DNA from: Chitinophagales bacterium
GTDB lineage: Bacteria; Bacteroidota; Bacteroidia; Chitinophagales; UBA2359
NCBI GenBank assembly: GCA_020628375.1
Contig: JAHDFD010000004.1
Location: 62,001 to 126,000, forward strand
Reading direction: 5' to 3'
DNA length: 64,000 nt
A program made the position numbers and the translations under genes. The notes under the pieces are model-generated. The model was not told the DNA's origin. It searched no databases and saw only the letters and a list, made by a program, of their open reading frames with translations. This document shows, piece after piece, positions 1-64,000 of this stretch; position 1 is the stretch's first letter; the number at the start of each line of letters is the position of its first letter.

Positions 1-7
1 GAAATTT

Positions 8-787
8 ATGTTTAATGAAGGTAAACACCTAAAGGAATTGGAATCAAAGGGATTTGCTTTAGTTGAAGGAGTCTTCTCTTCTAAGTATATCACTCAATTA
101 CGAAAAGAAGTTTTTAAAGGTATTGAAAAAGAAAATGATTATCATAAGAGTACCGATTATCATACTTTTGGTGCAATCACATGTCCCCCTATCTATGGAG
201 GAAAATTTATAACTATTTTTTCAGATGTAAATTTCCTTGCTCCTTTTAATTCGATATTAGGTGATGAGTGTATTATTTACACAACTACAACTTCTTGTAT
301 TCCACCCAATAAAACAATCTCCACATGTCGTATCCATGTTGATTCACCTCGTGTTATTCCCTCTTATCACACTATGATTGCAGCTATGGTTTTACTTGAT
401 GACTTTACTTTAGAAAATGGAGCTACTGCGTTCTTACCTTTTTCACAAGAAGAATTGGAAAAACCATCTGACGAATATTTTTATAATAATGCTGAACGCC
501 TAATTGGAAAAGCAGGGGATGTTTGTTACTTTAATACAAGGGTCTGGCATGCTGGTATGCCAAACCATTCCAAACAATGGCGTTGTGCCTTCCTTGTGGC
601 GATGATCCGTCCCTGGATGAAACAACGAATAGACATACCAAGAGCTATGGAAAATGCTGGCATACTGGAAAAAGACATCGATCCAATAGCTGCTCAAAAA
701 TTAGGATTTTGGGCACAAGTTCCTGCTAATTACGATGAATTCTTTGCACCACCTGATAAAAGAAAATTCAAACAAAAAATCGTATAG
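8..787 (+). CDS. PhyH-family Fe(II)/2-oxoglutarate dioxygenase
   Basis: A 259-residue protein with the phytanoyl-CoA dioxygenase (PhyH) layout. The HxD iron ligands are H110 and D112 (RIHVDS). The distal His is H181 (VWHAG), followed by R192, the expected 2-oxoglutarate-binding Arg. The family hydroxylates small molecules using Fe(II), O2 and 2-oxoglutarate; the substrate cannot be read from sequence. It ends 15 bp before an amino-sugar aminotransferase gene, so a role in tailoring a surface or secondary-metabolite sugar is likely (inference). The ATG at 8 is used, but the frame is open to the window edge, so the true start may lie upstream and the gene could be partial. Confidence 0.85.
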   Translation: MFNEGKHLKELESKGFALVEGVFSSKYITQLRKEVFKGIEKENDYHKSTDYHTFGAITCPPIYGGKFITIFSDVNFLAPFNSILGDECIIYTTTTSCIPPNKTISTCRIHVDSPRVIPSYHTMIAAMVLLDDFTLENGATAFLPFSQEELEKPSDEYFYNNAERLIGKAGDVCYFNTRVWHAGMPNHSKQWRCAFLVAMIRPWMKQRIDIPRAMENAGILEKDIDPIAAQKLGFWAQVPANYDEFFAPPDKRKFKQKIV

Positions 788-802
788 CCCTACCTTTGAA
801 AG

Positions 803-1939
803 GTGAAGCGAATCTATTTCAATCATCCATACACAACCGGGAACGAAATTGGTAATGTTCAACAGGTTGTTAAGAATGGAAAATTCTCTGGAAACGGTGA
901 TTTTACCAAGGCTTGCGAACAGTTTTTCGAACAACGATACAATTTCCCTAAAACACTTATGCTCAGTTCTTGCACTGCTGCTCTGGAAATGTGTGCATTA
1001 TTAATCGACTTTCAGGCTGGTGATGAGATCATTATGCCATCTTATACCTTTGTTTCCTGTGCCAATGCTTTTGCCTTACGTGGTGCAAAGATCAAGTTCG
1101 TTGACTCTTGCTATGATAATCCCAACTATGACTATGAGCAATTAGAAAGTCTGATCACGCCCAAAACCAAAGCTATTCTTGTTATTCATTACGCAGGAAT
1201 AGCCAATGAAATTGAACGACTTCAGACCTTATGTAAGGATAAAAATATTTACCTTATCGAAGATGCTGCCCATGCCATTGATGCATTTTCTGAGAACAAA
1301 TCGCTTGGTAGCTTTGGCGACCTGTCCACTTTTTCGTTCCATGAGACTAAAAATATTCACTGTGGAGAAGGTGGATTATTGGTCATTAATAATCCTCAAT
1401 TTATCGAACTTGCCGAAATCATAAGAGAAAAGGGAACCAACAGAAATGCTTTCAATAAAGGAATAGTAGATAAATATACCTGGGTTCACTTGGGTTCCTC
1501 TTATGTCGCTTCAGAACTGAATGCAGCTTTTTTATTAGCGCAACTAACACAGTTAACTAGCATACAGGAAAGAAGAATTACTATATGGAAAAAGTATTAC
1601 GATTTACTCAAACCACTTGGTATTTCCAACAAAATTCAATTGGCTCCTGAAGCGCATTATGATAAAAGTAATGGACATATATTTTATCTTATTTGCAGCA
1701 ATATCGAGGAACGTGATGCTTTATTGAATCATCTTCGTAGTTTTAACATCAATGCGGTCTTTCATTATCAGGCACTTCATGCCTCTAACTTCTTTACCGA
1801 AACTTTAAAACAAGAAAGAAAAACTTTGGTTAATGCTGAAAAATTTACTGACTGCCTGATCCGTTTGCCGTTACATCTTTATTTAACCGACACAGATATA
1901 GAATTTATTTGTGGGAAAATCAATGAGTTTTTTATCTAA
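803..1939 (+). CDS. rffA: dTDP-4-amino-4,6-dideoxygalactose transaminase (DegT/DnrJ/EryC1 family)
   Basis: A 378-residue PLP-dependent sugar aminotransferase. It contains the DegT-family D154 (EDAAHA) that binds the pyridine nitrogen and the Schiff-base lysine K183 in SFHETKN. The N-terminal HPYTTGNE and KFSGNG segments are characteristic of the RffA/WecE subgroup, which converts dTDP-4-keto-6-deoxyglucose to dTDP-4-amino-4,6-dideoxygalactose for surface polysaccharide. The start is a GTG at 803; no in-frame ATG gives a complete N terminus. It follows the dioxygenase gene by 15 bp, suggesting co-transcription as the tail of a cell-surface sugar operon extending left of the window. Family assignment is secure; exact substrate is by homology. 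Confidence 0.88.
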   Translation: MKRIYFNHPYTTGNEIGNVQQVVKNGKFSGNGDFTKACEQFFEQRYNFPKTLMLSSCTAALEMCALLIDFQAGDEIIMPSYTFVSCANAFALRGAKIKFVDSCYDNPNYDYEQLESLITPKTKAILVIHYAGIANEIERLQTLCKDKNIYLIEDAAHAIDAFSENKSLGSFGDLSTFSFHETKNIHCGEGGLLVINNPQFIELAEIIREKGTNRNAFNKGIVDKYTWVHLGSSYVASELNAAFLLAQLTQLTSIQERRITIWKKYYDLLKPLGISNKIQLAPEAHYDKSNGHIFYLICSNIEERDALLNHLRSFNINAVFHYQALHASNFFTETLKQERKTLVNAEKFTDCLIRLPLHLYLTDTDIEFICGKINEFFI

Positions 1940-2248
1940 CCTATTTTTGAGTATGTTTAAATTTCTGGTAGTGGTTCATATTGAGTGATTTTTTTATTTT
2001 ACATCAATATTATTAGCTAATTTTTTTCAGAAAAAGATATTAGACGATAGACACTATACTTTCTAAATATGGTTTTTAATAAGCTTTTGAAACATTCTAA
2101 CATCTTTTGTCTAATTTCTAATGTCTTTTTTAATTTTTAAAATCACTCGTAAAGTAACACTACCAAATTTCTATCAACTGAAAACCAATGTTTTGTGGTC
2201 TGTGGTCTATTAACATTGATATTTACACAGCACAACTTAAATTCTTCT
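1940..2248. other. Intergenic region between convergent genes, phrase-like repeats
   Basis: 309 bp with no credible gene. It holds AT-rich, phrase-like sequence of the sort scattered between genes here, for example TGTGGTCTGTGGTCTATT near 2195. Related wording recurs near 8045-8110 and 16410-16485. No strong hairpin terminator is obvious. Confidence 0.5.
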
Positions 2249-3202
2249 TTAAGAATTCCTGATTACACGAATCTCCTCCCCTATTAACTTTTCCTCAATA
2301 TCCAACTTCGCCAAAAATGCTAGATGTTGCTCCGATTCGGGGAAACGGGGACGATGGTTGCGATCTCTGTTTACTTTTTCTATCCGTTCATTCAGTTTTA
2401 ACGTATCAGCATCGAAATATACTTGTCTGAATTTTCCCCAGATATAATCAACTGCCTGCCGATTCGGATGTAACATATCAGCTTTATAGAACCGATAATC
2501 CCGTAAATCGTCCATTACCAATTCATAAGCCGGAAAGTAATTAATCCAATCGAATGTATTACACAGTTCATGAACTGCCAAAATCAAATTGGCTTTACTT
2601 AACTGATTTTCTACAACTCCATCTTTCCAATGCCTAATAGGACTGATCGTGAAAATGATTTTTAAATTAGGGTTTTGTTCTTTTAGTGTCTGAAGGATTT
2701 TGTTAAATTCATCGACTATTTGTGAATGGTTGATCAATTCTTTTGTAAATGCTTTATTTGGATATTGATGGCAGTTTGTAACGATCATATCCTTTTCTTT
2801 TAACCGATAAGCGTAAGCTGTACCCAAAGTAAGTATCAGATAATTCGTTTGTTTTAAATAATCAGAAGCTAAGGTTAAATTACGCTGAATTTTATCTAAA
2901 AGTTCCTTTTTGGTTTTACTCGAAAAGGAACTATGGTGTTGCCAGCTATGCCACAAATTATTATGCTCAAAAACAGAGCTTTCATCACAAGAAGTTACCT
3001 TATTCAATAACTTCAATTGCTTTATTAAAGATATAGGATTAAAAACGATTCCAAAAGGATTGATGCTCGTGTCAAATCTATGTTCTGATAGTTTATTTCC
3101 AATATTATCTGAAAAACAAGAACCCATCAGCAAAATATTATCTGAATAAGCAATATCAAATTCAGATTTTGGGATTTTTATCGTTGTTCTGAATTGACTC
3201 AT
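2249..3202 (-). CDS. GSCFA domain-containing protein
   Basis: A 317-residue protein with the signature GSCFSDNIG near residues 27-35 that names the GSCFA family (PF08885). The family is related to SGNH/GDSL esterases: the Ser in GSCFS would be the nucleophile, and HPN near residue 240 (DMLHPNRQAV) supplies the matching block. Its substrate is unknown. There is no signal peptide, so it is probably cytoplasmic. Its ATG overlaps the stop of the upstream DUF1835 gene by 4 nt, and it is the last gene of a four-gene leftward operon headed by a WYL regulator. Family recognition is firm; biochemical function is not known. Confidence 0.85.
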   Translation of the reverse strand: MSQFRTTIKIPKSEFDIAYSDNILLMGSCFSDNIGNKLSEHRFDTSINPFGIVFNPISLIKQLKLLNKVTSCDESSVFEHNNLWHSWQHHSSFSSKTKKELLDKIQRNLTLASDYLKQTNYLILTLGTAYAYRLKEKDMIVTNCHQYPNKAFTKELINHSQIVDEFNKILQTLKEQNPNLKIIFTISPIRHWKDGVVENQLSKANLILAVHELCNTFDWINYFPAYELVMDDLRDYRFYKADMLHPNRQAVDYIWGKFRQVYFDADTLKLNERIEKVNRDRNHRPRFPESEQHLAFLAKLDIEEKLIGEEIRVIRNS

Positions 3203-3930
3203 AGATTTCCTGCCTTTATTTCATCATAAAGGTATTTGACTTGTGAGTCTCCCATTCCAAGCATATCTAAAAATTTACTGAATTGCTGGAATACAAAACC
3301 AAAATCATCTTTCTCTTTCATCATTCCTTTAATAAATTGAATGTGCTTTCCTTCTCTTAGAATTTGTAATGAATGAATAGAAAGATCAACAAAGTAGATA
3401 TTCTGTTTTTCTAGTTTGCAAAGATGGTCTTTGATCAGTTGATCATTCTTTGTTTTAAAGTAATTCCATATTCTCGCCATTACCTTAAATGACTTTTCTT
3501 TTATAACGATCTTCATCATGTTCAAGTTGATCAGATCTTCCTGACCTATATCGGCATAACTGTACTGACTTCCATAAGGGAACACCCAATTTAATTGATA
3601 ACTTTTGTTGTTCTCTTTTAATAGGTGTATAACAAACCACATATTTATCTGACAAAACAGGTCTTGTTCAAACCATAAATTAACTTCAGCCCCTTCAGGA
3701 ATATTCATTATTTTCTCGAATTCCGGCAAAACATGGTCATAGTATCGTTGTTTATCTTCTTCATACCTTTCAGCAATAAAGTTAGCTCTGTTTTCGAAAA
3801 ACTCTTCCAGTGTATTTCCCGAAACATCTCCGTCTATCAAACACTCTCGCATAACGATCCTTTCGCCTTCTATTTCTTCCGGAAATCGTTCTAATAAAGC
3901 ATCGCCATTCAATATATGATAGATCAACAT
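3199..3930 (-). CDS. DUF1835 domain-containing protein
   Basis: A 243-residue protein with the DUF1835 (PF08874) N terminus: HILNGDAL near residue 5, a MRECLIDGD block, and LWFEQDLFCQ near residue 105. DUF1835 proteins have no established function; the conserved acidic and Asn residues suggest a nucleotide- or sugar-binding fold (inference). It overlaps the upstream AlkD-like gene by 7 nt and the downstream GSCFA gene by 4 nt, so translation is probably coupled. No signal peptide or membrane segment is visible. Confidence 0.82.
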   Translation of the reverse strand: MLIYHILNGDALLERFPEEIEGERIVMRECLIDGDVSGNTLEEFFENRANFIAERYEEDKQRYYDHVLPEFEKIMNIPEGAEVNLWFEQDLFCQINMWFVIHLLKENNKSYQLNWVFPYGSQYSYADIGQEDLINLNMMKIVIKEKSFKVMARIWNYFKTKNDQLIKDHLCKLEKQNIYFVDLSIHSLQILREGKHIQFIKGMMKEKDDFGFVFQQFSKFLDMLGMGDSQVKYLYDEIKAGNL

Positions 3931-4631
3931 CTTGCCTTTTTACGTTTTTTACCGATCGAACCTCTGTCTTTCATTTTCTGTATATAATCATTCGCGACGG
4001 GTACTTTACAGGCAGTTTTTCCCATATTCACCTCCACTTTGCCAATTCTTTTAGCAGTTTCCTGCGCCAGATCACTTAGTTCAGGCACATAAGTACCTAC
4101 TGCAATAACAAAGTTGTTCATAGCAAAACGCACCCGATTCTCAACCTGATGGATTTCTTTTTCAATTTGCATCAGTCTTTTTTTCAACGCATTCTTATCA
4201 ATATTTTCGTCGGCTTCCAACGATAAATAGCATCCATAACTCGCCCAACCAGCAGCAGCAATATGTTCTTCCTTAGCCTCGATCCATTGAGGTGCCAATG
4301 TTAGTGCATGCCCACTATCAGCCGCTAATTGCGATAAGATATATTCGCTCACAAAATACCATTCTGCTGCTTTTACCCATTCATTCAATTCTTCAGCACT
4401 CACCTTCTTCTTATCGGCGATCATACATGCCAGGTACATGGCATCTATATTATTGCTCGCGTAAAGCTTTTGCGCCAATTCATGATCCGTTTTTGTTTTT
4501 TTCTGAATTTTCTTCATATCACCCACTTTAACACCAAACATATCCATATTCGACCCGTGGTTGCTGTAAATTTTACGTGTTTGTTCCGAGCCATAATTTT
4601 CAAGCTCCTGCATTACTTCTTCAAAAGTCAT
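3924..4631 (-). CDS. AlkD-like DNA alkylation repair protein
   Basis: A 235-residue all-helical HEAT-like protein matching the AlkD/AlkC family (PF08713). Conserved pieces are FGVKVGDMKKI near residue 32, the WYFVSEYIL helix and the AGWASYGCYL helix near residue 130. Characterised AlkD enzymes excise cationic 3-methyladenine and 7-methylguanine without base flipping. The C terminus is very basic (GSIGKKRKKARC). It lies 10 bp after the WYL regulator gene and overlaps DUF1835 by 7 nt. Members in Bacteroidota are often annotated only as DNA alkylation repair protein, and glycosylase activity here is inferred. Confidence 0.82.
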   Translation of the reverse strand: MTFEEVMQELENYGSEQTRKIYSNHGSNMDMFGVKVGDMKKIQKKTKTDHELAQKLYASNNIDAMYLACMIADKKKVSAEELNEWVKAAEWYFVSEYILSQLAADSGHALTLAPQWIEAKEEHIAAAGWASYGCYLSLEADENIDKNALKKRLMQIEKEIHQVENRVRFAMNNFVIAVGTYVPELSDLAQETAKRIGKVEVNMGKTACKVPVANDYIQKMKDRGSIGKKRKKARC

Positions 4632-4641
4632 TACTTATTAT

Positions 4642-5667
4642 TTAATTCTCTGAATTTGGTTCATAAATAGCTGCCGCTTTATTCAATTTATAGCGAATTT
4701 TTTTCCGTAATCGGAGTGGTGCTAAAACTTCGGCACACTCTCCATATCCTAAAATTAAGCGTTCCAACTCAAAGTTAATCTTTACTTTTAAACTGAATAT
4801 CACTCCATCTTCTTCCTTTTCTAAAATTTCCTGCGAAGCATGTATTGGTTTCGTTATCGTATATGGAGCATTGGCATTATCTAATTTAATGATCACTTGT
4901 TCAGGCAACATTCCTTCCATTGCCGTAACACCAATAATATCCTTATAATAGTTATTCGCATCAAAATCTTCCCGTTCTCTGAATTTACCTTTCTCTGAAA
5001 CTTGCAAACTTACGATTCTATCTAAAGCAAGCGTCATATAATCGCTTTGCTCGTTTTTGCTCCCCAACATAAACCATCTGTTATTGAATTCTTTGAGCAA
5101 ATAGGTATGAAATTGAAAAAAGGAAGAACGATGTGCTTTAAAGGAACGATATTCAACCTTCAATACTTTCTTATTCAGAATAGCTTTATAAACCTTGTCT
5201 AAATATTCCAAACCTTTTAAATTCGGATTGGTCTCGAAATCTATGATCGGTCGATTTTTTGTTTTGGCTGAATGAATATGGTCTTCTAATTTCTGAACCA
5301 TACCGCCCAATTCTTTGAAATGAGAAAAACCCTGAAATTGTTTAAGGAACTCAACTGCTTCCGATAGTTTTCCCAAATCCTGATCGGTTAGTGGAATATT
5401 GGTAATACTGTAATTAGGGTCTTCATAAGTATAAAACTTCCTGTCAACAACAACGATCGGAGCATTATACCCTAGTTTGTCCGATCGCATCATTTGTATG
5501 TCCGATTGAACTGTTCGTTTCGATATTCCATTATCTATACCTTCATATTCATAAAGGGCATCGGAAACTGCCTCGATCAGCGCATTGAGCGTCCATTGTC
5601 TATAACGATTCTGTAAACACTGATCTATTGTTTTATAGCGAATTAGCGCATTTCTATTAGTTGGCAT
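4642..5667 (-). CDS. WYL domain-containing transcriptional regulator
   Basis: A 341-residue YafY-like regulator. The N-terminal ~60 residues form a helix-turn-helix type DNA-binding domain (SKRTVQSDIQMMR). A WYL domain (about residues 160-240) has VEYRSF and NNRWFMLGSK, where WFM replaces the literal WYL tripeptide. A WCX-like C-terminal domain follows. WYL regulators are known to sense nucleic acids or damage and often control repair or phage-defence genes. This gene heads the leftward operon with the AlkD-like protein and is divergent from the RNA repair pair across 162 bp, so it is a good candidate regulator of both (inference). Confidence 0.88.
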   Translation of the reverse strand: MPTNRNALIRYKTIDQCLQNRYRQWTLNALIEAVSDALYEYEGIDNGISKRTVQSDIQMMRSDKLGYNAPIVVVDRKFYTYEDPNYSITNIPLTDQDLGKLSEAVEFLKQFQGFSHFKELGGMVQKLEDHIHSAKTKNRPIIDFETNPNLKGLEYLDKVYKAILNKKVLKVEYRSFKAHRSSFFQFHTYLLKEFNNRWFMLGSKNEQSDYMTLALDRIVSLQVSEKGKFREREDFDANNYYKDIIGVTAMEGMLPEQVIIKLDNANAPYTITKPIHASQEILEKEEDGVIFSLKVKINFELERLILGYGECAEVLAPLRLRKKIRYKLNKAAAIYEPNSEN

Positions 5668-5695
5668 AAAAAAAATTGAAAAAAAAGGAACTACG

Positions 5696-5723
5696 CAAAT
5701 ATACTGCGCATTATAGTCTCAAC
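5696..5723 (-). promoter_or_regulatory. Putative Bacteroidota promoter for the WYL operon
   Basis: On the minus strand a TTG (5722-5720) is followed 16 nt later by TATATTTG (5703-5696), fitting the Bacteroidota TTG-N17-23-TANNTTTG pattern with spacing one short. It ends 28 nt before the WYL start codon. On the plus strand CAACTTTG at 5719-5726 is a one-mismatch -7 box that could serve the RNA ligase. Confidence 0.5.
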
Positions 5724-5739
5724 TTTGTATTATTATAAT

Positions 5740-5814
5740 TGATGATTGATTAATGATAAATTATAAATGATGAATGATGACAACCATCAACCATCAATTA
5801 TCAACTATCAACCA
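5740..5814. repeat. Low-complexity phrase repeat in the divergent promoter region
   Basis: Runs of TGATGATTGATTAATGAT followed by CAACCATCAACCATCAATT form an imperfect inverted, quasi-tandem repeat just upstream of the RNA ligase start. Similar wording is common between genes in Bacteroidota. It could fold in the 5' UTR or simply be neutral filler. Confidence 0.5.
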
Positions 5815-5829
5815 TAAAAAGAAACGCTT

Positions 5830-6861
5830 ATGTTCAATAATTCTTTATTCAACGAAATGATCGAAAAGGGCTATGTGATTCATCAGAAGCATGCAGAGGC
5901 TGAATTGTTTATTTATAACTATTCAGCTAAGACACAATATGATCGCGAATGGAATGAGGTAACTAAAGCTTGTCGTGGTTTAATATTAGATAGCGATGGA
6001 GTACCAGTTGCCCGACCATTTCCAAAGTTTTTTAATTTAGGAGAATTTGAAGATCAGCCAATTCCAGCTGAGCCATTTGAAGTATATGAAAAAATGGATG
6101 GTTCTCTTGGAATCAGTTATTGGCTGAATGGAAATTTAAAAATAGCGACACGCGGTTCTTTTGCTTCAGAACAAGCGATTAAAGCTATGGAAATGATGCA
6201 AACAACTTATAAAGAGGCAGCTAAAAAAATGAATCCGGCATATACCTATTTATTCGAAATCATTTATCCGGCTAATAGAATAGTGGTAGATTATGGAACT
6301 GAAGAAAAGTTAGTCTTACTGGCAGTTATTGAAACCTTAACCGGAAAGGAACAAGCCTTGGAAGACATTGGATTTCCTGTTGTAAAATGCTACGATGGTT
6401 TGAAAGACATTCATACTTTAAAACAACTGGAAGAACCCAACCGTGAAGGTTTTGTGATCAAGTTTGAAAGTGGTTATAGAATAAAAGTAAAATTTGAAGA
6501 ATATGTACGTATTCACAAAATTATTGCAGAAGTTTCGAGTATTAGTATCTGGGAATATCTAAGCACAGAACAGCCAATGGATGAAATTCTGGAACAGGTT
6601 CCCGATGAATTCTACGATTGGGTAAAAGCAAAAAAAGCTACATTAGAAGCTGCTTATCTGGAAATTGAAAACACAGCTAAAAAAGAATTCAAAGAACTGG
6701 AAAACAGAAAAGCGACTGCTTTATATTTCATGAATGAATGTACTTATCCTAAGGTGTTATTTTCTATGTTAGATAAAAGAGATTACAGTAAAATAATCTG
6801 GAAAATGATCCGTCCGGTACATGAACGTCCTTTCAGAGGTGGCTTTGTGGATGATGAGTGA
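5830..6861 (+). CDS. T4 Rnl1-type ATP-dependent RNA ligase
   Basis: A 343-residue nucleotidyltransferase. The active-site lysine K88 lies in EKMDGSLG (motif I, KxDG). CRG at residues 48-50, RPFPKFFNLGE (62-72), RGSFASEQA (108-116), LFEIIYPANR (motif III, 141-150), EGFVIK (motif IV, 206-211) and IKVKF (motif V, 218-222) follow in the order seen in phage T4 RNA ligase 1. A helical C-terminal domain completes the protein; T4 Rnl1 is 374 residues. Such ligases join 3'-OH and 5'-phosphate RNA ends, as in repair of cleaved tRNA anticodon loops. A T4-Pnkp-like end-healing enzyme follows, giving a complete heal-and-seal pair. Confidence 0.9.
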   Translation: MFNNSLFNEMIEKGYVIHQKHAEAELFIYNYSAKTQYDREWNEVTKACRGLILDSDGVPVARPFPKFFNLGEFEDQPIPAEPFEVYEKMDGSLGISYWLNGNLKIATRGSFASEQAIKAMEMMQTTYKEAAKKMNPAYTYLFEIIYPANRIVVDYGTEEKLVLLAVIETLTGKEQALEDIGFPVVKCYDGLKDIHTLKQLEEPNREGFVIKFESGYRIKVKFEEYVRIHKIIAEVSSISIWEYLSTEQPMDEILEQVPDEFYDWVKAKKATLEAAYLEIENTAKKEFKELENRKATALYFMNECTYPKVLFSMLDKRDYSKIIWKMIRPVHERPFRGGFVDDE

Positions 6862-6972
6862 TGGATGATGAGTGATGGGTGATGAGTGATGAGTGATGAA
6901 GCAGGGTTGCTGAGCGCAGCCGAAGTAAGGTTGCTGAGCACAGCCGAAGTAAGGTTGCTGAGCGCAGCCGAA
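6850..6972. repeat. Short tandem repeats, including three 24-bp hairpin units
   Basis: From 6850 the sequence is built of GATGAGTGAT-like words that run through the RNA ligase stop codon. Then three 24-bp units start at 6905, 6929 and 6953, each with the core GGTTGCTGAGCGCAGCCGAA (the second has A for G once). Each unit can fold a 6-bp stem (GGTTGC/GCAGCC). Related CTGAGC-x3-GYCGAAG cores occur at 16568-16625 and 19833-19892, so this is a dispersed REP-like family. Confidence 0.75.
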
Positions 6973-6994
6973 ACATGAATACAAAATTAAGAAA

Positions 6995-7879
6995 ATGCAA
7001 AAAATAATCATATTAAAAGGAATACCGGCTTCTGGAAAATCGACTTATGCGAAGCAATTGGTAAAAGAAAATCCGGAAAAGTACAAGCGTGTAAATCGTG
7101 ATGATCTGAGATGGATGCTGGATCAGTATCATTTTTCTAAAGGAAATGAAAAGTTTGTCAAAAAATTACGTGATATAATTATCATGGAAGCTTTAACAGC
7201 TGGTAAAGATGTTATTGTTGATGATACCAATATTGCCAGCAGACACGAACGCCGTATCACCGATATTTCAAAAGAATACACTAAGAAAACCGGAAATAAG
7301 GTAGAAATAGAAGTGAAAGAATTTGAGATAGAATTGGAAGAGGCGATTCGTAGAGATGCCAAACGCGCAAAACCAGTTGGGAGAAATGCTATTACTCAGA
7401 TGCACGAGAAACTAAGTGGTAAAAAACCTGATCGTGGACCTAATTATACTGAGCAAAATAAAGATCTGCCTCCGGCAATAATTTGTGATCTTGATGGTAC
7501 CTTGGCAATTATCAATCATCGAAATCCATTCGATGCTTCAAATTGTATTAAAGACGAACTGAATGAGCCGATCGCAGAAATTGTTAAAACTTACCACGCA
7601 AAAGGATGTGCAATTTTATTGCTTTCCGGACGAACGGATAATTATAAAGAACAAACTATCGCGTGGCTGGAAAAACATCAGATTCCTTATGACAAATTGA
7701 TGATGCGTCGTGCTAACGATTTCAGAAAAGATTCGATCATAAAAAAAGAAATCGTCGATAATCAAATTCTGAATAAGTATTTCGTTCGCTTTGTTCTCGA
7801 TGACAGAAATCAGGTTGTAGATATGTGGCGACACGAAATAGGCTTTGCCTGTTTACAGGTGAATTATGGTAATTTTTAA
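6995..7879 (+). CDS. T4-Pnkp-like polynucleotide 5'-kinase/3'-phosphatase
   Basis: A 294-residue two-domain enzyme with the same order and nearly the same length as phage T4 polynucleotide kinase (301 residues). The kinase domain has a P-loop GIPASGKST (9-17), NRDD with the general-base Asp at 36, and DDTNIASRHER (76-86). The HAD phosphatase domain has CDLDGTL with D165 and D167, LLLSGR, RKDSIIKKEI and FVLDDRNQVVDMWR, and ends in VNYGNF much like T4. It removes 3'-phosphate or 2',3'-cyclic phosphate and phosphorylates 5'-OH ends, preparing RNA for the adjacent ligase. Its start is 133 bp after the ligase stop, across a repeat cluster, so co-transcription is likely but not certain. Confidence 0.92.
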   Translation: MQKIIILKGIPASGKSTYAKQLVKENPEKYKRVNRDDLRWMLDQYHFSKGNEKFVKKLRDIIIMEALTAGKDVIVDDTNIASRHERRITDISKEYTKKTGNKVEIEVKEFEIELEEAIRRDAKRAKPVGRNAITQMHEKLSGKKPDRGPNYTEQNKDLPPAIICDLDGTLAIINHRNPFDASNCIKDELNEPIAEIVKTYHAKGCAILLLSGRTDNYKEQTIAWLEKHQIPYDKLMMRRANDFRKDSIIKKEIVDNQILNKYFVRFVLDDRNQVVDMWRHEIGFACLQVNYGNF

Positions 7880-7893
7880 ATTCAGGAATTATA

Positions 7894-7940
7894 AAACTTC
7901 ACCTACTGCTCAATAAAGAGTGGTAGGTGAGTTTGTTTTG
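7894..7940 (+). terminator. Rho-independent terminator of the RNA repair operon
   Basis: A long stem: AAACT, a bulged T, then CACCTAC and TGCTC (7894-7911) pair with GAGTG, GTAGGTG and AGTTT (7918-7934) across an AATAAA loop, with two wobble pairs. TGTTTTG follows. It begins 15 bp after the kinase stop codon. Confidence 0.8.
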
Positions 7941-8147
7941 ATAGTGAATATTCGAGACTGAAAACCATAGCATGATTTTTCATAAGTAATTCAAATTGTG
8001 ATGTATAATGACATTTTGTACATAGACGACTGTTTAACAGACCAAAGACCACAAAACCTTACCCTTCACGATTATAATGTTTTTTTTGTGGACAGTGGAC
8101 TATGTGCTGTTGACAGTTGAGATTTATCGCAACTTAGGTTAAGTAAA

Positions 8148-8155
8148 TAAATTTG
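8148..8155 (+). promoter_or_regulatory. Putative -7 box (TAAATTTG) for the lipoprotein hydrolase
   Basis: A perfect TANNTTTG match 64 bp before the chosen ATG at 8220. No convincing TTG lies at the expected upstream spacing, so this is suggestive only. Confidence 0.35.
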
Positions 8156-8219
8156 TTATGAAATTCAAAAAAGAAAATACACAGCACCACTTTAAAATTT
8201 CTGCTTATTAATTTTGATT

Positions 8220-9269
8220 ATGAAATCTACACAAACACCGATATGGCTTTTGTCACTTCTTACTATATTACCACTCACTTTAAGTAGTTGTTTCACAAGT
8301 AAAAAAATCCCTTCTTTTCCTGATAACACAGATGCATTAATAGAAAACACTGTCAGAAAAGGGGTAACACCCGAATGGCATCTTGGAAAATCAGATACCG
8401 TATGTACCGATGAATTGTGTATTTACTTTGAGAGTATTGGAGATATAGAAGACCCAACTATTTTACTTATTATGGGCTATGGGACTTCAGGTTTGGCATG
8501 GTCAACAAATTTTATAGAACCATTAGTTGACGCTTCATTTCATGTCGTCCGGTTCGATAATAGAGATGTAGGAAAAACTCAATGGCAGCAAGGTAAAGAA
8601 CCCCAAAATGGGCAGTTCTATTATTTATCTGACATGGCAAAAGATGCTTGTCAGATTTTAGATAAACTGGGAAAAGAACAAGTTCATATTGTAGGTATTT
8701 CTATGGGCGGAATGATTGCTCAGGAACTCGCTATTAATTACCCCAAAAGAGTAAAAACGTTAACTTGTCTATCTTCCACAGCCCATTATTTTGATCCTGA
8801 TTTAGTTTCAATCTCTGGAAAAGTAATCGCAGAGAATGCTAAAACTATTTTGAAGTACGGTCTTGATCCGAAGTCAATTGAAAAGCAAGTGAAAAAAAGA
8901 ATCAATCAAGTTTCTTTCTTAAGAAATGATGAATTCATAGATGAAGATATGGTTATTTTTACAACTCAAAGGCTTCTGTTCAAACAACAAAATAATTACA
9001 ACAATCACCCCAAAATGAATCAGCGACACAGCAAAGCCATTCGTAAATCAGGTTCAAGATTAGAGCAATTAGGCAAGCTTGAAATGCCTACGCTCTTAAT
9101 TCATGGAACAAAAGATGTTTTAATTTTTCATCAACACACCGAAAAGTATGCAAAACTAATTGCCAATAAAAAAGAGGTTTATATTGAAGGCATGGGACAC
9201 ATACCAACGGTTGAAGAAGAAAAGAGAATTTGTAATGAACTTTTAGACTTTATTGAAGAAGAAAAGTAA
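8220..9269 (+). CDS. Alpha/beta-hydrolase lipoprotein
   Basis: A 349-residue protein with a type II signal peptide: a hydrophobic segment ending in LTLSSC, with lipidated Cys at residue 24. The alpha/beta-hydrolase fold follows. The nucleophile elbow is GISMGG with S161; the acid is probably D in HGTKDVLIF and the base His in GMGHIP near the C terminus. It probably acts at the outer or inner membrane on a small ester or acyl substrate that cannot be named. ATG 8220 was chosen over an in-frame TTG at 8214, because only two residues differ and the ATG gives a normal signal peptide. It appears to be a single-gene unit. Confidence 0.85.
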   Translation: MKSTQTPIWLLSLLTILPLTLSSCFTSKKIPSFPDNTDALIENTVRKGVTPEWHLGKSDTVCTDELCIYFESIGDIEDPTILLIMGYGTSGLAWSTNFIEPLVDASFHVVRFDNRDVGKTQWQQGKEPQNGQFYYLSDMAKDACQILDKLGKEQVHIVGISMGGMIAQELAINYPKRVKTLTCLSSTAHYFDPDLVSISGKVIAENAKTILKYGLDPKSIEKQVKKRINQVSFLRNDEFIDEDMVIFTTQRLLFKQQNNYNNHPKMNQRHSKAIRKSGSRLEQLGKLEMPTLLIHGTKDVLIFHQHTEKYAKLIANKKEVYIEGMGHIPTVEEEKRICNELLDFIEEEK

Positions 9270-9272
9270 ATG

Positions 9273-9314
9273 ACACGATAATTTGTACGTTTTAAATTTT
9301 TAAAATTGTATAAT
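9273..9314 (+). repeat. Dispersed 42-44-bp intergenic element, copy 1
   Basis: Starts ACACGATAATTTGTACGT, continues through a T/A-rich stretch and ends AAAATTGTATAAT. A closely matching copy lies at 41742-41785. It sits between the hydrolase stop and the next gene. The two copies differ by a few substitutions and small indels. Confidence 0.6.
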
Positions 9315-9330
9315 ATAGACTTCTTTCACT

Positions 9331-9897
9331 ATGAAAAAACTATTGGTCTTTTTACTGTTTCTGATAATAGCTCCCATACTCGGAGGTATTTATGGTATAA
9401 TTCACGACCAGATCAGCTTCACCATTTCCAAAGAATATTATACGAAGTTAAAATTCGATCAATTCGGTTTAGCACATTGGGGCATGGGCTATAATGCAGG
9501 AACTGCTGATGAACCAGAAGTACTACTGAACGATCCAAGATTCGGCGCTGCAATAGTTGGTTTACTAGCTACCTGGTGGATGGGTTTACTTATCGGACTA
9601 CTTTTAGGTTTGATTGGCTTTTTCCATAAAGATTGGAAGACTATGTTTTCAACCACTTTAAAAGCTGCTTCATTGAATATAGCAATTGCACTACTTTTTG
9701 GTTTACTTGGCATTGGTGTAGGTTTTTTCCTCGATCCTGCTCAGTTTCATTTACCAGCACATTTAGTATTGCCAAAACGCTTCATTATCGTTGGAACAAT
9801 GCACAACTTCAGTTACCTTGGAGGAATTGTTGGTTTGATAATAGCCTGTTTTTATTCTATAAGAAAAATTAAAGAAACGAGTAATAATGATCGATAA
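9331..9897 (+). CDS. Hypothetical membrane protein
   Basis: A 188-residue protein that I do not recognise. About four hydrophobic helices are visible: residues 3-24, 75-100 (IVGLLATWWMGLLIGLLLGLIG), 115-132 and 155-172. Between the first two lies a soluble, probably periplasmic loop with FDQFGLAHWGMGY. The C terminus is basic and cytoplasmic-looking (IRKIKETSNNDR). The next gene overlaps its end by 11 nt, so the two are probably translated together. No catalytic motif is seen. Confidence 0.7.
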   Translation: MKKLLVFLLFLIIAPILGGIYGIIHDQISFTISKEYYTKLKFDQFGLAHWGMGYNAGTADEPEVLLNDPRFGAAIVGLLATWWMGLLIGLLLGLIGFFHKDWKTMFSTTLKAASLNIAIALLFGLLGIGVGFFLDPAQFHLPAHLVLPKRFIIVGTMHNFSYLGGIVGLIIACFYSIRKIKETSNNDR

Positions 9898-10210
9898 AGA
9901 AGAACAGTTGTCTTATTACGAAAAATGGGAAAGTTACAAAGGGAAGCAGCTCAAAATAAGTGCTTACCTTTCTACAAATCGCGAAAACTTCGATCGGCAT
10001 TTTACTAGCTTTCTGAAAATGGGATTTAAGCTGAATATTTTTCTGGTTCGCTTTAGTGGACATCGGGTTTGCTTTATGGGCGATGAACACACTTTTGAAA
10101 TTGGTGGTGATCACATTATTCAAATTACAGATAATATGAGCCATGAATATGAAGTGATAGAAAAATACAATGACACTGTTTTTCGTAAAACGATTTTACA
10201 ATTTAAATAG
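9887..10210 (+). CDS. Hypothetical small protein
   Basis: A 107-residue soluble protein of unknown family, rich in aromatic and charged residues (EEQLSYYEKWESYKGK at the start). It overlaps the preceding membrane protein gene by 11 nt, which supports it being a real, co-translated gene. There is no signal peptide, membrane segment or known motif. It ends 32 bp before the convergent AT-rich ATPase gene. Confidence 0.6.
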   Translation: MIDKEEQLSYYEKWESYKGKQLKISAYLSTNRENFDRHFTSFLKMGFKLNIFLVRFSGHRVCFMGDEHTFEIGGDHIIQITDNMSHEYEVIEKYNDTVFRKTILQFK

Positions 10211-10241
10211 TTAACTAACACATATATCAAAAAAGTTACAA

Positions 10242-12698
10242 TTAATGTAATTTATCAGTGAAGTTAGTGAATCCGTCATTTTCCCAATCATCTAGTTTTT
10301 GTTTTAAATTTTTAAATGATATTCTAGCGCTGATAAGAGTTTTATGTAGTTCACTTTGATTTTTCAACATATTGCTTAATAATATGAAATGATTTGTTAA
10401 TCTAGCTAATTCCTGTAAAATCCTTTCATTTACTATTAGCTTATAATCAAATATATCATTTGCATTCATTTCATAAATCTCAATACCTGATTTAGAAAGG
10501 CTGAAAAAACCATTTTTAAGAAAGTACTCGAAATTTTCTAGGTAAAAGAGTCTAAACTGATCAACATGAGTTATTGCCCTTGAAAGTAAATCTTGAAAGT
10601 ATAGTTTTTTATCAAGTACTACAGGTTCCTCAATAAATAAAGTTAAATTTTTGTATGGTGAAATTTGGTCGATATAGTAATTTACTGTTGTTTCTGAACA
10701 ATTAATAATTGTAGAAATTGTATTGTTTATATATATTTCGAAATCAAAAATTGTATTTCGTTTGTTCGTAAAATCTATTATTGCACCAACCTTCTCTAAT
10801 AATGGTTCATCTTGAATTCTTTTAGGGTCTTGATTTAAACCAAAATATTCAAAATGTGAGCAAAGATATTTTACATAGTAAATAGCATTTTGATTATATA
10901 AAAAGTATATATTTTCAAGATGTTCTCTGTAACTTTCTTTTTTTGTTTCTACGTATTTTTGGTAAAATTGAAGCTCTCTGTTGAAGTTAACTCGTCTATT
11001 TGAGAAAATCCCTGAAGACTCTTCAGTTTTAGTAGTGTACTCACAGTCCCAAACAGATATAAAGAAATGCCCCCAAGAGTCAACATTTACAGGAAATAAT
11101 TCATTTAATAACTCGCACACTTCTGAAGAAGTATAAAGTTCATTATCTTCAGAGATAAATGATTTTCTAAAAAATTCAAATATGGTGAACAATGATACAG
11201 AATTCTTATCAATAGAATCAGTAATACTTTCACTTGAGCTATTTAACTCCAAGTTAGCAGATGAAATTGACTTTGCAATTATAAAGTTAATTAACAATCT
11301 TCGTAAACTACATTTATCATCTTCGTGCATGGAAGTAAATAGTAATTTTAATAATTTTTTTGAAGTTCCACTTATTTTACGTGTTGATCTGACAGATAGT
11401 GAATTATCAACCAAAGGTTTAATAAGGTAAAAGAAATAAGCTCCTCTAAAAAGATAATCATATCGACGTTTATATAGTTTTTTATAGATGCTCTCAACAG
11501 CCCTACTATCAATTTTTATGTATGCAGGTTTGAGAATGACATTTTTATTATTATTATATATTGAAAAGAATTTATTTAAAGTTAATTCAGTTGTTTTACT
11601 GTCTTTATCAATTTCAATAAGTTTATCTAAAATAAAATAAGTACTACATTTGTGAAGCCCTAATTTTTCACACACCTCCTTATAAAAAGCAAGCCTTTTA
11701 TCAATTATATCTGTTACAAATTTATTAGAGTTTATAGAGATAGAATAAGTTGTTTCAAAGTTAAACTTCAGTTTTTCTTTAATAGCTTCTGTACCGCCTT
11801 GTGTTTGTGATGCTCTTAAAATATTTAAATAATTAGCCGTTCGATATGTATAAATAAATTTAAGATTATCAAGAATTAAATCATTTACTATATCTTTAAT
11901 TATAGAATAAGAATTCTTTAGAACTGTAAATTTTGAAGCAAGCATTGTGATATGATTTGTAGCCGTGTCAACTTCATATCTTGCCAAAAGTGTATCAATG
12001 TTATCAAATATAAAGATTGTCTTATTTTGATTTTGGCTATTTGTAGTTAGTATTATGTATAATAATAAGAGTTGAGTAGCTCCTTTGACATTACTGTGAT
12101 CTTTATAGTTTTCTAAAAATTCTATTGTAATGTTAGAATCCAATTCATTATACCCGTCATTATAAAATTTTAAAATATCTTCACTAATTTCTGAAAAGAG
12201 ATCTAGTACTTCCGAATGATATTGATTTTTCTTCTCAAAATTATTGTGTTCTTCAATATTTTGAAAATAATTGATTATTACAAATATATCTTTGTGATGA
12301 AATAGCTTATTTTTTATTCCACTAATTAAAAAATCAATTGTTGATTTTTTAAAAGTAAAAGTATTGTTATTAGCATATTTGAATGCATAATGTTCAAAGT
12401 CAATTATCTTCAAGTCCCAATCAATATACTCTTCAGCTAAAATTTTGACATTTGTCGATTTACCATTTTTAGAATATCCATGCAGTATAAGAAAATTTTG
12501 AGTTTGAAGCGTATCAATAACTTCCTTCCTAATTTTTTTCAGCTCATTGTTATCACAAAACATATATTCTTTAAAATCATCAATATCAAATACCTTATCT
12601 AATTTATCAATTGAATAATTTAAAATATCGAAAAATAGTAATTCTGAATTTCTATGATTTGCGAAATGAGATTGAATTTTTTCTATGAGTATATCCAT
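10242..12698 (-). CDS. Large orphan P-loop ATPase, possible defence protein
   Basis: An 818-residue protein of no family I can name. A Walker A motif, GYSKNGKST, lies near residue 75 and a Walker B-like IFIFDNID near residue 230, giving a STAND/AAA-like ATPase domain in the first ~350 residues. The remaining ~450 residues are helical; one stretch (LYTSSEVCELLNELF, near residue 550) resembles a winged-helix segment. No membrane helix or nuclease motif is seen. The gene is markedly more AT-rich than its neighbours, is dominated by Asn, Lys, Ile and Phe, and stands alone between unrelated genes, which suggests horizontal acquisition. ATG 12698 was preferred over an in-frame TTG at 12725. An anti-phage role is a guess from architecture and context. 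Confidence 0.75.
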   Translation of the reverse strand: MDILIEKIQSHFANHRNSELLFFDILNYSIDKLDKVFDIDDFKEYMFCDNNELKKIRKEVIDTLQTQNFLILHGYSKNGKSTNVKILAEEYIDWDLKIIDFEHYAFKYANNNTFTFKKSTIDFLISGIKNKLFHHKDIFVIINYFQNIEEHNNFEKKNQYHSEVLDLFSEISEDILKFYNDGYNELDSNITIEFLENYKDHSNVKGATQLLLLYIILTTNSQNQNKTIFIFDNIDTLLARYEVDTATNHITMLASKFTVLKNSYSIIKDIVNDLILDNLKFIYTYRTANYLNILRASQTQGGTEAIKEKLKFNFETTYSISINSNKFVTDIIDKRLAFYKEVCEKLGLHKCSTYFILDKLIEIDKDSKTTELTLNKFFSIYNNNKNVILKPAYIKIDSRAVESIYKKLYKRRYDYLFRGAYFFYLIKPLVDNSLSVRSTRKISGTSKKLLKLLFTSMHEDDKCSLRRLLINFIIAKSISSANLELNSSSESITDSIDKNSVSLFTIFEFFRKSFISEDNELYTSSEVCELLNELFPVNVDSWGHFFISVWDCEYTTKTEESSGIFSNRRVNFNRELQFYQKYVETKKESYREHLENIYFLYNQNAIYYVKYLCSHFEYFGLNQDPKRIQDEPLLEKVGAIIDFTNKRNTIFDFEIYINNTISTIINCSETTVNYYIDQISPYKNLTLFIEEPVVLDKKLYFQDLLSRAITHVDQFRLFYLENFEYFLKNGFFSLSKSGIEIYEMNANDIFDYKLIVNERILQELARLTNHFILLSNMLKNQSELHKTLISARISFKNLKQKLDDWENDGFTNFTDKLH

Positions 12699-13020
12699 GT
12701 AAGCTAATATACAATAGAAAATCAATAAAAATTATATACTTGTAAGTTTTTTTTTAATCTTAACACCTATTTATTTTGACAACAAACTACCTGCCGATAA
12801 TGTTAAAATCAACAACAATGCTTATAATCCAAGCTTGTTGAATTTATGGGAAGGTGATTGTAGTTTGTGATATAGTATCAAACGGAACTAAGCACTAAAT
12901 TTTGATAAACAAAAACTCCTTCAAGATTATTTGTCTTGAAGGAGTTTAATATATATTTCAGTTTTCATTTATGTACTATAATGTATAATCCATAATGTCC
13001 CTGACAGCGCTGATTTTGCT
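12699..13020. other. Intergenic region upstream of the orphan ATPase
   Basis: 322 bp. It holds the terminator of the T9SS gene (12913-12947). From about 12757 a ~35-codon plus-strand open stretch (it reads through FDNKLPADNVKINN to a TGA at 12871) has protein-like composition but no start codon, and may be a gene remnant. Confidence 0.45.
12913..12947 (-). terminator. Rho-independent terminator of the T9SS protein gene
   Basis: A perfect 14-bp stem (12913-12926 with 12934-12947, core CTCCTTCAAGA/TCTTGAAGGAG) around a 7-nt loop. On the minus strand it is followed by a T-rich tail. It lies 73 bp past the stop codon at 13021. Confidence 0.85.
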
Positions 13021-16000
13021 TTAATTTTTGAACACCTTAAGCATTCTGTCTATATCATCATTCAGGAAGCGAACGAAATAAGTTCCCGAAGGATAATCGA
13101 ATAAAGAAACCTGACCGGTAAAGGTATCATTATAGCGTGTCAGATTGGTTCGTTGTATTCTTTTACCTGTCAGATCATAAATTTCCAGATATAAGAATAC
13201 ACTGCTTTGTTCCAAGCCTGAAACATTAATTCTGAATACACCATCGGTTGGGTTCGGGAAAATTTCGATAAAATGCTCAGTCGCGATCGAGCCATTATAA
13301 CTAGTAATATCCAAAGCAGCCATTTCTGCTACTGAACAATCAAGATCATCTTCTACAACAATGTCATATTCGCCCGATTCCAAGCCTTCAAATACATTCG
13401 ACGACTGGAATGTAACACCATTATCTATGCTGTAAACATAAGGTTCATTTCCAGCAAATACATTAATTGTTAAAGAACCATCTTCTGCACCTGTAAAAGT
13501 TTCATTTACGAGATCTACTACATAAGCCAGCTTACACGCTTCTATGGTAACCGTTGATTCATAAGTACAATCGTTAGCATCTAAAACCATGATCTCATAA
13601 TCACCTTCAGCTAATCCATCGAATAATGGGCTATCCTGATAGCTTTGTCCACCATCAATACTGTATTGTACCGGATCACTTCCATTTTCATCATTCACCA
13701 ATATAGAACCATCTTCACTTGTATCTTCGCTTGTTGCTGTAACAGCAAAATCAGCAGTAAGGAAACAAGCAAATTCAGCACAAAAATCATTTTCTTCTAT
13801 GGTTGAAAAATTACCATTACTGAATAATAACTCTTCTCCAAGCGCATCGGTAAAGCTGTAATTCCCCTGACCAACGCCACAGCAAATACCATCGCCAAAA
13901 GTATCGAAAATAGTGAAGGTATAACATTCATCAGCATCAAGACATAATTCCTCAACAAAAGTAGAATTAGCGCTAGCATAAGGACCTCCGCTATTAATAA
14001 CCTGCCCTTGTTCATTGGTCAACTCCCATGTTGTTTCTTCAGGATAATCGTCGGTATTCAAGTTGAAGAAAACAGCCACGCTATTGATGATTGCTTCAAA
14101 ACTTCTTAAGACACTATCATTAGCAGTGTTTTCGTCGAAATTACCATTTGGTAAAAAACAGCTAGCAACGATGGTGTTACCTCCATCATTCAAACCTGTA
14201 ACGGTTAAAGGAATATTTACCGATTCACCTGAAGGAAGCTCTCCTGTCCAATCGATCGTTTTAAATGAAGTTCCATTCAACAAAACTTCGACAACAATAG
14301 AGTTCAATGTTTGTGTTCCATAATTAGTCAATACCAGATCAATAACTTTAGCAGGTCCGCAACTAACATCACTTAATCCATTGATTACAGAAATACTAGC
14401 ATCCCACCTTGGTAACTTTGAAATTACTGCTCTGAGTGTATCATTCAAATATGCCTGATCGTCTTCTAAAGCAGTGAAGAATTTGAATTCATAATCTTTG
14501 ATCTCATCCATATTCACTGTCGGTGTAAAAGTATGTGTGTAGGTTTGACCCGGCGCAATTGCTGTATTCACTGTTTCTGTTACAGCAGTTCCATTTTCAA
14601 AAATATAACCAACTTCAAAACTCTCTTGTGTCTCCAAACCATAGTTTTCTACTTCAAAAGAAACTGTTTCACTATCCGTTAGATCATCGGCACTTTGTGG
14701 GCTTATAACAGAAGCTACTCCTATATCTATTGTATCTCTTCTTAATTCAAAAGCAAGAATACGGGTATCAACCCCTCCACTTCCTGCATATTCGGTCGTG
14801 TACCAGAAGGTTCTGTCATTCGTTGGATCAACCGACATGTGTGCATAATCACCGAACCTGCTACCAGAATTAATAGTATTCGATCCCTCAACCACGACAT
14901 ATTCATCAATGGTCATCTCTCCCAATGGATCACCTGCACGACGACCAGTAAAACGAACACCTACATAAGAGTTCGGACTTGTGACATTATACGCCAGACC
15001 AATATTACCGGCACCATCCATACAAATCCCTCCCATAAATCTATCGAGTCCGTCATCCAATGCTAAAGTTCCTTCTTGTCTTAAAGACCAATCACCTCCA
15101 GAAGTTCTTCTAAGTTCTACCCATCTGATTCCCGAAAGATTATCTCCATCGGTAACATCTGTAATAAAGTTGAATACCATTGATTCGTGCGAACCAAAAT
15201 TCCTGTAATGTGCCTGATTCATAATTACCTCAGGAATGGCATCTAATCCGCCGCCACCTTGTTGCGGAACACAAGGGAAAAATCCGGCACCACCAGCAGA
15301 ACATGGATAACCATCATAAGGTGAAAGCACTACACTTGTAACATCGAATGATGTATTGGAAGGCGTATCAAAATCTACATCAACTGAATAAATTTCCACC
15401 TGATCTTCATCTACTTGTCCCCACGACGAATCGTTCAATACTAAAAACGTTGGTCCGTCAACAGGCTCATTAAATCCTGTCCAATCAAGCGGCGTTGCCA
15501 CAAAAAAACCAGCTTCAGTATTGTTATTTCCAGGTAAGATTATTCGCTGAATCGGCACTGAAGCAGCCCCCGTCATCAAAGCTTCTTTATCTATCAAATA
15601 ACATGGTAAACTTCCGGGGCCTCCTTCGTTTGTTGTTACTGAAATCACATTATTCCAAACACCATATTTAGGGTAATCGGGAAAACTTGGAGTAGAAAAG
15701 TTATATACATCCCATTCGCCTAATGGATCGCTTGTATGTGAAACTGCTACCAATAAGTTATTATTCGGTGGAAACTCTGTTATCAACCATTTGTCGCGAC
15801 TTTGATCGTATAAAATGATCGGATCGCCCGCAGAAGATAAATTCAGTTCTCCCCAAAGCGTATTCGCATTAAAGGCATCCAATAAATTACCTTCCTTATC
15901 ATAAACGCCTATTGTTGTCGCATTCACTGCCTGTACGTAGTGATCTCTTCCAATATCACCACTCGGATCGTTTGGAGCTGAACCAGTAGATAAGCCTTCA

Positions 16001-16359
16001 AAATTCAATAAGGGTTCAACAGGCGTTGCCAGATTCGCATCAAAGCTAGTTTGTCTTACCGCATCAGGTCCCTGATGCTCCAATTCCGGTCTTACAATTG
16101 TATTCCTGCCACGACCAACAAAGTCCTTAGGTTCTTTTTTATTTTTTTTCGCTAATTGTTTTTTACTCTTATCAGTAGCGCTACGATCAATTAAATCACG
16201 AATAGCAGGTGTAGTTCCTACCTTTTCTGCATAACTGACTTCTACGTTTGCTTCCAGCTTTTTCTGTGTTTTTACTGAGCCCACTCCCTGAGCTTCAACA
16301 GTATTACCGCTCCATATTACGCAAAGGCACAAAAGGCAAACAGCATAAAATTGTTTCAT
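13021..16359 (-). CDS. Secreted T9SS-sorted protein with CARDB-like and SprB-like repeats
   Basis: A 1112-residue exported protein. It has a signal peptide (residues 1-23, ending VEAQ) and a basic linker with KKNKKEPKDFVGRGRN. A ~450-residue N-terminal region looks beta-propeller-like (for example DPSGDIGRDHYVQAVNA). Two CARDB-like beta-sandwich repeats follow (about 545-760), then a Cys-rich domain with DGICCGVGQGNYSF. Two SprB-type repeats (about 885-1020) carry the phrases YSIDGGQSYQDSPLF and YSIDNGVTFQSSNVF. The C-terminal ~80 residues are a type A T9SS sorting domain (IFPNPTDGVFRINVSG to MLKVFKN). It should be exported by T9SS and anchored or released outside. Its own terminator follows. 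Confidence 0.88.
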   Translation of the reverse strand: MKQFYAVCLLCLCVIWSGNTVEAQGVGSVKTQKKLEANVEVSYAEKVGTTPAIRDLIDRSATDKSKKQLAKKNKKEPKDFVGRGRNTIVRPELEHQGPDAVRQTSFDANLATPVEPLLNFEGLSTGSAPNDPSGDIGRDHYVQAVNATTIGVYDKEGNLLDAFNANTLWGELNLSSAGDPIILYDQSRDKWLITEFPPNNNLLVAVSHTSDPLGEWDVYNFSTPSFPDYPKYGVWNNVISVTTNEGGPGSLPCYLIDKEALMTGAASVPIQRIILPGNNNTEAGFFVATPLDWTGFNEPVDGPTFLVLNDSSWGQVDEDQVEIYSVDVDFDTPSNTSFDVTSVVLSPYDGYPCSAGGAGFFPCVPQQGGGGLDAIPEVIMNQAHYRNFGSHESMVFNFITDVTDGDNLSGIRWVELRRTSGGDWSLRQEGTLALDDGLDRFMGGICMDGAGNIGLAYNVTSPNSYVGVRFTGRRAGDPLGEMTIDEYVVVEGSNTINSGSRFGDYAHMSVDPTNDRTFWYTTEYAGSGGVDTRILAFELRRDTIDIGVASVISPQSADDLTDSETVSFEVENYGLETQESFEVGYIFENGTAVTETVNTAIAPGQTYTHTFTPTVNMDEIKDYEFKFFTALEDDQAYLNDTLRAVISKLPRWDASISVINGLSDVSCGPAKVIDLVLTNYGTQTLNSIVVEVLLNGTSFKTIDWTGELPSGESVNIPLTVTGLNDGGNTIVASCFLPNGNFDENTANDSVLRSFEAIINSVAVFFNLNTDDYPEETTWELTNEQGQVINSGGPYASANSTFVEELCLDADECYTFTIFDTFGDGICCGVGQGNYSFTDALGEELLFSNGNFSTIEENDFCAEFACFLTADFAVTATSEDTSEDGSILVNDENGSDPVQYSIDGGQSYQDSPLFDGLAEGDYEIMVLDANDCTYESTVTIEACKLAYVVDLVNETFTGAEDGSLTINVFAGNEPYVYSIDNGVTFQSSNVFEGLESGEYDIVVEDDLDCSVAEMAALDITSYNGSIATEHFIEIFPNPTDGVFRINVSGLEQSSVFLYLEIYDLTGKRIQRTNLTRYNDTFTGQVSLFDYPSGTYFVRFLNDDIDRMLKVFKN

Positions 16360-16697
16360 TGTATTTATAGTTTTATTAAAAGGATTCAGATGTTTTAAGA
16401 ATATGTTTAACTATCCACTGTCCACAAAAATCTTCTACTTTTTAAAAAGTAACATCATGTGTTCTGTGGTTTGTTGACTATTTACAAAAATGTAGTTACA
16501 CATTGCAACTCGAATTGTTTTAATTATGCTTTCAGCATTAAACATTATTATGAAAATTATTGTAAAGTCAGTTCGACAAGCTCACTAACCGCATAAATTC
16601 GATAGCTGAGCACGGTCGAAGCTTCTTATCAAAATGCTATAATCAGTTTTCGTAATAAATTCTATTAATTAAATTCATAAGGGGAGCTTATAATAAA
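16360..16697. other. Intergenic region with dispersed repeats
   Basis: 338 bp with no gene. It contains phrase-like repeats (ATCCACTGTCCACAAAAA near 16414, GTTCTGTGGTTTGTTGAC near 16459) and a REP-like element at 16568-16625. Confidence 0.5.
16568..16625. repeat. REP-like intergenic element
   Basis: Contains AGTTCGACAAGCTCACTAAC and, 15 bp later, GCTGAGCACGGTCGAAGC. The second core matches the CTGAGC-x3-GYCGAAG units at 6905-6972 and, inverted, those at 19833-19892. Confidence 0.6.
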
Positions 16698-17030
16698 TTA
16701 CTGATCGCTGACTTTCGGTGTTCTGACTAATTCTGCAAATTCAGCCTCTACAACTTTATCTGATCGTTTGATCTTTGTAAGTAATTTATCAGCCGCAATT
16801 TTACTTGTATTATAAGTAAACATAAAACGATTTTCACTTCTGCTTATCTTGCGTTTCGATCTCAGTTCATAATTACTGAATTCTTTTTCCAAAGCTGAAT
16901 CTGTAACATCGTTTTTCAGTAAAACAATAATGTTCTCTGTATCATAGTTGGAATTCATAACCGTTTTAGTTGTATCACAGGCAAATATCAATACAAGAAA
17001 GCATAAGCTCAGGCAATATAAAAGCTTCAT
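16698..17030 (-). CDS. Small lipoprotein, possible inhibitor I9/propeptide-like fold
   Basis: A 110-residue protein with a lipoprotein signal (LVLIFAC, Cys at residue 18). The mature part, about 85 residues, has a pattern like subtilisin propeptides or I9 inhibitors: a beta strand (ENIIVLLKND), a helix, a central strand (NRFMFTYN), a second helix and a final strand with VVEAEFAELV. I infer a ferredoxin-like fold from this pattern; it is not a family match I can confirm. No peptidase gene is adjacent. It stands alone, with large gaps on both sides. Confidence 0.7.
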   Translation of the reverse strand: MKLLYCLSLCFLVLIFACDTTKTVMNSNYDTENIIVLLKNDVTDSALEKEFSNYELRSKRKISRSENRFMFTYNTSKIAADKLLTKIKRSDKVVEAEFAELVRTPKVSDQ

Positions 17031-17370
17031 ATTTTTTATTAGGGCATTTAAAAATCAATAAGCAACACTAATAAGTAGTCGGAAAAAAGTTTCTTAATAG
17101 TTCTTTTGAATATTTATCTGATTTACTTCGTCAAAAAATCCTCAAATATTTCAATATTCTCCGTATTTTTTCCTTGTCTATCAAAAAAATCTCTCAACAT
17201 AACATTATAAAGAAATTTCTACACGCCTACTTAAATGGGAAAAGCATTGTGAAAATACAACTATTCTATTGTAAATCTTTGATTATAATTGAACTCTGTG
17301 TTGGTTTAGCCAACTGAAAGACAAAAAATGCAACAAGCACACCCTTACAGAATATGGTTATTAAAACAAA
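17031..17370. other. Intergenic region with a dispersed element
   Basis: 340 bp without a credible gene. A ~45-bp stretch at 17073-17118 is shared with 62029-62072, and both are followed downstream by AATTTCTACAC (17214 and 62118). This suggests relics of a common element. Confidence 0.5.
17073..17118. repeat. Dispersed element shared with 62029-62072, copy 1
   Basis: Both copies contain AAGTAGTC, a poly-A stretch, then TTTCTTAATAGTTCTTTTGA and ATATT, with one substitution and a one-base indel in the first half. The flanks diverge. Confidence 0.6.
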
Positions 17371-19077
17371 TTATAATGCTGAAGGTTTTATGTCTTTCAC
17401 TTTAAGTTGCAAAGAAGTATTTCCATTCCATGTATTGGTATCGATCTGATAACAAATATCGAATGCTCCGTTTTTTATTATATGGAATTTCTTCGCCAAT
17501 CCAAAGCCAATTCCACCAATGGGGGTACTTCCATTTTGACTAATATGAAATTTTACATGTGTTTGATCTTGACCAACAATTTTTGACCATCCGGTATCTC
17601 TAACGCCTCGTGAGCAAAAAACTGGACGCATATTTTTAGGACCGAATGGTGCCATTTGCTCAACAATATCGAAAAACTTGGGTGTTATTTGTACCAGTTC
17701 TAAAGGAGCATCAATATTAATTTCAGGAATTAGCATATCGGGTTCAATACTAGCTGCTACCACTGCTTCAAACTTCTCGATAAATAAAGGAAGTTGTTCT
17801 TCGGTCATAGTCATTCCGGCTGCGTATTTATGCCCACCGAATTGCAACATACAATCGGAGCATTCCAATAAAGCGTTATACACATCAAAGCCTTTTACTG
17901 AACGAGCAGAACCGGCAATTTTACCGTTAGAAGTAGTTAGAATAATGGTTGGTCGATAATAGGTTTCCATTACGCGGGAAGCCACAATTCCGATTACACC
18001 TTTATGCCAATGCGACTGATGTAATACCGTTGTCTTTTTCTCAATTAGCTTTGGATTCCCTTGTATCAATTCCAATGCCTCCTGTGTAATTTGCCTATCG
18101 AGCGATTGGCGGTCTTTATTATTCGTATTTATTGACATTGCCTTTGCTGCCACTCCATCGGTTTCTGAAAGCAACAAATCAACTGCTTTATTACCCGACT
18201 CTAATCTGCCGGCAGCATTAATACGCGGACCGATCGTGAAAACGACATCTGTAATTGTCATTTCCTTTTCTGTCATGCCACTTAACTCTATCAGTTCTGC
18301 TAAACCTCTTCTCGGATTTCTGTTTATTTTTTGTAAACCAAAATAAGCGAGGGTTCTGTTTTCTCCGGTTATAGGTACAATATCAGATCCAATGCTTACT
18401 GCCAATAGATCGAGTTGCTTTTCAATATAATCGAAAGGAATAGCATTCTTTTTAGCAAATGCCTGTAATAATTTGAATCCTACACCACATCCACAAAGTT
18501 CGTCGTAAGGATAAGTACAATCATTTCGTTTAGCATCGAGAATGGCAATTGCCGGAGGTAATTCATCTCCCGGGCGGTGGTGATCGCAGATAATAAAGTC
18601 TATACCTTTTTCTTTAGCATAAGCTACTTTTTCTATGGCTTTGATCCCACAATCGAGTGCAATAATTAGCGAAACACCTTCTTCAGCAGCTACATCTATT
18701 CCTTTGAAAGAAACACCATAGCCTTCTTTATACCTATCGGGAATATAGTAAATAATATCATCGTAGAAAGATTTGAAAAAGCCATAAACAAGCGAAACCG
18801 CTGTTGTTCCATCTACATCATAATCACCATAGATCATGAGTTTCTCTCCCAACTCCAGCGCCATTTCAATACGATCGACCGCTTTATCCATATCTTGCAT
18901 AAGAAAGGGATCGTGCAGGTGATCGAGTGAAGGACGAAAGAAATGTTTTGCCTGATCGAAAGTTTCGATTCCACGTTTGACCAGAATTTCACAAAGCATT
19001 TTGTTGATCTTCAGTTCACTATATAGTGCTTGAACTTTTCGTTCATCTGCTTTTTCATAAGACCAGCGGTATTCCAT
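17371..19077 (-). CDS. recJ: Single-stranded-DNA-specific 5'-3' exonuclease RecJ
   Basis: A 568-residue RecJ of normal length. The DHH phosphoesterase domain shows YGDYDVDGTTA (near residue 83), the metal-binding DCG and the signature CDHHRPGDELPP. The DHHA1 domain shows GGHKYAAGMTM near residue 415, followed by an OB-fold with PFGPKNMRPVF. RecJ degrades ssDNA in recombinational and mismatch repair. The ATG gives the conserved N terminus (MEYRW). It is transcribed leftwards, downstream of ribE, from its own likely promoter. Confidence 0.96.
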   Translation of the reverse strand: MEYRWSYEKADERKVQALYSELKINKMLCEILVKRGIETFDQAKHFFRPSLDHLHDPFLMQDMDKAVDRIEMALELGEKLMIYGDYDVDGTTAVSLVYGFFKSFYDDIIYYIPDRYKEGYGVSFKGIDVAAEEGVSLIIALDCGIKAIEKVAYAKEKGIDFIICDHHRPGDELPPAIAILDAKRNDCTYPYDELCGCGVGFKLLQAFAKKNAIPFDYIEKQLDLLAVSIGSDIVPITGENRTLAYFGLQKINRNPRRGLAELIELSGMTEKEMTITDVVFTIGPRINAAGRLESGNKAVDLLLSETDGVAAKAMSINTNNKDRQSLDRQITQEALELIQGNPKLIEKKTTVLHQSHWHKGVIGIVASRVMETYYRPTIILTTSNGKIAGSARSVKGFDVYNALLECSDCMLQFGGHKYAAGMTMTEEQLPLFIEKFEAVVAASIEPDMLIPEINIDAPLELVQITPKFFDIVEQMAPFGPKNMRPVFCSRGVRDTGWSKIVGQDQTHVKFHISQNGSTPIGGIGFGLAKKFHIIKNGAFDICYQIDTNTWNGNTSLQLKVKDIKPSAL

Positions 19078-19091
19078 TGAGCGATTTTTTA

Positions 19092-19099
19092 CAAAGGTA
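19092..19099 (-). promoter_or_regulatory. Putative -7 box (TACCTTTG) for recJ
   Basis: A perfect TANNTTTG match on the minus strand, 14 nt before the recJ start codon. No TTG was found at the usual distance upstream, so confidence is moderate. Confidence 0.45.
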
Positions 19100-19191
19100 G
19101 TGATAATACAATTTGAATAGGTGGTTTAGTGAGTGCTAAGATAGCAGAAATGGTGGTGTTTCAAAAGCCTTTATTGGTTAAAAAACAATCA

Positions 19192-19800
19192 TCACTCCCC
19201 CTTCAAATGCGGCATATACAATTTGAACATTTTAGTAATGTACTTTCCAATTACGTCAAATTCAAGATTCACGACTGTACCTTTTTCAAAAGCATTGAAA
19301 TTCGTATGTTCGTAAGTGTAAGGGATAATGGCTACTGAAAAGGCATCTTTTTCGGCATCAACAACGGTAAGGCTCACGCCATTCACACAGATCGATCCTT
19401 TAGGAACTAAAACACTGACATCACTCGGTTCAAACTCGAAACGAAAATACCAACTTCCGTCAGATTCATCTATTGCCACACAAGTCGCTATCTGATCGAC
19501 GTGCCCCTGAACAAAATGACCATCTAAACGAGCATTTGCCTGCATGGCTCTTTCAAGGTTTACTTTATCACCGACCTTCCAATATTGCAGATTCGTTTTC
19601 AACATCGTTTCATGAATAGCTGTTACTGTAAAGGTCGTTTCATTGCAGGCAACAACCGTTAAACAAACCCCATTATGCGCAACACTCTGATCTATTTTTA
19701 ATTCTCGTGCTAAAGGCGTTTCAATAGTGAAATGATAATTCAAACCTTCTTGTTCAATGGCATTTATTACGCCTTGTATTTCTATAATTCCTGTAAACAT
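19192..19800 (-). CDS. ribE: Riboflavin synthase alpha subunit
   Basis: A 202-residue enzyme built of two lumazine-binding repeats. The first starts MFTGIIE with SVAHNGVCLTV; the second (about residue 98 on) has GHVDQIA and GSICVNGVSLTV. It dismutates two 6,7-dimethyl-8-ribityllumazine molecules to riboflavin. Length and both repeat motifs match functional RibE. No FMN riboswitch is visible upstream, where a short repeat-rich gap separates it from the MbnP-like gene. Confidence 0.95.
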   Translation of the reverse strand: MFTGIIEIQGVINAIEQEGLNYHFTIETPLARELKIDQSVAHNGVCLTVVACNETTFTVTAIHETMLKTNLQYWKVGDKVNLERAMQANARLDGHFVQGHVDQIATCVAIDESDGSWYFRFEFEPSDVSVLVPKGSICVNGVSLTVVDAEKDAFSVAIIPYTYEHTNFNAFEKGTVVNLEFDVIGKYITKMFKLYMPHLKGE

Positions 19801-19832
19801 AATTAATTACTATACCTCGATTGCTATACTTT

Positions 19833-19923
19833 AACGCTCAACTTCGACAGCAGTGGCTGCCACTACGCTCAACTTCGGCTACGCTCAGTTACCGAATAAC
19901 TCTTAAACTCTTAAACTCAAAAA
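19833..19923. repeat. REP-like element followed by AAACTCTT words
   Basis: Two ACGCTCAACTTCG copies (19834 and 19864), then GGCTACGCTCAGTTACCG, and then CTCTTAAACTCTTAAACTC repeats. On the minus strand the core reads CTGAGCGTAGCCGAAGT, the same family as 6905-6972. The last part resembles the octamer array at 25065-25150 in style. Confidence 0.65.
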
Positions 19924-20634
19924 CTATTCAACCGCTGCTCTGAAATTCTGTGTTAATTTATAAGACAAGTTAAAGGTAGCAGGAGAAGTATGTGTAAAGT
20001 TTTCTTCAAACATATTAATATTCTGATAAACCCTGTCAAAATCTATATTCAGATCCAATTGCGTACGCTGGTCATCGTATAGCGTGAAAATTTTAGGCAA
20101 TTCTATACTTCTGAACAAAGTATCCGTTCCTGTATGATAGGAAAATGTTTTTTCTTCACCATCTCTATTCAGATTCCCTTCTAACATTACAAATTTATAT
20201 TGCGTATTCCAGGTCCAGTAGGTATTCTGATTAAAGCTCATTGGATGATCTGCTTCAAATACCGATGGATCCATGTCATTTAATTCAGGGCTTAATCCAA
20301 TGCCTACTTTTAACGCCTTATATGTTCCTGCCGGTATTTTAAAATCGTGTGTTCCTTCAAAATTGAAGTCGTGCAGAATTACATCAGTAACATCTACTTC
20401 TGTAAAATCATCTTTAATTAAGCTGATGTTTGAAAGGTAAAACTTCACCAATGTATAATCGACTAAATCTCCTTCATTATTTGCAAAGTTCTGATTCAAT
20501 GTAAAATCTTCACCATTGATCGTACCTTTAATATTCAATAAAAGGTTTTTTCCATCCCAGCAATTATGATCGTCTCTACATGCTAAAGAGAAGAGCATTA
20601 AAGCTATTAAACATAAAAATGACAATTTTTTCAT
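19924..20634 (-). CDS. MbnP-like lipoprotein
   Basis: A 236-residue lipoprotein with a signal ending in LMLFSLAC. The mature domain resembles the MbnP family, which is linked to copper or methanobactin handling: LLLNIKGTINGEDF, VKFYLSNISLI, GTYKALKVGIGLSPELN and TYWTWNTQYKFVMLEG are typical blocks. The start was moved to ATG 20634: the longer frame adds 14 residues that spoil the signal peptide, and this ATG overlaps the upstream stop codon by 4 nt (ATGA). No cytochrome MbnH partner gene is beside it, and its metal or ligand is unknown. Confidence 0.8.
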   Translation of the reverse strand: MKKLSFLCLIALMLFSLACRDDHNCWDGKNLLLNIKGTINGEDFTLNQNFANNEGDLVDYTLVKFYLSNISLIKDDFTEVDVTDVILHDFNFEGTHDFKIPAGTYKALKVGIGLSPELNDMDPSVFEADHPMSFNQNTYWTWNTQYKFVMLEGNLNRDGEEKTFSYHTGTDTLFRSIELPKIFTLYDDQRTQLDLNIDFDRVYQNINMFEENFTHTSPATFNLSYKLTQNFRAAVE

Positions 20635-21902
20635 ACTTCTTTTTTTAAGCAGGGAATCAATGCAAAAAAGCAACAAAACAACATATTATCCACTTGAAAA
20701 TTCAATACTGCATCTGTACAGAAAACAAATCCATAACAGAGTAAAAAAGCTACACCAAATATAAAACGTAAGTCGCCTAGTTTGTTCAGATATAATAACC
20801 AGTTTCCCATAACAAAAAGAAATGCGAATAAGCCTATAATGCCACTACATGCCCAAAAGAATAAATATTGATTGTGTAAATTAACACTTAATTTAATTGG
20901 TGCTTTATCATATTGTTCCTGCATTTTATCGCGGTAATCGCCCACACCTACCCCTAATACTGGTGCTGTTTGAATCACTTTCCACGAATTTTCCCATGAG
21001 ATTAACCTCCTTACTGAAGTACAATGGCTATAATCGCGATCAACGCCTTTATAGTATTCGTTCAATTCCCATCGCATTTGTCCGTAGCGTTTTTGTATCG
21101 GCGGAAATTTTTTGTAGAGTAAGTAAGGAGCTATTAAAAGCATCAAAAAACCTGAAATGGTACAAACTGATGCTGTAAAAATTCCAAATTTATTTTTAAG
21201 CTTTGGAAAAATGAATTGTGTACTTCTTAAAACCAATAAACCAAGAATTGCGACAAATAAGCCTAGCTGTCCGGCTCTTCCTCCAATGGTTAAGGAACAT
21301 CCCAATAGAAAAACACTCAATAAAATATTCGTCCATTTCTGATGGCGTTGCATAACCAGATAAATAGCCGACAAAGTTGCCATAGCAATTAAATTACCCA
21401 GTTGAATTCGTTCTATAAATGGAGAATACAAACCAAAGCTCAGATTTTTACCTTTTGGCATATATGGTTTTAAAATACCAATTTGTGCTGTTATCTGCTG
21501 AACTGTTTCGTCTGGAAGAAAATAAAAGATCAGGGTACAGATACAATTGAATACCGTTGCGATAATAAATACCTGAAGCAACTGAATCGATTTTTTTATA
21601 ACAATTTGTTTGTTCAATAAAATAACCAATGGTAATAAAACAAAAGAATTATAGAGATATACCAAACTCCATCCTGAAGTACTATTTTCTGTATATACCT
21701 GACTGATAAGTAAACTCAGGAAAACAATTATCAACAAGCAAACAGGGCTATTTTTCTGAATACAATTTTTACTGAACTTATAAGGTGGCAACAAACTAAT
21801 TCCCACTAAAGCAATGAGTGCCAATGAAGCTACAGCTTTTGACAAAGGCAATGCTATCATCATTAAAAGTAGTAAAAAGTGTGTCGTTTTTTCTTTCAGC
21901 AT
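20631..21902 (-). CDS. O-antigen ligase family membrane protein
   Basis: A 423-residue protein with about ten membrane helices and the Wzy_C block (PF04932). GGRAGQLGLF lies mid-protein; a large periplasmic loop carries RRLISWENSW, GVGVGDYRDKM and the conserved HNQYLFF. Such proteins ligate O-antigen or polymerise surface glycans in the periplasm. The start is placed at ATG 21902 rather than the in-frame TTG at 21941, because a TAACTTTG promoter box lies between them. It is translationally coupled to the MbnP-like lipoprotein by a 4-nt overlap. Confidence 0.83.
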   Translation of the reverse strand: MLKEKTTHFLLLLMMIALPLSKAVASLALIALVGISLLPPYKFSKNCIQKNSPVCLLIIVFLSLLISQVYTENSTSGWSLVYLYNSFVLLPLVILLNKQIVIKKSIQLLQVFIIATVFNCICTLIFYFLPDETVQQITAQIGILKPYMPKGKNLSFGLYSPFIERIQLGNLIAMATLSAIYLVMQRHQKWTNILLSVFLLGCSLTIGGRAGQLGLFVAILGLLVLRSTQFIFPKLKNKFGIFTASVCTISGFLMLLIAPYLLYKKFPPIQKRYGQMRWELNEYYKGVDRDYSHCTSVRRLISWENSWKVIQTAPVLGVGVGDYRDKMQEQYDKAPIKLSVNLHNQYLFFWACSGIIGLFAFLFVMGNWLLYLNKLGDLRFIFGVAFLLCYGFVFCTDAVLNFQVDNMLFCCFFALIPCLKKEV

Positions 21903-21917
21903 CTTATTAAGAATCTG

Positions 21918-21925
21918 CAAAGTTA
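21918..21925 (-). promoter_or_regulatory. Putative -7 box (TAACTTTG) for the O-antigen ligase gene
   Basis: A perfect TANNTTTG match on the minus strand, 15 nt upstream of ATG 21902 and inside the longer frame. It favours the shorter start. A TTG exists at 21941-21939, but its 13-nt spacing is shorter than usual. Confidence 0.4.
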
Positions 21926-22035
21926 AAACGCCTTTATTCAAAAATTCTTACAATAGCGGAATAGTAAAAGTATAGAGTATGGAACTTTTTCGGCTGCTTG
22001 TGTTGTTTTATACCCATTAGCTAAGACCTAAACCC

Positions 22036-22043
22036 TATATTTG
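22036..22043 (+). promoter_or_regulatory. Putative -7 box (TATATTTG) for the ECF sigma gene
   Basis: A perfect TANNTTTG match ending one base before an in-frame ATG at 22045. Transcription from it would begin inside that frame, so translation more likely starts at the next ATG (22087). Confidence 0.5.
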
Positions 22044-22086
22044 TATGAGAAATTACATTCATAATATTATAAAATCGGCGCGCTCT

Positions 22087-22677
22087 ATGAGCGAAAATGA
22101 ACAAAATAGTCCATCGAAGGATGAAAACGCAAGGAATGAAGCCATTTTCAATAGTGAGTTAATTCCTCATATTGATGCTTTATTCAATTTTGCGATTCAC
22201 TTAACTTACGATGAAGAAAGAGCGAACGACCTCGTTCAGGAAACCTATATGAAAGCCTGGCGTTTTATTGGTTCGTTCGAAAGTGGAACCAATGGAAAGG
22301 CATGGTTATTCAAAATATTGAAAAATGCTTTCATTAATGAATACAGAAAGCAGGCTAAACGTCCTACCAAAGTTGATTTTGAAGATGTGGTAAAATACCA
22401 CGATGCAGAAGAAGGAACGGGTGTTGGTTACCTGGATTTGAATCAGGATATTTTCCAGGGAATGTTAGGTGATGAAGTATCTAGAGCTTTGGATTCGTTA
22501 CCTGTTGACTTCCGCACCGTCGTACTATTGTGCGATATTGAAGGATTTACCTACGAAGAGATCGCCAAAATTGTTGATATACCTATTGGAACGGTACGTT
22601 CCAGATTACACAGAGCAAGAGGTATGTTGAAAGGAATGTTGGAAGCTTATGCTAGTAAAATGGGCTATAAAAACTAA
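22087..22677 (+). CDS. ECF-type RNA polymerase sigma factor
   Basis: A 196-residue sigma-70 family factor with region 2 (FNFAIHLTYDEERANDLVQETYMKAW; promoter -10 binding and melting) and region 4 (LDSLPVDFRTVVLLCDIEGF, then TYEEIAKIVDIPIGTVRSRL, a helix-turn-helix for the -35). A linker of about 45 residues separates them. ATG 22087 (MSENEQ) is preferred to ATG 22045, which falls on a probable promoter. A small Cys-rich anti-sigma candidate follows after 51 bp, and meaB after that. The regulon is unknown. Confidence 0.9.
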   Translation: MSENEQNSPSKDENARNEAIFNSELIPHIDALFNFAIHLTYDEERANDLVQETYMKAWRFIGSFESGTNGKAWLFKILKNAFINEYRKQAKRPTKVDFEDVVKYHDAEEGTGVGYLDLNQDIFQGMLGDEVSRALDSLPVDFRTVVLLCDIEGFTYEEIAKIVDIPIGTVRSRLHRARGMLKGMLEAYASKMGYKN

Positions 22678-22728
22678 TTGATTCCTTTATTTATTCTTAA
22701 AAAATTATTTTAACGAAAACTCAAAGTC

Positions 22729-22983
22729 ATGCGCGGTATTAATCATGATTGTAACAAGTGTGAAGAGCAAATTTCCTCATATTTAGATGGTGCTTTTAAT
22801 GAGGAACAAGAACGACAATTTTTTGCATCGGTCAATAATTGTCCAAGATGTGCTGAAAAATTTGAAAAAGAGAAAAGTTTTAAAGTATTCATCAAGAAGA
22901 AAATGCCTGTTGCGAACGCTTCACGCGATCTGATCTCTAATATTCGCAGTCGTATTCATCAAGATAATTTCAGAAACGAATAA
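22729..22983 (+). CDS. Small zinc-binding anti-sigma factor
   Basis: An 84-residue protein with His and Cys spaced as in zinc anti-sigma (ZAS-like) domains: NHDCNKCEEQISSYLDG near the start and NNCPRC near residue 36. It lacks a membrane helix, so it would be a soluble anti-sigma factor that holds the ECF factor just upstream. The gene order sigma then anti-sigma supports this. The basic C-terminal part (KVFIKKKMP) may contact the sigma factor. Confidence 0.75.
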   Translation: MRGINHDCNKCEEQISSYLDGAFNEEQERQFFASVNNCPRCAEKFEKEKSFKVFIKKKMPVANASRDLISNIRSRIHQDNFRNE

Positions 22984-23033
22984 TCTTCCATTATTTCTTT
23001 TTACATTTTTAACTGACCATAATATTTCTGCCA

Positions 23034-23936
23034 ATGGCATTTACCCTCGAAGACCTGCTTTCCGGTGTTCAGAAATGTGAAGTAAGGTCATTGGCGCGTG
23101 CCATTTCTTTAGTTGAGAATAATACAGAAACTGGTACAGCATTACTTCAGCAGTTAAAAATAAACTTCGATATTCCGCTTATTGGTATTACTGGTCCACC
23201 CGGTGCAGGAAAAAGTACATTGGTCAATGCGCTTATTACCAATTATGTTCAGCAGAATTTAAAAATAGCCATACTTGCTGTTGATCCATCTTCCCCTTTC
23301 AACTTCGGAGCCTTACTCGGTGACCGAATTCGTATGAGTTCATTCTATAATAATGAACAGGTATATATTAGAAGTGTTGCCAGCAGAGGTTCTTTAGGAG
23401 GACTCTCGAATAGTATTCTTGAAATAAGTGATGTCTTACGTTCAGCCAATTTCGATCTTATTTTAATAGAAACCGTAGGCGTTGGGCAATCAGAAGTTGA
23501 AATTGCAGGCTTAGCAGATACCACCATTGTTACGCTTGTTCCTGAATCGGGTGATGAAGTACAAAGTATGAAAGCCGGATTAATGGAAATTGCCGATATT
23601 TTTGTTGTGAATAAAGCCGACCGCCCCGATTCCAATACTTTCTATACCAATCTTGTAAAATTATTACATGGTCGGGCAGCTTCAAACTGGAATATTCCTG
23701 TTATAAAAACCATTGCTACAAAACAAGAGGGCATCGATTCTTTGAGTGAAAAAATACAAGAACATACGAATTTGAAAGTCGTAAATGAAAAGCGTTCAGT
23801 TTTGCTTGCTCAAAAAGTTTTCAGATTGATTCAGAAAAGAAAAATGAAAGATGTTTCCCTAAATAAACTGATCGATCATTTAGTGAAACATCCTGAGACA
23901 AATATTTATCAATGGGTGGCTACAACGGAATTTTAA
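23034..23936 (+). CDS. meaB: Methylmalonyl-CoA mutase-associated GTPase MeaB
   Basis: A 300-residue G3E GTPase. It has a P-loop GPPGAGKST (near residue 54), DPSSPFNFGALLGDRIRM in the switch region, ETVGVGQSE, and the guanine-specificity NKAD. MeaB protects and reactivates adenosylcobalamin-dependent methylmalonyl-CoA mutase and gates cofactor loading. The mutase genes are not in this window. Its last 17 nt overlap the convergent lytic transglycosylase gene. Confidence 0.93.
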   Translation: MAFTLEDLLSGVQKCEVRSLARAISLVENNTETGTALLQQLKINFDIPLIGITGPPGAGKSTLVNALITNYVQQNLKIAILAVDPSSPFNFGALLGDRIRMSSFYNNEQVYIRSVASRGSLGGLSNSILEISDVLRSANFDLILIETVGVGQSEVEIAGLADTTIVTLVPESGDEVQSMKAGLMEIADIFVVNKADRPDSNTFYTNLVKLLHGRAASNWNIPVIKTIATKQEGIDSLSEKIQEHTNLKVVNEKRSVLLAQKVFRLIQKRKMKDVSLNKLIDHLVKHPETNIYQWVATTEF

Positions 23937-24861
23937 TTTCATAAGACTTACCACTACTTCTTGCATTCAAAGCGGTAGTTCTCAACCAAGGATTCAGTAA
24001 TTTTAATTGTTTATACGTTGTTCCTCTTTGCAAAGCAAAATCTGGAATACTTGGTATTGATTTAACCGTTTCAACGTTAAAGGCTACCGGATGATAGCGT
24101 TCATTATAAGGTACATCGAAACCATATTGCTCAGGGTTTTGCAATATCAATTTTACTGCTAATATTCTGAATACATATCGTGCGGTTTCCTGATTGAGTA
24201 CTAAATCGTAGTAGGTGTTTGCTTTTTGTTTGTTCATCTGGCTACTGATTCCAGCACCACCTGCATTATAAGCTGAGGCTGCCAAAGTCCAGTTTCCAAA
24301 ACGATTGTACATGTTTTTCAAATATTTACAAGCTGCTTTGGTTGCTTTTTCGATATGTCTTCTTTCATCTACTTGCTCTGCTACTTCCAATCCATATTCT
24401 TTTGCTGTTCCTTTCAGAAACTGCCAATACCCTACTGCTCCTGCATGTGATGTTGCGTTTGCCTGCAAACTACTTTCTATAACAGCAAGGTATTTAAAAT
24501 CATCAGGGATTCCATTTTGTGCGAGTATAGGTTCTATTATCGGGAAAAATTTATTCGCCAGTTTTATATTTCTGATGGTATTACTGTGCCAGTAAGTATT
24601 ACTTAACAGTTCACGATCCAAACGTTCTTTCACATCGTAGTCGTGCAATGGAACATTCTCCCCACAGAAGTTCATTGAAGCAGGAATAGGTACAGCCTTC
24701 ATGTGTTGCAGATCGAAAAAAGGGCTGCTTGAAGCTTCACTGTTATTGCCTACACGTTTTTCAGGTGGAGGAGCTTGTTCACTCGTTGTATTCGAGCGTA
24801 AAAAGATCATTCCAATTATTGCTAACAGGCATACATTCAATGCCCAACTCATTTTTTTCAT
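23920..24861 (-). CDS. Lytic transglycosylase (SLT domain)
   Basis: A 313-residue exported or membrane-anchored murein lyase. After an N-terminal hydrophobic segment (WALNVCLLAIIGMIF) comes the SLT domain with catalytic E129 in AVIESSLQ, then AVGYWQFLKGTAKEYGL and AASAYNAGGAGI. The C-terminal ~60 residues (LQRGTTYKQLKLLNPWLR) resemble a LysM-like segment. It cleaves peptidoglycan glycan strands to 1,6-anhydroMurNAc ends. ATG 24861 (MKKMSW) is used instead of an in-frame TTG 18 nt upstream. Confidence 0.88.
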   Translation of the reverse strand: MKKMSWALNVCLLAIIGMIFLRSNTTSEQAPPPEKRVGNNSEASSSPFFDLQHMKAVPIPASMNFCGENVPLHDYDVKERLDRELLSNTYWHSNTIRNIKLANKFFPIIEPILAQNGIPDDFKYLAVIESSLQANATSHAGAVGYWQFLKGTAKEYGLEVAEQVDERRHIEKATKAACKYLKNMYNRFGNWTLAASAYNAGGAGISSQMNKQKANTYYDLVLNQETARYVFRILAVKLILQNPEQYGFDVPYNERYHPVAFNVETVKSIPSIPDFALQRGTTYKQLKLLNPWLRTTALNARSSGKSYEIKIPL

Positions 24862-25064
24862 AATGTTCGTTTTAACCAAGCACTAGCTTTTCATATAGTT
24901 TTGCTACTACTTAGTAAGTTATATTTTTTCAGAATTTGTGTGCTGGAGTCTTTCACAAAATCTATGACACTAACTTCCTTTACAAGTTAAGTACCAATAT
25001 ATCGCAATTAGCCCTTTACTGAATGATTTTTAACAATATTATATTCCACGATGTACTAACAGGG

Positions 25065-25150
25065 GTTTGTTAGTTTGTTAGTTTGGGAGTTTGGGAGTTT
25101 GGGAGTTTGGGAGTTTGGGAGTTTGGGAGTTTGGGAGTTTGGGAGTTTAA
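25065..25150. repeat. Octamer tandem repeat array
   Basis: Two GTTTGTTA units are followed by eight perfect GTTTGGGA units (25081-25144) and a decayed GTTTAA end. It is short enough to vary by slippage. It lies between the start of the lytic transglycosylase gene and the end of the acyl-CoA ligase gene. Confidence 0.9.
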
Positions 25151-25152
25151 GT

Positions 25153-25220
25153 AAAATAAGATTTCGGTAACAAAGCCTTTACAAAGGTTAAATTTGTAAT
25201 ACTTACCGAAATCTTATTTT
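25153..25220 (-). terminator. Large inverted repeat, terminator of the acyl-CoA ligase gene
   Basis: An 18-bp perfect outer stem (25153-25170 pairs with 25203-25220; core AAGATTTCGGTAA) encloses a smaller CCTTT/AAAGG hairpin. It begins 10 bp past the ligase stop codon, and the stem itself gives a T-rich end. Confidence 0.75.
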
Positions 25221-25229
25221 TATTGAGTT

Positions 25230-27005
25230 TTATACATTATAAATATCTTCAATCTCATTCTGATATTTATCAGCAATTACTTTACGTCTTAGCTTCATGG
25301 TTGCGGTTAATTCTTTACCTTCTATCGTCCACTCTTCTGGTAATAATTTGAAACGTTTAATTTGTTCTACTTTACCAAAGTTCGGATTCATCTCTTTCTG
25401 AATTCCTTCATAGATTTTCACAACCTCAGGATGTGAAACGAGTTCTTCCTTCGACTTATAATCGATACCACAATTCTTACAATGATCTTCTAATTTAGGG
25501 AAAGCCGGTACAATAAGAGCTGAAACGAATTTTCTATCATTTCCAATAACAATTATCTGATCGATAAAGGTTGATTCCTTGTACTTACTTTCGATCAGCT
25601 GTGGAGCAACATATTTTCCACCAGAAGTTTTGAATAACGATTTTTTACGATCTGTTATTTTCAGGAATTTCTTGCCTCCTTTTTCAATCCATGTTCCGAT
25701 GTCTCCGGTGTGTAACCAGCCATCACTATCAATGGTTTCGGCAGTAGCGTCTGGTCGATTGTAATAACCCATCATTACATTATCCCCTTTTGCGCATATT
25801 TCACCATCTTCGGCAATTTTCACTTCCACATTCGGAATAATCATTCCAACAGATCCCATGTACGATTCAGATTCATCGAAACGGTTCATAGTAATTACCG
25901 GAGAAGATTCTGTCATTCCATAGCCTTCTCTTACCTTTACTCCGGCGGCATTGAACAAACGAGCCAAGTATTCAGGTAATTTTGCTGCTCCTGTTACTAT
26001 TCCTTCAACATTTCCACCCAAGGCTTCAAGCCATTTACTGAAAATAAGCTTTCGGGCAATGCCTAACTTTGCATTATACATTGCACCTCTGTCGTGATAA
26101 TCGTATTTCAATCCAAGTTCTACAGCCCAGAAGAACAACTTGCGTTTAATACCTGTTTGTTCTTCTCCTTTCGCCATAATTTTTTCATATACTTTTTCTA
26201 ATAAACGAGGTACGGTACTGAAATAATTCGGCTTTACTTCTCTTAGATTATCTCCTAACTTATCGATACTTTCTGCATACCAGATAGCTGTTCCTTTCGA
26301 CATGTAGGTATAAGAAACCGTTCTTTCAAAAATGTGGCACAATGGTAAGAAACTAAGTGCTTTTTTAGTCGAATCCATTGGTAGTAATTCGTAAACACTT
26401 TTGATATTGGCTACAATATTATTATGACAAAGCATTACCCCTTTAGGCTTTCCTGTAGTTCCTGAAGTATAAATAAGCGATGCCAGATCCATTTTATCTA
26501 CGTTTGCCTTTGCTTCTTTTACTGCATCTAAACTTCCTTCTTCTTCACCAATATTCTGTACTACCGACCAATGTCTGTATCCGTTTATTTCTTCGATCGT
26601 AAATATTTCTTCTAAAGAGGGTACTTCATCGAATATATCTTTCACCTTATCGAGTAAGCCCTGATTTTCAACAAAGCAGTATTTTATTTTAGCATCATTG
26701 AAAATATAAATATATTCTTCACGACTTATCGTTGGATAAACCGGAACATTTACAGCACCAATCTGCAAGACTCCTAAATCTATGAAATTCCATTCCGGGC
26801 GATTAGTAGAGATCAATCCGATCTTATCGCCTTTTTTTACGCCCATTTTTAAAAAACCGGCACTCATTGCATTAGCTGTTTCTACTACTTCTTTTGTACT
26901 GTATTGTCTCCAGTGTCCATCGTATTTATACGCCAAGGCATCATTTCTAGGAAATTTATCGAGTTGATATTGTGGGATATCGAATAATCTAGTGAAATCA
27001 GGCAT
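25230..27005 (-). CDS. Long-chain fatty acid--CoA ligase (AMP-forming)
   Basis: A 591-residue ANL-superfamily enzyme. The AMP-binding P-loop is YTSGTTGKPKG (near residue 180). GYGMTESSP (near residue 360), WLHTGDIG and the hinge DRKKSLFKTSGGKYVAP follow. The length and the FTRLFDIPQYQL N terminus match the FACL/FadD-like group common in Bacteroidota. It activates long-chain fatty acids to acyl-CoA for lipid synthesis or beta-oxidation. It has its own terminator and lies 116 bp after thiG, in the same direction. Confidence 0.93.
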   Translation of the reverse strand: MPDFTRLFDIPQYQLDKFPRNDALAYKYDGHWRQYSTKEVVETANAMSAGFLKMGVKKGDKIGLISTNRPEWNFIDLGVLQIGAVNVPVYPTISREEYIYIFNDAKIKYCFVENQGLLDKVKDIFDEVPSLEEIFTIEEINGYRHWSVVQNIGEEEGSLDAVKEAKANVDKMDLASLIYTSGTTGKPKGVMLCHNNIVANIKSVYELLPMDSTKKALSFLPLCHIFERTVSYTYMSKGTAIWYAESIDKLGDNLREVKPNYFSTVPRLLEKVYEKIMAKGEEQTGIKRKLFFWAVELGLKYDYHDRGAMYNAKLGIARKLIFSKWLEALGGNVEGIVTGAAKLPEYLARLFNAAGVKVREGYGMTESSPVITMNRFDESESYMGSVGMIIPNVEVKIAEDGEICAKGDNVMMGYYNRPDATAETIDSDGWLHTGDIGTWIEKGGKKFLKITDRKKSLFKTSGGKYVAPQLIESKYKESTFIDQIIVIGNDRKFVSALIVPAFPKLEDHCKNCGIDYKSKEELVSHPEVVKIYEGIQKEMNPNFGKVEQIKRFKLLPEEWTIEGKELTATMKLRRKVIADKYQNEIEDIYNV

Positions 27006-27121
27006 GCTATTTTCAGTTTAATTGATTTTAGGATAATTTGCTAATTTAGTATTTTTCTGTTACTTATTTAACGCGTATATTCTTATTATTTTAAAGAAGA
27101 TATCTTTTTTCTTCTATTCTG

Positions 27122-27886
27122 TTAAATTTCGTCTAAGAAAGCGGTTAATGGACTGCTGGCACTCGCCGTAGTCTGTTTTGCTAATTTTGCTTCATAAGCC
27201 ATTCTTCCGGCTTTGACTGCCAATTTAAAAGCTTCAGCCATTTGTAAGGCATCAGGTGAAGATGCTATTGCTGTATTTACCAAAACGGCATCGGCACCCA
27301 TTTCAAGTGCTTCGCAAGCATGTGATGGAGCACCTAATCCGGCATCAATTACTACAGGTACATTTGCTTGCTGAATAATAATTTCCAGAAAATCTTTACT
27401 GCTCAGCCCTTTATTACTTCCGATAGGTGCAGCTAAGGGCATTACTACAACTGACCCTGCTTCTTCAAGCTGTTTACATAAAACCGGATCGGCATGGCAG
27501 TAGGGCATTACTTTGAATCCTTTGGAAACTAATTCTTCTGTAGCTTTCAGCGTTTCAATAGCATCGGGCATTAAGTATTTCGGATCGGGATGAATTTCCA
27601 ATTTAAGCCAATCTGTCTCCAAGGCTTCCCTTGCTAATTCAGCAGCAAAAACTGCTTCTTTTGCATTTCTCACCCCTGAAGTATTTGGTAAAAGATCGAC
27701 ATTGGGTATTTTCAAATGTTCGATCATATTATCTTTAGTATCATTCAGGTCAACTCTTTTTAAAGCAACGGTTACCAACTCTGTTCCTGAACGAATAACC
27801 GCTTCCTGCATTTCTTTAGCAGAACTAAATTTACCTGTTCCTAAAAACAATCGCGATTCAAATGTTTTATCGGCTATTTTCAGCAT
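27122..27886 (-). CDS. thiG: Thiazole synthase ThiG
   Basis: A 254-residue TIM-barrel enzyme that builds the thiazole phosphate of thiamine from 1-deoxyxylulose 5-phosphate, dehydroglycine and the ThiS thiocarboxylate. The Schiff-base lysine is K95 in [16 protein letters not shown], and [19 protein letters not shown] is the phosphate-binding block. It follows thiE by 18 bp. The other thiazole genes (thiS, thiH, thiF) and thiC are not here. No TPP riboswitch is seen in the gaps of this operon. Confidence 0.95.
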
Positions 27887-27904
27887 TATGCTTTTCTTTT
27901 AATT

Positions 27905-28543
27905 CTAGTAATTGAATTTCTTTATTTCATCGATAAAGTCCTGAGTATTTTTCGAGATTTCATTGTTTTTATGTACTGCTCCTGAAACTGCCACTCCGCT
28001 GATTCCTGTTTTCAATATTGCTTCTATATCTGCTAACTGTATTCCTCCAATTGCAATAATAGGAACCCTAATATCATTTTTCTTTATTTCAGCCATCAGA
28101 CTTTTATAACCTGCTATTCCAACTAAAGGGCTTAGTTTCTTTTTACTCGTTGTAAATTTATAGGGGCCGTAACCGATATAATCTACTTTTTGTTCTATTA
28201 GGTACTGCACATCTTCAAAGGTGTTTGCAGTACCACCTATAATTTTTTCAGTACCTAAAATCTTTCTTGCTTCTATGGGAGGAACGTCATTTTTCCCAAG
28301 ATGTACGCCTGATGCATTAACGAATTTACAGACTTCCACAGAATCGTTAATAATTAGCTTACAATTGTATTTGTCTGTAATTTCTTTAACAGCCCCTGCC
28401 AATTTTTTCCAAGTTTCTAAATCTTGATTCTTGGTTCTTAATTGTATCCATTTACAAGTGCCTTCACATGCTTTAAGGGCAAGTTCTTCATGCGAAAATT
28501 CAGCCTTATCGTTTGTCAGATACTGAAATTTTTCAATAAGCAT
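27905..28543 (-). CDS. thiE: Thiamine phosphate synthase
   Basis: A 212-residue TIM barrel of the ThiE/TenI family. WIQLRTKNQ (near residue 32), CKLIINDSVEVC, GVHLGKNDVP, the GYGPYKFTTSKKK loop and PIIAIGGI near residue 160 support synthase activity (HMP-PP plus thiazole phosphate to thiamine phosphate) over the related regulator TenI. Its ATG overlaps the stop codon of scoB by one base (TAATG), and thiG follows. Confidence 0.9.
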   Translation of the reverse strand: MLIEKFQYLTNDKAEFSHEELALKACEGTCKWIQLRTKNQDLETWKKLAGAVKEITDKYNCKLIINDSVEVCKFVNASGVHLGKNDVPPIEARKILGTEKIIGGTANTFEDVQYLIEQKVDYIGYGPYKFTTSKKKLSPLVGIAGYKSLMAEIKKNDIRVPIIAIGGIQLADIEAILKTGISGVAVSGAVHKNNEISKNTQDFIDEIKKFNY

Positions 28544-29199
28544 TATACCTGCATTTCAGGAATATCTCCTTCTACTATTAATGTTCCCTCTGTAGCATCT
28601 TTAACTTCTTGTACGCTTACTCCGGGAGCCGTTTCTTTTAATTCAAAACCTCTTTCAGTTACATCTATTACAGCCAGATTTGTAACAATTCTTTTAATAC
28701 AACCCAAGCCGGTTATTGGTAGTGTACACTCTTTTAACAGCTTTGATTTTCCTTTTTTATTTGTGTGCATCATGGCTACTATTATGTTTTCTGTTCCGGC
28801 TACCAAATCCATAGCTCCGCCCATACCTTTAACCATTTTACCCGGAATTTTCCAATTCGCAATATCTCCTTTTTCAGATATTTCCATAGCACCTAAAACT
28901 GTAAGGTCAATATGTCCACCTCTTATCATCGCAAAGCTAGTAGCTGAATCAAAGAAGCTACTACCAGGTAGTGTTGTTACCGTTTGTTTGCCTGCATTTA
29001 TCAAATCTGCATCTACTTCAGCTTCGGTTGGGAATGGTCCCATTCCTAATAATCCATTCTCTGAATGTAGGGTTATATTTATTCCATCGGGAATATAATT
29101 AGCAACTAGTGTGGGAATGCCAATTCCTAAATTCACATAGTAACCATCTTTTAGTTCTTTTGCTATTCTTTTTGCAATGCCGTTTTTATCTAAAGCCAT
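28543..29199 (-). CDS. scoB: 3-oxoacid CoA-transferase subunit B
   Basis: A 218-residue small subunit with the catalytic glutamate E47 in [10 protein letters not shown]. The family moves CoA between succinyl-CoA and acetoacetate in ketone-body or short-chain acid use. [15 protein letters not shown] and [12 protein letters not shown] are standard blocks. The alpha subunit (scoA) is usually adjacent but is absent here; the upstream gene is an alkyltransferase-like protein. The gene is instead coupled to thiE by a 1-nt overlap. A near -7 box (TAAATTCG) lies about 40 nt upstream. Confidence 0.93.
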
Positions 29200-29263
29200 T
29201 TTATTCTTTTAAGTAAAAATAAGTATTCACTTTTTATTCTGCGAATTTATATTATTTTTCGCA

Positions 29264-29593
29264 TTAGATCTTATCATTAGGGTCCCAGAAAACTTTTTTA
29301 AAATCCTGAATTTGATTATCTATTACTTCAATACCTTCATTCTCTAATAATTGCTGCATTAACTCAGGTGGATCAAAGTGGTGGCGACCTGTTAACAGTC
29401 CATTCCTGTTCACTACTCTATGAGCTGGTAAAAGAGGATCGTCTTTAAAACTAGCATTCATTGCCCACCCTACCATACGAGCTGCTTTTCCTGCTCCTAA
29501 ATATTTTGCTATTGCTCCATAAGAAGTTACCCTACCTTCCGGTATTTCCCTTACTACCTCATATACCTTTTGAAAGAAATTGATTTTGTCCAT
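29264..29593 (-). CDS. Alkyltransferase-like (ATL) protein of the MGMT family
   Basis: A 109-residue MGMT-family DNA-binding domain. The methyl-accepting Cys of the PCHRV motif is replaced by Ala (PAHRV, A57), which defines ATL proteins. These bind O6-alkylguanine and flag it for nucleotide excision repair without removing the alkyl group. The GRVTSYG and ARMVGWAM segments (DNA-binding helix and Arg finger) are conserved. A TAATTTCG near -7 box lies 5 nt before the start. It is divergent from a small unknown gene. Confidence 0.92.
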   Translation of the reverse strand: MDKINFFQKVYEVVREIPEGRVTSYGAIAKYLGAGKAARMVGWAMNASFKDDPLLPAHRVVNRNGLLTGRHHFDPPELMQQLLENEGIEVIDNQIQDFKKVFWDPNDKI

Positions 29594-29620
29594 TTACCGA
29601 AATTACTGCATTTTTGCAAT

Positions 29621-30013
29621 ATGAACAGAAAGGATATAACCATATTCGTTGGTCCGATATGCAATTTGGCGGATGCACGTTTTTATGCTGCTTTTGAATT
29701 CGACTTTCTTCTATTCGACTTCAGAGTAGATTCTGACTTCAAAGTAAGTTTAGAGCTATTCAATGAAATTAAGGAATGGGTTACTGGTGTAGAATTTGCC
29801 TGTATTTCCAATTCTTCCAATGATTCGTTTAAAAGAACTTTTTCTGAATCTGAGTATTCTGAATTAGAAAAGGTTCAACCAAACCAACTTTCTGAATTTT
29901 CTTACAAAAAAGGTGATTCATTTCTTGTCGATATTTCTTCCCTTATTACCGAGCCTGTAAAGCATTATGATATGGTTGCAGACTGGTATGAATCTAAGTT
30001 TGAGGAATATTAG
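29621..30013 (+). CDS. Hypothetical protein, faintly TrpF-like N terminus
   Basis: A 130-residue protein of unknown function. Its start (MNRKDITIFVGPICNLADAR, then FYAAFEFDFLLFDF) is reminiscent of the first beta-alpha unit of phosphoribosylanthranilate isomerase, where a GI-xNLxDA segment follows the first strand. It is only half that enzyme's length and lacks the catalytic Cys and later phosphate-binding Gly loop. ATG 29621 was chosen, because the 17 residues of the longer frame overlap the divergent ATL gene. Its 3' end overlaps trmB by 20 nt. Function cannot be given. Confidence 0.65.
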   Translation: MNRKDITIFVGPICNLADARFYAAFEFDFLLFDFRVDSDFKVSLELFNEIKEWVTGVEFACISNSSNDSFKRTFSESEYSELEKVQPNQLSEFSYKKGDSFLVDISSLITEPVKHYDMVADWYESKFEEY

Positions 30014-30698
30014 CAGGAAATGAAAACTTTAGGTACTTAATGGTTCTGTTATCTTCAAGGTGCATTCCTTCGTATCTTGTTTTGATATCTAACAATGGTT
30101 CATCATGTCCTTTTCCATAAATATCATCATTATCTGAATGTATGTTGCACTTATGTAGTTCTAACATTTCTTTAGTGAACTCATATAGTTCTGTACTATC
30201 TGTCTTTAAATGAATAATACCATTTGGCTTTAATATTTTCTGATAGATCAGTAAGAATCGTGTGTAGGTCAGTCTTTTTCTCATTCTTCTGAATTTCAGG
30301 AATGGGTCGGGAAAAGTTATCCATATCTCGTCAACTTCATCTTCAGCAAAAAAATCATCAATATTTTCTATTAGTGTTCTTTGGAATGCTACATTAGATA
30401 ATTGTTCATCTAAAGCGTTTTTGGCTCCTTGCCATATTCTATTACCTTTAACATCAATCCCTATCATATTGATATTCGGATTCGATTTTGCCATAGCAAT
30501 CGTGTAATAGCCCTCACCACAAGCCAATTCCAGTATCAATGGATTATCATTCTTAAAATATACTTCTCTCCATTTCCCTTTATAATCAATTGCATCACCT
30601 ACATTATTATACAGTTTGTTAAATGGTTCTCTGTTATTCTGAAATACATTAGTAAATGTATCTAGCTCCTGAAACTTTCTACTTTTTCCTACACTCAT
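29994..30698 (-). CDS. trmB: tRNA (guanine46-N7)-methyltransferase
   Basis: A 234-residue SAM-dependent methyltransferase. It has the SAM-binding ELACGEGYYTIAMA (near residue 54), GIDVKGNRIWQGAKNA, and the TrmB signature TFPDPFLKFRRMRKRL (near residue 128). It makes m7G46 in the tRNA variable loop. Its 3' end overlaps the convergent hypothetical gene by 20 nt, and a likely promoter lies 22 nt upstream. Confidence 0.93.
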   Translation of the reverse strand: MSVGKSRKFQELDTFTNVFQNNREPFNKLYNNVGDAIDYKGKWREVYFKNDNPLILELACGEGYYTIAMAKSNPNINMIGIDVKGNRIWQGAKNALDEQLSNVAFQRTLIENIDDFFAEDEVDEIWITFPDPFLKFRRMRKRLTYTRFLLIYQKILKPNGIIHLKTDSTELYEFTKEMLELHKCNIHSDNDDIYGKGHDEPLLDIKTRYEGMHLEDNRTIKYLKFSFPANIPQT

Positions 30699-30720
30699 TA
30701 CTATTATTTGAAATGATTGA

Positions 30721-30728
30721 CAAATTTA
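30721..30728 (-). promoter_or_regulatory. Putative -7 box (TAAATTTG) for trmB
   Basis: A perfect TANNTTTG match on the minus strand, 22 nt before the trmB start codon and just beyond the terminator of the giant gene. No well-spaced TTG was found. Confidence 0.4.
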
Positions 30729-30756
30729 AGGTATTCAATAAATTTAATGAATAAAA

Positions 30757-30788
30757 AAAGCCCTCAGTGATTGCTCACTGAGGGCTTT
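30757..30788 (-). terminator. Rho-independent terminator of the giant T9SS gene
   Basis: A perfect 14-bp stem (30757-30770 with 30775-30788; core GCCCTCAGTGA) with a TTGC loop. On the minus strand a run of T residues follows. It lies 53 bp past the stop codon at 30842. Confidence 0.9.
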
Positions 30789-30841
30789 GATATCTTCAAT
30801 ATTTACCCAGCATTTACCGAGTAAATATGAATTTCAGATCA

Positions 30842-33800
30842 TTACTTAACGATGAACTTCGTAGTAATCATTTCTAATCCGTTGTTAGCAGTTAAGAAGT
30901 AATTTCCTGAAGCGTATCCGCCTAATTCAATTCTTACTTCATCACCGTTAGCGTAGATTACTTCTACTAACTGACCAGTTACATCGTAAACATTCAATTC
31001 AACATCACCAGGCATGTCAATTAATACGTTGATGTAGTCTGATGCAGGTACTGGAGATACTGCGATAGTTCCCTCAGCACGACGAGTTACATCGATTACA
31101 TCAGCAGCAATAACTGTTACACCTTCGATATCAGTAGCTAATAGACGGTAGAAGCTTGTTCCTTCAGGAGCTTCTGTATCTAATACCTCGTAAGATGTTG
31201 GAACGTTGCTGTTACCAGCTCCTTCAACTTTAGCAACTACAGCAGTGAAGTTAACTCCATCAGTAGAACGCTCTAATGTGAAGAAGTCGTTATCATGCTC
31301 AGTAGCAGTTGTCCAAGTTAATAAGTTTCCGTTCTCACGTGCAGTACCATCGAACTCGATCAATTCAATAGCTGTAGGGTTGCTACAATCAATTGAAATT
31401 GGTTGCTCGTAGCTTCCGCAATCTGTATCGAATAAGATCGTGAATTGAGCTAATAAGTTTTCATCAACCTGGAATGTTAAGTCAGCAGTACCAACTTCAC
31501 CTTCCTGAATGAATGGCTCACCAACTAATGTAGCATTACCTACAACACCAGTTACAGTGAATTCACCTCCAACACCAGCGATCTGTACAGTTACAAATCC
31601 TTCTGCACAATCAGCTCCCAATGGAGTTACTAATAATGGAGCACATCCACTTGGTTCCGGAGTAGGCTCACAAGTATTCTCGATATCAACTGTAATTGGA
31701 TCACAGCTTGAACCGTTACTTGAGATCGTTAAAGTTTGAGACTCACCTAATCCTAACTGAACTGTTACAGCTCTATCAACTAATACACCATTAACTAATA
31801 CCTGAGATTCAGTAGCTAATCCACCGTTAACAACAAATGATACAGTAGCTGTTCCATCTTCGTTACAAGTGTAAGCAGGATCAGTAGTTGATAATGCTTC
31901 GTTGTAGATTGGCGTAATTTCGTAAGGCTCACCCGGACATCCATTATCAACAGCTTGTACTGTGTAAGTACCAGTTGCAGATGTAACAGGGATTGTAATA
32001 GTATTACCAGTTTCAGCTAAAGTATTTCCAGCATCGTCAGTCCACTCATATACTGAACCACCAGTAACAGTTACTGTTAAATCATCATCACCACAAACTG
32101 TTAATGCAGAATCGAATGAAGAATCATATACTAAAGTAACTTCTCCGGCAGCAGGTAAAATTTCGAATGCACCATCAGCTGAACAACCACCTGATACGAT
32201 AGTATAAGTGTGTGCTCCTGCAGGTAATTCTCCGATTAACTGAGTACCACCTACAGCACCAATGTTAATTCCTTCTTCACCACCGAATGGATAAATTGTT
32301 AAGTCATAAACTCCGTTTCCTCCGCTTGTTACGAAAGCTACATCGTCTCCTTCACATACAGGGCTTGATGCTTCTGTTACAACAGCAGGGTAAACTGTTA
32401 CTGTACCAGTTGCAGAACAAGATACATCACCACTGTTAGCAGTTACTGTAATTGTTACATCAGCAGCATCAGTTACATTTACTACGTAATCAGTTCCTTC
32501 AGGTAATGTAGCAACATCTACACCTCCTACTGAAACAACAGCTGTGTAATCAGCACCTACATAGTTGAAGTCAACTGTAACGTTTCCGTCAGCATCAGCA
32601 CATCCAGCAGTTGGGATGAATTCTGAAACAGTTCCAACTTCGATAATATCGAATGCAGATAAACAACCTTTATCATCACGTACTAAGATTGAAATAGTAG
32701 GGTTAGCAGCTACAGGTAAAGTAGCAACATTTTCAGCTCCGAAGCTTAAACCTCCGTCGAATGAGTAAGAGTATGGAGAACCATATCCTGTATTTTCATC
32801 AACTTCAACAGTTACAGTTACGAAACCATCTTCAGAACAAGCATCTACAGAAGTAGCAAATTCTACAGCGTATTCAGCTCTGATTCCTTCGATAGCAGCT
32901 GAAGTACATCCGTTTCCATCAGTTACAGACGCTGAGTAAACCTCACCTGCATTGATCACGAATAATGCATCATTCATACCACCTGTAGTTTCATTTCCTT
33001 CAGAATCAGCAATTGTAATTACATAATCACCAGATACCATTGAAGCATCGAATACTAATGCAGCTGCATAGTTTCCGTTCTCATCAGCAACAGGATCAGT
33101 ACATCCGAAGTCCCAAGTTAATGTAGGTAATGCATTTACTGTGTATGAAATTACAGCAGCATCACTTGAACATCCGTATTGGTTCTCAATGTATAAGTTG
33201 AATGTAGTTTCTCCAACACCTAATGACTCAGGAGTCCAAGACATTTCATTATCAAAGAATACATTAGCAGATTCGTAGATTACGTTTCCATCAGCATCAG
33301 TGATGTAGTAGCTATCAATAGCTCCACCAGTAATTCCTTCGATTGTTGGAATTTCCTCACCTTCACAAATTTCCATTCCTTCGAATGCGTTATTGTTTGC
33401 AGGGATATCGTAAATAGTTACCGTTTGCGTGAACGAATTAGAACAGCTTCCTGGCATATCGTAAGTAATAGTGTAAGGTACTACTCCGTGTTGGTTAACA
33501 ACTCCTATATCGTAGTTGAAAGTGAATGCACCTGCAGCACCATCAATAGAAGCATTATCCAATGCACCGTCGATTGCACAGTTAATTATCCAAGTTCCGA
33601 TTCCATCAGCATCACCATCTAATGATAATTCAAATGCACCATCTGCATCTAAACAACGTGTGTATTCTCCATCTACAACTTCAAACTTCACAGGATCAGA
33701 TCCTAATACAGTAATTGTTGCAGTTTCAGCATTTGTACAAGAACCAGCAGATACCGAGTAAGTAATTGTGTTTACTCCCGGGTTATCAGCAGGAACGAAT

Positions 33801-36800
33801 TCAGTAGCAGCTTCACCGTTAACAGCGAATGAACCACCTGTAGTAGCGTAATCTGCTAAGTTGATAGCAGCATCATCGTTACATAATACTGAAGGTACCG
33901 TGAAGCTTGCATCTGGAGCAGCATCAACAGTTACCATAACTGAAGTTGACTGACCACATTCTTCTGTACCAACCATTCCGTCGAATTGGAATACAAATCC
34001 ACCTAAAGCAGATGAGTAGAATGAACCATTGATTACATTGAATCCAGTCCAGTTAGCTACAACACCTTCAGGTAATAAAGCATTTAAGTCAACAACATCT
34101 CCTTCACAAACTGTTACATCGTCAATTGCAGGAATTGGATCAACAGAATCGTAAACAACAACTTCAGCACTTTCAGTACATCCGCCTACAGTGTATTCGA
34201 TTGTGTATGTTCCAGCAGCATCAATAACAGTTGTTGGATCGATTGCTCCACCATTAGCAGTCCAAGAACCACCATCAACATTTGCAGTTACAATATCACC
34301 AGCAGTTACACCAGTACAAGCTGAAGCTAAAGCAGTGAATCTTGCATCGTTAATTGTTAATACAGCAGTTGAACAACCATCCTCAGCAGCATCGTTACAT
34401 GCAGATTCTGCATTGATACAGTAAGTAATGTTGTAAGCACCAGGACCAGCAGGCATTAAGATATCACCCATTACTGTTCCTAAGTCAGAAGTGAATGTAC
34501 CACCTTGATCAGCACCATCGAATAATTGAGTTAAATCAACTTCCGGCTGAGGCATACATAATTCCATATCTTTCAATGTAGAAGCATAAGTTTCCAAGAA
34601 TACGATTGTAGCAGAACCTGTTGCTAAACAAGCGTAATCATCATTACAAGTACAGTTAACTTCTAAGTTGATGTCAACTTCGTCGTACTCTCCACATCCT
34701 TCAGAAGTGAATAATACTTGTACAGGTAATGCAGGAGAACCATCTTCTAAAGTAGCAATTGAGAATCCACCGCAAGGGTTAGCACCAAGTGGTAATTCAG
34801 TTCCTGTTTCGTGTAAGTTAGCAGCACCGAAAATTTCTTCGATCTGTGCGTACCAAGTAGCTGCAACTGATAACTCTGCATCCCAGTAAGCTGAGTTAGA
34901 GTATAAGTAGTAGCTAATAGCATCATCTAAGTTACATACATCAAATGCGTCAGCACCTAATACGATGTCTTCGCTATTGAATGTTCCTTCACCAGCAAAT
35001 GCTGTATAAGATTCAGGGTATCCATCAGCACCGAATTGAGGTACGAAAGAAATTGTAATTTCACCGAAGTGGTTATCAGCACTTCCAAAGAATGCATTGA
35101 TTTCAGCATTATCGAATGCAAAGATTTCCTGAGCTCCGAAGAATAATGAAATTGTATCTAAATCACCATCAGCACCATCACGTGTTCCGAAGTAACTGAA
35201 TGTAATATCAAATGTATTGATAACACCATATGAAGGAACTGAAGGAATAGCAATTGATAATGTTCCTTCTCCCGGAGCAACAGGACAAACTGTTACGTCA
35301 TCAGAACCGTAAGGTAAATCACCACCTAATGCAGGAGGTGCAGGGAATACAACATTATCACAAACTCCAGTTAAGATTGAAGCTTCAGCAGCTACATCTC
35401 CTTCTAATGCGAAGTCTAAGTAAGGCGTTAAGTCGAATGTTCCACTTGCATCTGCGCAAATTACAGAATCAGTTAATGTTAAACCTTCTGTACATCCTGT
35501 ATCAACTGAGATAGAGAATGAATCAGCAGATCCACAGTTTCCGTTACCAGGAATAGTGTAAGTGAACGTCCAGTTACCAACTGCAGCGTTAGCACCTAAG
35601 TCTAATACCGAACCAAATGCTACAGGATCAGCACCTTCGTAAGAGTAAGACCAGTATCCAGCACCTGAAGTTTCACCAGTTAAGAATGCGTTGAAATCAA
35701 CTACACCTAAACTTTGAACTGCATCTAAACAAACAGCACCTGAAGGGTTGTTTCCAATAGTTACATCGAAAGAAGACTCAACGTTTACAGCGTAAGACTC
35801 AGAGAATCCACATAAGTTGTTGCTTGCTTCCCAAGTTAAAGTAGCAATCTGACCACCTAATCCCATTGGAGAGAATGAGTAGTTTCCAGCACCATCATCA
35901 GAAACACCAGCACCAGACCATGCACCCGGAGCAGGTAAAGCGATCATTGCAGCATCTTCACAAACTACTGAAGGTGCATTCCAAGATTCTACTGAAATTG
36001 GCTCATAAATAGTTAATGTAGTTGTACACTCAGCACCCTGGAATGAATCACACTTGTTACCTTCAGTTCTTGAGTAAGTAACTAAGATACTTGCAACACC
36101 ATCAGTGAATGTTAATTCAGAAACATCTACATAGTTACCATTCAATGTAGCATCAGCTCCATCAACAGAGAAGTTACCACCTTGTGTAGTAGCATCTGTG
36201 AATAATTGCTCTAAGTCGTAATCTTCATCACCACAAGCAAATCCACCGTTAGCATCTAAATCACAGTAAACAGTTTCTAAGAATAAGATAGTCTGACATT
36301 GAGTTTCAGTACATACAGTTCCACAACCATCAGCAGAATCAGCACATGGAGCGTATTGCTCTTTACATGATCCACCAGTGAAGCAAATCTGAACCTCATC
36401 ATAATCAGCTAAGTCATAAGTTACCCCACCTGGCCAGTCGATTGCACCGTCTCCATCAGTGTCTTCATCAGCATCTAAAGTAAAGATAGGATTAACACAG
36501 TATTCACCAGTTAATACATCTACGCTGAATGCAGCTGAAGGTAAGTTAGAGAAGTCTGGAGCTTCATCGTTTAAGTTTCCAGCAAATGGATCATCAACAC
36601 CAGCAGATAAGTTATTGTACTGGAATGACATATCAGCATTTAAAGAAATCGTCCAATCTAAAGAGTTAGACTGTAAATAATAGTTAACACAAATTGGATC
36701 GCCAGCAGGACAATCGCTACAATCAGTATTTGTAGGAATGTTAGCTGCTAAATCAGCAACATCAGCACTGAATGCAATATTAGTAAAGTGATCGTTATCA

Positions 36801-39800
36801 GGACAATCAGCATCAGGACCAACATTTGAGTTACCAGCTCCAGGATCGTTACAAGTAAAGATCTGTTGCGTGTAAGTACCAACTGTTAAAGTAACTCCGA
36901 TAGTATCGTAATCACCTTCAGCAACTGTTGTAGTTCCAGCGTAGTTGATAGATAAGTTCAATCCATCTAAAGAAGTTAAATCTAATAAGTTAGACGAACC
37001 AGGACCATTAGCAGCATCGTCATCGTAATCGAAGCAAACGCTTACTTGCTGAGCTTGACCAGCTAAACCGTTAGCAGATGTTACGTTACCCATTAACATT
37101 TCAGAACCAACATAATCGCTGAAATCGAAACAGATAGGTGAATCAGTAGAGCACATTTCCGGCTCTGCAAATCCAAATGACCAAGCAGCAGGAGAACAAG
37201 TACCAGCACATGAACCACACTCATCAACAGTTACTTGGTAAGTTGTAGTAGCAGGACAAGTTCCATTTGAGTAAGACAAGTTAACAACTACTTCATAAGT
37301 AGTAGCGGAAGCAACTGCTAAACTTGAAGGATCGAATGTTAAAGTACCATCACCATTATCAACGAATTCAATATCTCCACCTGCAGCAACTTCATAGTTG
37401 TAAGGTAAGTTAGGATCATCAGAATATCCATCTACATTGATATTAATTGCAGCATCGCCATTACAAGCACTATCAGTAAATGAAGGTGCAACTGTAGGAC
37501 ATGGACAAGGCGTACAAGCTGTATCAGCAGTTTGAGTAGCTGATTCACCATTTCCGTCTGTAATAGATACACTGAATAATGTAACACCATCAGCTAATAC
37601 CCAGAAATTAACATCGAATGCAGAACCGTCACCTGGATCCGCAGCAGCAATTAATGCTTCTAATTCAACATCAGTTAATGCTACACCATCCATACCATAA
37701 ACATCACTAATAGCAGTAACATCGTAAGGAGCACCACCTGGAGTAATCGTTAAAGTTTCCTGTGCGATAATCACACCCGGAGCAACTTCCATAGATGTAG
37801 CACAATCACATGGATCAGCTAAGCCTAAAGTTACTGGGTCAGCTGTTGAACAATTATTTACAGTTTCACAGAATGATAAGTTATCTACATAAGCAGCACC
37901 ACCATCATTACCTGGTTGTAAGTATAAAATTAACGCTTGAACTGATTCTGTTCCTACAGGAGCAGCACAACTGGTACTAGCAGTTATAGCAACATCTGTA
38001 GGAGAATTACCATCAAGAATAGTTGCCTCACAAGCTCCAATTTCATTACCACCTGCATCGAAGTATGCAATTTTAATTACTACCCAGTTATCATCTGGCG
38101 CACCAACACCTGATATAGCATCACCGCTTGTATGTAATCCACATGCACTTAATTCGTACTCATTTCCTTCACAAGCAGGGTACTCAAAGAAAGCTCCAGT
38201 AACATCAAATCCACCACTGAAGTTACCGAATAACTTAATCATTCCTTCTGGCTCACCACCAGCAGCGTCAGATGCAAAAGCATTTCCAAAAGTTGTAAAA
38301 TCTGCAATTCCTGCATCGAAGCTTCCATCTACCAATGTGTTAGCACATCCGTTCGGGTTTTCGCAAGTTAATACTGGAGCAGCACATCCAGCACAAGCAG
38401 CCGAAGTAGCTGTTAATGTTGAACATCCTTGAGGATCTGTTATTGTTGCTGAAAAATCTGCATTCAATGCATCTCCATCAGCTACACATGCTTGTGTTTG
38501 TGAATCACAAACTGAACCATCAGATGCCAAAAGATCTACCTGTAATGTTCCACAAGTAGCAGCATCTGGTGTTACATCTGTTGCTACTAATTCTGGATAT
38601 TCAGTATATGTTATAATTTGATTACATGAAACACCATTTTCATCTAACACTGGTGCTATTGTACCATCTACTGGATTAGTTATCTCAAATGCTACAACTG
38701 CTATTTCAAGTGCTGATGCAGAACAACCCCCGAAACCAAATGGAACAAAGTTGATTACATTTGGCACTCCGAATGGTGAGTTTGGTCCTCCGACATTTTC
38801 TCCGAAATAAACTGCATTGGGATCAGCCGCTGGATCAGCTCCTGCGAATGACGCACCATTTGTACCTGCTACTGTACCATCAGAAGACGCATATAAGAAT
38901 AAGTATATTAATTCATTACCACTTGGTGCTAACTCATCTCCGTTTGGATTCGTTATATCAAATGTTCCTGACTCACAATTCTCTAAATTTGAGAATCCAA
39001 AACCTGCCGTACATGCTACAGGTGTACAATCCTCACGAACCACGTCTATAGAATTTGATAACACAAGACAAACATCACTTGTCAAATCAGCAGCATTATC
39101 TCCTTGTGCAGGAGCAACTCCTGAATTAGCATCTGTTAAGTTTCCGTCCCAAGAAATCAACCAAATTGAACAAGTACCAACTGGTGCTCCTTCTAAATCT
39201 GGGCTAAAAGTTGTAGTTCCAGGGCTCACAACACCTGCTGACAAAATCTCACCTGTAGCAGCATCAGTAATCAACCATCCTGTATTTTGACCAGCCTCAC
39301 CTGTCGTTTCAACATCAATTACATCAGCATTACCATCTAAAGCACATACAGTTAATGGATCTGTTGTTGTTGTTAATGTTCCCGCCGCTGCTGTACAAGG
39401 CACTGTACAACCACCACAAGCAGCCGAAGCAGCTGTTAAAGTTGAACATGCTTGAGGATCTGTTACTGTTCCTGAAAAATCTGCATTCAATACATCACCA
39501 TCTGCTACACATGCTTGTGTTTGTGAATCACAAACTGAACCATCAGATGCCAAAAGATCTACCTGTAATGTTCCACACGTGATAGCATCTGCTGTTGCAT
39601 CTGTTGCAGTTAATATAGGGTAAACAGTATAAGTAGTAGAGAAAACTTCACAATCTTCGTAAATAGTTGTAATATAATCACCTACAACAGGATTATCAGG
39701 ATCTGTAAAATCTAAACAGAATACATCTAAACCTGCAACAAAGAATACTTCATAATCAATTGGATCACATGTTGCATTAGGGAATAATGCAGGGTCCAAA

Positions 39801-41140
39801 TCATATCCGGCACAATCACCGAATGCTAACAAGTTTGCTGTAGCAGGATCTGCACCATCAAAAGCGTCGATAGTACCGAAGAATACTAAATCAGCCTCAA
39901 CACACCCAACACCAGCACCTCCGCCGGTTTGAACGAATGGCCCCTCTAAAGCACAAGTTCCATCAAACACAACTGTAGGAATTCCTCCATCACATGTGGC
40001 TGCGATTGAAACTCCTGGGTTTGCCAATACTGCATTACACACAGGACCTACCGGACATCCAGGGTCAGCAACTGCAAAAGGACCAAAAGTACAAACACCA
40101 TCAGCATCAACAACTGTGATATTAGCATCTGTTCCAGCTGTGTATGTAAAAGTAACTGCTCCAGCTGCTGCCTGAGAACCCTCTGCAGAACCTGCATCAT
40201 CCAAAGTAACAGAAGCATCTGTTCCCGTTACTGTTACTTCAACAGTGTAAGAACCATCAGGGTTACAAACAGGAGCTCCAGCTTGTACATCTGTAATTTC
40301 ACATGCCGCACAAGCAACTAAACAATCAACTGTTACAACATCTGCAATAGCTCCATTTACACAACCGCCAGCGGCAGCCTCTGTAATTGTATAAGCAGTC
40401 CCATCAGAACCTGTTCCAATAGCGAAAGTTGAAAAGTCATAAGTTAGATCACCATCCACATCCACTAAATCAGGGCAAGCATTTTCTGTACCTGCTGTTC
40501 CCAAAACCTGATCACATTGAGTACCATTAACTTCTAATGTTGCACTTCCTGTTGTTGCGCCATCGCAACCTGGAGGAACGATAACTACATCATAAGTAGG
40601 AAAAACAACCAATGGAGGTAACTGACTGTTCAATGTAGGCAATAAATCTAAACTAATGATTGGGAATGGACTAATTGTTCCTGTATTAATATCACAACCT
40701 TCCTCATCAATTGCTAAAGGTTGAGATAATAACAAATCATAACCTAAAGTACATCCACCTGCAGGTGTAATTGCATTAATAGCCAACTGTGTTTCTGTAA
40801 TATCACAAGTTGCTGCAGGAGGCGTAGTTATCTCAATACAAACCTGATCACCTGCTGCATTTGGCACCAAGGCAACCGTTTCTCCCAAAGGAGGAGTCAA
40901 AGTATAATCAACTACAATGGTAGCTGGGTCACCCGCTCCATTCCAGTCTAAACAAAGTAACTGTGTTGTACCACCCAAACACAAACCTGGAGCAATTCCA
41001 GCCAGTGTTGCGTCGGTAACACAGACAGATGGACATGCCGCATCACACCCTGCAGGCGCAGCACATTGTCCAAACAAAGTACTCATACCTAGGCTGCAAC
41101 AACAGACTAACATGAGCATGAAGGATAACAACTTCTTCAT
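30842..41140 (-). CDS. Giant Cys-rich, acidic T9SS-exported protein
   Basis: A 3432-residue exported protein. It has a signal peptide (MKKLLSFMLMLVCCCSLG to about residue 25, ending FGQ), a very long region of Ig/SprB-like beta modules, and a C-terminal type A T9SS sorting domain (VSPVPASDYINVLIDMPG to TTKFIVK). The LTWTTATEHDNDFFTLERS domain common before such tails precedes it. The body is rich in Asp, Ala, Thr, Gly and Cys and poor in Lys; repeated phrases are VCEGD, TVDxCG and YSFDGG. Two ~67-residue modules with CGTLQVDLLASDGSVCDSQ are nearly identical. It is probably a cell-surface adhesin or filament. ATG 41140 replaces a longer frame without a signal peptide at its start. Confidence 0.88.
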   Translation of the reverse strand: MKKLLSFMLMLVCCCSLGMSTLFGQCAAPAGCDAACPSVCVTDATLAGIAPGLCLGGTTQLLCLDWNGAGDPATIVVDYTLTPPLGETVALVPNAAGDQVCIEITTPPAATCDITETQLAINAITPAGGCTLGYDLLLSQPLAIDEEGCDINTGTISPFPIISLDLLPTLNSQLPPLVVFPTYDVVIVPPGCDGATTGSATLEVNGTQCDQVLGTAGTENACPDLVDVDGDLTYDFSTFAIGTGSDGTAYTITEAAAGGCVNGAIADVVTVDCLVACAACEITDVQAGAPVCNPDGSYTVEVTVTGTDASVTLDDAGSAEGSQAAAGAVTFTYTAGTDANITVVDADGVCTFGPFAVADPGCPVGPVCNAVLANPGVSIAATCDGGIPTVVFDGTCALEGPFVQTGGGAGVGCVEADLVFFGTIDAFDGADPATANLLAFGDCAGYDLDPALFPNATCDPIDYEVFFVAGLDVFCLDFTDPDNPVVGDYITTIYEDCEVFSTTYTVYPILTATDATADAITCGTLQVDLLASDGSVCDSQTQACVADGDVLNADFSGTVTDPQACSTLTAASAACGGCTVPCTAAAGTLTTTTDPLTVCALDGNADVIDVETTGEAGQNTGWLITDAATGEILSAGVVSPGTTTFSPDLEGAPVGTCSIWLISWDGNLTDANSGVAPAQGDNAADLTSDVCLVLSNSIDVVREDCTPVACTAGFGFSNLENCESGTFDITNPNGDELAPSGNELIYLFLYASSDGTVAGTNGASFAGADPAADPNAVYFGENVGGPNSPFGVPNVINFVPFGFGGCSASALEIAVVAFEITNPVDGTIAPVLDENGVSCNQIITYTEYPELVATDVTPDAATCGTLQVDLLASDGSVCDSQTQACVADGDALNADFSATITDPQGCSTLTATSAACAGCAAPVLTCENPNGCANTLVDGSFDAGIADFTTFGNAFASDAAGGEPEGMIKLFGNFSGGFDVTGAFFEYPACEGNEYELSACGLHTSGDAISGVGAPDDNWVVIKIAYFDAGGNEIGACEATILDGNSPTDVAITASTSCAAPVGTESVQALILYLQPGNDGGAAYVDNLSFCETVNNCSTADPVTLGLADPCDCATSMEVAPGVIIAQETLTITPGGAPYDVTAISDVYGMDGVALTDVELEALIAAADPGDGSAFDVNFWVLADGVTLFSVSITDGNGESATQTADTACTPCPCPTVAPSFTDSACNGDAAININVDGYSDDPNLPYNYEVAAGGDIEFVDNGDGTLTFDPSSLAVASATTYEVVVNLSYSNGTCPATTTYQVTVDECGSCAGTCSPAAWSFGFAEPEMCSTDSPICFDFSDYVGSEMLMGNVTSANGLAGQAQQVSVCFDYDDDAANGPGSSNLLDLTSLDGLNLSINYAGTTTVAEGDYDTIGVTLTVGTYTQQIFTCNDPGAGNSNVGPDADCPDNDHFTNIAFSADVADLAANIPTNTDCSDCPAGDPICVNYYLQSNSLDWTISLNADMSFQYNNLSAGVDDPFAGNLNDEAPDFSNLPSAAFSVDVLTGEYCVNPIFTLDADEDTDGDGAIDWPGGVTYDLADYDEVQICFTGGSCKEQYAPCADSADGCGTVCTETQCQTILFLETVYCDLDANGGFACGDEDYDLEQLFTDATTQGGNFSVDGADATLNGNYVDVSELTFTDGVASILVTYSRTEGNKCDSFQGAECTTTLTIYEPISVESWNAPSVVCEDAAMIALPAPGAWSGAGVSDDGAGNYSFSPMGLGGQIATLTWEASNNLCGFSESYAVNVESSFDVTIGNNPSGAVCLDAVQSLGVVDFNAFLTGETSGAGYWSYSYEGADPVAFGSVLDLGANAAVGNWTFTYTIPGNGNCGSADSFSISVDTGCTEGLTLTDSVICADASGTFDLTPYLDFALEGDVAAEASILTGVCDNVVFPAPPALGGDLPYGSDDVTVCPVAPGEGTLSIAIPSVPSYGVINTFDITFSYFGTRDGADGDLDTISLFFGAQEIFAFDNAEINAFFGSADNHFGEITISFVPQFGADGYPESYTAFAGEGTFNSEDIVLGADAFDVCNLDDAISYYLYSNSAYWDAELSVAATWYAQIEEIFGAANLHETGTELPLGANPCGGFSIATLEDGSPALPVQVLFTSEGCGEYDEVDINLEVNCTCNDDYACLATGSATIVFLETYASTLKDMELCMPQPEVDLTQLFDGADQGGTFTSDLGTVMGDILMPAGPGAYNITYCINAESACNDAAEDGCSTAVLTINDARFTALASACTGVTAGDIVTANVDGGSWTANGGAIDPTTVIDAAGTYTIEYTVGGCTESAEVVVYDSVDPIPAIDDVTVCEGDVVDLNALLPEGVVANWTGFNVINGSFYSSALGGFVFQFDGMVGTEECGQSTSVMVTVDAAPDASFTVPSVLCNDDAAINLADYATTGGSFAVNGEAATEFVPADNPGVNTITYSVSAGSCTNAETATITVLGSDPVKFEVVDGEYTRCLDADGAFELSLDGDADGIGTWIINCAIDGALDNASIDGAAGAFTFNYDIGVVNQHGVVPYTITYDMPGSCSNSFTQTVTIYDIPANNNAFEGMEICEGEEIPTIEGITGGAIDSYYITDADGNVIYESANVFFDNEMSWTPESLGVGETTFNLYIENQYGCSSDAAVISYTVNALPTLTWDFGCTDPVADENGNYAAALVFDASMVSGDYVITIADSEGNETTGGMNDALFVINAGEVYSASVTDGNGCTSAAIEGIRAEYAVEFATSVDACSEDGFVTVTVEVDENTGYGSPYSYSFDGGLSFGAENVATLPVAANPTISILVRDDKGCLSAFDIIEVGTVSEFIPTAGCADADGNVTVDFNYVGADYTAVVSVGGVDVATLPEGTDYVVNVTDAADVTITVTANSGDVSCSATGTVTVYPAVVTEASSPVCEGDDVAFVTSGGNGVYDLTIYPFGGEEGINIGAVGGTQLIGELPAGAHTYTIVSGGCSADGAFEILPAAGEVTLVYDSSFDSALTVCGDDDLTVTVTGGSVYEWTDDAGNTLAETGNTITIPVTSATGTYTVQAVDNGCPGEPYEITPIYNEALSTTDPAYTCNEDGTATVSFVVNGGLATESQVLVNGVLVDRAVTVQLGLGESQTLTISSNGSSCDPITVDIENTCEPTPEPSGCAPLLVTPLGADCAEGFVTVQIAGVGGEFTVTGVVGNATLVGEPFIQEGEVGTADLTFQVDENLLAQFTILFDTDCGSYEQPISIDCSNPTAIELIEFDGTARENGNLLTWTTATEHDNDFFTLERSTDGVNFTAVVAKVEGAGNSNVPTSYEVLDTEAPEGTSFYRLLATDIEGVTVIAADVIDVTRRAEGTIAVSPVPASDYINVLIDMPGDVELNVYDVTGQLVEVIYANGDEVRIELGGYASGNYFLTANNGLEMITTKFIVK
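38481..38554. repeat. Internal duplication in the giant gene, copy 1
   Basis: 74 bp identical to 39504-39577, inside a ~200-bp near-duplicate that encodes the SDGSVCDSQTQACVADGD module. It points to recent tandem or segmental duplication or gene conversion within the gene. Confidence 0.9.
39504..39577. repeat. Internal duplication in the giant gene, copy 2
   Basis: 74 bp identical to 38481-38554; the copies are 1023 bp apart, a multiple of three, so the frame is kept. Confidence 0.9.
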
Positions 41141-41242
41141 AGTTTCTTTTTTAGTTAAAAAATTTGTTTTGATAATTAAAAATTTATTGTTAACGTAATA
41201 GATAATTTTCAATAGTTTATAGCTTGCCCTATAAAGAACATG

Positions 41243-41272
41243 CAAATGTATGAAATACCTTGCTACCTGCAA
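41243..41272 (-). promoter_or_regulatory. Bacteroidota promoter of the giant gene
   Basis: On the minus strand TTG (41272-41270), a 19-nt spacer and TACATTTG (41250-41243) match TTG-N17-23-TANNTTTG in full. Transcription would leave a ~95-nt leader before ATG 41140. Confidence 0.7.
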
Positions 41273-41667
41273 GCACTTTCAGGAAGTTTTTTTAACTCTG
41301 TTGAATAGATTTTTTGTAAAATATCTACTTTCCATTCTTTCTTGACGCACGGAAGTAATTCTACTACAAAAGTATAATTAAAAAACTATATTATTACAAA
41401 ATGCTTTCAACTAAGTTTATTTTATTCTTTTTTTCATTCAATTTAACCTAAGAATCAAGTAGTTATACTATAAATCAATAAAATTCGCTTTGATTCTTAT
41501 TATCTGAAAAACACGGTAATTAACCTAAAAGCATGCCATATTCAACACCAAAAAATGTAAAATAAATGACACTGAAAAAATTAACACAAAATGTGGTTTT
41601 ATTCTTTTTATCACATCACCATACATCTGTTGTTTAATAATCATTTTTTAGTTAAAAAATAAAGTTA

Positions 41668-41690
41668 GCGACGAGGCAATGCCTCGTCGC
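41668..41690. repeat. Perfect REP-like palindrome
   Basis: GCGACGAGGCA, a central A, then TGCCTCGTCGC: an 11-bp arm palindrome, GC-rich against an AT-rich background. Similar GACGAGGC palindromes are widespread mobile-like repeats in Bacteroidota. No U-tract follows, so it is not a simple terminator. Confidence 0.85.
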
Positions 41691-41741
41691 TACTACACAA
41701 ATTATATAGTGGTCTGATAACCTACATACATGCAGAAGTAA

Positions 41742-41785
41742 ACACGATTATTTGTACGTCTTTTCATTTTTTAAAATTGTATAAT
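41742..41785. repeat. Dispersed 42-44-bp intergenic element, copy 2
   Basis: ACACGATTATTTGTACGT through to AAAATTGTATAAT, matching 9273-9314 with a few substitutions and small indels. The ending GTATAAT is the same in both. Confidence 0.6.
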
Positions 41786-41925
41786 TATTGACATTTTGTT
41801 TCTTTCAAATTCATGATTTCACCTATAATCTTCGTCAGTATTAAATTTTCTTCTAATTCTATAATGCCATGAAAAAGATGTTTCTTTGTTTGAGCTTTTA
41901 TGTAGTTAAAACATAACTTTAATAA

Positions 41926-42675
41926 TTGAGCAAGATATTAAACATTATTTTTCTAAGCTTATTCCTCTTCTTTTTTTCTTGTGGTAGTGATAAAAGAGAT
42001 GAATTGTCAGCTATAAACAATGGTGTTCAATTTCTCGAACAAAAAGAACTTCCTTCGAGTATTCTATTAATGGTTGAGTACATCAATAAAAGTTACAATA
42101 CAAGTATTGGAAATAATAATATTGAAGAGCTTAATTCTAATAATGAACCTTTTCTAAGATTTGTGGATCATAATTTTGCACCTGATCATGATAAAGTTCA
42201 TGAACAAAACGCCTCTTTTTCCACTCCGTATAAACATATTTTCGGCATAGGGAAATTAATGTACTCAGCGCTTTATTGTGATTATATTTTAACTGAAAAA
42301 AGTATAGACTGGAATGATATATTCAGTTATTATATAGAACAAAAAGGCTATTTTGTTACCCACTTACCGCTTGTTGTTGAAATGGCAAATATTAGTGGTT
42401 GCGACTTAAATATTTCAGGAAAAAATAAAATAGACATTAAAAAAGGTATTCAGTATATTATTGATAATGAAACCGAAAATCTGGATTTATTTTACGAAGC
42501 AATCGCAATTAACTATCATTTTTACGATCAACAACCAAGTAAATCACAAATAGACTTAATTTTATCATCACAAAACCAAGATGGAGGATGGAGTGCAAAA
42601 CAGAATCAGCCCTCTAATGCACATGCAACCATGTTGGCAGTCTGGATATTAATTATGAATTCAAATAAACTTTAA
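41926..42675 (+). CDS. Lipoprotein with a prenyltransferase/cyclase-type toroid repeat
   Basis: A 249-residue lipoprotein. A TTG start gives a textbook type II signal (MSKILNIIFLSLFLFFFSC, Cys 19). The helical body ends with SQNQDGGWSAKQNQPSNAHA, a QxxDGGW motif as in the alpha-alpha toroid repeats of terpene cyclases and protein prenyltransferases. The catalytic residues of those enzymes are not evident and the protein is short, so it is probably a binding domain with the same fold. It precedes two M16 peptidase genes, the first starting 18 bp after its stop, so they likely form an operon. Confidence 0.72.
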   Translation: MSKILNIIFLSLFLFFFSCGSDKRDELSAINNGVQFLEQKELPSSILLMVEYINKSYNTSIGNNNIEELNSNNEPFLRFVDHNFAPDHDKVHEQNASFSTPYKHIFGIGKLMYSALYCDYILTEKSIDWNDIFSYYIEQKGYFVTHLPLVVEMANISGCDLNISGKNKIDIKKGIQYIIDNETENLDLFYEAIAINYHFYDQQPSKSQIDLILSSQNQDGGWSAKQNQPSNAHATMLAVWILIMNSNKL

Positions 42676-42693
42676 ATACCTAAAATACTAAGT

Positions 42694-44091
42694 ATGAGAA
42701 AACTATTGCAAAACGGCTCGTTTTTGCTTATTGCATTACTTACCGTTTATTCTGGCATTGCTTATGCTAACAACGATGGTAAATCTAAATTACCTTCTAA
42801 CTTTTTTCTGAAAACTTTAGACAATGGCTTAGAAATACTGGTCATTGAAGACCCAAGTGTTCCATTGGCGACTATCGAGTTTTGTGTAAGAAATGGTGCT
42901 TATACAGAAGCACCGGAATATGATGGATTATCTCACCTTTACGAACACATGTTCTTTAAGGCAAATGAAGATTATCCTTCTCAGGAAGCTTTTATGGATA
43001 GAATTGCTGAATTAGGTGCCGTTTTTAATGGTACAACCTCTGTTGCAAGAGTAAACTATTATATTACTTTAGGAAGTTCCAATGTTATAGATGGTTTAGA
43101 ATTTATGAATTCTGCCATTCAAAAGCCTTTATTCCTTAAAGAAGAAATGGAAAAAGAGAATTTAGTTGTTGATGGTGAATTTGAAAGAAATGAAGCCAAT
43201 CCGTTTTTCTTTTTAAGGGATGAAATGGACAGACAGCTTTGGGGAGATCTATACAGCAGAAAAAATACTATCGGAGATCACGATATTATCAAAACAGCTA
43301 CTCCTGAAAAAATGTATGAAATTCAGAAAAAGTACTATCACCCCAATAATACCCTTATTGCTGTTGCCGGCGATGTAGATCATAAGAAAATATTCGGTGA
43401 AGTGGAGAGAATAATGGGCAGCTGGGAAAATTCAGGTTTCGATCCGCATGAAAAATATCCAATACCGGAATTCACACCGTTAAAAGCAAGTTCTAATTTT
43501 GTTGTTGAAAATGCTAATACAAGAGTTCCTATTTTCATGCGTTGTTGGCACGGACCAGACACCCGTGGTGAAGCCAGAAAATTCACTTATGTTGCTGATC
43601 TGTTCTCTAAAATGCTTGCTCAGAAAACATCTAAATTTCAGCAGAATTTAGTTGATAATGGTTTGGCATTACAAGTTAATGAGTATTACTATACTAATCT
43701 TATCACAGGCCCTATCAATATTATTATGGTTCCTAACCCTGCAAATGTTGAAGAAGCACTAAAAGCATTAGATGCTGAGATCGCTAAATGGAATGATCCT
43801 GATTACTTCACAGAAGAACAACTTGAAACAGCTAAAAAATTGATTGCAATTGACGAATCTTACAGCAAAGAAAAAACTTCAGAATTCGTTCACACTTGTA
43901 CTTTCTGGTGGGGAACTGCTGATATTGATTATGCTGTAAACTATGTAGATGCTGTTAAGCAGGTTAGTTTAAAAGACATACAAGAATACGTTAACACTTA
44001 TATTATTGACAAGCCGAACAGAACCGGAATCTTAGTTACTCCGGAAATGCGCGAATCAATGAATATTGATGGAATTATGAACATTAAGTAA
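42694..44091 (+). CDS. M16 family zinc peptidase (catalytic subunit)
   Basis: A 465-residue exported peptidase with a signal peptide (residues 1-25, ending YAN). The inverted zinc motif HLYEH (H81, E84, H85) is intact, and a third ligand Glu (about E162, VVDGEFER) lies 77 residues on, as in pitrilysin-type enzymes. A C-terminal M16-like half follows. It degrades peptides in the periplasm or outside. It is followed by a homologous gene lacking the zinc motif, suggesting an active/inactive heterodimer like mitochondrial processing peptidase. A palindromic repeat lies between the two genes. Confidence 0.92.
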   Translation: MRKLLQNGSFLLIALLTVYSGIAYANNDGKSKLPSNFFLKTLDNGLEILVIEDPSVPLATIEFCVRNGAYTEAPEYDGLSHLYEHMFFKANEDYPSQEAFMDRIAELGAVFNGTTSVARVNYYITLGSSNVIDGLEFMNSAIQKPLFLKEEMEKENLVVDGEFERNEANPFFFLRDEMDRQLWGDLYSRKNTIGDHDIIKTATPEKMYEIQKKYYHPNNTLIAVAGDVDHKKIFGEVERIMGSWENSGFDPHEKYPIPEFTPLKASSNFVVENANTRVPIFMRCWHGPDTRGEARKFTYVADLFSKMLAQKTSKFQQNLVDNGLALQVNEYYYTNLITGPINIIMVPNPANVEEALKALDAEIAKWNDPDYFTEEQLETAKKLIAIDESYSKEKTSEFVHTCTFWWGTADIDYAVNYVDAVKQVSLKDIQEYVNTYIIDKPNRTGILVTPEMRESMNIDGIMNIK

Positions 44092-44098
44092 TTTTTCA

Positions 44099-44131
44099 AC
44101 ACCTTGAAGGTTTAGTAAACCTTCAAGGTGT
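44099..44131 (+). terminator. Palindromic hairpin between the M16 genes
   Basis: A perfect 16-bp arm palindrome (44099-44114 with 44116-44131; core CACCTTGAAGGTTTA), followed by GAAAAAATTAATTTTA rather than a clean U-tract. The CCTTGAAGG/CCTTCAAGG core recurs at 52410-52454, so it may be a repeat used as an attenuator or mRNA stabiliser. Confidence 0.6.
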
Positions 44132-44173
44132 GAAAAAATTAATTTTATTAAACATTTAAAGAACATAAGTATA

Positions 44174-45589
44174 ATGAAACTATTCAATAAATTTTTATTT
44201 ATTCTGTTCACGGGCTTGTTTTTACATGCCTTATCAACTACCGCTCAGGAAATTCAGGAAATGGAGGTTGAGGGTATCAAAGTATATTTTCAACCCTCGG
44301 TTAAAGATGTAGTTAGTGTTCAGACTTTTATTAAGGGCGGTACTGCCAACTACTCTAAAGAACAAGAAGGAATTGAGGCTTTAGCATTAGATATGGTAAC
44401 AACGGGGGGTACCACCAACAATGATAAAACAGCATTTTTTGGTAAATTAGAGAAAATGGGTTCTAGCATAGGTGCTAGTAATCAATATGATTATTCTACT
44501 ATTTCATTAAAATGTTTATCCGATTCATTCGATGAATCATGGGAACTTTATGCAGATGCGATCAACAACCCTGCTTTTTTAGAAAAAGAGTTTGAGCTTG
44601 CTAAAACTCAGCGGGTTACAGCTGCAAAATCAGCAGAGAGTGATCCTGACACTCACTTACGCAATATGGCTATGGCGAATTCTTTTGCCGGTAAAAATTA
44701 TGCGAAAAACCCAGAAGGTTCTGCCGCAAGCCTTGAAGCAGTAAAATTAGAGCAAGTGAAAGCGTATTTCGATCAATTGAAAGCAAAAAACAGAATATCT
44801 GTTGTAGTTGTCGGTAAACTGAAACCTGCCGATATTGAGAAAAAAGTTGCTAAAGCTTTTGGCAGTTGGAGTCAGAGTAACAAAATGAACGTACCTGAAG
44901 AAAAAATGGATATTGCTAAATCTGAATTCAATAGCGAGTCCAGAGAAATTGCGACTAACTACATAAGAGGTTATATGAATGCTCCTAAACTTGGAACTAA
45001 AGATGAAGTTGCTTTAAAAGTTGCTATGTCTATTTTAGGTGATCGTTATTTTGAAGAAGTACGAACAAAACGTAACCTGTCTTATGCGCCTTCTGCTTTT
45101 TTCCCTTCAAGCATTATCAATAACCCTTATATAGCTGTATATGTTTCTACAGATAAGCCTAATGAAGCAATACAAGTAATGACCGATGAAATTCGTAAAA
45201 TCCATGATGTTGGTTTTGAAGCAAGTGAGTTAAAAAATAAGAAAGGTGAGTTTTTAACCTTCCACTATATGAAACAAGAAACCAATGGAAGTCTTGCAGC
45301 AGATATAGGACGTGCTGCAATAAGCCCTGGCGGTTTAGAACACAGAGCTAAATTTATAGATATGGTTAATGAATTAACCATTGAAGATATGAACAAAGCT
45401 TTTGAAAAATACACTAATGCAATCAACTGGACTTACCTTGGTGATGAGAGCATAGTTGATAAAGAAGTATTCTTAGCTCCTATTAAAAAAGAAGCAAAAA
45501 AAGTTCAGCCTATGGAAACCAAGAAAAAGAAGAAGAAAAGAAAGAAAAGAAAGAAAAAAGCTAAAGGTAGTAACAAACGCGGATTTTAA
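44174..45589 (+). CDS. M16 family peptidase-like protein, inactive subunit
   Basis: A 471-residue exported homologue of M16 peptidases with a signal peptide (residues 1-24, ending TTAQ). Where the zinc motif should be it reads EALALDM, so the HxxEH ligands are lost. The C-half motif RTKRNLSYAP (R/Y pair of M16 beta-type subunits) is kept. It should pair with the upstream catalytic subunit and help bind substrate. The C terminus carries an odd lysine/arginine run (METKKKKKKRKKRKKKAKG, about residues 446-464) not typical of the family. A strong terminator follows. Confidence 0.9.
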   Translation: MKLFNKFLFILFTGLFLHALSTTAQEIQEMEVEGIKVYFQPSVKDVVSVQTFIKGGTANYSKEQEGIEALALDMVTTGGTTNNDKTAFFGKLEKMGSSIGASNQYDYSTISLKCLSDSFDESWELYADAINNPAFLEKEFELAKTQRVTAAKSAESDPDTHLRNMAMANSFAGKNYAKNPEGSAASLEAVKLEQVKAYFDQLKAKNRISVVVVGKLKPADIEKKVAKAFGSWSQSNKMNVPEEKMDIAKSEFNSESREIATNYIRGYMNAPKLGTKDEVALKVAMSILGDRYFEEVRTKRNLSYAPSAFFPSSIINNPYIAVYVSTDKPNEAIQVMTDEIRKIHDVGFEASELKNKKGEFLTFHYMKQETNGSLAADIGRAAISPGGLEHRAKFIDMVNELTIEDMNKAFEKYTNAINWTYLGDESIVDKEVFLAPIKKEAKKVQPMETKKKKKKRKKRKKKAKGSNKRGF

Positions 45590-45609
45590 ATCGTATATTA
45601 ATTAGAAGA

Positions 45610-45639
45610 AAAGCAGAAACATCGTTTTCTGCTTTTTTT
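45610..45639 (+). terminator. Rho-independent terminator of the M16 operon
   Basis: A 10-bp stem (45610-45619 with 45626-45635, AAAGCAGAAA/TTTCTGCTTT) with a 6-nt loop and T-tract to 45639. It starts 21 bp after the stop codon. Confidence 0.88.
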
Positions 45640-45844
45640 GTGTACCATAATATACACTCATTATACATTAAAAACAATTACACAATTAAAAATTAACAAA
45701 ACAACCTATTTATAAGCAACTGAAAAACAACCACTTAAATAAAAAATTATTTTTCACACCATTATATTTAAAACTGTTGGTTTGATTTTTGGTCAAACGA
45801 AAGTCAGATCACAATCTCTTGAAGTTCAAATTTAAAATTGAAGT

Positions 45845-48406
45845 ATTATCAGACTTAAACCTCTCATATTGATCTTTGGCCTTTTAAGCATTATTACTTG
45901 TAGTAATGTTTATGCACAAGATGATGTGAATCTTGAGGATCTGGATTTGAGCAGTTTATTAAACACCCCCATTGTTGAGACCAATCAGGTATTCATTGTA
46001 AGTGATACAACCATTAACTTCAAACCAACAACAGCCAGAGTTAAGGACTTCATAGATATGTCTATGGAAGAGATGTCGAGTATTAGTGTATTTGTTGACG
46101 ATGATGGGAATCCCTTACCAATTTTAACTGATGAAGAAGGAAATGTTTTAGGCATAAAAGACTCTATTACAATTTATTTACCTGAAATTGATCCAAACAG
46201 CGCACTCGCTGCTATTGAGTCGAAGCAAGCATTCTATGATACCGATTCTGTAAAAACAGCCAATATCGTAAAATCAAAACCCGCTTACTTTTATACCGCT
46301 AGTTATCATAACTCCCGTGTAGGAGATACACTCAGAGTAATGGATATAATAGACCTTCCTTTAGAAGAGTTGGTTTTATTAGATGTAATTGTTGGTGGTC
46401 AATCATTTATCAATTTACTTCAAAGCTCGCCAAACACACTTATTTTCGATAATTTTTCACTTCAGAGAGGTGGATTCAACACTTTGGGAGAAGCCTTATC
46501 TTTTATGTCTTCTTTGAATGTTTTTGATGATGATCATAAATTAAGTGGTTCTGTAAGAGGTTCTCCATCTGGAAGCTTTAATGATTTCATGATATTGTTT
46601 AATGGACGTTCGATGAATAGTTTGTACTCTCATGAAGCCTATTTAAGTAGTCAATTCAGTGTACAACATATAGAACAGATAGAGGTGATTTATGGAGCAG
46701 GAGCAGCAGATTTCCCTAGTGATGCTTATGCTGGGATTATCAATATAATTACCAAAGACCTTGCAAACGCAGAAGGTGAAAATATAATTCTACAGGGTGG
46801 TATTGCAACACCTTTCAGAACTGATGCAAGCATTTCCTTTGGCGCTTCTGCCGGAAAGCTGAAATTCAGTGGAAATGCACGCTATATGAAAGAGCGTATT
46901 AGTCATGAAGATATAGATCAATTTATCAAGTTCGATGAACGCTATGCAGGTGGAGCTCCTGAGAACTATATTATTCCTCAGGAAAATGTAAATGAAACAA
47001 TTTATACAAACAACAAGCAAGCCATTACGATGGATGCACACATGAGCTTTGTCGATTTTTATCTTGGAACTAACTTCTATCAAAACGAAGTTGGTCAGGC
47101 TGGATTGAGTCAGTTGAGTCTGGATTACGATGACGGAAATGAAGAGAAACACCGAATGTTAATGGGTTATGCCGGCTTTAACAAATTATTTGGGGAAAAT
47201 ACTCGTTTAAATACAGAATATCAGTTCACGCAGGAGAATATAAGCGGAAATGAAAAAAATATATGGGTAGATTACGATAGATATTTAGCTGAGTTCAGCG
47301 AAAATTCTATTTCAGAAGATGAAGCAAATACCAACTTTATTAACTATTTCGGACAGGAAGGAACGATTGGCTCTACAAGACATACTGGTTTAGTTCGTTT
47401 ATTTTCCTTACTTCCTGTAATTACAGACAGCAGGTTTTATAAAGGCGATTACAGTATTTCGGCTGGTTATGAAGCAAATTTCAACGATGTGTTAGGTATG
47501 CAAATGAGTAATTCCTTACCTTTCACTGATTTCAATCTTGAACGTAGTGATGATAATTACATGCGTTTACCTCAATATCGTTATTTAACTCAGGATGCTT
47601 TTGCCTTAGTTCGTAAATCATTTATAAATGAACGCTTATTCCTGGGATTAGGTGGTAGATATAGCTGGCACCAGTATTTTGATGGCGAATTCCTTATTAG
47701 AAGCGAGGCAAGCTTGAAGTTAGCACCTAAAACTTATATTAAAGCTGGTTATAACCAAGGAGTTCTGCGACCAGCGGTATCACAATTATTGCGCTATGAT
47801 TCAGAAGGGAACTGGTTATTTAACAGTGAGCTTAAAAGCGCAAAATCGAGTATTGCCAATGTTGGGTTTACACATGGCGTAAAAGAATTTTTGTCGCTGA
47901 AAAGTAATTTCTTCTATGCTACATTTGAAGATCACATGTATCCTACTGCTTTTGGCTGGGAAAACACCGATGAAACGCTTACTTCTTTAGGCGTTGAAGT
48001 AAAAACGAATATTCGTATTAACGAATTAGTGTTTAGTACCGATTATACTTTCCAAAAACAATTGGAAACCGATTTAAACTACTACCCACATAACTTTGTC
48101 TTAATGACCAATTATAATGCTCATAAATATGTTGGCATTAATATTGCCTATTCATTAGCGTCAAGGCTAAAAACTTTAAATAAGTACACTAACGAAGAAA
48201 TAACTTTACCAATTCAGTCAAATGTTAACTTTACTGTAAGTTCCAGAGAAGTTCCTTTAGGTAACTCTGGTTCATTCGAAGTAATTTGTTCTTTCAAGAA
48301 TTTATTTAACACTGAATTGTTGTTTCCAAATGTAAATAATTACGGTAGTTCTGTAATTTTGGGCAGAGGAAGGAGCATTTCGGGTAGAATTATAGTAAAA
48401 TTTTAA
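45845..48406 (+). CDS. TonB-dependent receptor
   Basis: A ~853-residue outer-membrane receptor. After an N-terminal acidic extension (~150 residues), the plug domain shows LGEALSFMSSLNV, GSVRGS, ILFNGRSMNSL and IEQIEVIYGAGAADFPSD then GIINIITK. The beta-barrel runs to a C-terminal ISGRIIVKF with terminal Phe. The ligand is unknown. A YfiR-family gene follows after 9 bp and a histidine kinase after that. No ATG fits: TTG 45869 gives a signal peptide without a basic start, while ATT 45845 or ATC 45848 adds IRLKPLIL and gives a complete signal ending VYAQ. I use ATT 45845; TTG 45869 is the alternative. Confidence 0.85.
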   Translation: MIRLKPLILIFGLLSIITCSNVYAQDDVNLEDLDLSSLLNTPIVETNQVFIVSDTTINFKPTTARVKDFIDMSMEEMSSISVFVDDDGNPLPILTDEEGNVLGIKDSITIYLPEIDPNSALAAIESKQAFYDTDSVKTANIVKSKPAYFYTASYHNSRVGDTLRVMDIIDLPLEELVLLDVIVGGQSFINLLQSSPNTLIFDNFSLQRGGFNTLGEALSFMSSLNVFDDDHKLSGSVRGSPSGSFNDFMILFNGRSMNSLYSHEAYLSSQFSVQHIEQIEVIYGAGAADFPSDAYAGIINIITKDLANAEGENIILQGGIATPFRTDASISFGASAGKLKFSGNARYMKERISHEDIDQFIKFDERYAGGAPENYIIPQENVNETIYTNNKQAITMDAHMSFVDFYLGTNFYQNEVGQAGLSQLSLDYDDGNEEKHRMLMGYAGFNKLFGENTRLNTEYQFTQENISGNEKNIWVDYDRYLAEFSENSISEDEANTNFINYFGQEGTIGSTRHTGLVRLFSLLPVITDSRFYKGDYSISAGYEANFNDVLGMQMSNSLPFTDFNLERSDDNYMRLPQYRYLTQDAFALVRKSFINERLFLGLGGRYSWHQYFDGEFLIRSEASLKLAPKTYIKAGYNQGVLRPAVSQLLRYDSEGNWLFNSELKSAKSSIANVGFTHGVKEFLSLKSNFFYATFEDHMYPTAFGWENTDETLTSLGVEVKTNIRINELVFSTDYTFQKQLETDLNYYPHNFVLMTNYNAHKYVGINIAYSLASRLKTLNKYTNEEITLPIQSNVNFTVSSREVPLGNSGSFEVICSFKNLFNTELLFPNVNNYGSSVILGRGRSISGRIIVKF

Positions 48407-48415
48407 TTAATGTAG

Positions 48416-48979
48416 ATGCTTAAAAAAGCATACATATCGCTTGTTTTGTTTTTCTTGCTGAATATTTTCACAGGGATAGACACGCATGCGCAACAGAATC
48501 GTGAATATCCTATTAAGGCAACCTGGCTACATAAGTTTACTAAGTATATCGACTGGCCAGAACCTTTCCCGGATGAAGAGAACTTTACCATTGGTATTTT
48601 CGATAACGATGAAGAAATGATTCCTCATCTTGAAGACCTGATAGAGTTCAAGCGTGCCAAAAACAGAATGATCATCGTTAAGCAATTTTCTGCCAAGTCT
48701 ATTCCAAATGCCAATGAGCTTGAATATTGCGATATGTTCTTTATTTCCAAGAAAAATAAAGATATTGAAGAAAAAGTAATGGCTATTTGTGATAAAACCA
48801 ACACACTTTTAGTCGGAGAAACGAAAAATTTTGCTCAACGTGGTGGAAGTATTGGTTTCTTTATAAAAAATAATAGAATAAATGTAGCACTTAATAGAAA
48901 TATTGTTGAAAATGCTACCTATAAAGTATCACCACAATTACTCAGGGTATCTCTTTTAGTTCGTCAGGAAGAAGAATAA
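48416..48979 (+). CDS. YfiR family protein (DUF4154)
   Basis: A 187-residue periplasmic protein with a signal peptide (residues 1-25, ending HAQ) and the YfiR/DUF4154 pattern: KATWLHKFTKYIDWPEPF, FTIGIFDND, then CDMFFISKKN, TLLVGETKNFAQRGGSIGFF and INVALNRNIVENA. Pseudomonas YfiR is a periplasmic repressor of a membrane signalling enzyme. In Bacteroidota the family sits with receptors and sensor kinases, as here. It probably links receptor occupancy to the kinase that follows (inference). Confidence 0.9.
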   Translation: MLKKAYISLVLFFLLNIFTGIDTHAQQNREYPIKATWLHKFTKYIDWPEPFPDEENFTIGIFDNDEEMIPHLEDLIEFKRAKNRMIIVKQFSAKSIPNANELEYCDMFFISKKNKDIEEKVMAICDKTNTLLVGETKNFAQRGGSIGFFIKNNRINVALNRNIVENATYKVSPQLLRVSLLVRQEEE

Positions 48980-49111
48980 AGTTTATCAATTTTTTTGTAA
49001 CTTTTTTCTAAAAAAATCAGTATAATTTTCTGGAAAGGTGTGTCTTTTACTATCTTTCTGGATAGTAGAATCATTAACTTTAAAGCAATATACTGAAATA
49101 AGTATCATACG

Positions 49112-50737
49112 ATGTTCTTTAATAAAGAAAATACATCTATCAGAAGCCAACTGATCACAATGCAGGTAGCCACCGCTATTCTGGCTATTTTGCTCGTTTC
49201 TGGTATTGGTATTTTCAATGCAATATACCATGTTAAACAAATACAAAAAGAAAACTTAATCTGGTTTAGTGATTACCTGAGTCGTAATATTTCAATTTAT
49301 TTCGATCCTACCTTATTCGATGCTCAAGGCTACAAGGGTAATATGGATGAAGATCTTAGCAAGCAAAAGCGTATTGACAATGTGTCTTTCTTTACTAATA
49401 AAGGGCTGAATTTTTATAAATATCCTGCAAATTCAGATTTCAACTTTATACTTCCTCTGAAAGAGTTTGAAGAACAGAACACACCTGGTATTTTGAATGA
49501 TGCCTGGGGATATACGAGCTATGTTCATAAAGTATATGAACCGGTAGAAAGCGGTGGTGATTTTATAGGCTATATATGCATTAAAGAAAATAAAAATGAA
49601 TTATATCAGATTCTAACTCGATATATGGCATTGACCTTACTTTCATTATTTTCGGTTGGTTGTCTGGCTTATTATTTGGCTCGTCGATTACAAGGTACTA
49701 TTTCGGACCCTATACTAAGACTCAACGATGTAGTGAGCAATTTTGGAGCAACTTCTACTTATAACTCTGCTCCCATCGGTGGTAGTACCGAATTGGCTCA
49801 ACTAGGTAGCTCTTTTAATGAAATGGTTGCCCAAATAGAAGATAGGGATCGTAAGTTGAAGCAGGCGAACGAGAACTTAGAGAATGAAGTAGAACAACGA
49901 ACCAATGAATTGAAGAATACGGTGGTTTCCTTGGCACTGCGTACCAAAGAATTGAAAGCGACTAACAAAGAACTAGAGCAATTCGCTTATATAGCTTCAC
50001 ATGATCTGCAAGAACCGTTACGAAGTATAGGTAGTTTTACACAATTACTTGAGCGCAAATTGAAAAAAGCAAATGTTTACGATGAAGAGGCACAGGAATA
50101 CTTCAGTTTTATTGTAGGTGGCTCTAAACGTATGCAGGCAGTGATCAAAGATGTTCTTCTGTTTTCAGGGATTAACGAAAAACCTGACTTTATTGCCACC
50201 GACTTAAATGCTGTTTTAAAGGAAACAATAATGGCGGTTCATACGAAAATAGCTGAAACAAATACCGATATACAAATTCCGTTTCCGTTACCAACAGTTG
50301 AAGTCGATCCTAAACAAATTCCACATTTATTCCAGAATCTGATAACGAATGCTATTAAGTTCAGAAACAAAGAAATCCCTCCTCAAATAACTGTCAGCTA
50401 TAAAGAAAAAGGGCAATACTGGGAGTTTTTTGTTCGTGATAACGGTATTGGTATTGGAGATGAATATAAAGAGAAGATATTCAGAATGTTCAAACGTTTA
50501 CATTCTAAAGAAGAATACCCAGGAACAGGTATTGGTTTAGCTATTTGCAAAAAGATCGTAGAAGCACACGAAGGAGATATATGGGTAGATTCTGAGCCTG
50601 GTAAAGGTTCAACTTTTTATTTTACAATAAAGAAAAATCTGAAGTATCATTCTATGATGTCAAGCGATAAAAAAGTAAATGTACAAGAAGATAATAAGGA
50701 AACATTAGCACCACTACTTAGTATTTCCTCTTCCTAA
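49112..50737 (+). CDS. Membrane sensor histidine kinase
   Basis: A 541-residue sensor kinase. TM1 (about 19-40), a ~135-residue periplasmic sensor region, TM2 (about 172-190), HAMP (LARRLQGTISDPILRLNDVV), a coiled coil, and the HisKA domain with phosphoacceptor H297 in IASHDLQEPLRS follow in order. The HATPase domain has NLITNAIKF (N box), RDNGIGIGDEYKEKIFRMF (G1) and GTGIGLAICKKIVEAHEG (G2). It lacks a receiver domain and has no adjacent response regulator. With the preceding receptor and YfiR gene it forms a signalling module. The 3' end overlaps the convergent UbiB gene by 24 nt. Confidence 0.93.
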   Translation: MFFNKENTSIRSQLITMQVATAILAILLVSGIGIFNAIYHVKQIQKENLIWFSDYLSRNISIYFDPTLFDAQGYKGNMDEDLSKQKRIDNVSFFTNKGLNFYKYPANSDFNFILPLKEFEEQNTPGILNDAWGYTSYVHKVYEPVESGGDFIGYICIKENKNELYQILTRYMALTLLSLFSVGCLAYYLARRLQGTISDPILRLNDVVSNFGATSTYNSAPIGGSTELAQLGSSFNEMVAQIEDRDRKLKQANENLENEVEQRTNELKNTVVSLALRTKELKATNKELEQFAYIASHDLQEPLRSIGSFTQLLERKLKKANVYDEEAQEYFSFIVGGSKRMQAVIKDVLLFSGINEKPDFIATDLNAVLKETIMAVHTKIAETNTDIQIPFPLPTVEVDPKQIPHLFQNLITNAIKFRNKEIPPQITVSYKEKGQYWEFFVRDNGIGIGDEYKEKIFRMFKRLHSKEEYPGTGIGLAICKKIVEAHEGDIWVDSEPGKGSTFYFTIKKNLKYHSMMSSDKKVNVQEDNKETLAPLLSISSS

Positions 50738-52402
50738 CATATTATAGACCAATAAAAGAAACAAACCTGCAGCTATTGCAAAACCCAGAAAGCTGATATA
50801 AGGTATGCCATATACCCTGGACATACCCGGCCAGCTTGTTGTTGTTGTAATCGCAGAAGCAATAACAACGGCACTTGTAACAACCGCAAGACTCACTTTA
50901 TTTATTATCCTTTCTATACGATCTATACCATCATCATAACCATGATGTTCCATTCTGATACTCAGTTCTCCTTTTCGTGTTTTTCTCAGAATTTGTTTTA
51001 CCTCTACCGGAATATTATTGAAAAGAGAAATGAACTGCGAACCACGATACAATAACTCGTTTCTTATATTTGCTTCGCTGTATTGTTCAGCAAACAATTT
51101 TATTCCATAGGGTACTATAAACTCATTTGCCTGAAACTTAGGGTGTAATTTTTTCCCTATTCCATCGATTATTGCCAAAGCACGCATAATTAAGAATACA
51201 CTGGAAGGAATACGAATACGATAATCGTAAATGATTTTTTGCAATCTTAGAATCAATTCAGAAATATTACTTTCTTCAACACTAAGAAAAGCAAAGTCTT
51301 CGATCAATTCATTGAGTTCGTATTCAAACATACGTAAATCTTCAATCTGATCTTCGATGGCAAGTCGCTTAAAATTCAACGCCATTCTGCGGGGATCTTC
51401 CTGCGCCATACTGGTAAGTAAACCTGCAAAAGCAAACTTATCCTTTTTGGTAATTTTCCCCATCATTCCATAGTCGATAAGGCATATTGTTCCATCTTTG
51501 CGTACCAAAACATTGCCCGGATGAGGATCGGCATGGAAATACCCATTTTCAAAAATCTGTGTCAGGTAAACATCCAAGCCTTTTTCAGCGATACGTTCAG
51601 GCTTTAAGCCCCATTCTTTTAGTTGTGCGATGTTATTGATCGGAACGCCTTCTACATACTCCATTACTAATACCCTTTCTGAGCAATAGTTACTATATAC
51701 CTTTGGCACATAAAACTTTGAACTATTTCGATATTGATTTCTGAATTGTTGAATATGTCTGGCTTCTGTTCTGTAATCAAGTTCTTTTTGAATACTTTTT
51801 TCAAATGCAGTAACGGCATCCATGGCATGTATTACACCGAAGCGTTTTTCCAGAAAACCTTCTGCGCGTTGCATCAAATCTTTGATGATCGCAATATCAG
51901 TAGCAACCGTTGCTTTTATAGTAGGTCGGCGCACCTTTATAACCACTTGTTCTCCATCGCGCATGACCGCCCTGTGTACTTGCCCTATGGAAGCAGCTCC
52001 AATAGGTTCATCAGAAAAATCACGGAATAATTTGTATATTTTTTCGCCGGTTTCCGCTTCAATAATATTTACAGCATCTTGTGTTGGGAAAGGGCTTACA
52101 TGGCTTTGAAGTTTTTCTAACTCTTTAATGAGTTTCCCCGGTAACAGATCTGGACGGCTACTTAATACCTGAGCAAACTTAATAAAGGTTGGCCCCAGTT
52201 CTTCGCAAGCCAAACGCAAACGTTCATAGGTTGAATATTCAAAGGCAGGGCGATCTTTTCTGTTCCATTCTAAATGTAAACGTTCGCTCACCAATTTATC
52301 GAGCCCTGCCTGACTAATAACATCATCAAAACCATATTTAACCAATATGGCTAATATTTCACGTACTCTACGTAGGTTTTTTATGGTTTGATTTAAAAGC
52401 AT
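50714..52402 (-). CDS. UbiB/AarF/ABC1-family atypical kinase
   Basis: A 562-residue protein of the UbiB family. The KxGQ-type motif is GPTFIKFAQVLSSRPDLLP (near residue 72, KFAQ variant). An Ala-rich nucleotide loop (IGAASIGQVH), VIKVRRP, the catalytic HADPHPGNVLV and LIDYGMMG follow. Two membrane helices end the protein (about 500-555). The family supports quinone or lipid metabolism through ATPase or kinase activity on small molecules. A menaquinone role is likely in Bacteroidota (inference). It lies downstream of the exosortase genes but is separated from them by a terminator. Confidence 0.9.
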   Translation of the reverse strand: MLLNQTIKNLRRVREILAILVKYGFDDVISQAGLDKLVSERLHLEWNRKDRPAFEYSTYERLRLACEELGPTFIKFAQVLSSRPDLLPGKLIKELEKLQSHVSPFPTQDAVNIIEAETGEKIYKLFRDFSDEPIGAASIGQVHRAVMRDGEQVVIKVRRPTIKATVATDIAIIKDLMQRAEGFLEKRFGVIHAMDAVTAFEKSIQKELDYRTEARHIQQFRNQYRNSSKFYVPKVYSNYCSERVLVMEYVEGVPINNIAQLKEWGLKPERIAEKGLDVYLTQIFENGYFHADPHPGNVLVRKDGTICLIDYGMMGKITKKDKFAFAGLLTSMAQEDPRRMALNFKRLAIEDQIEDLRMFEYELNELIEDFAFLSVEESNISELILRLQKIIYDYRIRIPSSVFLIMRALAIIDGIGKKLHPKFQANEFIVPYGIKLFAEQYSEANIRNELLYRGSQFISLFNNIPVEVKQILRKTRKGELSIRMEHHGYDDGIDRIERIINKVSLAVVTSAVVIASAITTTTSWPGMSRVYGIPYISFLGFAIAAGLFLLLVYNMLGRGNTK

Positions 52403-52409
52403 TTTACGA

Positions 52410-52454
52410 TTTTTAAGACCTTGAAGGTCTGAGAGACCTTCAAGGTCTTAAAAA
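52410..52454. terminator. Bidirectional terminator between the exosortase and UbiB genes
   Basis: A perfect 21-bp stem (52410-52430 with 52434-52454; core AAGACCTTGAAGGTCT) with a GAG loop, flanked by T and A runs. It ends the leftward exosortase operon (stop at 52514). Its core resembles that of 44099-44131. Confidence 0.88.
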
Positions 52455-52513
52455 TAAAAGGAAATAAAAACCAAAAATACGATATAGTGGGTATAGTTTT
52501 TATAAAGGAGTTA

Positions 52514-53176
52514 TTACTCTCCAATTTTAATGATCTTACTGCCACATAATGCTAACCACAAAAGGCAAGCCATTAACAATCCAAAGCCCATAAAATCGAT
52601 CAATAAATGTAGTCTATTCACAATGGTTATAGCAAAATCGCCTTCAAATCCTGCCTGAAAACGTTCATAATAAGTAGCATATTTGGTTCCTAAAGAAAAC
52701 CAGAACTTTGTTGCGACAAGTAAGGAGAGAACAATTATTCCAATGATGGAAGCAATTAGTTTTCTTTTTATTGAAACGGGTGTAACAATGAGTAATGCCA
52801 AATAAAAGGAAAGGATTATCCCCAGTAAATTCCAGCTACTATCGGCATATTGTATAGGGGTTATCTGCGCCTGACTTAAGCCTTGTTTTTTAGCTTTTTC
52901 AATGGCAATTTGCTTTTGTTTTTCACTTTTAAGAGTAACTAGCACATCGAAGCCTCTGTACTCTTCCAAACGCGGTCCTTTTCGTTCTTCATCGACAATT
53001 TGACGAAACTTTACTTCACCACCATTATAATAAGTGCTATTAAAAGTATTTCCTATACCGCACACATAAGCAGACAAGGCATGCTTAAGTGGTGTAAATT
53101 GAAAAAGAGCAGTAAAAGCAAGATATACCACAAAGAAAGCACCTGCTCTTAGTAGAAGCGTATTATTGCTATTCAT
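52514..53176 (-). CDS. Exosortase-associated membrane protein (probable XrtH partner)
   Basis: A 220-residue protein with four predicted membrane helices: about 9-28, 115-135, 139-160 and 188-212. A ~75-residue periplasmic segment after TM1 contains YNGGEVKFRQIVDEERKGPR. Its start overlaps the end of the exosortase gene by 8 nt, so the two are made together. Partner membrane proteins are commonly found directly after XrtH-type exosortases; that, not a catalytic motif, is the basis of the call. It may help recognise or position the sorted substrate. Confidence 0.72.
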   Translation of the reverse strand: MNSNNTLLLRAGAFFVVYLAFTALFQFTPLKHALSAYVCGIGNTFNSTYYNGGEVKFRQIVDEERKGPRLEEYRGFDVLVTLKSEKQKQIAIEKAKKQGLSQAQITPIQYADSSWNLLGIILSFYLALLIVTPVSIKRKLIASIIGIIVLSLLVATKFWFSLGTKYATYYERFQAGFEGDFAITIVNRLHLLIDFMGFGLLMACLLWLALCGSKIIKIGE

Positions 53177-53774
53177 GGGTTAATTTTTGTTTGTTTGTCC
53201 AGCCAATCCAGTAAAAGAGTGCTAATAAGGTCAATCCGATAAACAATACCTGCCAAACGCTGACGTGCATAAACTCGAATAAGTCGGGGGCATGCGCTTT
53301 AAATAAATACAAACTTATTATTCTGAATAAATTCAGTAAGACAAGAAATAAAGTTCCGAACAACAAACCTTTCATTTTATTATTCCAACTTGTTGGGAAG
53401 ATAAGCACAGCTGTATAAAAAATAGCAAGCCCTTCAATTCCATCACAACCATTCTGAATATTGATAGAAAAATTGCGCTCACTTAAAGAATTGCCAATTG
53501 CTTTTACAGGATAACCAAAAACTTTAAGGATCAAACCGCTAGCTTGGGCATATAAAGTTGATACGGGTGCAACTATATAATCCTGAAATATTCCACTTGG
53601 CCAGATCAAATAAAAGACCAATATGATCAATAAAAACTGTATTAATAAACGATTGGTTTGATTAGTCCAAATTGTAGAAAATGAAAAACCTTTTTTTTGC
53701 TGTTTTTGTCTTTCAGCTTCTCGTGCTTTTTGTTTTTCAAGTTTCCTTTGTTCTTTTTTGTTCTTCTTCGCCAC
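53169..53774 (-). CDS. Exosortase family protein, XrtH-like
   Basis: A 201-residue membrane cysteine protease-transpeptidase. A charged Lys/Glu/Gln-rich N terminus (1-30) precedes about five to six helices. The catalytic triad is C110 in NGCDGIEG, R151 in LNLFRI and H170 in FEFMHVSVWQ, all in the expected exosortase/archaeosortase positions. NGC-x-G-x-E fits XrtH, the type tied to IPTLxxWG-CTERM sorting signals. Two proteins with VPTMGEWG motifs are encoded nearby, which supports the pairing. The start codon is GTG at 53774. It overlaps the partner membrane protein gene by 8 nt. Confidence 0.87.
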   Translation of the reverse strand: MAKKNKKEQRKLEKQKAREAERQKQQKKGFSFSTIWTNQTNRLLIQFLLIILVFYLIWPSGIFQDYIVAPVSTLYAQASGLILKVFGYPVKAIGNSLSERNFSINIQNGCDGIEGLAIFYTAVLIFPTSWNNKMKGLLFGTLFLVLLNLFRIISLYLFKAHAPDLFEFMHVSVWQVLFIGLTLLALFYWIGWTNKQKLTHE

Positions 53775-53894
53775 AGGTTCAATTTTGGGTGTAAAATAGT
53801 AAATTCAACAGAATAGTCCAAATCTATTTTTCACCATAAATTATTCGACTTTAAAGTTTTAAGATAGCCTTTTTAATTCACTAAGCAACAAAAA

Positions 53895-53924
53895 ATCCCT
53901 CACACAAAAACATGTATGAGGGAT
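53895..53924 (-). terminator. Terminator of the first CTERM protein gene
   Basis: An 8-bp stem (ATCCCTCA 53895-53902 with TGAGGGAT 53917-53924) and 14-nt loop. On the minus strand TTTTTGTTGC follows. It lies 53 bp past the stop codon. Confidence 0.7.
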
Positions 53925-53976
53925 ATAAGGCTAATCAATGAGAGTAGATTGGCTACTATTTTCGTTGCATATATAT

Positions 53977-55635
53977 TTACTTGTTATTAGCAAGCACCAA
54001 TAGGTGTACTAAGTAAGTAAAGATCGGTGCTGCAATAGCACATCCAATTACATCAACAGTAGTAAAGAAACCGTAGAATGTCAAAGCATATACTGAAGTA
54101 AAAGCTAATAAGATTACCGTTAGCATAGCTGCTTGTATAAATATTGCTTTGTTAAACGGATAAGCGTTTACATTTCTCCAATCGAAACGAACTGAGCTTC
54201 CATTAGCTAACTGTGTTTGACCTGCTACTGAATATAACATAGTAAAGTTCAAGGTTAATAAGGCTAAGATAATTAATCCCCATTCGCCCATAGTTGGCAC
54301 ATCGTCTCCTACTGGAGGCTCAACATCACAAGGATCACATGAACCACCGCAATCAACACCCGTTTCATCGCCGTTCATCATGCCGTCATCACAAGTTGGT
54401 GTTGGCTCGGTATCACAAGGATCACATGAACCACCACAATCAACGCCCGTTTCATCGCCATTCATCATACCATCATCACAAGTTGGATCTATTGGTGAAA
54501 TTGGTGTTCCTGCGCATGAACAGTCATCAAGAATAATATCATTTTCTGTATTTGCATCCAAATCATCACAAGGTTCTCCAACTGTCACACCTGCATCGGC
54601 ACATGGATCAGAATTATCACCACAAGATGGAACTGAACCATCGTCTGGTGCAGGGTTTGAAGCACTCTGGAAAGGAGAAGCATCACCAATTGTTAAGGTA
54701 GGAATACTTTCTGTATCTGGACCTGTTAAGCTACAGTTTGGAGAGCTGAACTCTATTACCCATTCGACGCCTAATACTCTGAATACTAATTCACCATCAA
54801 CATCAGTAGCCGGATCTCCTGAAATGTAAGATAATCTATTACTTCCCCAAGTTACTTCCCAGGTTATATCTGGATTTACGCCTAACCATGAAACCGTTAA
54901 TAATAATTCTTCTTCACCCTGATCGTTAATTATAGAGCAGTAAGAAAAATTACAAAGCTCTATTCCATCACAAGCAAAATGGGCATCCTGACAAGTAGAG
55001 CTTACTGCTGCAATAACTTCGGCAGGTGCTACAGTAGTATTATCAAGTGAATCATCTCCATCATTTTCGTCAGCTATTTCCAAACCAGAAACCAACCAAT
55101 TCGAAGCATCTTCAAAAATACCATCATTATTTGAACTACTTCCGCCATTCGGACAACGACCATCTTTACTTTTTGCCCATCCATCGTTAAACTCCCAATT
55201 TGCTCCACTTCCTGAATCGTTTGAGCCAAACTGATCCTGAACGTTTCCTAAGCAAGAAAGAACGAAATTATCTCTACCGTCATTACTAACACTAGAGTCG
55301 TAGAAATCGGCTGCAAAACCATAATAAGCAACAAAATCGGCTGCATCTTCTTCATCTTGTCCTATCCAAAAACAATCGCCAGCCGAACCAGACAGGGCAG
55401 GAAAAGAAACTTCCGGACCTACTAATTCGTCGGTAGCAACTACCTGACTAACAATATTCAATGAATAAATACTCATGTCTGCAACATCACCTGTTAAACA
55501 AACCTGAATTGCATCAGCATCTACGTCTGGTGCATCTACAATTGTAGCAATGATCATTTTGCCACAATCATTACATTGTGCTCCCAAAACAAAAGGGATA
55601 CAGGAAAGCATAAAAGCATAAAAAATTCTCTTCAT
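53977..55635 (-). CDS. Secreted PTMGEWG-CTERM protein with extended membrane tail, copy 1
   Basis: A 552-residue exported protein with a signal peptide (MKRIFYAFMLSCIPFVLGAQ). The N-terminal part resembles lamin-tail/endonuclease-type surface domains (VCLTGDVADMSIYSLNI; FGSNDSGSGANWEFNDGWAK). A DLDANTENDIILDDCSCAG segment and two 29-residue Cys-rich repeats (CDDGMMNGDETGVDCGGSC) follow. The sorting motif VPTMGEWG is at about 446-453, then helix LIILALLTLNFTML. Unlike normal CTERMs it does not end soon after: ~85 more residues add two helices (about 499-525 and 528-549). ATG 55635 replaces a longer frame lacking a leading signal peptide. It is a probable XrtH substrate. Confidence 0.85.
   Translation of the reverse strand: MKRIFYAFMLSCIPFVLGAQCNDCGKMIIATIVDAPDVDADAIQVCLTGDVADMSIYSLNIVSQVVATDELVGPEVSFPALSGSAGDCFWIGQDEEDAADFVAYYGFAADFYDSSVSNDGRDNFVLSCLGNVQDQFGSNDSGSGANWEFNDGWAKSKDGRCPNGGSSSNNDGIFEDASNWLVSGLEIADENDGDDSLDNTTVAPAEVIAAVSSTCQDAHFACDGIELCNFSYCSIINDQGEEELLLTVSWLGVNPDITWEVTWGSNRLSYISGDPATDVDGELVFRVLGVEWVIEFSSPNCSLTGPDTESIPTLTIGDASPFQSASNPAPDDGSVPSCGDNSDPCADAGVTVGEPCDDLDANTENDIILDDCSCAGTPISPIDPTCDDGMMNGDETGVDCGGSCDPCDTEPTPTCDDGMMNGDETGVDCGGSCDPCDVEPPVGDDVPTMGEWGLIILALLTLNFTMLYSVAGQTQLANGSSVRFDWRNVNAYPFNKAIFIQAAMLTVILLAFTSVYALTFYGFFTTVDVIGCAIAAPIFTYLVHLLVLANNK
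54326..54486. repeat. Two 87-bp Cys-rich repeats in CTERM gene 1
   Basis: 74-bp units at 54326-54399 and 54413-54486 with an 87-bp period, encoding CDDGMMNGDETGVDCGGSC. The same pair is present in the second CTERM gene at 59267-59427. Confidence 0.88.
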
Positions 55636-55893
55636 AGCAAATAAAAGTTTATAAGATTTATATAAATTAAGATTGAATTTCAATAAATTTGAAACCACAC
55701 TCGACACTTTCCCCTTTGCGTGAGTGTGATTCCAATGAAATAACTGATACGAAGAAAGACTGCTTTTTGCTAATAAAATAGCCAAATCAGCCCTTAAACT
55801 TAAACTCTCAACACAAAAAATAAATACATAAAAAACTAAAAAACAATCACTTACAACAAAAGAAGCTTAACATTTTAGCTTAATATCAGTTAC

Positions 55894-57378
55894 ATGAAAA
55901 GTAAAGACACGCTATTTACCCTAGTTCATTCTATGTCAAAGAGTGAAAAACGACATTTCAAACTACGGTTTTCCGGAACCAAGAAAAGTAGTCATATAAA
56001 ATTATTCGATGCCCTTTCAGCTCAGGAAAAATATGATGAAGGCCAATTGAAAAGAAAATTTAAAGATGAAAAGTTTATAAAGCACTTACCAGTCATAAAA
56101 AACCAACTTCAGGAAAAAATACTAACAAGCTTAAATGAACAGCATAGCGATAAAGACTTAGGCTTGTTCATTCACAATAAGTTGAATCATGCGAGTATAT
56201 TGTATCAAAGAGGCTTATACGAGCAGGCTCGTAAACAAGTTAGTAAGATCAAGGAACTCATTATTGAACATGAGTTTTATGAATTCTCTTATTTACTATT
56301 TCGTAAGCAAGCTATTTTCTGGCAGCAAGAACAATTTATCAATACAAGTTTAGAAGAGATAAAAGCCTTTGAACTTTTTTCTTCTGAAGGCTTACAAAGT
56401 ACCATGCAGGAAATAGAAATGCTTTCTGCTATGCAACGTTTTAATAAGTTAGCTAAAACCATTGGTTTTGTAAAAAGTGATTCAGATAGTTCAGCTTATC
56501 ATCAAATATTGAATGAATCTATTTTTCAATCTGAAGAAATACTTGACTCAAGTAAAACCAGGTATAATTATCATTTTGTACTAAGTGCTTTTTATTTACT
56601 GCATAAAAATGAAAAAAAGTGTATTGACCATAGTTTGAAAGCTTTAGAGATCACTAAAGAAAAAGCCCAAAAGAATGAACGTTATATTAATGCCTATATC
56701 GGCTCATTAGCAAATACAATTTCCTATTTAATTACTTTCAGACAATATCGTTACTATAAATTCTTTAAAGAACAGCTTGAAAAATTAAAAGCGATGATCA
56801 ATAATGCCAACTTATTTGGTGTTAAACAACGCTTTGAAACGCTGAAATTAGCTGAATTGCAATATGTACTTTTGTCTGATGAAAGAAATGCAACGATTAA
56901 AACCAGCTCTTTAATTCTTGAATTGGAAACTATTGATAATACCTCAAAGAGTTTAAGCACAACTAGTGTTTTGTACTATGTTGCTTACGGCAAATTCAAA
57001 TTAAAAAAATACAGGGCTTGCCTTGAATCGCTGGATTTGTTAAATCAAAAAACCATTGGAAAAACTAATTCTCTTTATACTTCAGCTATATTACTAAGGA
57101 TTATTTGTCATTTATCAATGCGGGATTTTGAGTACATGGAAGCGCTTTTACGTAATTCAAAAAGAGCATTAGAAAAAAATAACACTTATGGAATTCATGA
57201 AAAACAATTTTTCCGATTTGTTAAAAAACTGGTACGATTTCAGAATAATAAAGACAAATTGGAACAGGCTTATCAAGACTATTTAGAATATTTAGCTAGT
57301 TTAGCAGTTTTGGAATGGAATGCAAATATCTATTTCAATTTTGAAGCCTGGCTCAGATCATTACAAAAGAACAGTTAG
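55894..57378 (+). CDS. Paralogous alpha-helical protein A, unknown family
   Basis: A 494-residue soluble protein, apparently all helical. The N-terminal signature is TLVHSMSKSEKRHFK (9-23), then IKLFDALSAQEKYDEGQLKRKF and KHLPVIKNQLQEKIL. The middle has TPR-like helical pairs (ILYQRGLYEQARKQ). The C terminus has YMEALLRNSKRALEKN and ends in YFNFEAWLRSLQ. No signal peptide, so it is probably cytoplasmic. Three homologues lie in this window (57382, 60516, 62472). I do not know the function; a scaffold or sensor role in an alpha-solenoid is an inference. The next paralogue starts 3 bp after its stop. Confidence 0.8.
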   Translation: MKSKDTLFTLVHSMSKSEKRHFKLRFSGTKKSSHIKLFDALSAQEKYDEGQLKRKFKDEKFIKHLPVIKNQLQEKILTSLNEQHSDKDLGLFIHNKLNHASILYQRGLYEQARKQVSKIKELIIEHEFYEFSYLLFRKQAIFWQQEQFINTSLEEIKAFELFSSEGLQSTMQEIEMLSAMQRFNKLAKTIGFVKSDSDSSAYHQILNESIFQSEEILDSSKTRYNYHFVLSAFYLLHKNEKKCIDHSLKALEITKEKAQKNERYINAYIGSLANTISYLITFRQYRYYKFFKEQLEKLKAMINNANLFGVKQRFETLKLAELQYVLLSDERNATIKTSSLILELETIDNTSKSLSTTSVLYYVAYGKFKLKKYRACLESLDLLNQKTIGKTNSLYTSAILLRIICHLSMRDFEYMEALLRNSKRALEKNNTYGIHEKQFFRFVKKLVRFQNNKDKLEQAYQDYLEYLASLAVLEWNANIYFNFEAWLRSLQKNS

Positions 57379-57381
57379 ATT

Positions 57382-58851
57382 ATGAAAAGCAATGATGCAT
57401 TACATGTACTCATCCATTCGATGAGTAAAAGTGAAAAAAGGCATTTTAAGATTTATCAGGGTAGTGGTAAGAAAAGTAATTATATAAAATTATTCGATGC
57501 TATTGATAAACAGGAAGAATACAATGAAGATCAACTGAAAGTAAAATTCAAAAATGAAAAATTCGTCAAACATATCCATGTAATAAAAAATCAACTAGGC
57601 GAAAAAATTCTGACTTCACTCCGCGAATTCCATCGAGAAAAGAACCCCAATCAACTTATATTGGATAAAATCGCTGATGCTGATATACTTTATCAGCGCG
57701 GTTTGTATGATATGTCGTTCAAATATCTCGAAAAAGCCCGTGAGCTTATAGAAGAACACGAAAGTTACGGTTTGTTCATTAATTATTATTCGGCTAAAGT
57801 ATTACTATGGCAAAAAGAAGGCATGCTTAAGACTTCTGAAGAAGAGTTGAATCATATCTCTGAAGAGGCAAGTGATTTTCTTGATTATCAGCAAAGTCAT
57901 ATCGATATGCTGAAAGTTAGTCAACTGCTGAATAAAAAAGCAAAAACGGTGGGCTACCCACGTAATGAGAAAGAGCGAAAAGTATTTGAAGATATTATGT
58001 CAGCAACGATCATGACCGACATCTCGAAAGTAAAAACAACAAAAGCAAAGTTTAACTTTTATACTAATTATTCCTTCTTCTATTTACTAACGGGACAGAA
58101 GGAGCTATGTCTCGAAAATAATTTGAAAGCCATTGAGGCAATTGAACAGAAAGCATTAAGTAATAATAGCTTTGTACTTGATTATATCAGAGGTCTTTCT
58201 AATCTTTTGTATTTGACCATTACCTTTAAAGATTTCGATTATTATAAATCTATTAAGGAGAAACTAAAAAATGTAACGACCATAGCTTCTCACGATAGTT
58301 CTACCAAAAAGTTAGGCGATTTAAAACTGATCGAGCTGCAATATCTGACCTTAACGAATAGTGAGATCGAAACTTCCAGAATACAAGAGTTAATCAATGA
58401 ATTGGAGGAATGGATTCAGAAAACAGAAATTACACCCAATGACAAAACAACCATGACCTATTATGTGGCTGTGGCTTATTTTATGCTTAAAGAACATGAT
58501 ACTTGCTTAGATAAGCTTTATCCACTTATAGACAATCAAAAAGGTAAGATTAACCCTTTATTTTTATCTGTGTATCTGCTTGTTTTACTATGTCATTATG
58601 AATTGAAAAATTACGAGTACTTAAACTCATTACTTCGAAACACAAAACGTACACTACTCAATCAAAATTTATACGGAAGCTTTGAAACTGAAGTATTCAA
58701 TTATATCAGAAAAGGCTGTATGTATGATAAAGATCCTAAGAAAATGAAGAAATATAAGCAGGCTTTACTTAAACAGATTCAGGAAACCCCAAAAGAAGAA
58801 GCCTCTGCATTATTCTACTTCAACTACGAAAGATGGCTGAACGAAAGCTAA
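57382..58851 (+). CDS. Paralogous alpha-helical protein B, unknown family
   Basis: A 489-residue homologue of protein A, with the same opening (VLIHSMSKSEKRHFKI), IKLFDAIDKQEEYNEDQLKVKF, ILYQRGLYDMSFKYLEKARELI and an ending YFNYERWLNES. It starts 3 bp after gene A's stop, so A and B form an operon. No catalytic motif, signal peptide or membrane helix is visible. The C-terminal half contains YLNSLLRNTKRTLL, matching the RNSKRAL block of A and D. Confidence 0.8.
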   Translation: MKSNDALHVLIHSMSKSEKRHFKIYQGSGKKSNYIKLFDAIDKQEEYNEDQLKVKFKNEKFVKHIHVIKNQLGEKILTSLREFHREKNPNQLILDKIADADILYQRGLYDMSFKYLEKARELIEEHESYGLFINYYSAKVLLWQKEGMLKTSEEELNHISEEASDFLDYQQSHIDMLKVSQLLNKKAKTVGYPRNEKERKVFEDIMSATIMTDISKVKTTKAKFNFYTNYSFFYLLTGQKELCLENNLKAIEAIEQKALSNNSFVLDYIRGLSNLLYLTITFKDFDYYKSIKEKLKNVTTIASHDSSTKKLGDLKLIELQYLTLTNSEIETSRIQELINELEEWIQKTEITPNDKTTMTYYVAVAYFMLKEHDTCLDKLYPLIDNQKGKINPLFLSVYLLVLLCHYELKNYEYLNSLLRNTKRTLLNQNLYGSFETEVFNYIRKGCMYDKDPKKMKKYKQALLKQIQETPKEEASALFYFNYERWLNES

Positions 58852-58865
58852 TAACAAAAAAGCCC

Positions 58866-58882
58866 CTGTACTAAAAGTACAG
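58866..58882 (-). terminator. Weak hairpin between convergent genes
   Basis: A 7-bp stem (CTGTACT/AGTACAG) with an AAA loop. On the minus strand GGGGCTTTTTTG follows, so it probably ends the second CTERM gene, 30 bp past its stop. Confidence 0.6.
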
Positions 58883-58911
58883 ATACCAATTTTGTAAAGA
58901 GTAAGTAATAA

Positions 58912-60303
58912 TTACTGCTCTTTCTGATTCAGTAAAACAATTAAGTGAATCATATAAGTAAAGATCGGAGCCGCTATAGCGCACCCAACAACATCTACAA
59001 CAGTTAAGAAACCATAGAATGCTAAGGCATAAATTGTAGTAAATGCTAACAATACAGCCGTTAACATTGCAGCATGTACAAATATTTCTTTATTGAACGG
59101 ATAAGCATTTACATTTTTCCATTCGAAACGAACTGTACTTCCATTAGCTAATTGAGTTTGACCTGCTACTGAATATAACATAGTAAAGTTCAAGGTTAAT
59201 AAAGCAAGAATAATCAATCCCCATTCGCCCATAGTTGGTACATCATCACCAACTGGAGGCTCTACATCACAAGGATCACAAGATCCACCACAATCAATGC
59301 CTGTTTCATCGCCATTCATCATACCATCATCACAAGTTGGCGTTGGCTCAGTTTCACATGGTTCACAAGAACCTCCACAATCAACGCCTGTCTCATCACC
59401 GTTCATCATGCCATCATCACAGGTTGGATCTACCGGAGAAATTGGTGTTCCTGAACATACACAAGCAGTGTATATATCATTTTCTGTATTGTCATCTCCA
59501 TCATCACAGGTTGTTCCATCGGCAATTGCTCCTACAGAAGCATCGCTATCATCACAATCTAGATCTGCACAAACACCATCAGCATCTGCATCTCCGCCTG
59601 CATTAGCACATGGGTCAGCAACTGGCTCGCCACATGGTTCCGGAGCATTATAAACAGGCGAAATTCCACTTTCATCTGTAACAGCAATGTTGTCTAAAGA
59701 AATTTGCTCTGACCCGGCATTATTCAGCACACAAATTTGTAATTGGAAAGTTGAGCTTGCCGCAATAGAACCAGTTACAGTCGCAGGAATCAAACTTGAA
59801 GTTGACCAATCTCCGGCATCTGGCAAATCACCTACTAAAGTATGAACACCATCACTGAATTCACCTCCGGTAAGGGTTGAAGCAACACCATCGGCAATTA
59901 AGTTTATATCTACGAAATCTTCAGGCTCAAGATCTCCACTTTCAATAACATCTACTGAAATAGAAATTGTTGTAGCACCACCGAGTGTTAATATTGGCGT
60001 ATTAAAGCATAAAATTGCTTCAGCATCCTGAAATTCAAGTACACCTGAAGACTGTGTTTCAGCATTATCTCCAGAAGCTGTTAAAGTCGTAATGTCTCCT
60101 GCTGCAGATAAAAACCAACCATCGCCTGCTTGTGGACTGTATGTACCACAAGCAGTTATATCATCGGTATCGCATGGACCTGCTAATTCAGCAGCGTCGC
60201 AAGTATCGAAGTCGGTAAAATCTTCAGAAAAAATGACTGTCTGAGCATTTACATTAAAGCACATTAAAAAACATGCAAAGAAAAGTGCGGGGAAATTTTT
60301 CAT
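58912..60303 (-). CDS. Secreted PTMGEWG-CTERM protein with extended membrane tail, copy 2
   Basis: A 463-residue exported protein with a signal peptide (residues 1-20, ending VNAQ). The N-terminal domain (about 22-215) looks like a carbohydrate-binding or jelly-roll module (FSEDFTDFDTCDAAEL; STFQLQICVLNNAGSEQISL). Ca2+-type DxD repeats (GGDADADGVCADLDCDDSD) and the two 29-residue Cys-rich repeats follow. The motif VPTMGEWG (about 355-362) and the 107-residue C-terminal module are about 88 of 107 identical to those of the 53977 gene, by eye count. The N-terminal domains are unrelated, so only the sorting module is shared. It is a probable XrtH substrate. Confidence 0.85.
   Translation of the reverse strand: MKNFPALFFACFLMCFNVNAQTVIFSEDFTDFDTCDAAELAGPCDTDDITACGTYSPQAGDGWFLSAAGDITTLTASGDNAETQSSGVLEFQDAEAILCFNTPILTLGGATTISISVDVIESGDLEPEDFVDINLIADGVASTLTGGEFSDGVHTLVGDLPDAGDWSTSSLIPATVTGSIAASSTFQLQICVLNNAGSEQISLDNIAVTDESGISPVYNAPEPCGEPVADPCANAGGDADADGVCADLDCDDSDASVGAIADGTTCDDGDDNTENDIYTACVCSGTPISPVDPTCDDGMMNGDETGVDCGGSCEPCETEPTPTCDDGMMNGDETGIDCGGSCDPCDVEPPVGDDVPTMGEWGLIILALLTLNFTMLYSVAGQTQLANGSTVRFEWKNVNAYPFNKEIFVHAAMLTAVLLAFTTIYALAFYGFLTVVDVVGCAIAAPIFTYMIHLIVLLNQKEQ
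59267..59427. repeat. Two 87-bp Cys-rich repeats in CTERM gene 2
   Basis: 74-bp units at 59267-59340 and 59354-59427 with the same 87-bp period as 54326-54486. The duplication therefore predates or accompanied the copying of the whole C-terminal module. Confidence 0.88.
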
Positions 60304-60515
60304 AATTTTCGATTAAATATTTATTTAGTTTTATTTTAATTTGTAATCTATCTGATTATGTGTTAATTAAGGGTAGTTTATCAAATTTTACAAATTTCTA
60401 ATTGGCAGTGAATAAAATGAAATACAATTATCATGTAACATTATAGTTTACGACTATTTCAACAGCACTTAATTTATTAAAAATCAATTAGTTACACTAA
60501 AAAATATTATAATAT

Positions 60516-62018
60516 ATGAGTCGGAAGCGGTTTTTATACGATTTAATCCATTCTTTGAACAATACAGAACTACGCTTTTGCAAAAAATACATTCAGGCTT
60601 TTGAAGCTAAAAGCAGTGATTTTATTTTATTATTAGAAGCCATTTTAAAACAAAAATCGTTCGATGAAAAAACGCTGAAAACAGCACTGAAAAAACACAG
60701 CTTCATTAAGCATTTTCCCGTTTATAAAAACTTACTTTTTAATTCCATTTTGAAAGCACTTCGTATCTATTATCAAGAAGAAATTGATATAGATAAGCTT
60801 TTTATTTTAGAAAAAAATTATAGAATATTAAAGAACAGAGGCTTACCAGCAATAGCCAATATCCAATTGGATAAAGCAATACATTTATCAGATGAAGTGG
60901 AAGCCTTAATTAATAAAATAAGGTTAGGACAATGGCAAAACAACAGACTCTCTAATCTTGAAATTTACAGAGATGACAAAGCCGCCAATAATAATTTTGT
61001 TGACATTCCGGCACTTTGCGATCAATTAAAATATTATTATGTATTTGAATCCTTAGCAAAAAAAATTGATAAGATCATTCTGAAAAGCAGTATGCGCAAA
61101 GCAGAAGATATTGAACAATTAAATACGCTTTTACACTCTGAACCACTAACAATCAATGTGAACCTTCTAAGTGTTAGGACTCGCGTATTTTATTATCATT
61201 CCAGGGCTTCCTGTTTTCTTGGATTAAAACAATATACCGCTTTTACCGAAGCCAATATGGCACTATACGATCTTTTCGATGAATACCCTAAAATATTGGA
61301 TACCGAACCATTTGCTAAAATTATAACTTACAGAAATCTTATCTGGGGCTTGCTTAGAACACGAGAGCAACTAGAAGATATTGATCCTTACATAGAAAAA
61401 TATAAGAAATTTATTGACAGCTTCAAAGGCAAAAAAAGAAGTGCTATTCAATATGAGCGTCGAATGCTCGATTGTACTTTTGGTTTTCAGTTAAACTTCT
61501 ATTTATATAGAAAAGAATACCGCTCAGCCTTTGAGTATGCGAAAAAATTGAATGAAGCGGTAAATAAGAAAGCTGATAAGCTCTCTCTTTATCACACCAT
61601 AAATTATAAATATGAAATAGCCTACACTTTTTGGTGTAATGGTTTACTAAAAGAAGCCCAACAAGCACTTATGGTACTACTAAATGAAGAAAATCTAAAT
61701 ATCAGGAATGATGTTTTTGCTTTTACTCATTTGTTGAATGCTTTAATAGAATATGAGCATAAGAATTTCGAGTTACTTGGTTATCAATTAACCAATCTTA
61801 AGTTAAAGCTTAAGCGCCGAGATTACTTTTATTCTTTTGAAAAAGCGATTATAGAAATGCTCTCCAAATTGGTTAAACAGCCAAATAAGAAAAATGCAAT
61901 TAAAATCTTTGAACAGTATGAAAAAATATTTTCAGATCTAAATAAATTCGATACAGAAACAGAAGCGTTTGAAAGGTTAAACATTATGTGGTGGATCAGG
62001 AAACAGTTAAAATCTTAA
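60516..62018 (+). CDS. Paralogous alpha-helical protein C, divergent member
   Basis: A 500-residue homologue of A, B and D, but the most divergent. The opening DLIHSLNNTELRFCKKYI replaces the HSMSKSEKRxFK signature, and KHFPVYKNLLFNSILKAL corresponds to the KHxxVxKxQLxEKI block. It ends with LNIMWWIRKQLKS instead of YFNFExWL. It is all helical, has no signal peptide, and its function is unknown. It is separated from B by the convergent CTERM gene 2, suggesting that the CTERM gene was inserted into, or the family expanded around, the array. Confidence 0.75.
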   Translation: MSRKRFLYDLIHSLNNTELRFCKKYIQAFEAKSSDFILLLEAILKQKSFDEKTLKTALKKHSFIKHFPVYKNLLFNSILKALRIYYQEEIDIDKLFILEKNYRILKNRGLPAIANIQLDKAIHLSDEVEALINKIRLGQWQNNRLSNLEIYRDDKAANNNFVDIPALCDQLKYYYVFESLAKKIDKIILKSSMRKAEDIEQLNTLLHSEPLTINVNLLSVRTRVFYYHSRASCFLGLKQYTAFTEANMALYDLFDEYPKILDTEPFAKIITYRNLIWGLLRTREQLEDIDPYIEKYKKFIDSFKGKKRSAIQYERRMLDCTFGFQLNFYLYRKEYRSAFEYAKKLNEAVNKKADKLSLYHTINYKYEIAYTFWCNGLLKEAQQALMVLLNEENLNIRNDVFAFTHLLNALIEYEHKNFELLGYQLTNLKLKLKRRDYFYSFEKAIIEMLSKLVKQPNKKNAIKIFEQYEKIFSDLNKFDTETEAFERLNIMWWIRKQLKS

Positions 62019-62471
62019 GGTCAATTTCAAGTAGTCAGAAAAAATTTCTTAATAGTTCTTTTGAATATTATTCGCCAAAGAAATCTTTCAATAAAATAAT
62101 AGCATTTATTACGAATGAATTTCTACACCAACTTGATTGAACCAAAAAAAGCCTTCACTTTTACGCAAAGACTTTCTAGGTTTACCAATAGGGGTAGATT
62201 GGAGTGAAACAGAAAGTGCAATAAATTTAGGAGTAATAAATAAGGTTTGTTAACTTTGACTTTTTAAAGTCTTTATAGAAAACGTACTCTACTGCAAATT
62301 GAGTAGAGCACGTCGAATTAATCAGTTACTATTACAAAGGAAATTAATCTCTTCCTATTCATTTTTACTTATTTCACGGAATTATTAAAATTCCAACTAA
62401 AAAAATATGCCGCAATTTACTGAATATCAATATTTTACAACAAATTTAATTTTATAATTTCTTTATAGAAT
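62019..62471. other. Intergenic region with a dispersed element
   Basis: 453 bp with no gene. The element at 62029-62072 matches 17073-17118, and an AATTTCTACAC shared downstream word is at 62118. A weak in-frame stretch near 62170-62250 (GLPIGVDWSETESAINLG) has no start and is short, so I see no gene. Confidence 0.5.
62029..62072. repeat. Dispersed element shared with 17073-17118, copy 2
   Basis: AAGTAGTC, poly-A, then TTTCTTAATAGTTCTTTTGA and ATATT, differing from copy 1 by one substitution and a one-base indel. It lies 10 bp after the stop of gene C. Confidence 0.6.
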
Positions 62472-63968
62472 ATGGCGGATAAAGATGTGGTACATGGCTT
62501 GATTCATTCGATGTCGAAGAATGAAAAACGCTACTTCAAGATAAAACACCTGACGAATAAAAGGAGTAACTTCTCGAAGTTATTCTCAGCCTTATCTCTG
62601 CAAAAAGAATATGATGAAAAAGCCCTGAAGAAAAAATTTCGCAACGAAAATTTCCTCAAACATCTGAGTGTTACCAAGCTCCAATTACAAGAAAAAATAT
62701 TGCTCTCGCTAAGTGAATTCCATAGCGATAAGCAATTCAATATGAAGATCATTCAGAAAATGAATGATGCGACCACCCTATTTCAAAGAGGCTTTTATGA
62801 ACAGGCTCACAAATATCTGGAAAGGGCAAAAGAGCTTATCATTGAGTATGAGTCTTATGATCTGTTGATTACTTACATGCGAAAAATATGTACTTTCTGG
62901 CAACAGGAACTTTTCGCTAATATCAGTAATAATGATATTATTGAAATGGAGCAATTTGTTCTTTCAAAACTTGTAAACATTGAACATGAAGTTAAGCTTC
63001 TCTCAAGTATGCAGCGCCTTAATCGTTTATCAAAAACAAAAGGGTATGTAAATAAAGATGAAGACATAGCTGCTTATGATCTGGTTTTCAAAGATGCTGT
63101 TTTACAAGATGCAAATCAGCTGAAAACAACCAAGAATAAATTCAATTTTTATTTTATAAAAAGCCTTTATCACTACGTACTCAAAAACGAAGATGAATGT
63201 ATTCAAAATAGTTTGGATGTGTTATCGGTTATTAGTAGTAAAGCTGAAACAAACAGCTATTTTATTGGTGCATATATGCGCGCCTTGTCCAATTTGGTTA
63301 CCTATTTATTATCATTCAGAAAATTCAAGCATTACGACGCTTTCAAACTAGAAATAGAAAAAGCTAAAGGAATTATAAGTGAAGCTAACTTAACGAGTGC
63401 TGATAATTTTATTGACTTCATTAATATTGCAGAGTTGAAGTATTTATTATTAAGTGATTCTGAGGGGAATAATGCTACTGATAACGATATTGAACAATTG
63501 ATAGACCTACTGAGTAATATCGATGAAAAAACAAATACTATAAATACTCAAAGTGCGCTCTTTTACATTGCCAGTGCAAAATTCTATTTAAAACAATTCG
63601 ATGAAAGTTTGCAATTTATTGAAAAACTAACCCAAAGTAATGGATCAAATACATCTTCCTTTCACACAATTGCTACTATTTTAAAAATTATATGCCATTT
63701 TGAACTTAAGAATTACCAGTATATGGCTGCATTACTAAGGAATTCGAAAAGAGCTTTAAGTAAACGTGATCTTTACCATGAAAACGAAGTGCACTTTTTT
63801 CAGCTGATCAGAGATTTGATTCGTTATCAACTTGATTCAGATAAACGAAATGAAACTATTCAGCAATATCTAATACGTCTGAATGCACCTGAAAATTCTG
63901 ACTGGTCTGCCAGATTATATTTCAATTTTGAAAATTGGCTGAATGCTAAAATGTTGCAAAAGGTATAA
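62472..63968 (+). CDS. Paralogous alpha-helical protein D, unknown family
   Basis: A 498-residue homologue of A and B. It has GLIHSMSKNEKRYFKIK near the start, LFSALSLQKEYDEKALKKKF, LFQRGFYEQAHKYLERAKELI, YMAALLRNSKRALSKR and an ending YFNFENWLNAK. It is cytoplasmic by appearance, with no known motif. It is closer to A than to C by eye. The stop is just before the window edge, so further paralogues may continue to the right. Confidence 0.8.
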   Translation: MADKDVVHGLIHSMSKNEKRYFKIKHLTNKRSNFSKLFSALSLQKEYDEKALKKKFRNENFLKHLSVTKLQLQEKILLSLSEFHSDKQFNMKIIQKMNDATTLFQRGFYEQAHKYLERAKELIIEYESYDLLITYMRKICTFWQQELFANISNNDIIEMEQFVLSKLVNIEHEVKLLSSMQRLNRLSKTKGYVNKDEDIAAYDLVFKDAVLQDANQLKTTKNKFNFYFIKSLYHYVLKNEDECIQNSLDVLSVISSKAETNSYFIGAYMRALSNLVTYLLSFRKFKHYDAFKLEIEKAKGIISEANLTSADNFIDFINIAELKYLLLSDSEGNNATDNDIEQLIDLLSNIDEKTNTINTQSALFYIASAKFYLKQFDESLQFIEKLTQSNGSNTSSFHTIATILKIICHFELKNYQYMAALLRNSKRALSKRDLYHENEVHFFQLIRDLIRYQLDSDKRNETIQQYLIRLNAPENSDWSARLYFNFENWLNAKMLQKV

Positions 63969-64000
63969 TTTTTTTGACTTTGGTGTAAAATGAATACATT

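Follow-up and report, generated by a model that had tools for sequence, protein, structure and literature searches.

A probable variant XrtH-type exosortase system in a Chitinophagales bacterium, with a two-helix membrane domain fused to its candidate substrates

In the established model of exosortase sorting, the tag of a secreted protein is cut near its motif at the inner membrane, the helix is left behind, and the new C terminus is joined to an acceptor (PMC7468200). The 64,000 nucleotides of Chitinophagales DNA analysed here (contig JAHDFD010000004.1, positions 62,001 to 126,000; this whole stretch is called the window) encode an XrtH-like exosortase close to two secreted proteins bearing a PTMGEWG motif, which raises the question whether these genes constitute such a system and, if so, of which kind. 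The host genome comprises 3.30 Mb in 41 contigs and is 69% complete. A literature search found no paper on IPTL tags or Saprospirales exosortases, key subscription papers lying outside its scope.

The first-pass annotation of this DNA had described an XrtH-like exosortase with a Cys110/Arg151/His170 triad. The three residues occupy exactly these positions and are invariant in 23 relatives, and the protein scores above the cut-offs of the exosortase/archaeosortase superfamily (TIGR04178, 57.5 bits vs 23; PF09721, 49.9 bits vs 25.7). Comparison with the NCBIfam subtypes gave the best score for XrtH (TIGR04177, 81.5 bits, E 6e-23), followed by XrtM (66.1 bits), XrtX (60.0 bits) and XrtF (41.8 bits), the last three all far below their own cut-offs. 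The XrtH identity holds as to the best-scoring subtype, but not as to the curated cut-off of 86 bits. No exosortase structure was found by sequence search, and a plasmid search for an XrtH-like locus returned only two distant Methylomonas exosortases, annotated as XrtM where annotated at all. The genome had also been called T9SS-bearing, and this remark is right, since the model of the T9SS C-terminal domain (TIGR04183) matches it at least 149 times.

Table 1. Features of the exosortase locus, in window coordinates
Feature	Position	Strand	Remarks
Partner gene, 220 aa, Cys-less exosortase-related membrane protein (putative pseudo-exosortase)	52514..53176	-	8-base overlap with exosortase
XrtH-like exosortase, 201 aa, GTG start, Cys110/Arg151/His170	53169..53774	-	XrtH best NCBIfam match; PF09721; triad
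Terminator-like stem-loop between substrate 1 and exosortase, 12 pairs and T run	53895..53924	-	Consensus scan only
Substrate 1 (candidate), secreted, Cys-rich repeats and sorting tail	53977..55785 as listed	-	IPTL_CTERM 22.3 bits
Substrate 1, fused two-helix domain (YPFN...D-x2-G-x9-Y-x2-H)	53980..54168	-	Homologous to stand-alone two-helix protein
Substrate 1, recognition motif VPTMGEWG, then TM1	54277..54300	-	
Substrate 2 (candidate), secreted, same Cys-rich repeats as substrate 1 and sorting tail	58912..60303	-	IPTL_CTERM 22.6 bits
Substrate 2, fused two-helix domain	58915..59109	-	
Substrate 2, recognition motif VPTMGEWG, then TM1	59218..59241	-	

The genes of the locus are compiled in Table 1. 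The stem-loop suggests that substrate 1 and the exosortase lie on separate transcripts, the consensus scan that detected it having found 7 sites vs 4.6 expected. The listed TTG start of substrate 1 is probably too early; the ATG at 55635 is likelier and gives a signal-peptide-like N terminus (MKRIFYAFMLSCIPFVLGAQ). The two candidate substrates have in common a Cys-rich repeat (CDDGMMNGDETGVDCGGSCDPC) just ahead of the tail. Their tails are 81% identical at the DNA level, whereas the N-terminal regions appear to differ, suggesting domain shuffling that moves the tail together with the stalk. Interleaved with them on the opposite strand are four paralogous proteins of ~490-500 aa (55894-57378, 57382-58851, 60516-62018 and 62472-63968, +), of which the two tested match a BT2802-family model weakly (66-79 bits vs 550).

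Both neighbours of the exosortase had been read as carrying VPTMGEWG followed by a hydrophobic helix. Motif and helix are present in both proteins, but the motif is not C-terminal: 106 and 108 residues, with three predicted helices, extend from it to the end. Both proteins exceed the IPTL_CTERM cut-off (TIGR04174, 20.5 bits; scores in Table 1) and fall below that of PF18203 (17.1 and 18.5 bits vs 20.8). As a DNA pattern, PTMGEWG has exactly two matches in the 3.3-Mb genome, both in the window genes, and the reversed control pattern has none. A search of the genome with the tail identified 16 proteins of ~320 to 2,440 residues with a full tail, 4 with PT[MV]GEWG and 12 with PTLSEWG or PTLSQWG. 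PT[MVL]xEWG recurs in 14 secreted proteins besides those in the window. The annotation had named a better-scoring subtype, or absence of the motif from exported proteins elsewhere, as counting against it; XrtH being the best subtype and the motif recurring in 14 more proteins, neither was observed.

Alignment of 14 tails revealed conservation of P, T, WG and a P-x-N loop, as well as of D, G, Y and H within the final pair of helices. The ectodomains include M43 and M12/reprolysin-like peptidases, Cys-rich repeats (that of the two window proteins also occurs in a third tail protein) and, in two proteins, GBD_T9SS_assoc. The 16 tail proteins are probably surface proteins processed by the exosortase or exosortases, and the window enzyme adjoins two of them. 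The AlphaFold2 model of the tail was of moderate quality (pLDDT 78, pTM 0.54), and a structural search of the PDB with it gave no match.

A scan of 84,980 species genomes for the tail yielded 58 loci, mostly in Saprospirales and Chitinophagales MAGs, plus Phaeodactylibacter luteus and a Lewinella; in more than 12 loci of other Bacteroidota genomes an exosortase directly adjoins the tail protein. At three loci (L072, L078 and L089, two from Planctomycetota and one from an unplaced MAG), a gene of its own encodes the second half of the tail, as a protein of the ~70-80-residue two-helix family whose two-helix part spans 71 residues (the ORFs as listed are 98 and 149 aa long, and 71 aa in L089), and its neighbours are an ordinary IPTL-CTERM protein ending soon after one helix and an XrtH-like exosortase. 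The fused domain and the stand-alone protein are homologous (hhalign E 1.2e-23), with D, G, Y and H common to both. In two complete genomes (L179 and L180) the genes form a same-strand operon in the order substrate, two-helix protein, exosortase, partner, and in the cultured P. luteus (L063) a fused substrate/two-helix gene is followed by exosortase and partner; two other genomes with a stand-alone protein (L177 and L178) do not have its gene next to an exosortase. In the host genome, genes one and two of the split operon are fused in 16 of 16 tail proteins, and no stand-alone copy was found. Since the arrangement recurs in many independent assemblies, cultured P. luteus included, we rejected both chance and a MAG assembly artefact as its origin. 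No Pfam or NCBIfam model matches the two-helix part (D-x2-G-x9-Y-x2-H), and a plasmid search for the two-helix protein returned nothing. These comparisons reveal a putative component of exosortase sorting systems that has no name so far and is a separate gene in other phyla. The label CTERM, given to the window proteins by the first-pass annotation, accordingly does not suit them: they bear not a tripartite C-terminal tag but PTxxEWG just before the first membrane helix, and then the two-helix membrane domain in cis.

To what extent the two-helix part accompanies the enzyme was apparent from two surveys. Among 120 genomes of one class, two seed genomes included, six encode the stand-alone protein in one copy each, and an XrtH-like exosortase is present in all six vs 4 of the 114 lacking it (p 6e-8, shared descent uncorrected; p 9e-6 with the two seed genomes left out). 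Nine of 100 genomes in the host's order contain the tail (one of them only a 65-residue two-helix ORF); all nine with the fused tail have an XrtH-like exosortase vs 9 of the other 91 (p 3e-8, likewise uncorrected for shared descent). Three genomes (G006, G177 and G189) encode five XrtH-like exosortases each along with one two-helix protein each, which would fit a helper shared by several enzymes, or a need for the helper confined to one of them. Distances between exosortases and distances between their adjacent tails were correlated over 17 pairs (Mantel r 0.78, reached in 0 of 20,000 permutations, shared descent uncorrected), and the correlation persisted for the two-helix part alone (r 0.70).

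It might be argued that the locus encodes a standard XrtH/IPTL-CTERM system and that the two additional helices, being a stronger but passive anchor or a by-product of a fusion event, contribute nothing to sorting. The motif with the first helix is indeed enough for a match to IPTL_CTERM, and relatives in the order bear many plain short tags, as in G005 (16 IPTL-type matches and no two-helix protein at the threshold used) and in most tags of G008, which has many plain IPTL tags beside a single full tail and a single stand-alone protein. A passive anchor, however, explains none of the following: the co-occurrence of the stand-alone gene with the exosortase in six of six genomes of other phyla, its position directly upstream of the enzyme in two complete genomes, the retention of D, G, Y and H in fused and separate forms alike, and the co-variation of the two-helix part with the exosortase. 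We regard the passive anchor as improbable, and consider it likely that the locus represents a variant XrtH-type system whose substrates carry in cis a membrane component that is normally separate.

In a second alternative, the exosortase complex includes the two-helix domain as a subunit and the fused protein is a polyprotein, whose cleavage would free a surface protein together with one enzyme subunit per substrate. The position of the two-helix gene between substrate and exosortase in split operons, at one copy per genome, agrees with this, as does P. luteus, whose genome yielded only one tail, in a fused protein; yet the 16 copies in the host genome exceed the need for a subunit, and a recognition element would be expected to co-vary with the enzyme just as well. 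We judge the polyprotein unlikely, and retain the variant system with its component in cis.

The exosortase and the Cys-less, exosortase-related partner form a gene pair, and in most loci of the family the partner gene lies directly 3' of the exosortase. The partner has no Pfam or NCBIfam assignment. Its profile aligned with that of the exosortase family by hhalign with a score of 68.1 (E 2.3e-9, a pairwise value), exceeding what the hydrophobic pattern yields, as none of 60 column shuffles that preserve hydropathy scored above 30.7 and the reversed family scored 21.3. The partner model was also matched by two individual exosortases (E 5e-5 and 8e-5). No Cys is conserved among the partners (17 or 18 aligned), and the position of the Arg is mostly Lys. 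The AlphaFold2 model of the partner is confident (pLDDT 89.6, pTM 0.83) and has an alpha/beta segment between membrane helices 1 and 2, and a structural search of the PDB with it gave nothing significant. We read the partner as a pseudo-exosortase, that is, a relative of the exosortase without the catalytic Cys. In a Saprospiraceae MAG (L068), two short exosortases of 155-157 aa (9075-9542, -, and 10195-10668, +) on opposite strands have their own partner gene each and lie near two tail proteins.

A single XrtH-type exosortase in the genome had been named as supporting the first-pass reading, but three XrtH-like enzymes were found, that of the window (C11) and one each on contigs C8 and C35 (XrtH 81.5 bits for the window enzyme, 79.0 and 69.1 bits for the other two, all below 86), belonging to two types matched to two tail types. 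The C8 exosortase, with a 220-aa partner overlapping it by 4 bases and a PTVGEWG substrate ~2 kb away, makes a second copy of the module. The C35 exosortase is solitary; a third partner gene, bringing the count to three for three exosortases, sits on C8 at 87105-87761, and its closest similarity (29%) is to the partner at L043, a locus whose exosortase is of the C35 type. Trees of the tails and of the exosortases show the same two types, several deep forks being weak: PTLSEWG tails group with tails beside C35-type enzymes (L043, L058), and PT[MV]GEWG tails with those beside C11/C8-type enzymes (L039, L042, L047). Two genomes (MAG-49 and MAG-100) contain loci of both types, so the match between tail and enzyme does not reflect species descent only; this co-existence within single genomes is the only, and a partial, control for shared descent. 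The host appears to operate two circuits in parallel: in one, the C11 and C8 enzymes would be paired with PT[MV]GEWG tails, and in the other the C35 enzyme with PTLSEWG tails.

We propose that the substrates enter the inner membrane by Sec, where exosortase and partner would recognise the motif and helices. The two-helix domain may dock the substrate on the enzyme or shape the active complex; docking or complex assembly is the simplest role that accounts for its being encoded separately in certain phyla and as part of a fusion elsewhere. Charge and helix order would place its invariant Asp near the outer face, where the exosortase Cys is expected. The enzyme would then cut near PTxxEWG and transfer the ectodomain to an acceptor in the membrane or at the surface, and a three-helix remnant would stay in the inner membrane. 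This route would be separate from T9SS, which serves the at least 149 other proteins. Alternatively, the tail could be a permanent inner-membrane anchor and the exosortase a regulated release protease that frees the ectodomain or a signalling remnant without surface sorting. Although ~105 residues remain behind the motif and are conserved in sequence, as if active after the cut, an acceptor is attached to the new C terminus by the known exosortases and archaeosortases, as has been proposed (PMC7468200) or shown (lipid anchoring is reported for archaeosortase substrates, PMC7157517), the loci yielded no signalling partner, and the ectodomains are composed of modules typical of surface proteins (M43/M12-type peptidases, GBD_T9SS_assoc, Cys-rich repeats). 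Release without sorting is therefore highly improbable in our estimate. As an extension of the sorting route, put forward tentatively and at somewhat less than an even chance, the complex would consist of the catalytic exosortase, the Cys-less pseudo-exosortase and the two-helix D/H protein, one Bacteroidota lineage having fused the two-helix part to every full-tail substrate found in the host genome. Every cargo protein would then carry a piece of the machinery that sorts it, and a single cell would operate two matched circuits next to each other.

Several described systems resemble the locus in part. With XrtH/IPTL-CTERM (TIGR04177, TIGR04174, PF18203) it has in common the best-scoring subtype, PTxxEWG ahead of a hydrophobic helix and the kept Cys/Arg/His, but the window exosortase is under the XrtH cut-off, and the tag is not C-terminal, lacks a terminal basic cluster and has the two-helix domain fused behind it. 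Midcut-by-XrtH (NF033207) is similar by name and model layout, with an XrtH motif before the end and sequence beyond the first helix; the tails, however, align over the motif and first helix only (about positions 32-80 of 175), and membership was rejected because they score 13.4-22.2 bits (tails viewed one by one) vs a cut-off of 45 and leave the two-helix part unaligned. The exosortase H-associated membrane protein (NF041730) is XrtH-associated by name, and the partner gene may occupy the equivalent place, but the window partner has no match at E 1 and only one of 17 relatives matches, at E 0.024. Of the four XrtH-related NCBIfam models, the parts described here fail the cut-offs of XrtH, midcut-by-XrtH and the XrtH-associated membrane protein, and pass that of IPTL_CTERM only. 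The XrtF system of Flavobacterium johnsoniae (TIGR04128, Fjoh_1448/1449) likewise pairs a Bacteroidota exosortase with an adjacent associated protein in a T9SS-bearing host; both proteins are needed for surface colonisation, and their substrates are reported as unknown (PMC10936215). The window exosortase, by contrast, scores 41.8 bits vs an XrtF cut-off of 90, and candidate substrates are identified here. Readable from genomes are, moreover, a rule matching enzyme type to tag type and two uncatalogued components, the two-helix protein and the pseudo-exosortase, and the split and fused forms of one component offer a direct genetic test of what an exosortase needs besides the catalytic enzyme.

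The T9SS type A C-terminal domain (TIGR04183) is also a C-terminal surface-sorting tag in the same genome, and two tail proteins contain a GBD_T9SS_assoc module; it is nevertheless another tag for another machinery, and in the 16 tail proteins the exosortase tail takes its place at the C terminus. Tandem T9SS-tail genes of identical score and regular spacing occur at C34:67287-73639 and C41:911-5190 of the host genome (four at ~1.5 kb and three at ~2 kb), which we read as recent tandem duplication of T9SS cargo genes. At L030/L031 (contig C30:41246-63521), four consecutive large exosortase-tail proteins (~1250-2046 aa) with peptidase-like N-terminal regions and near-identical tails form a tandem family resembling a growing array.
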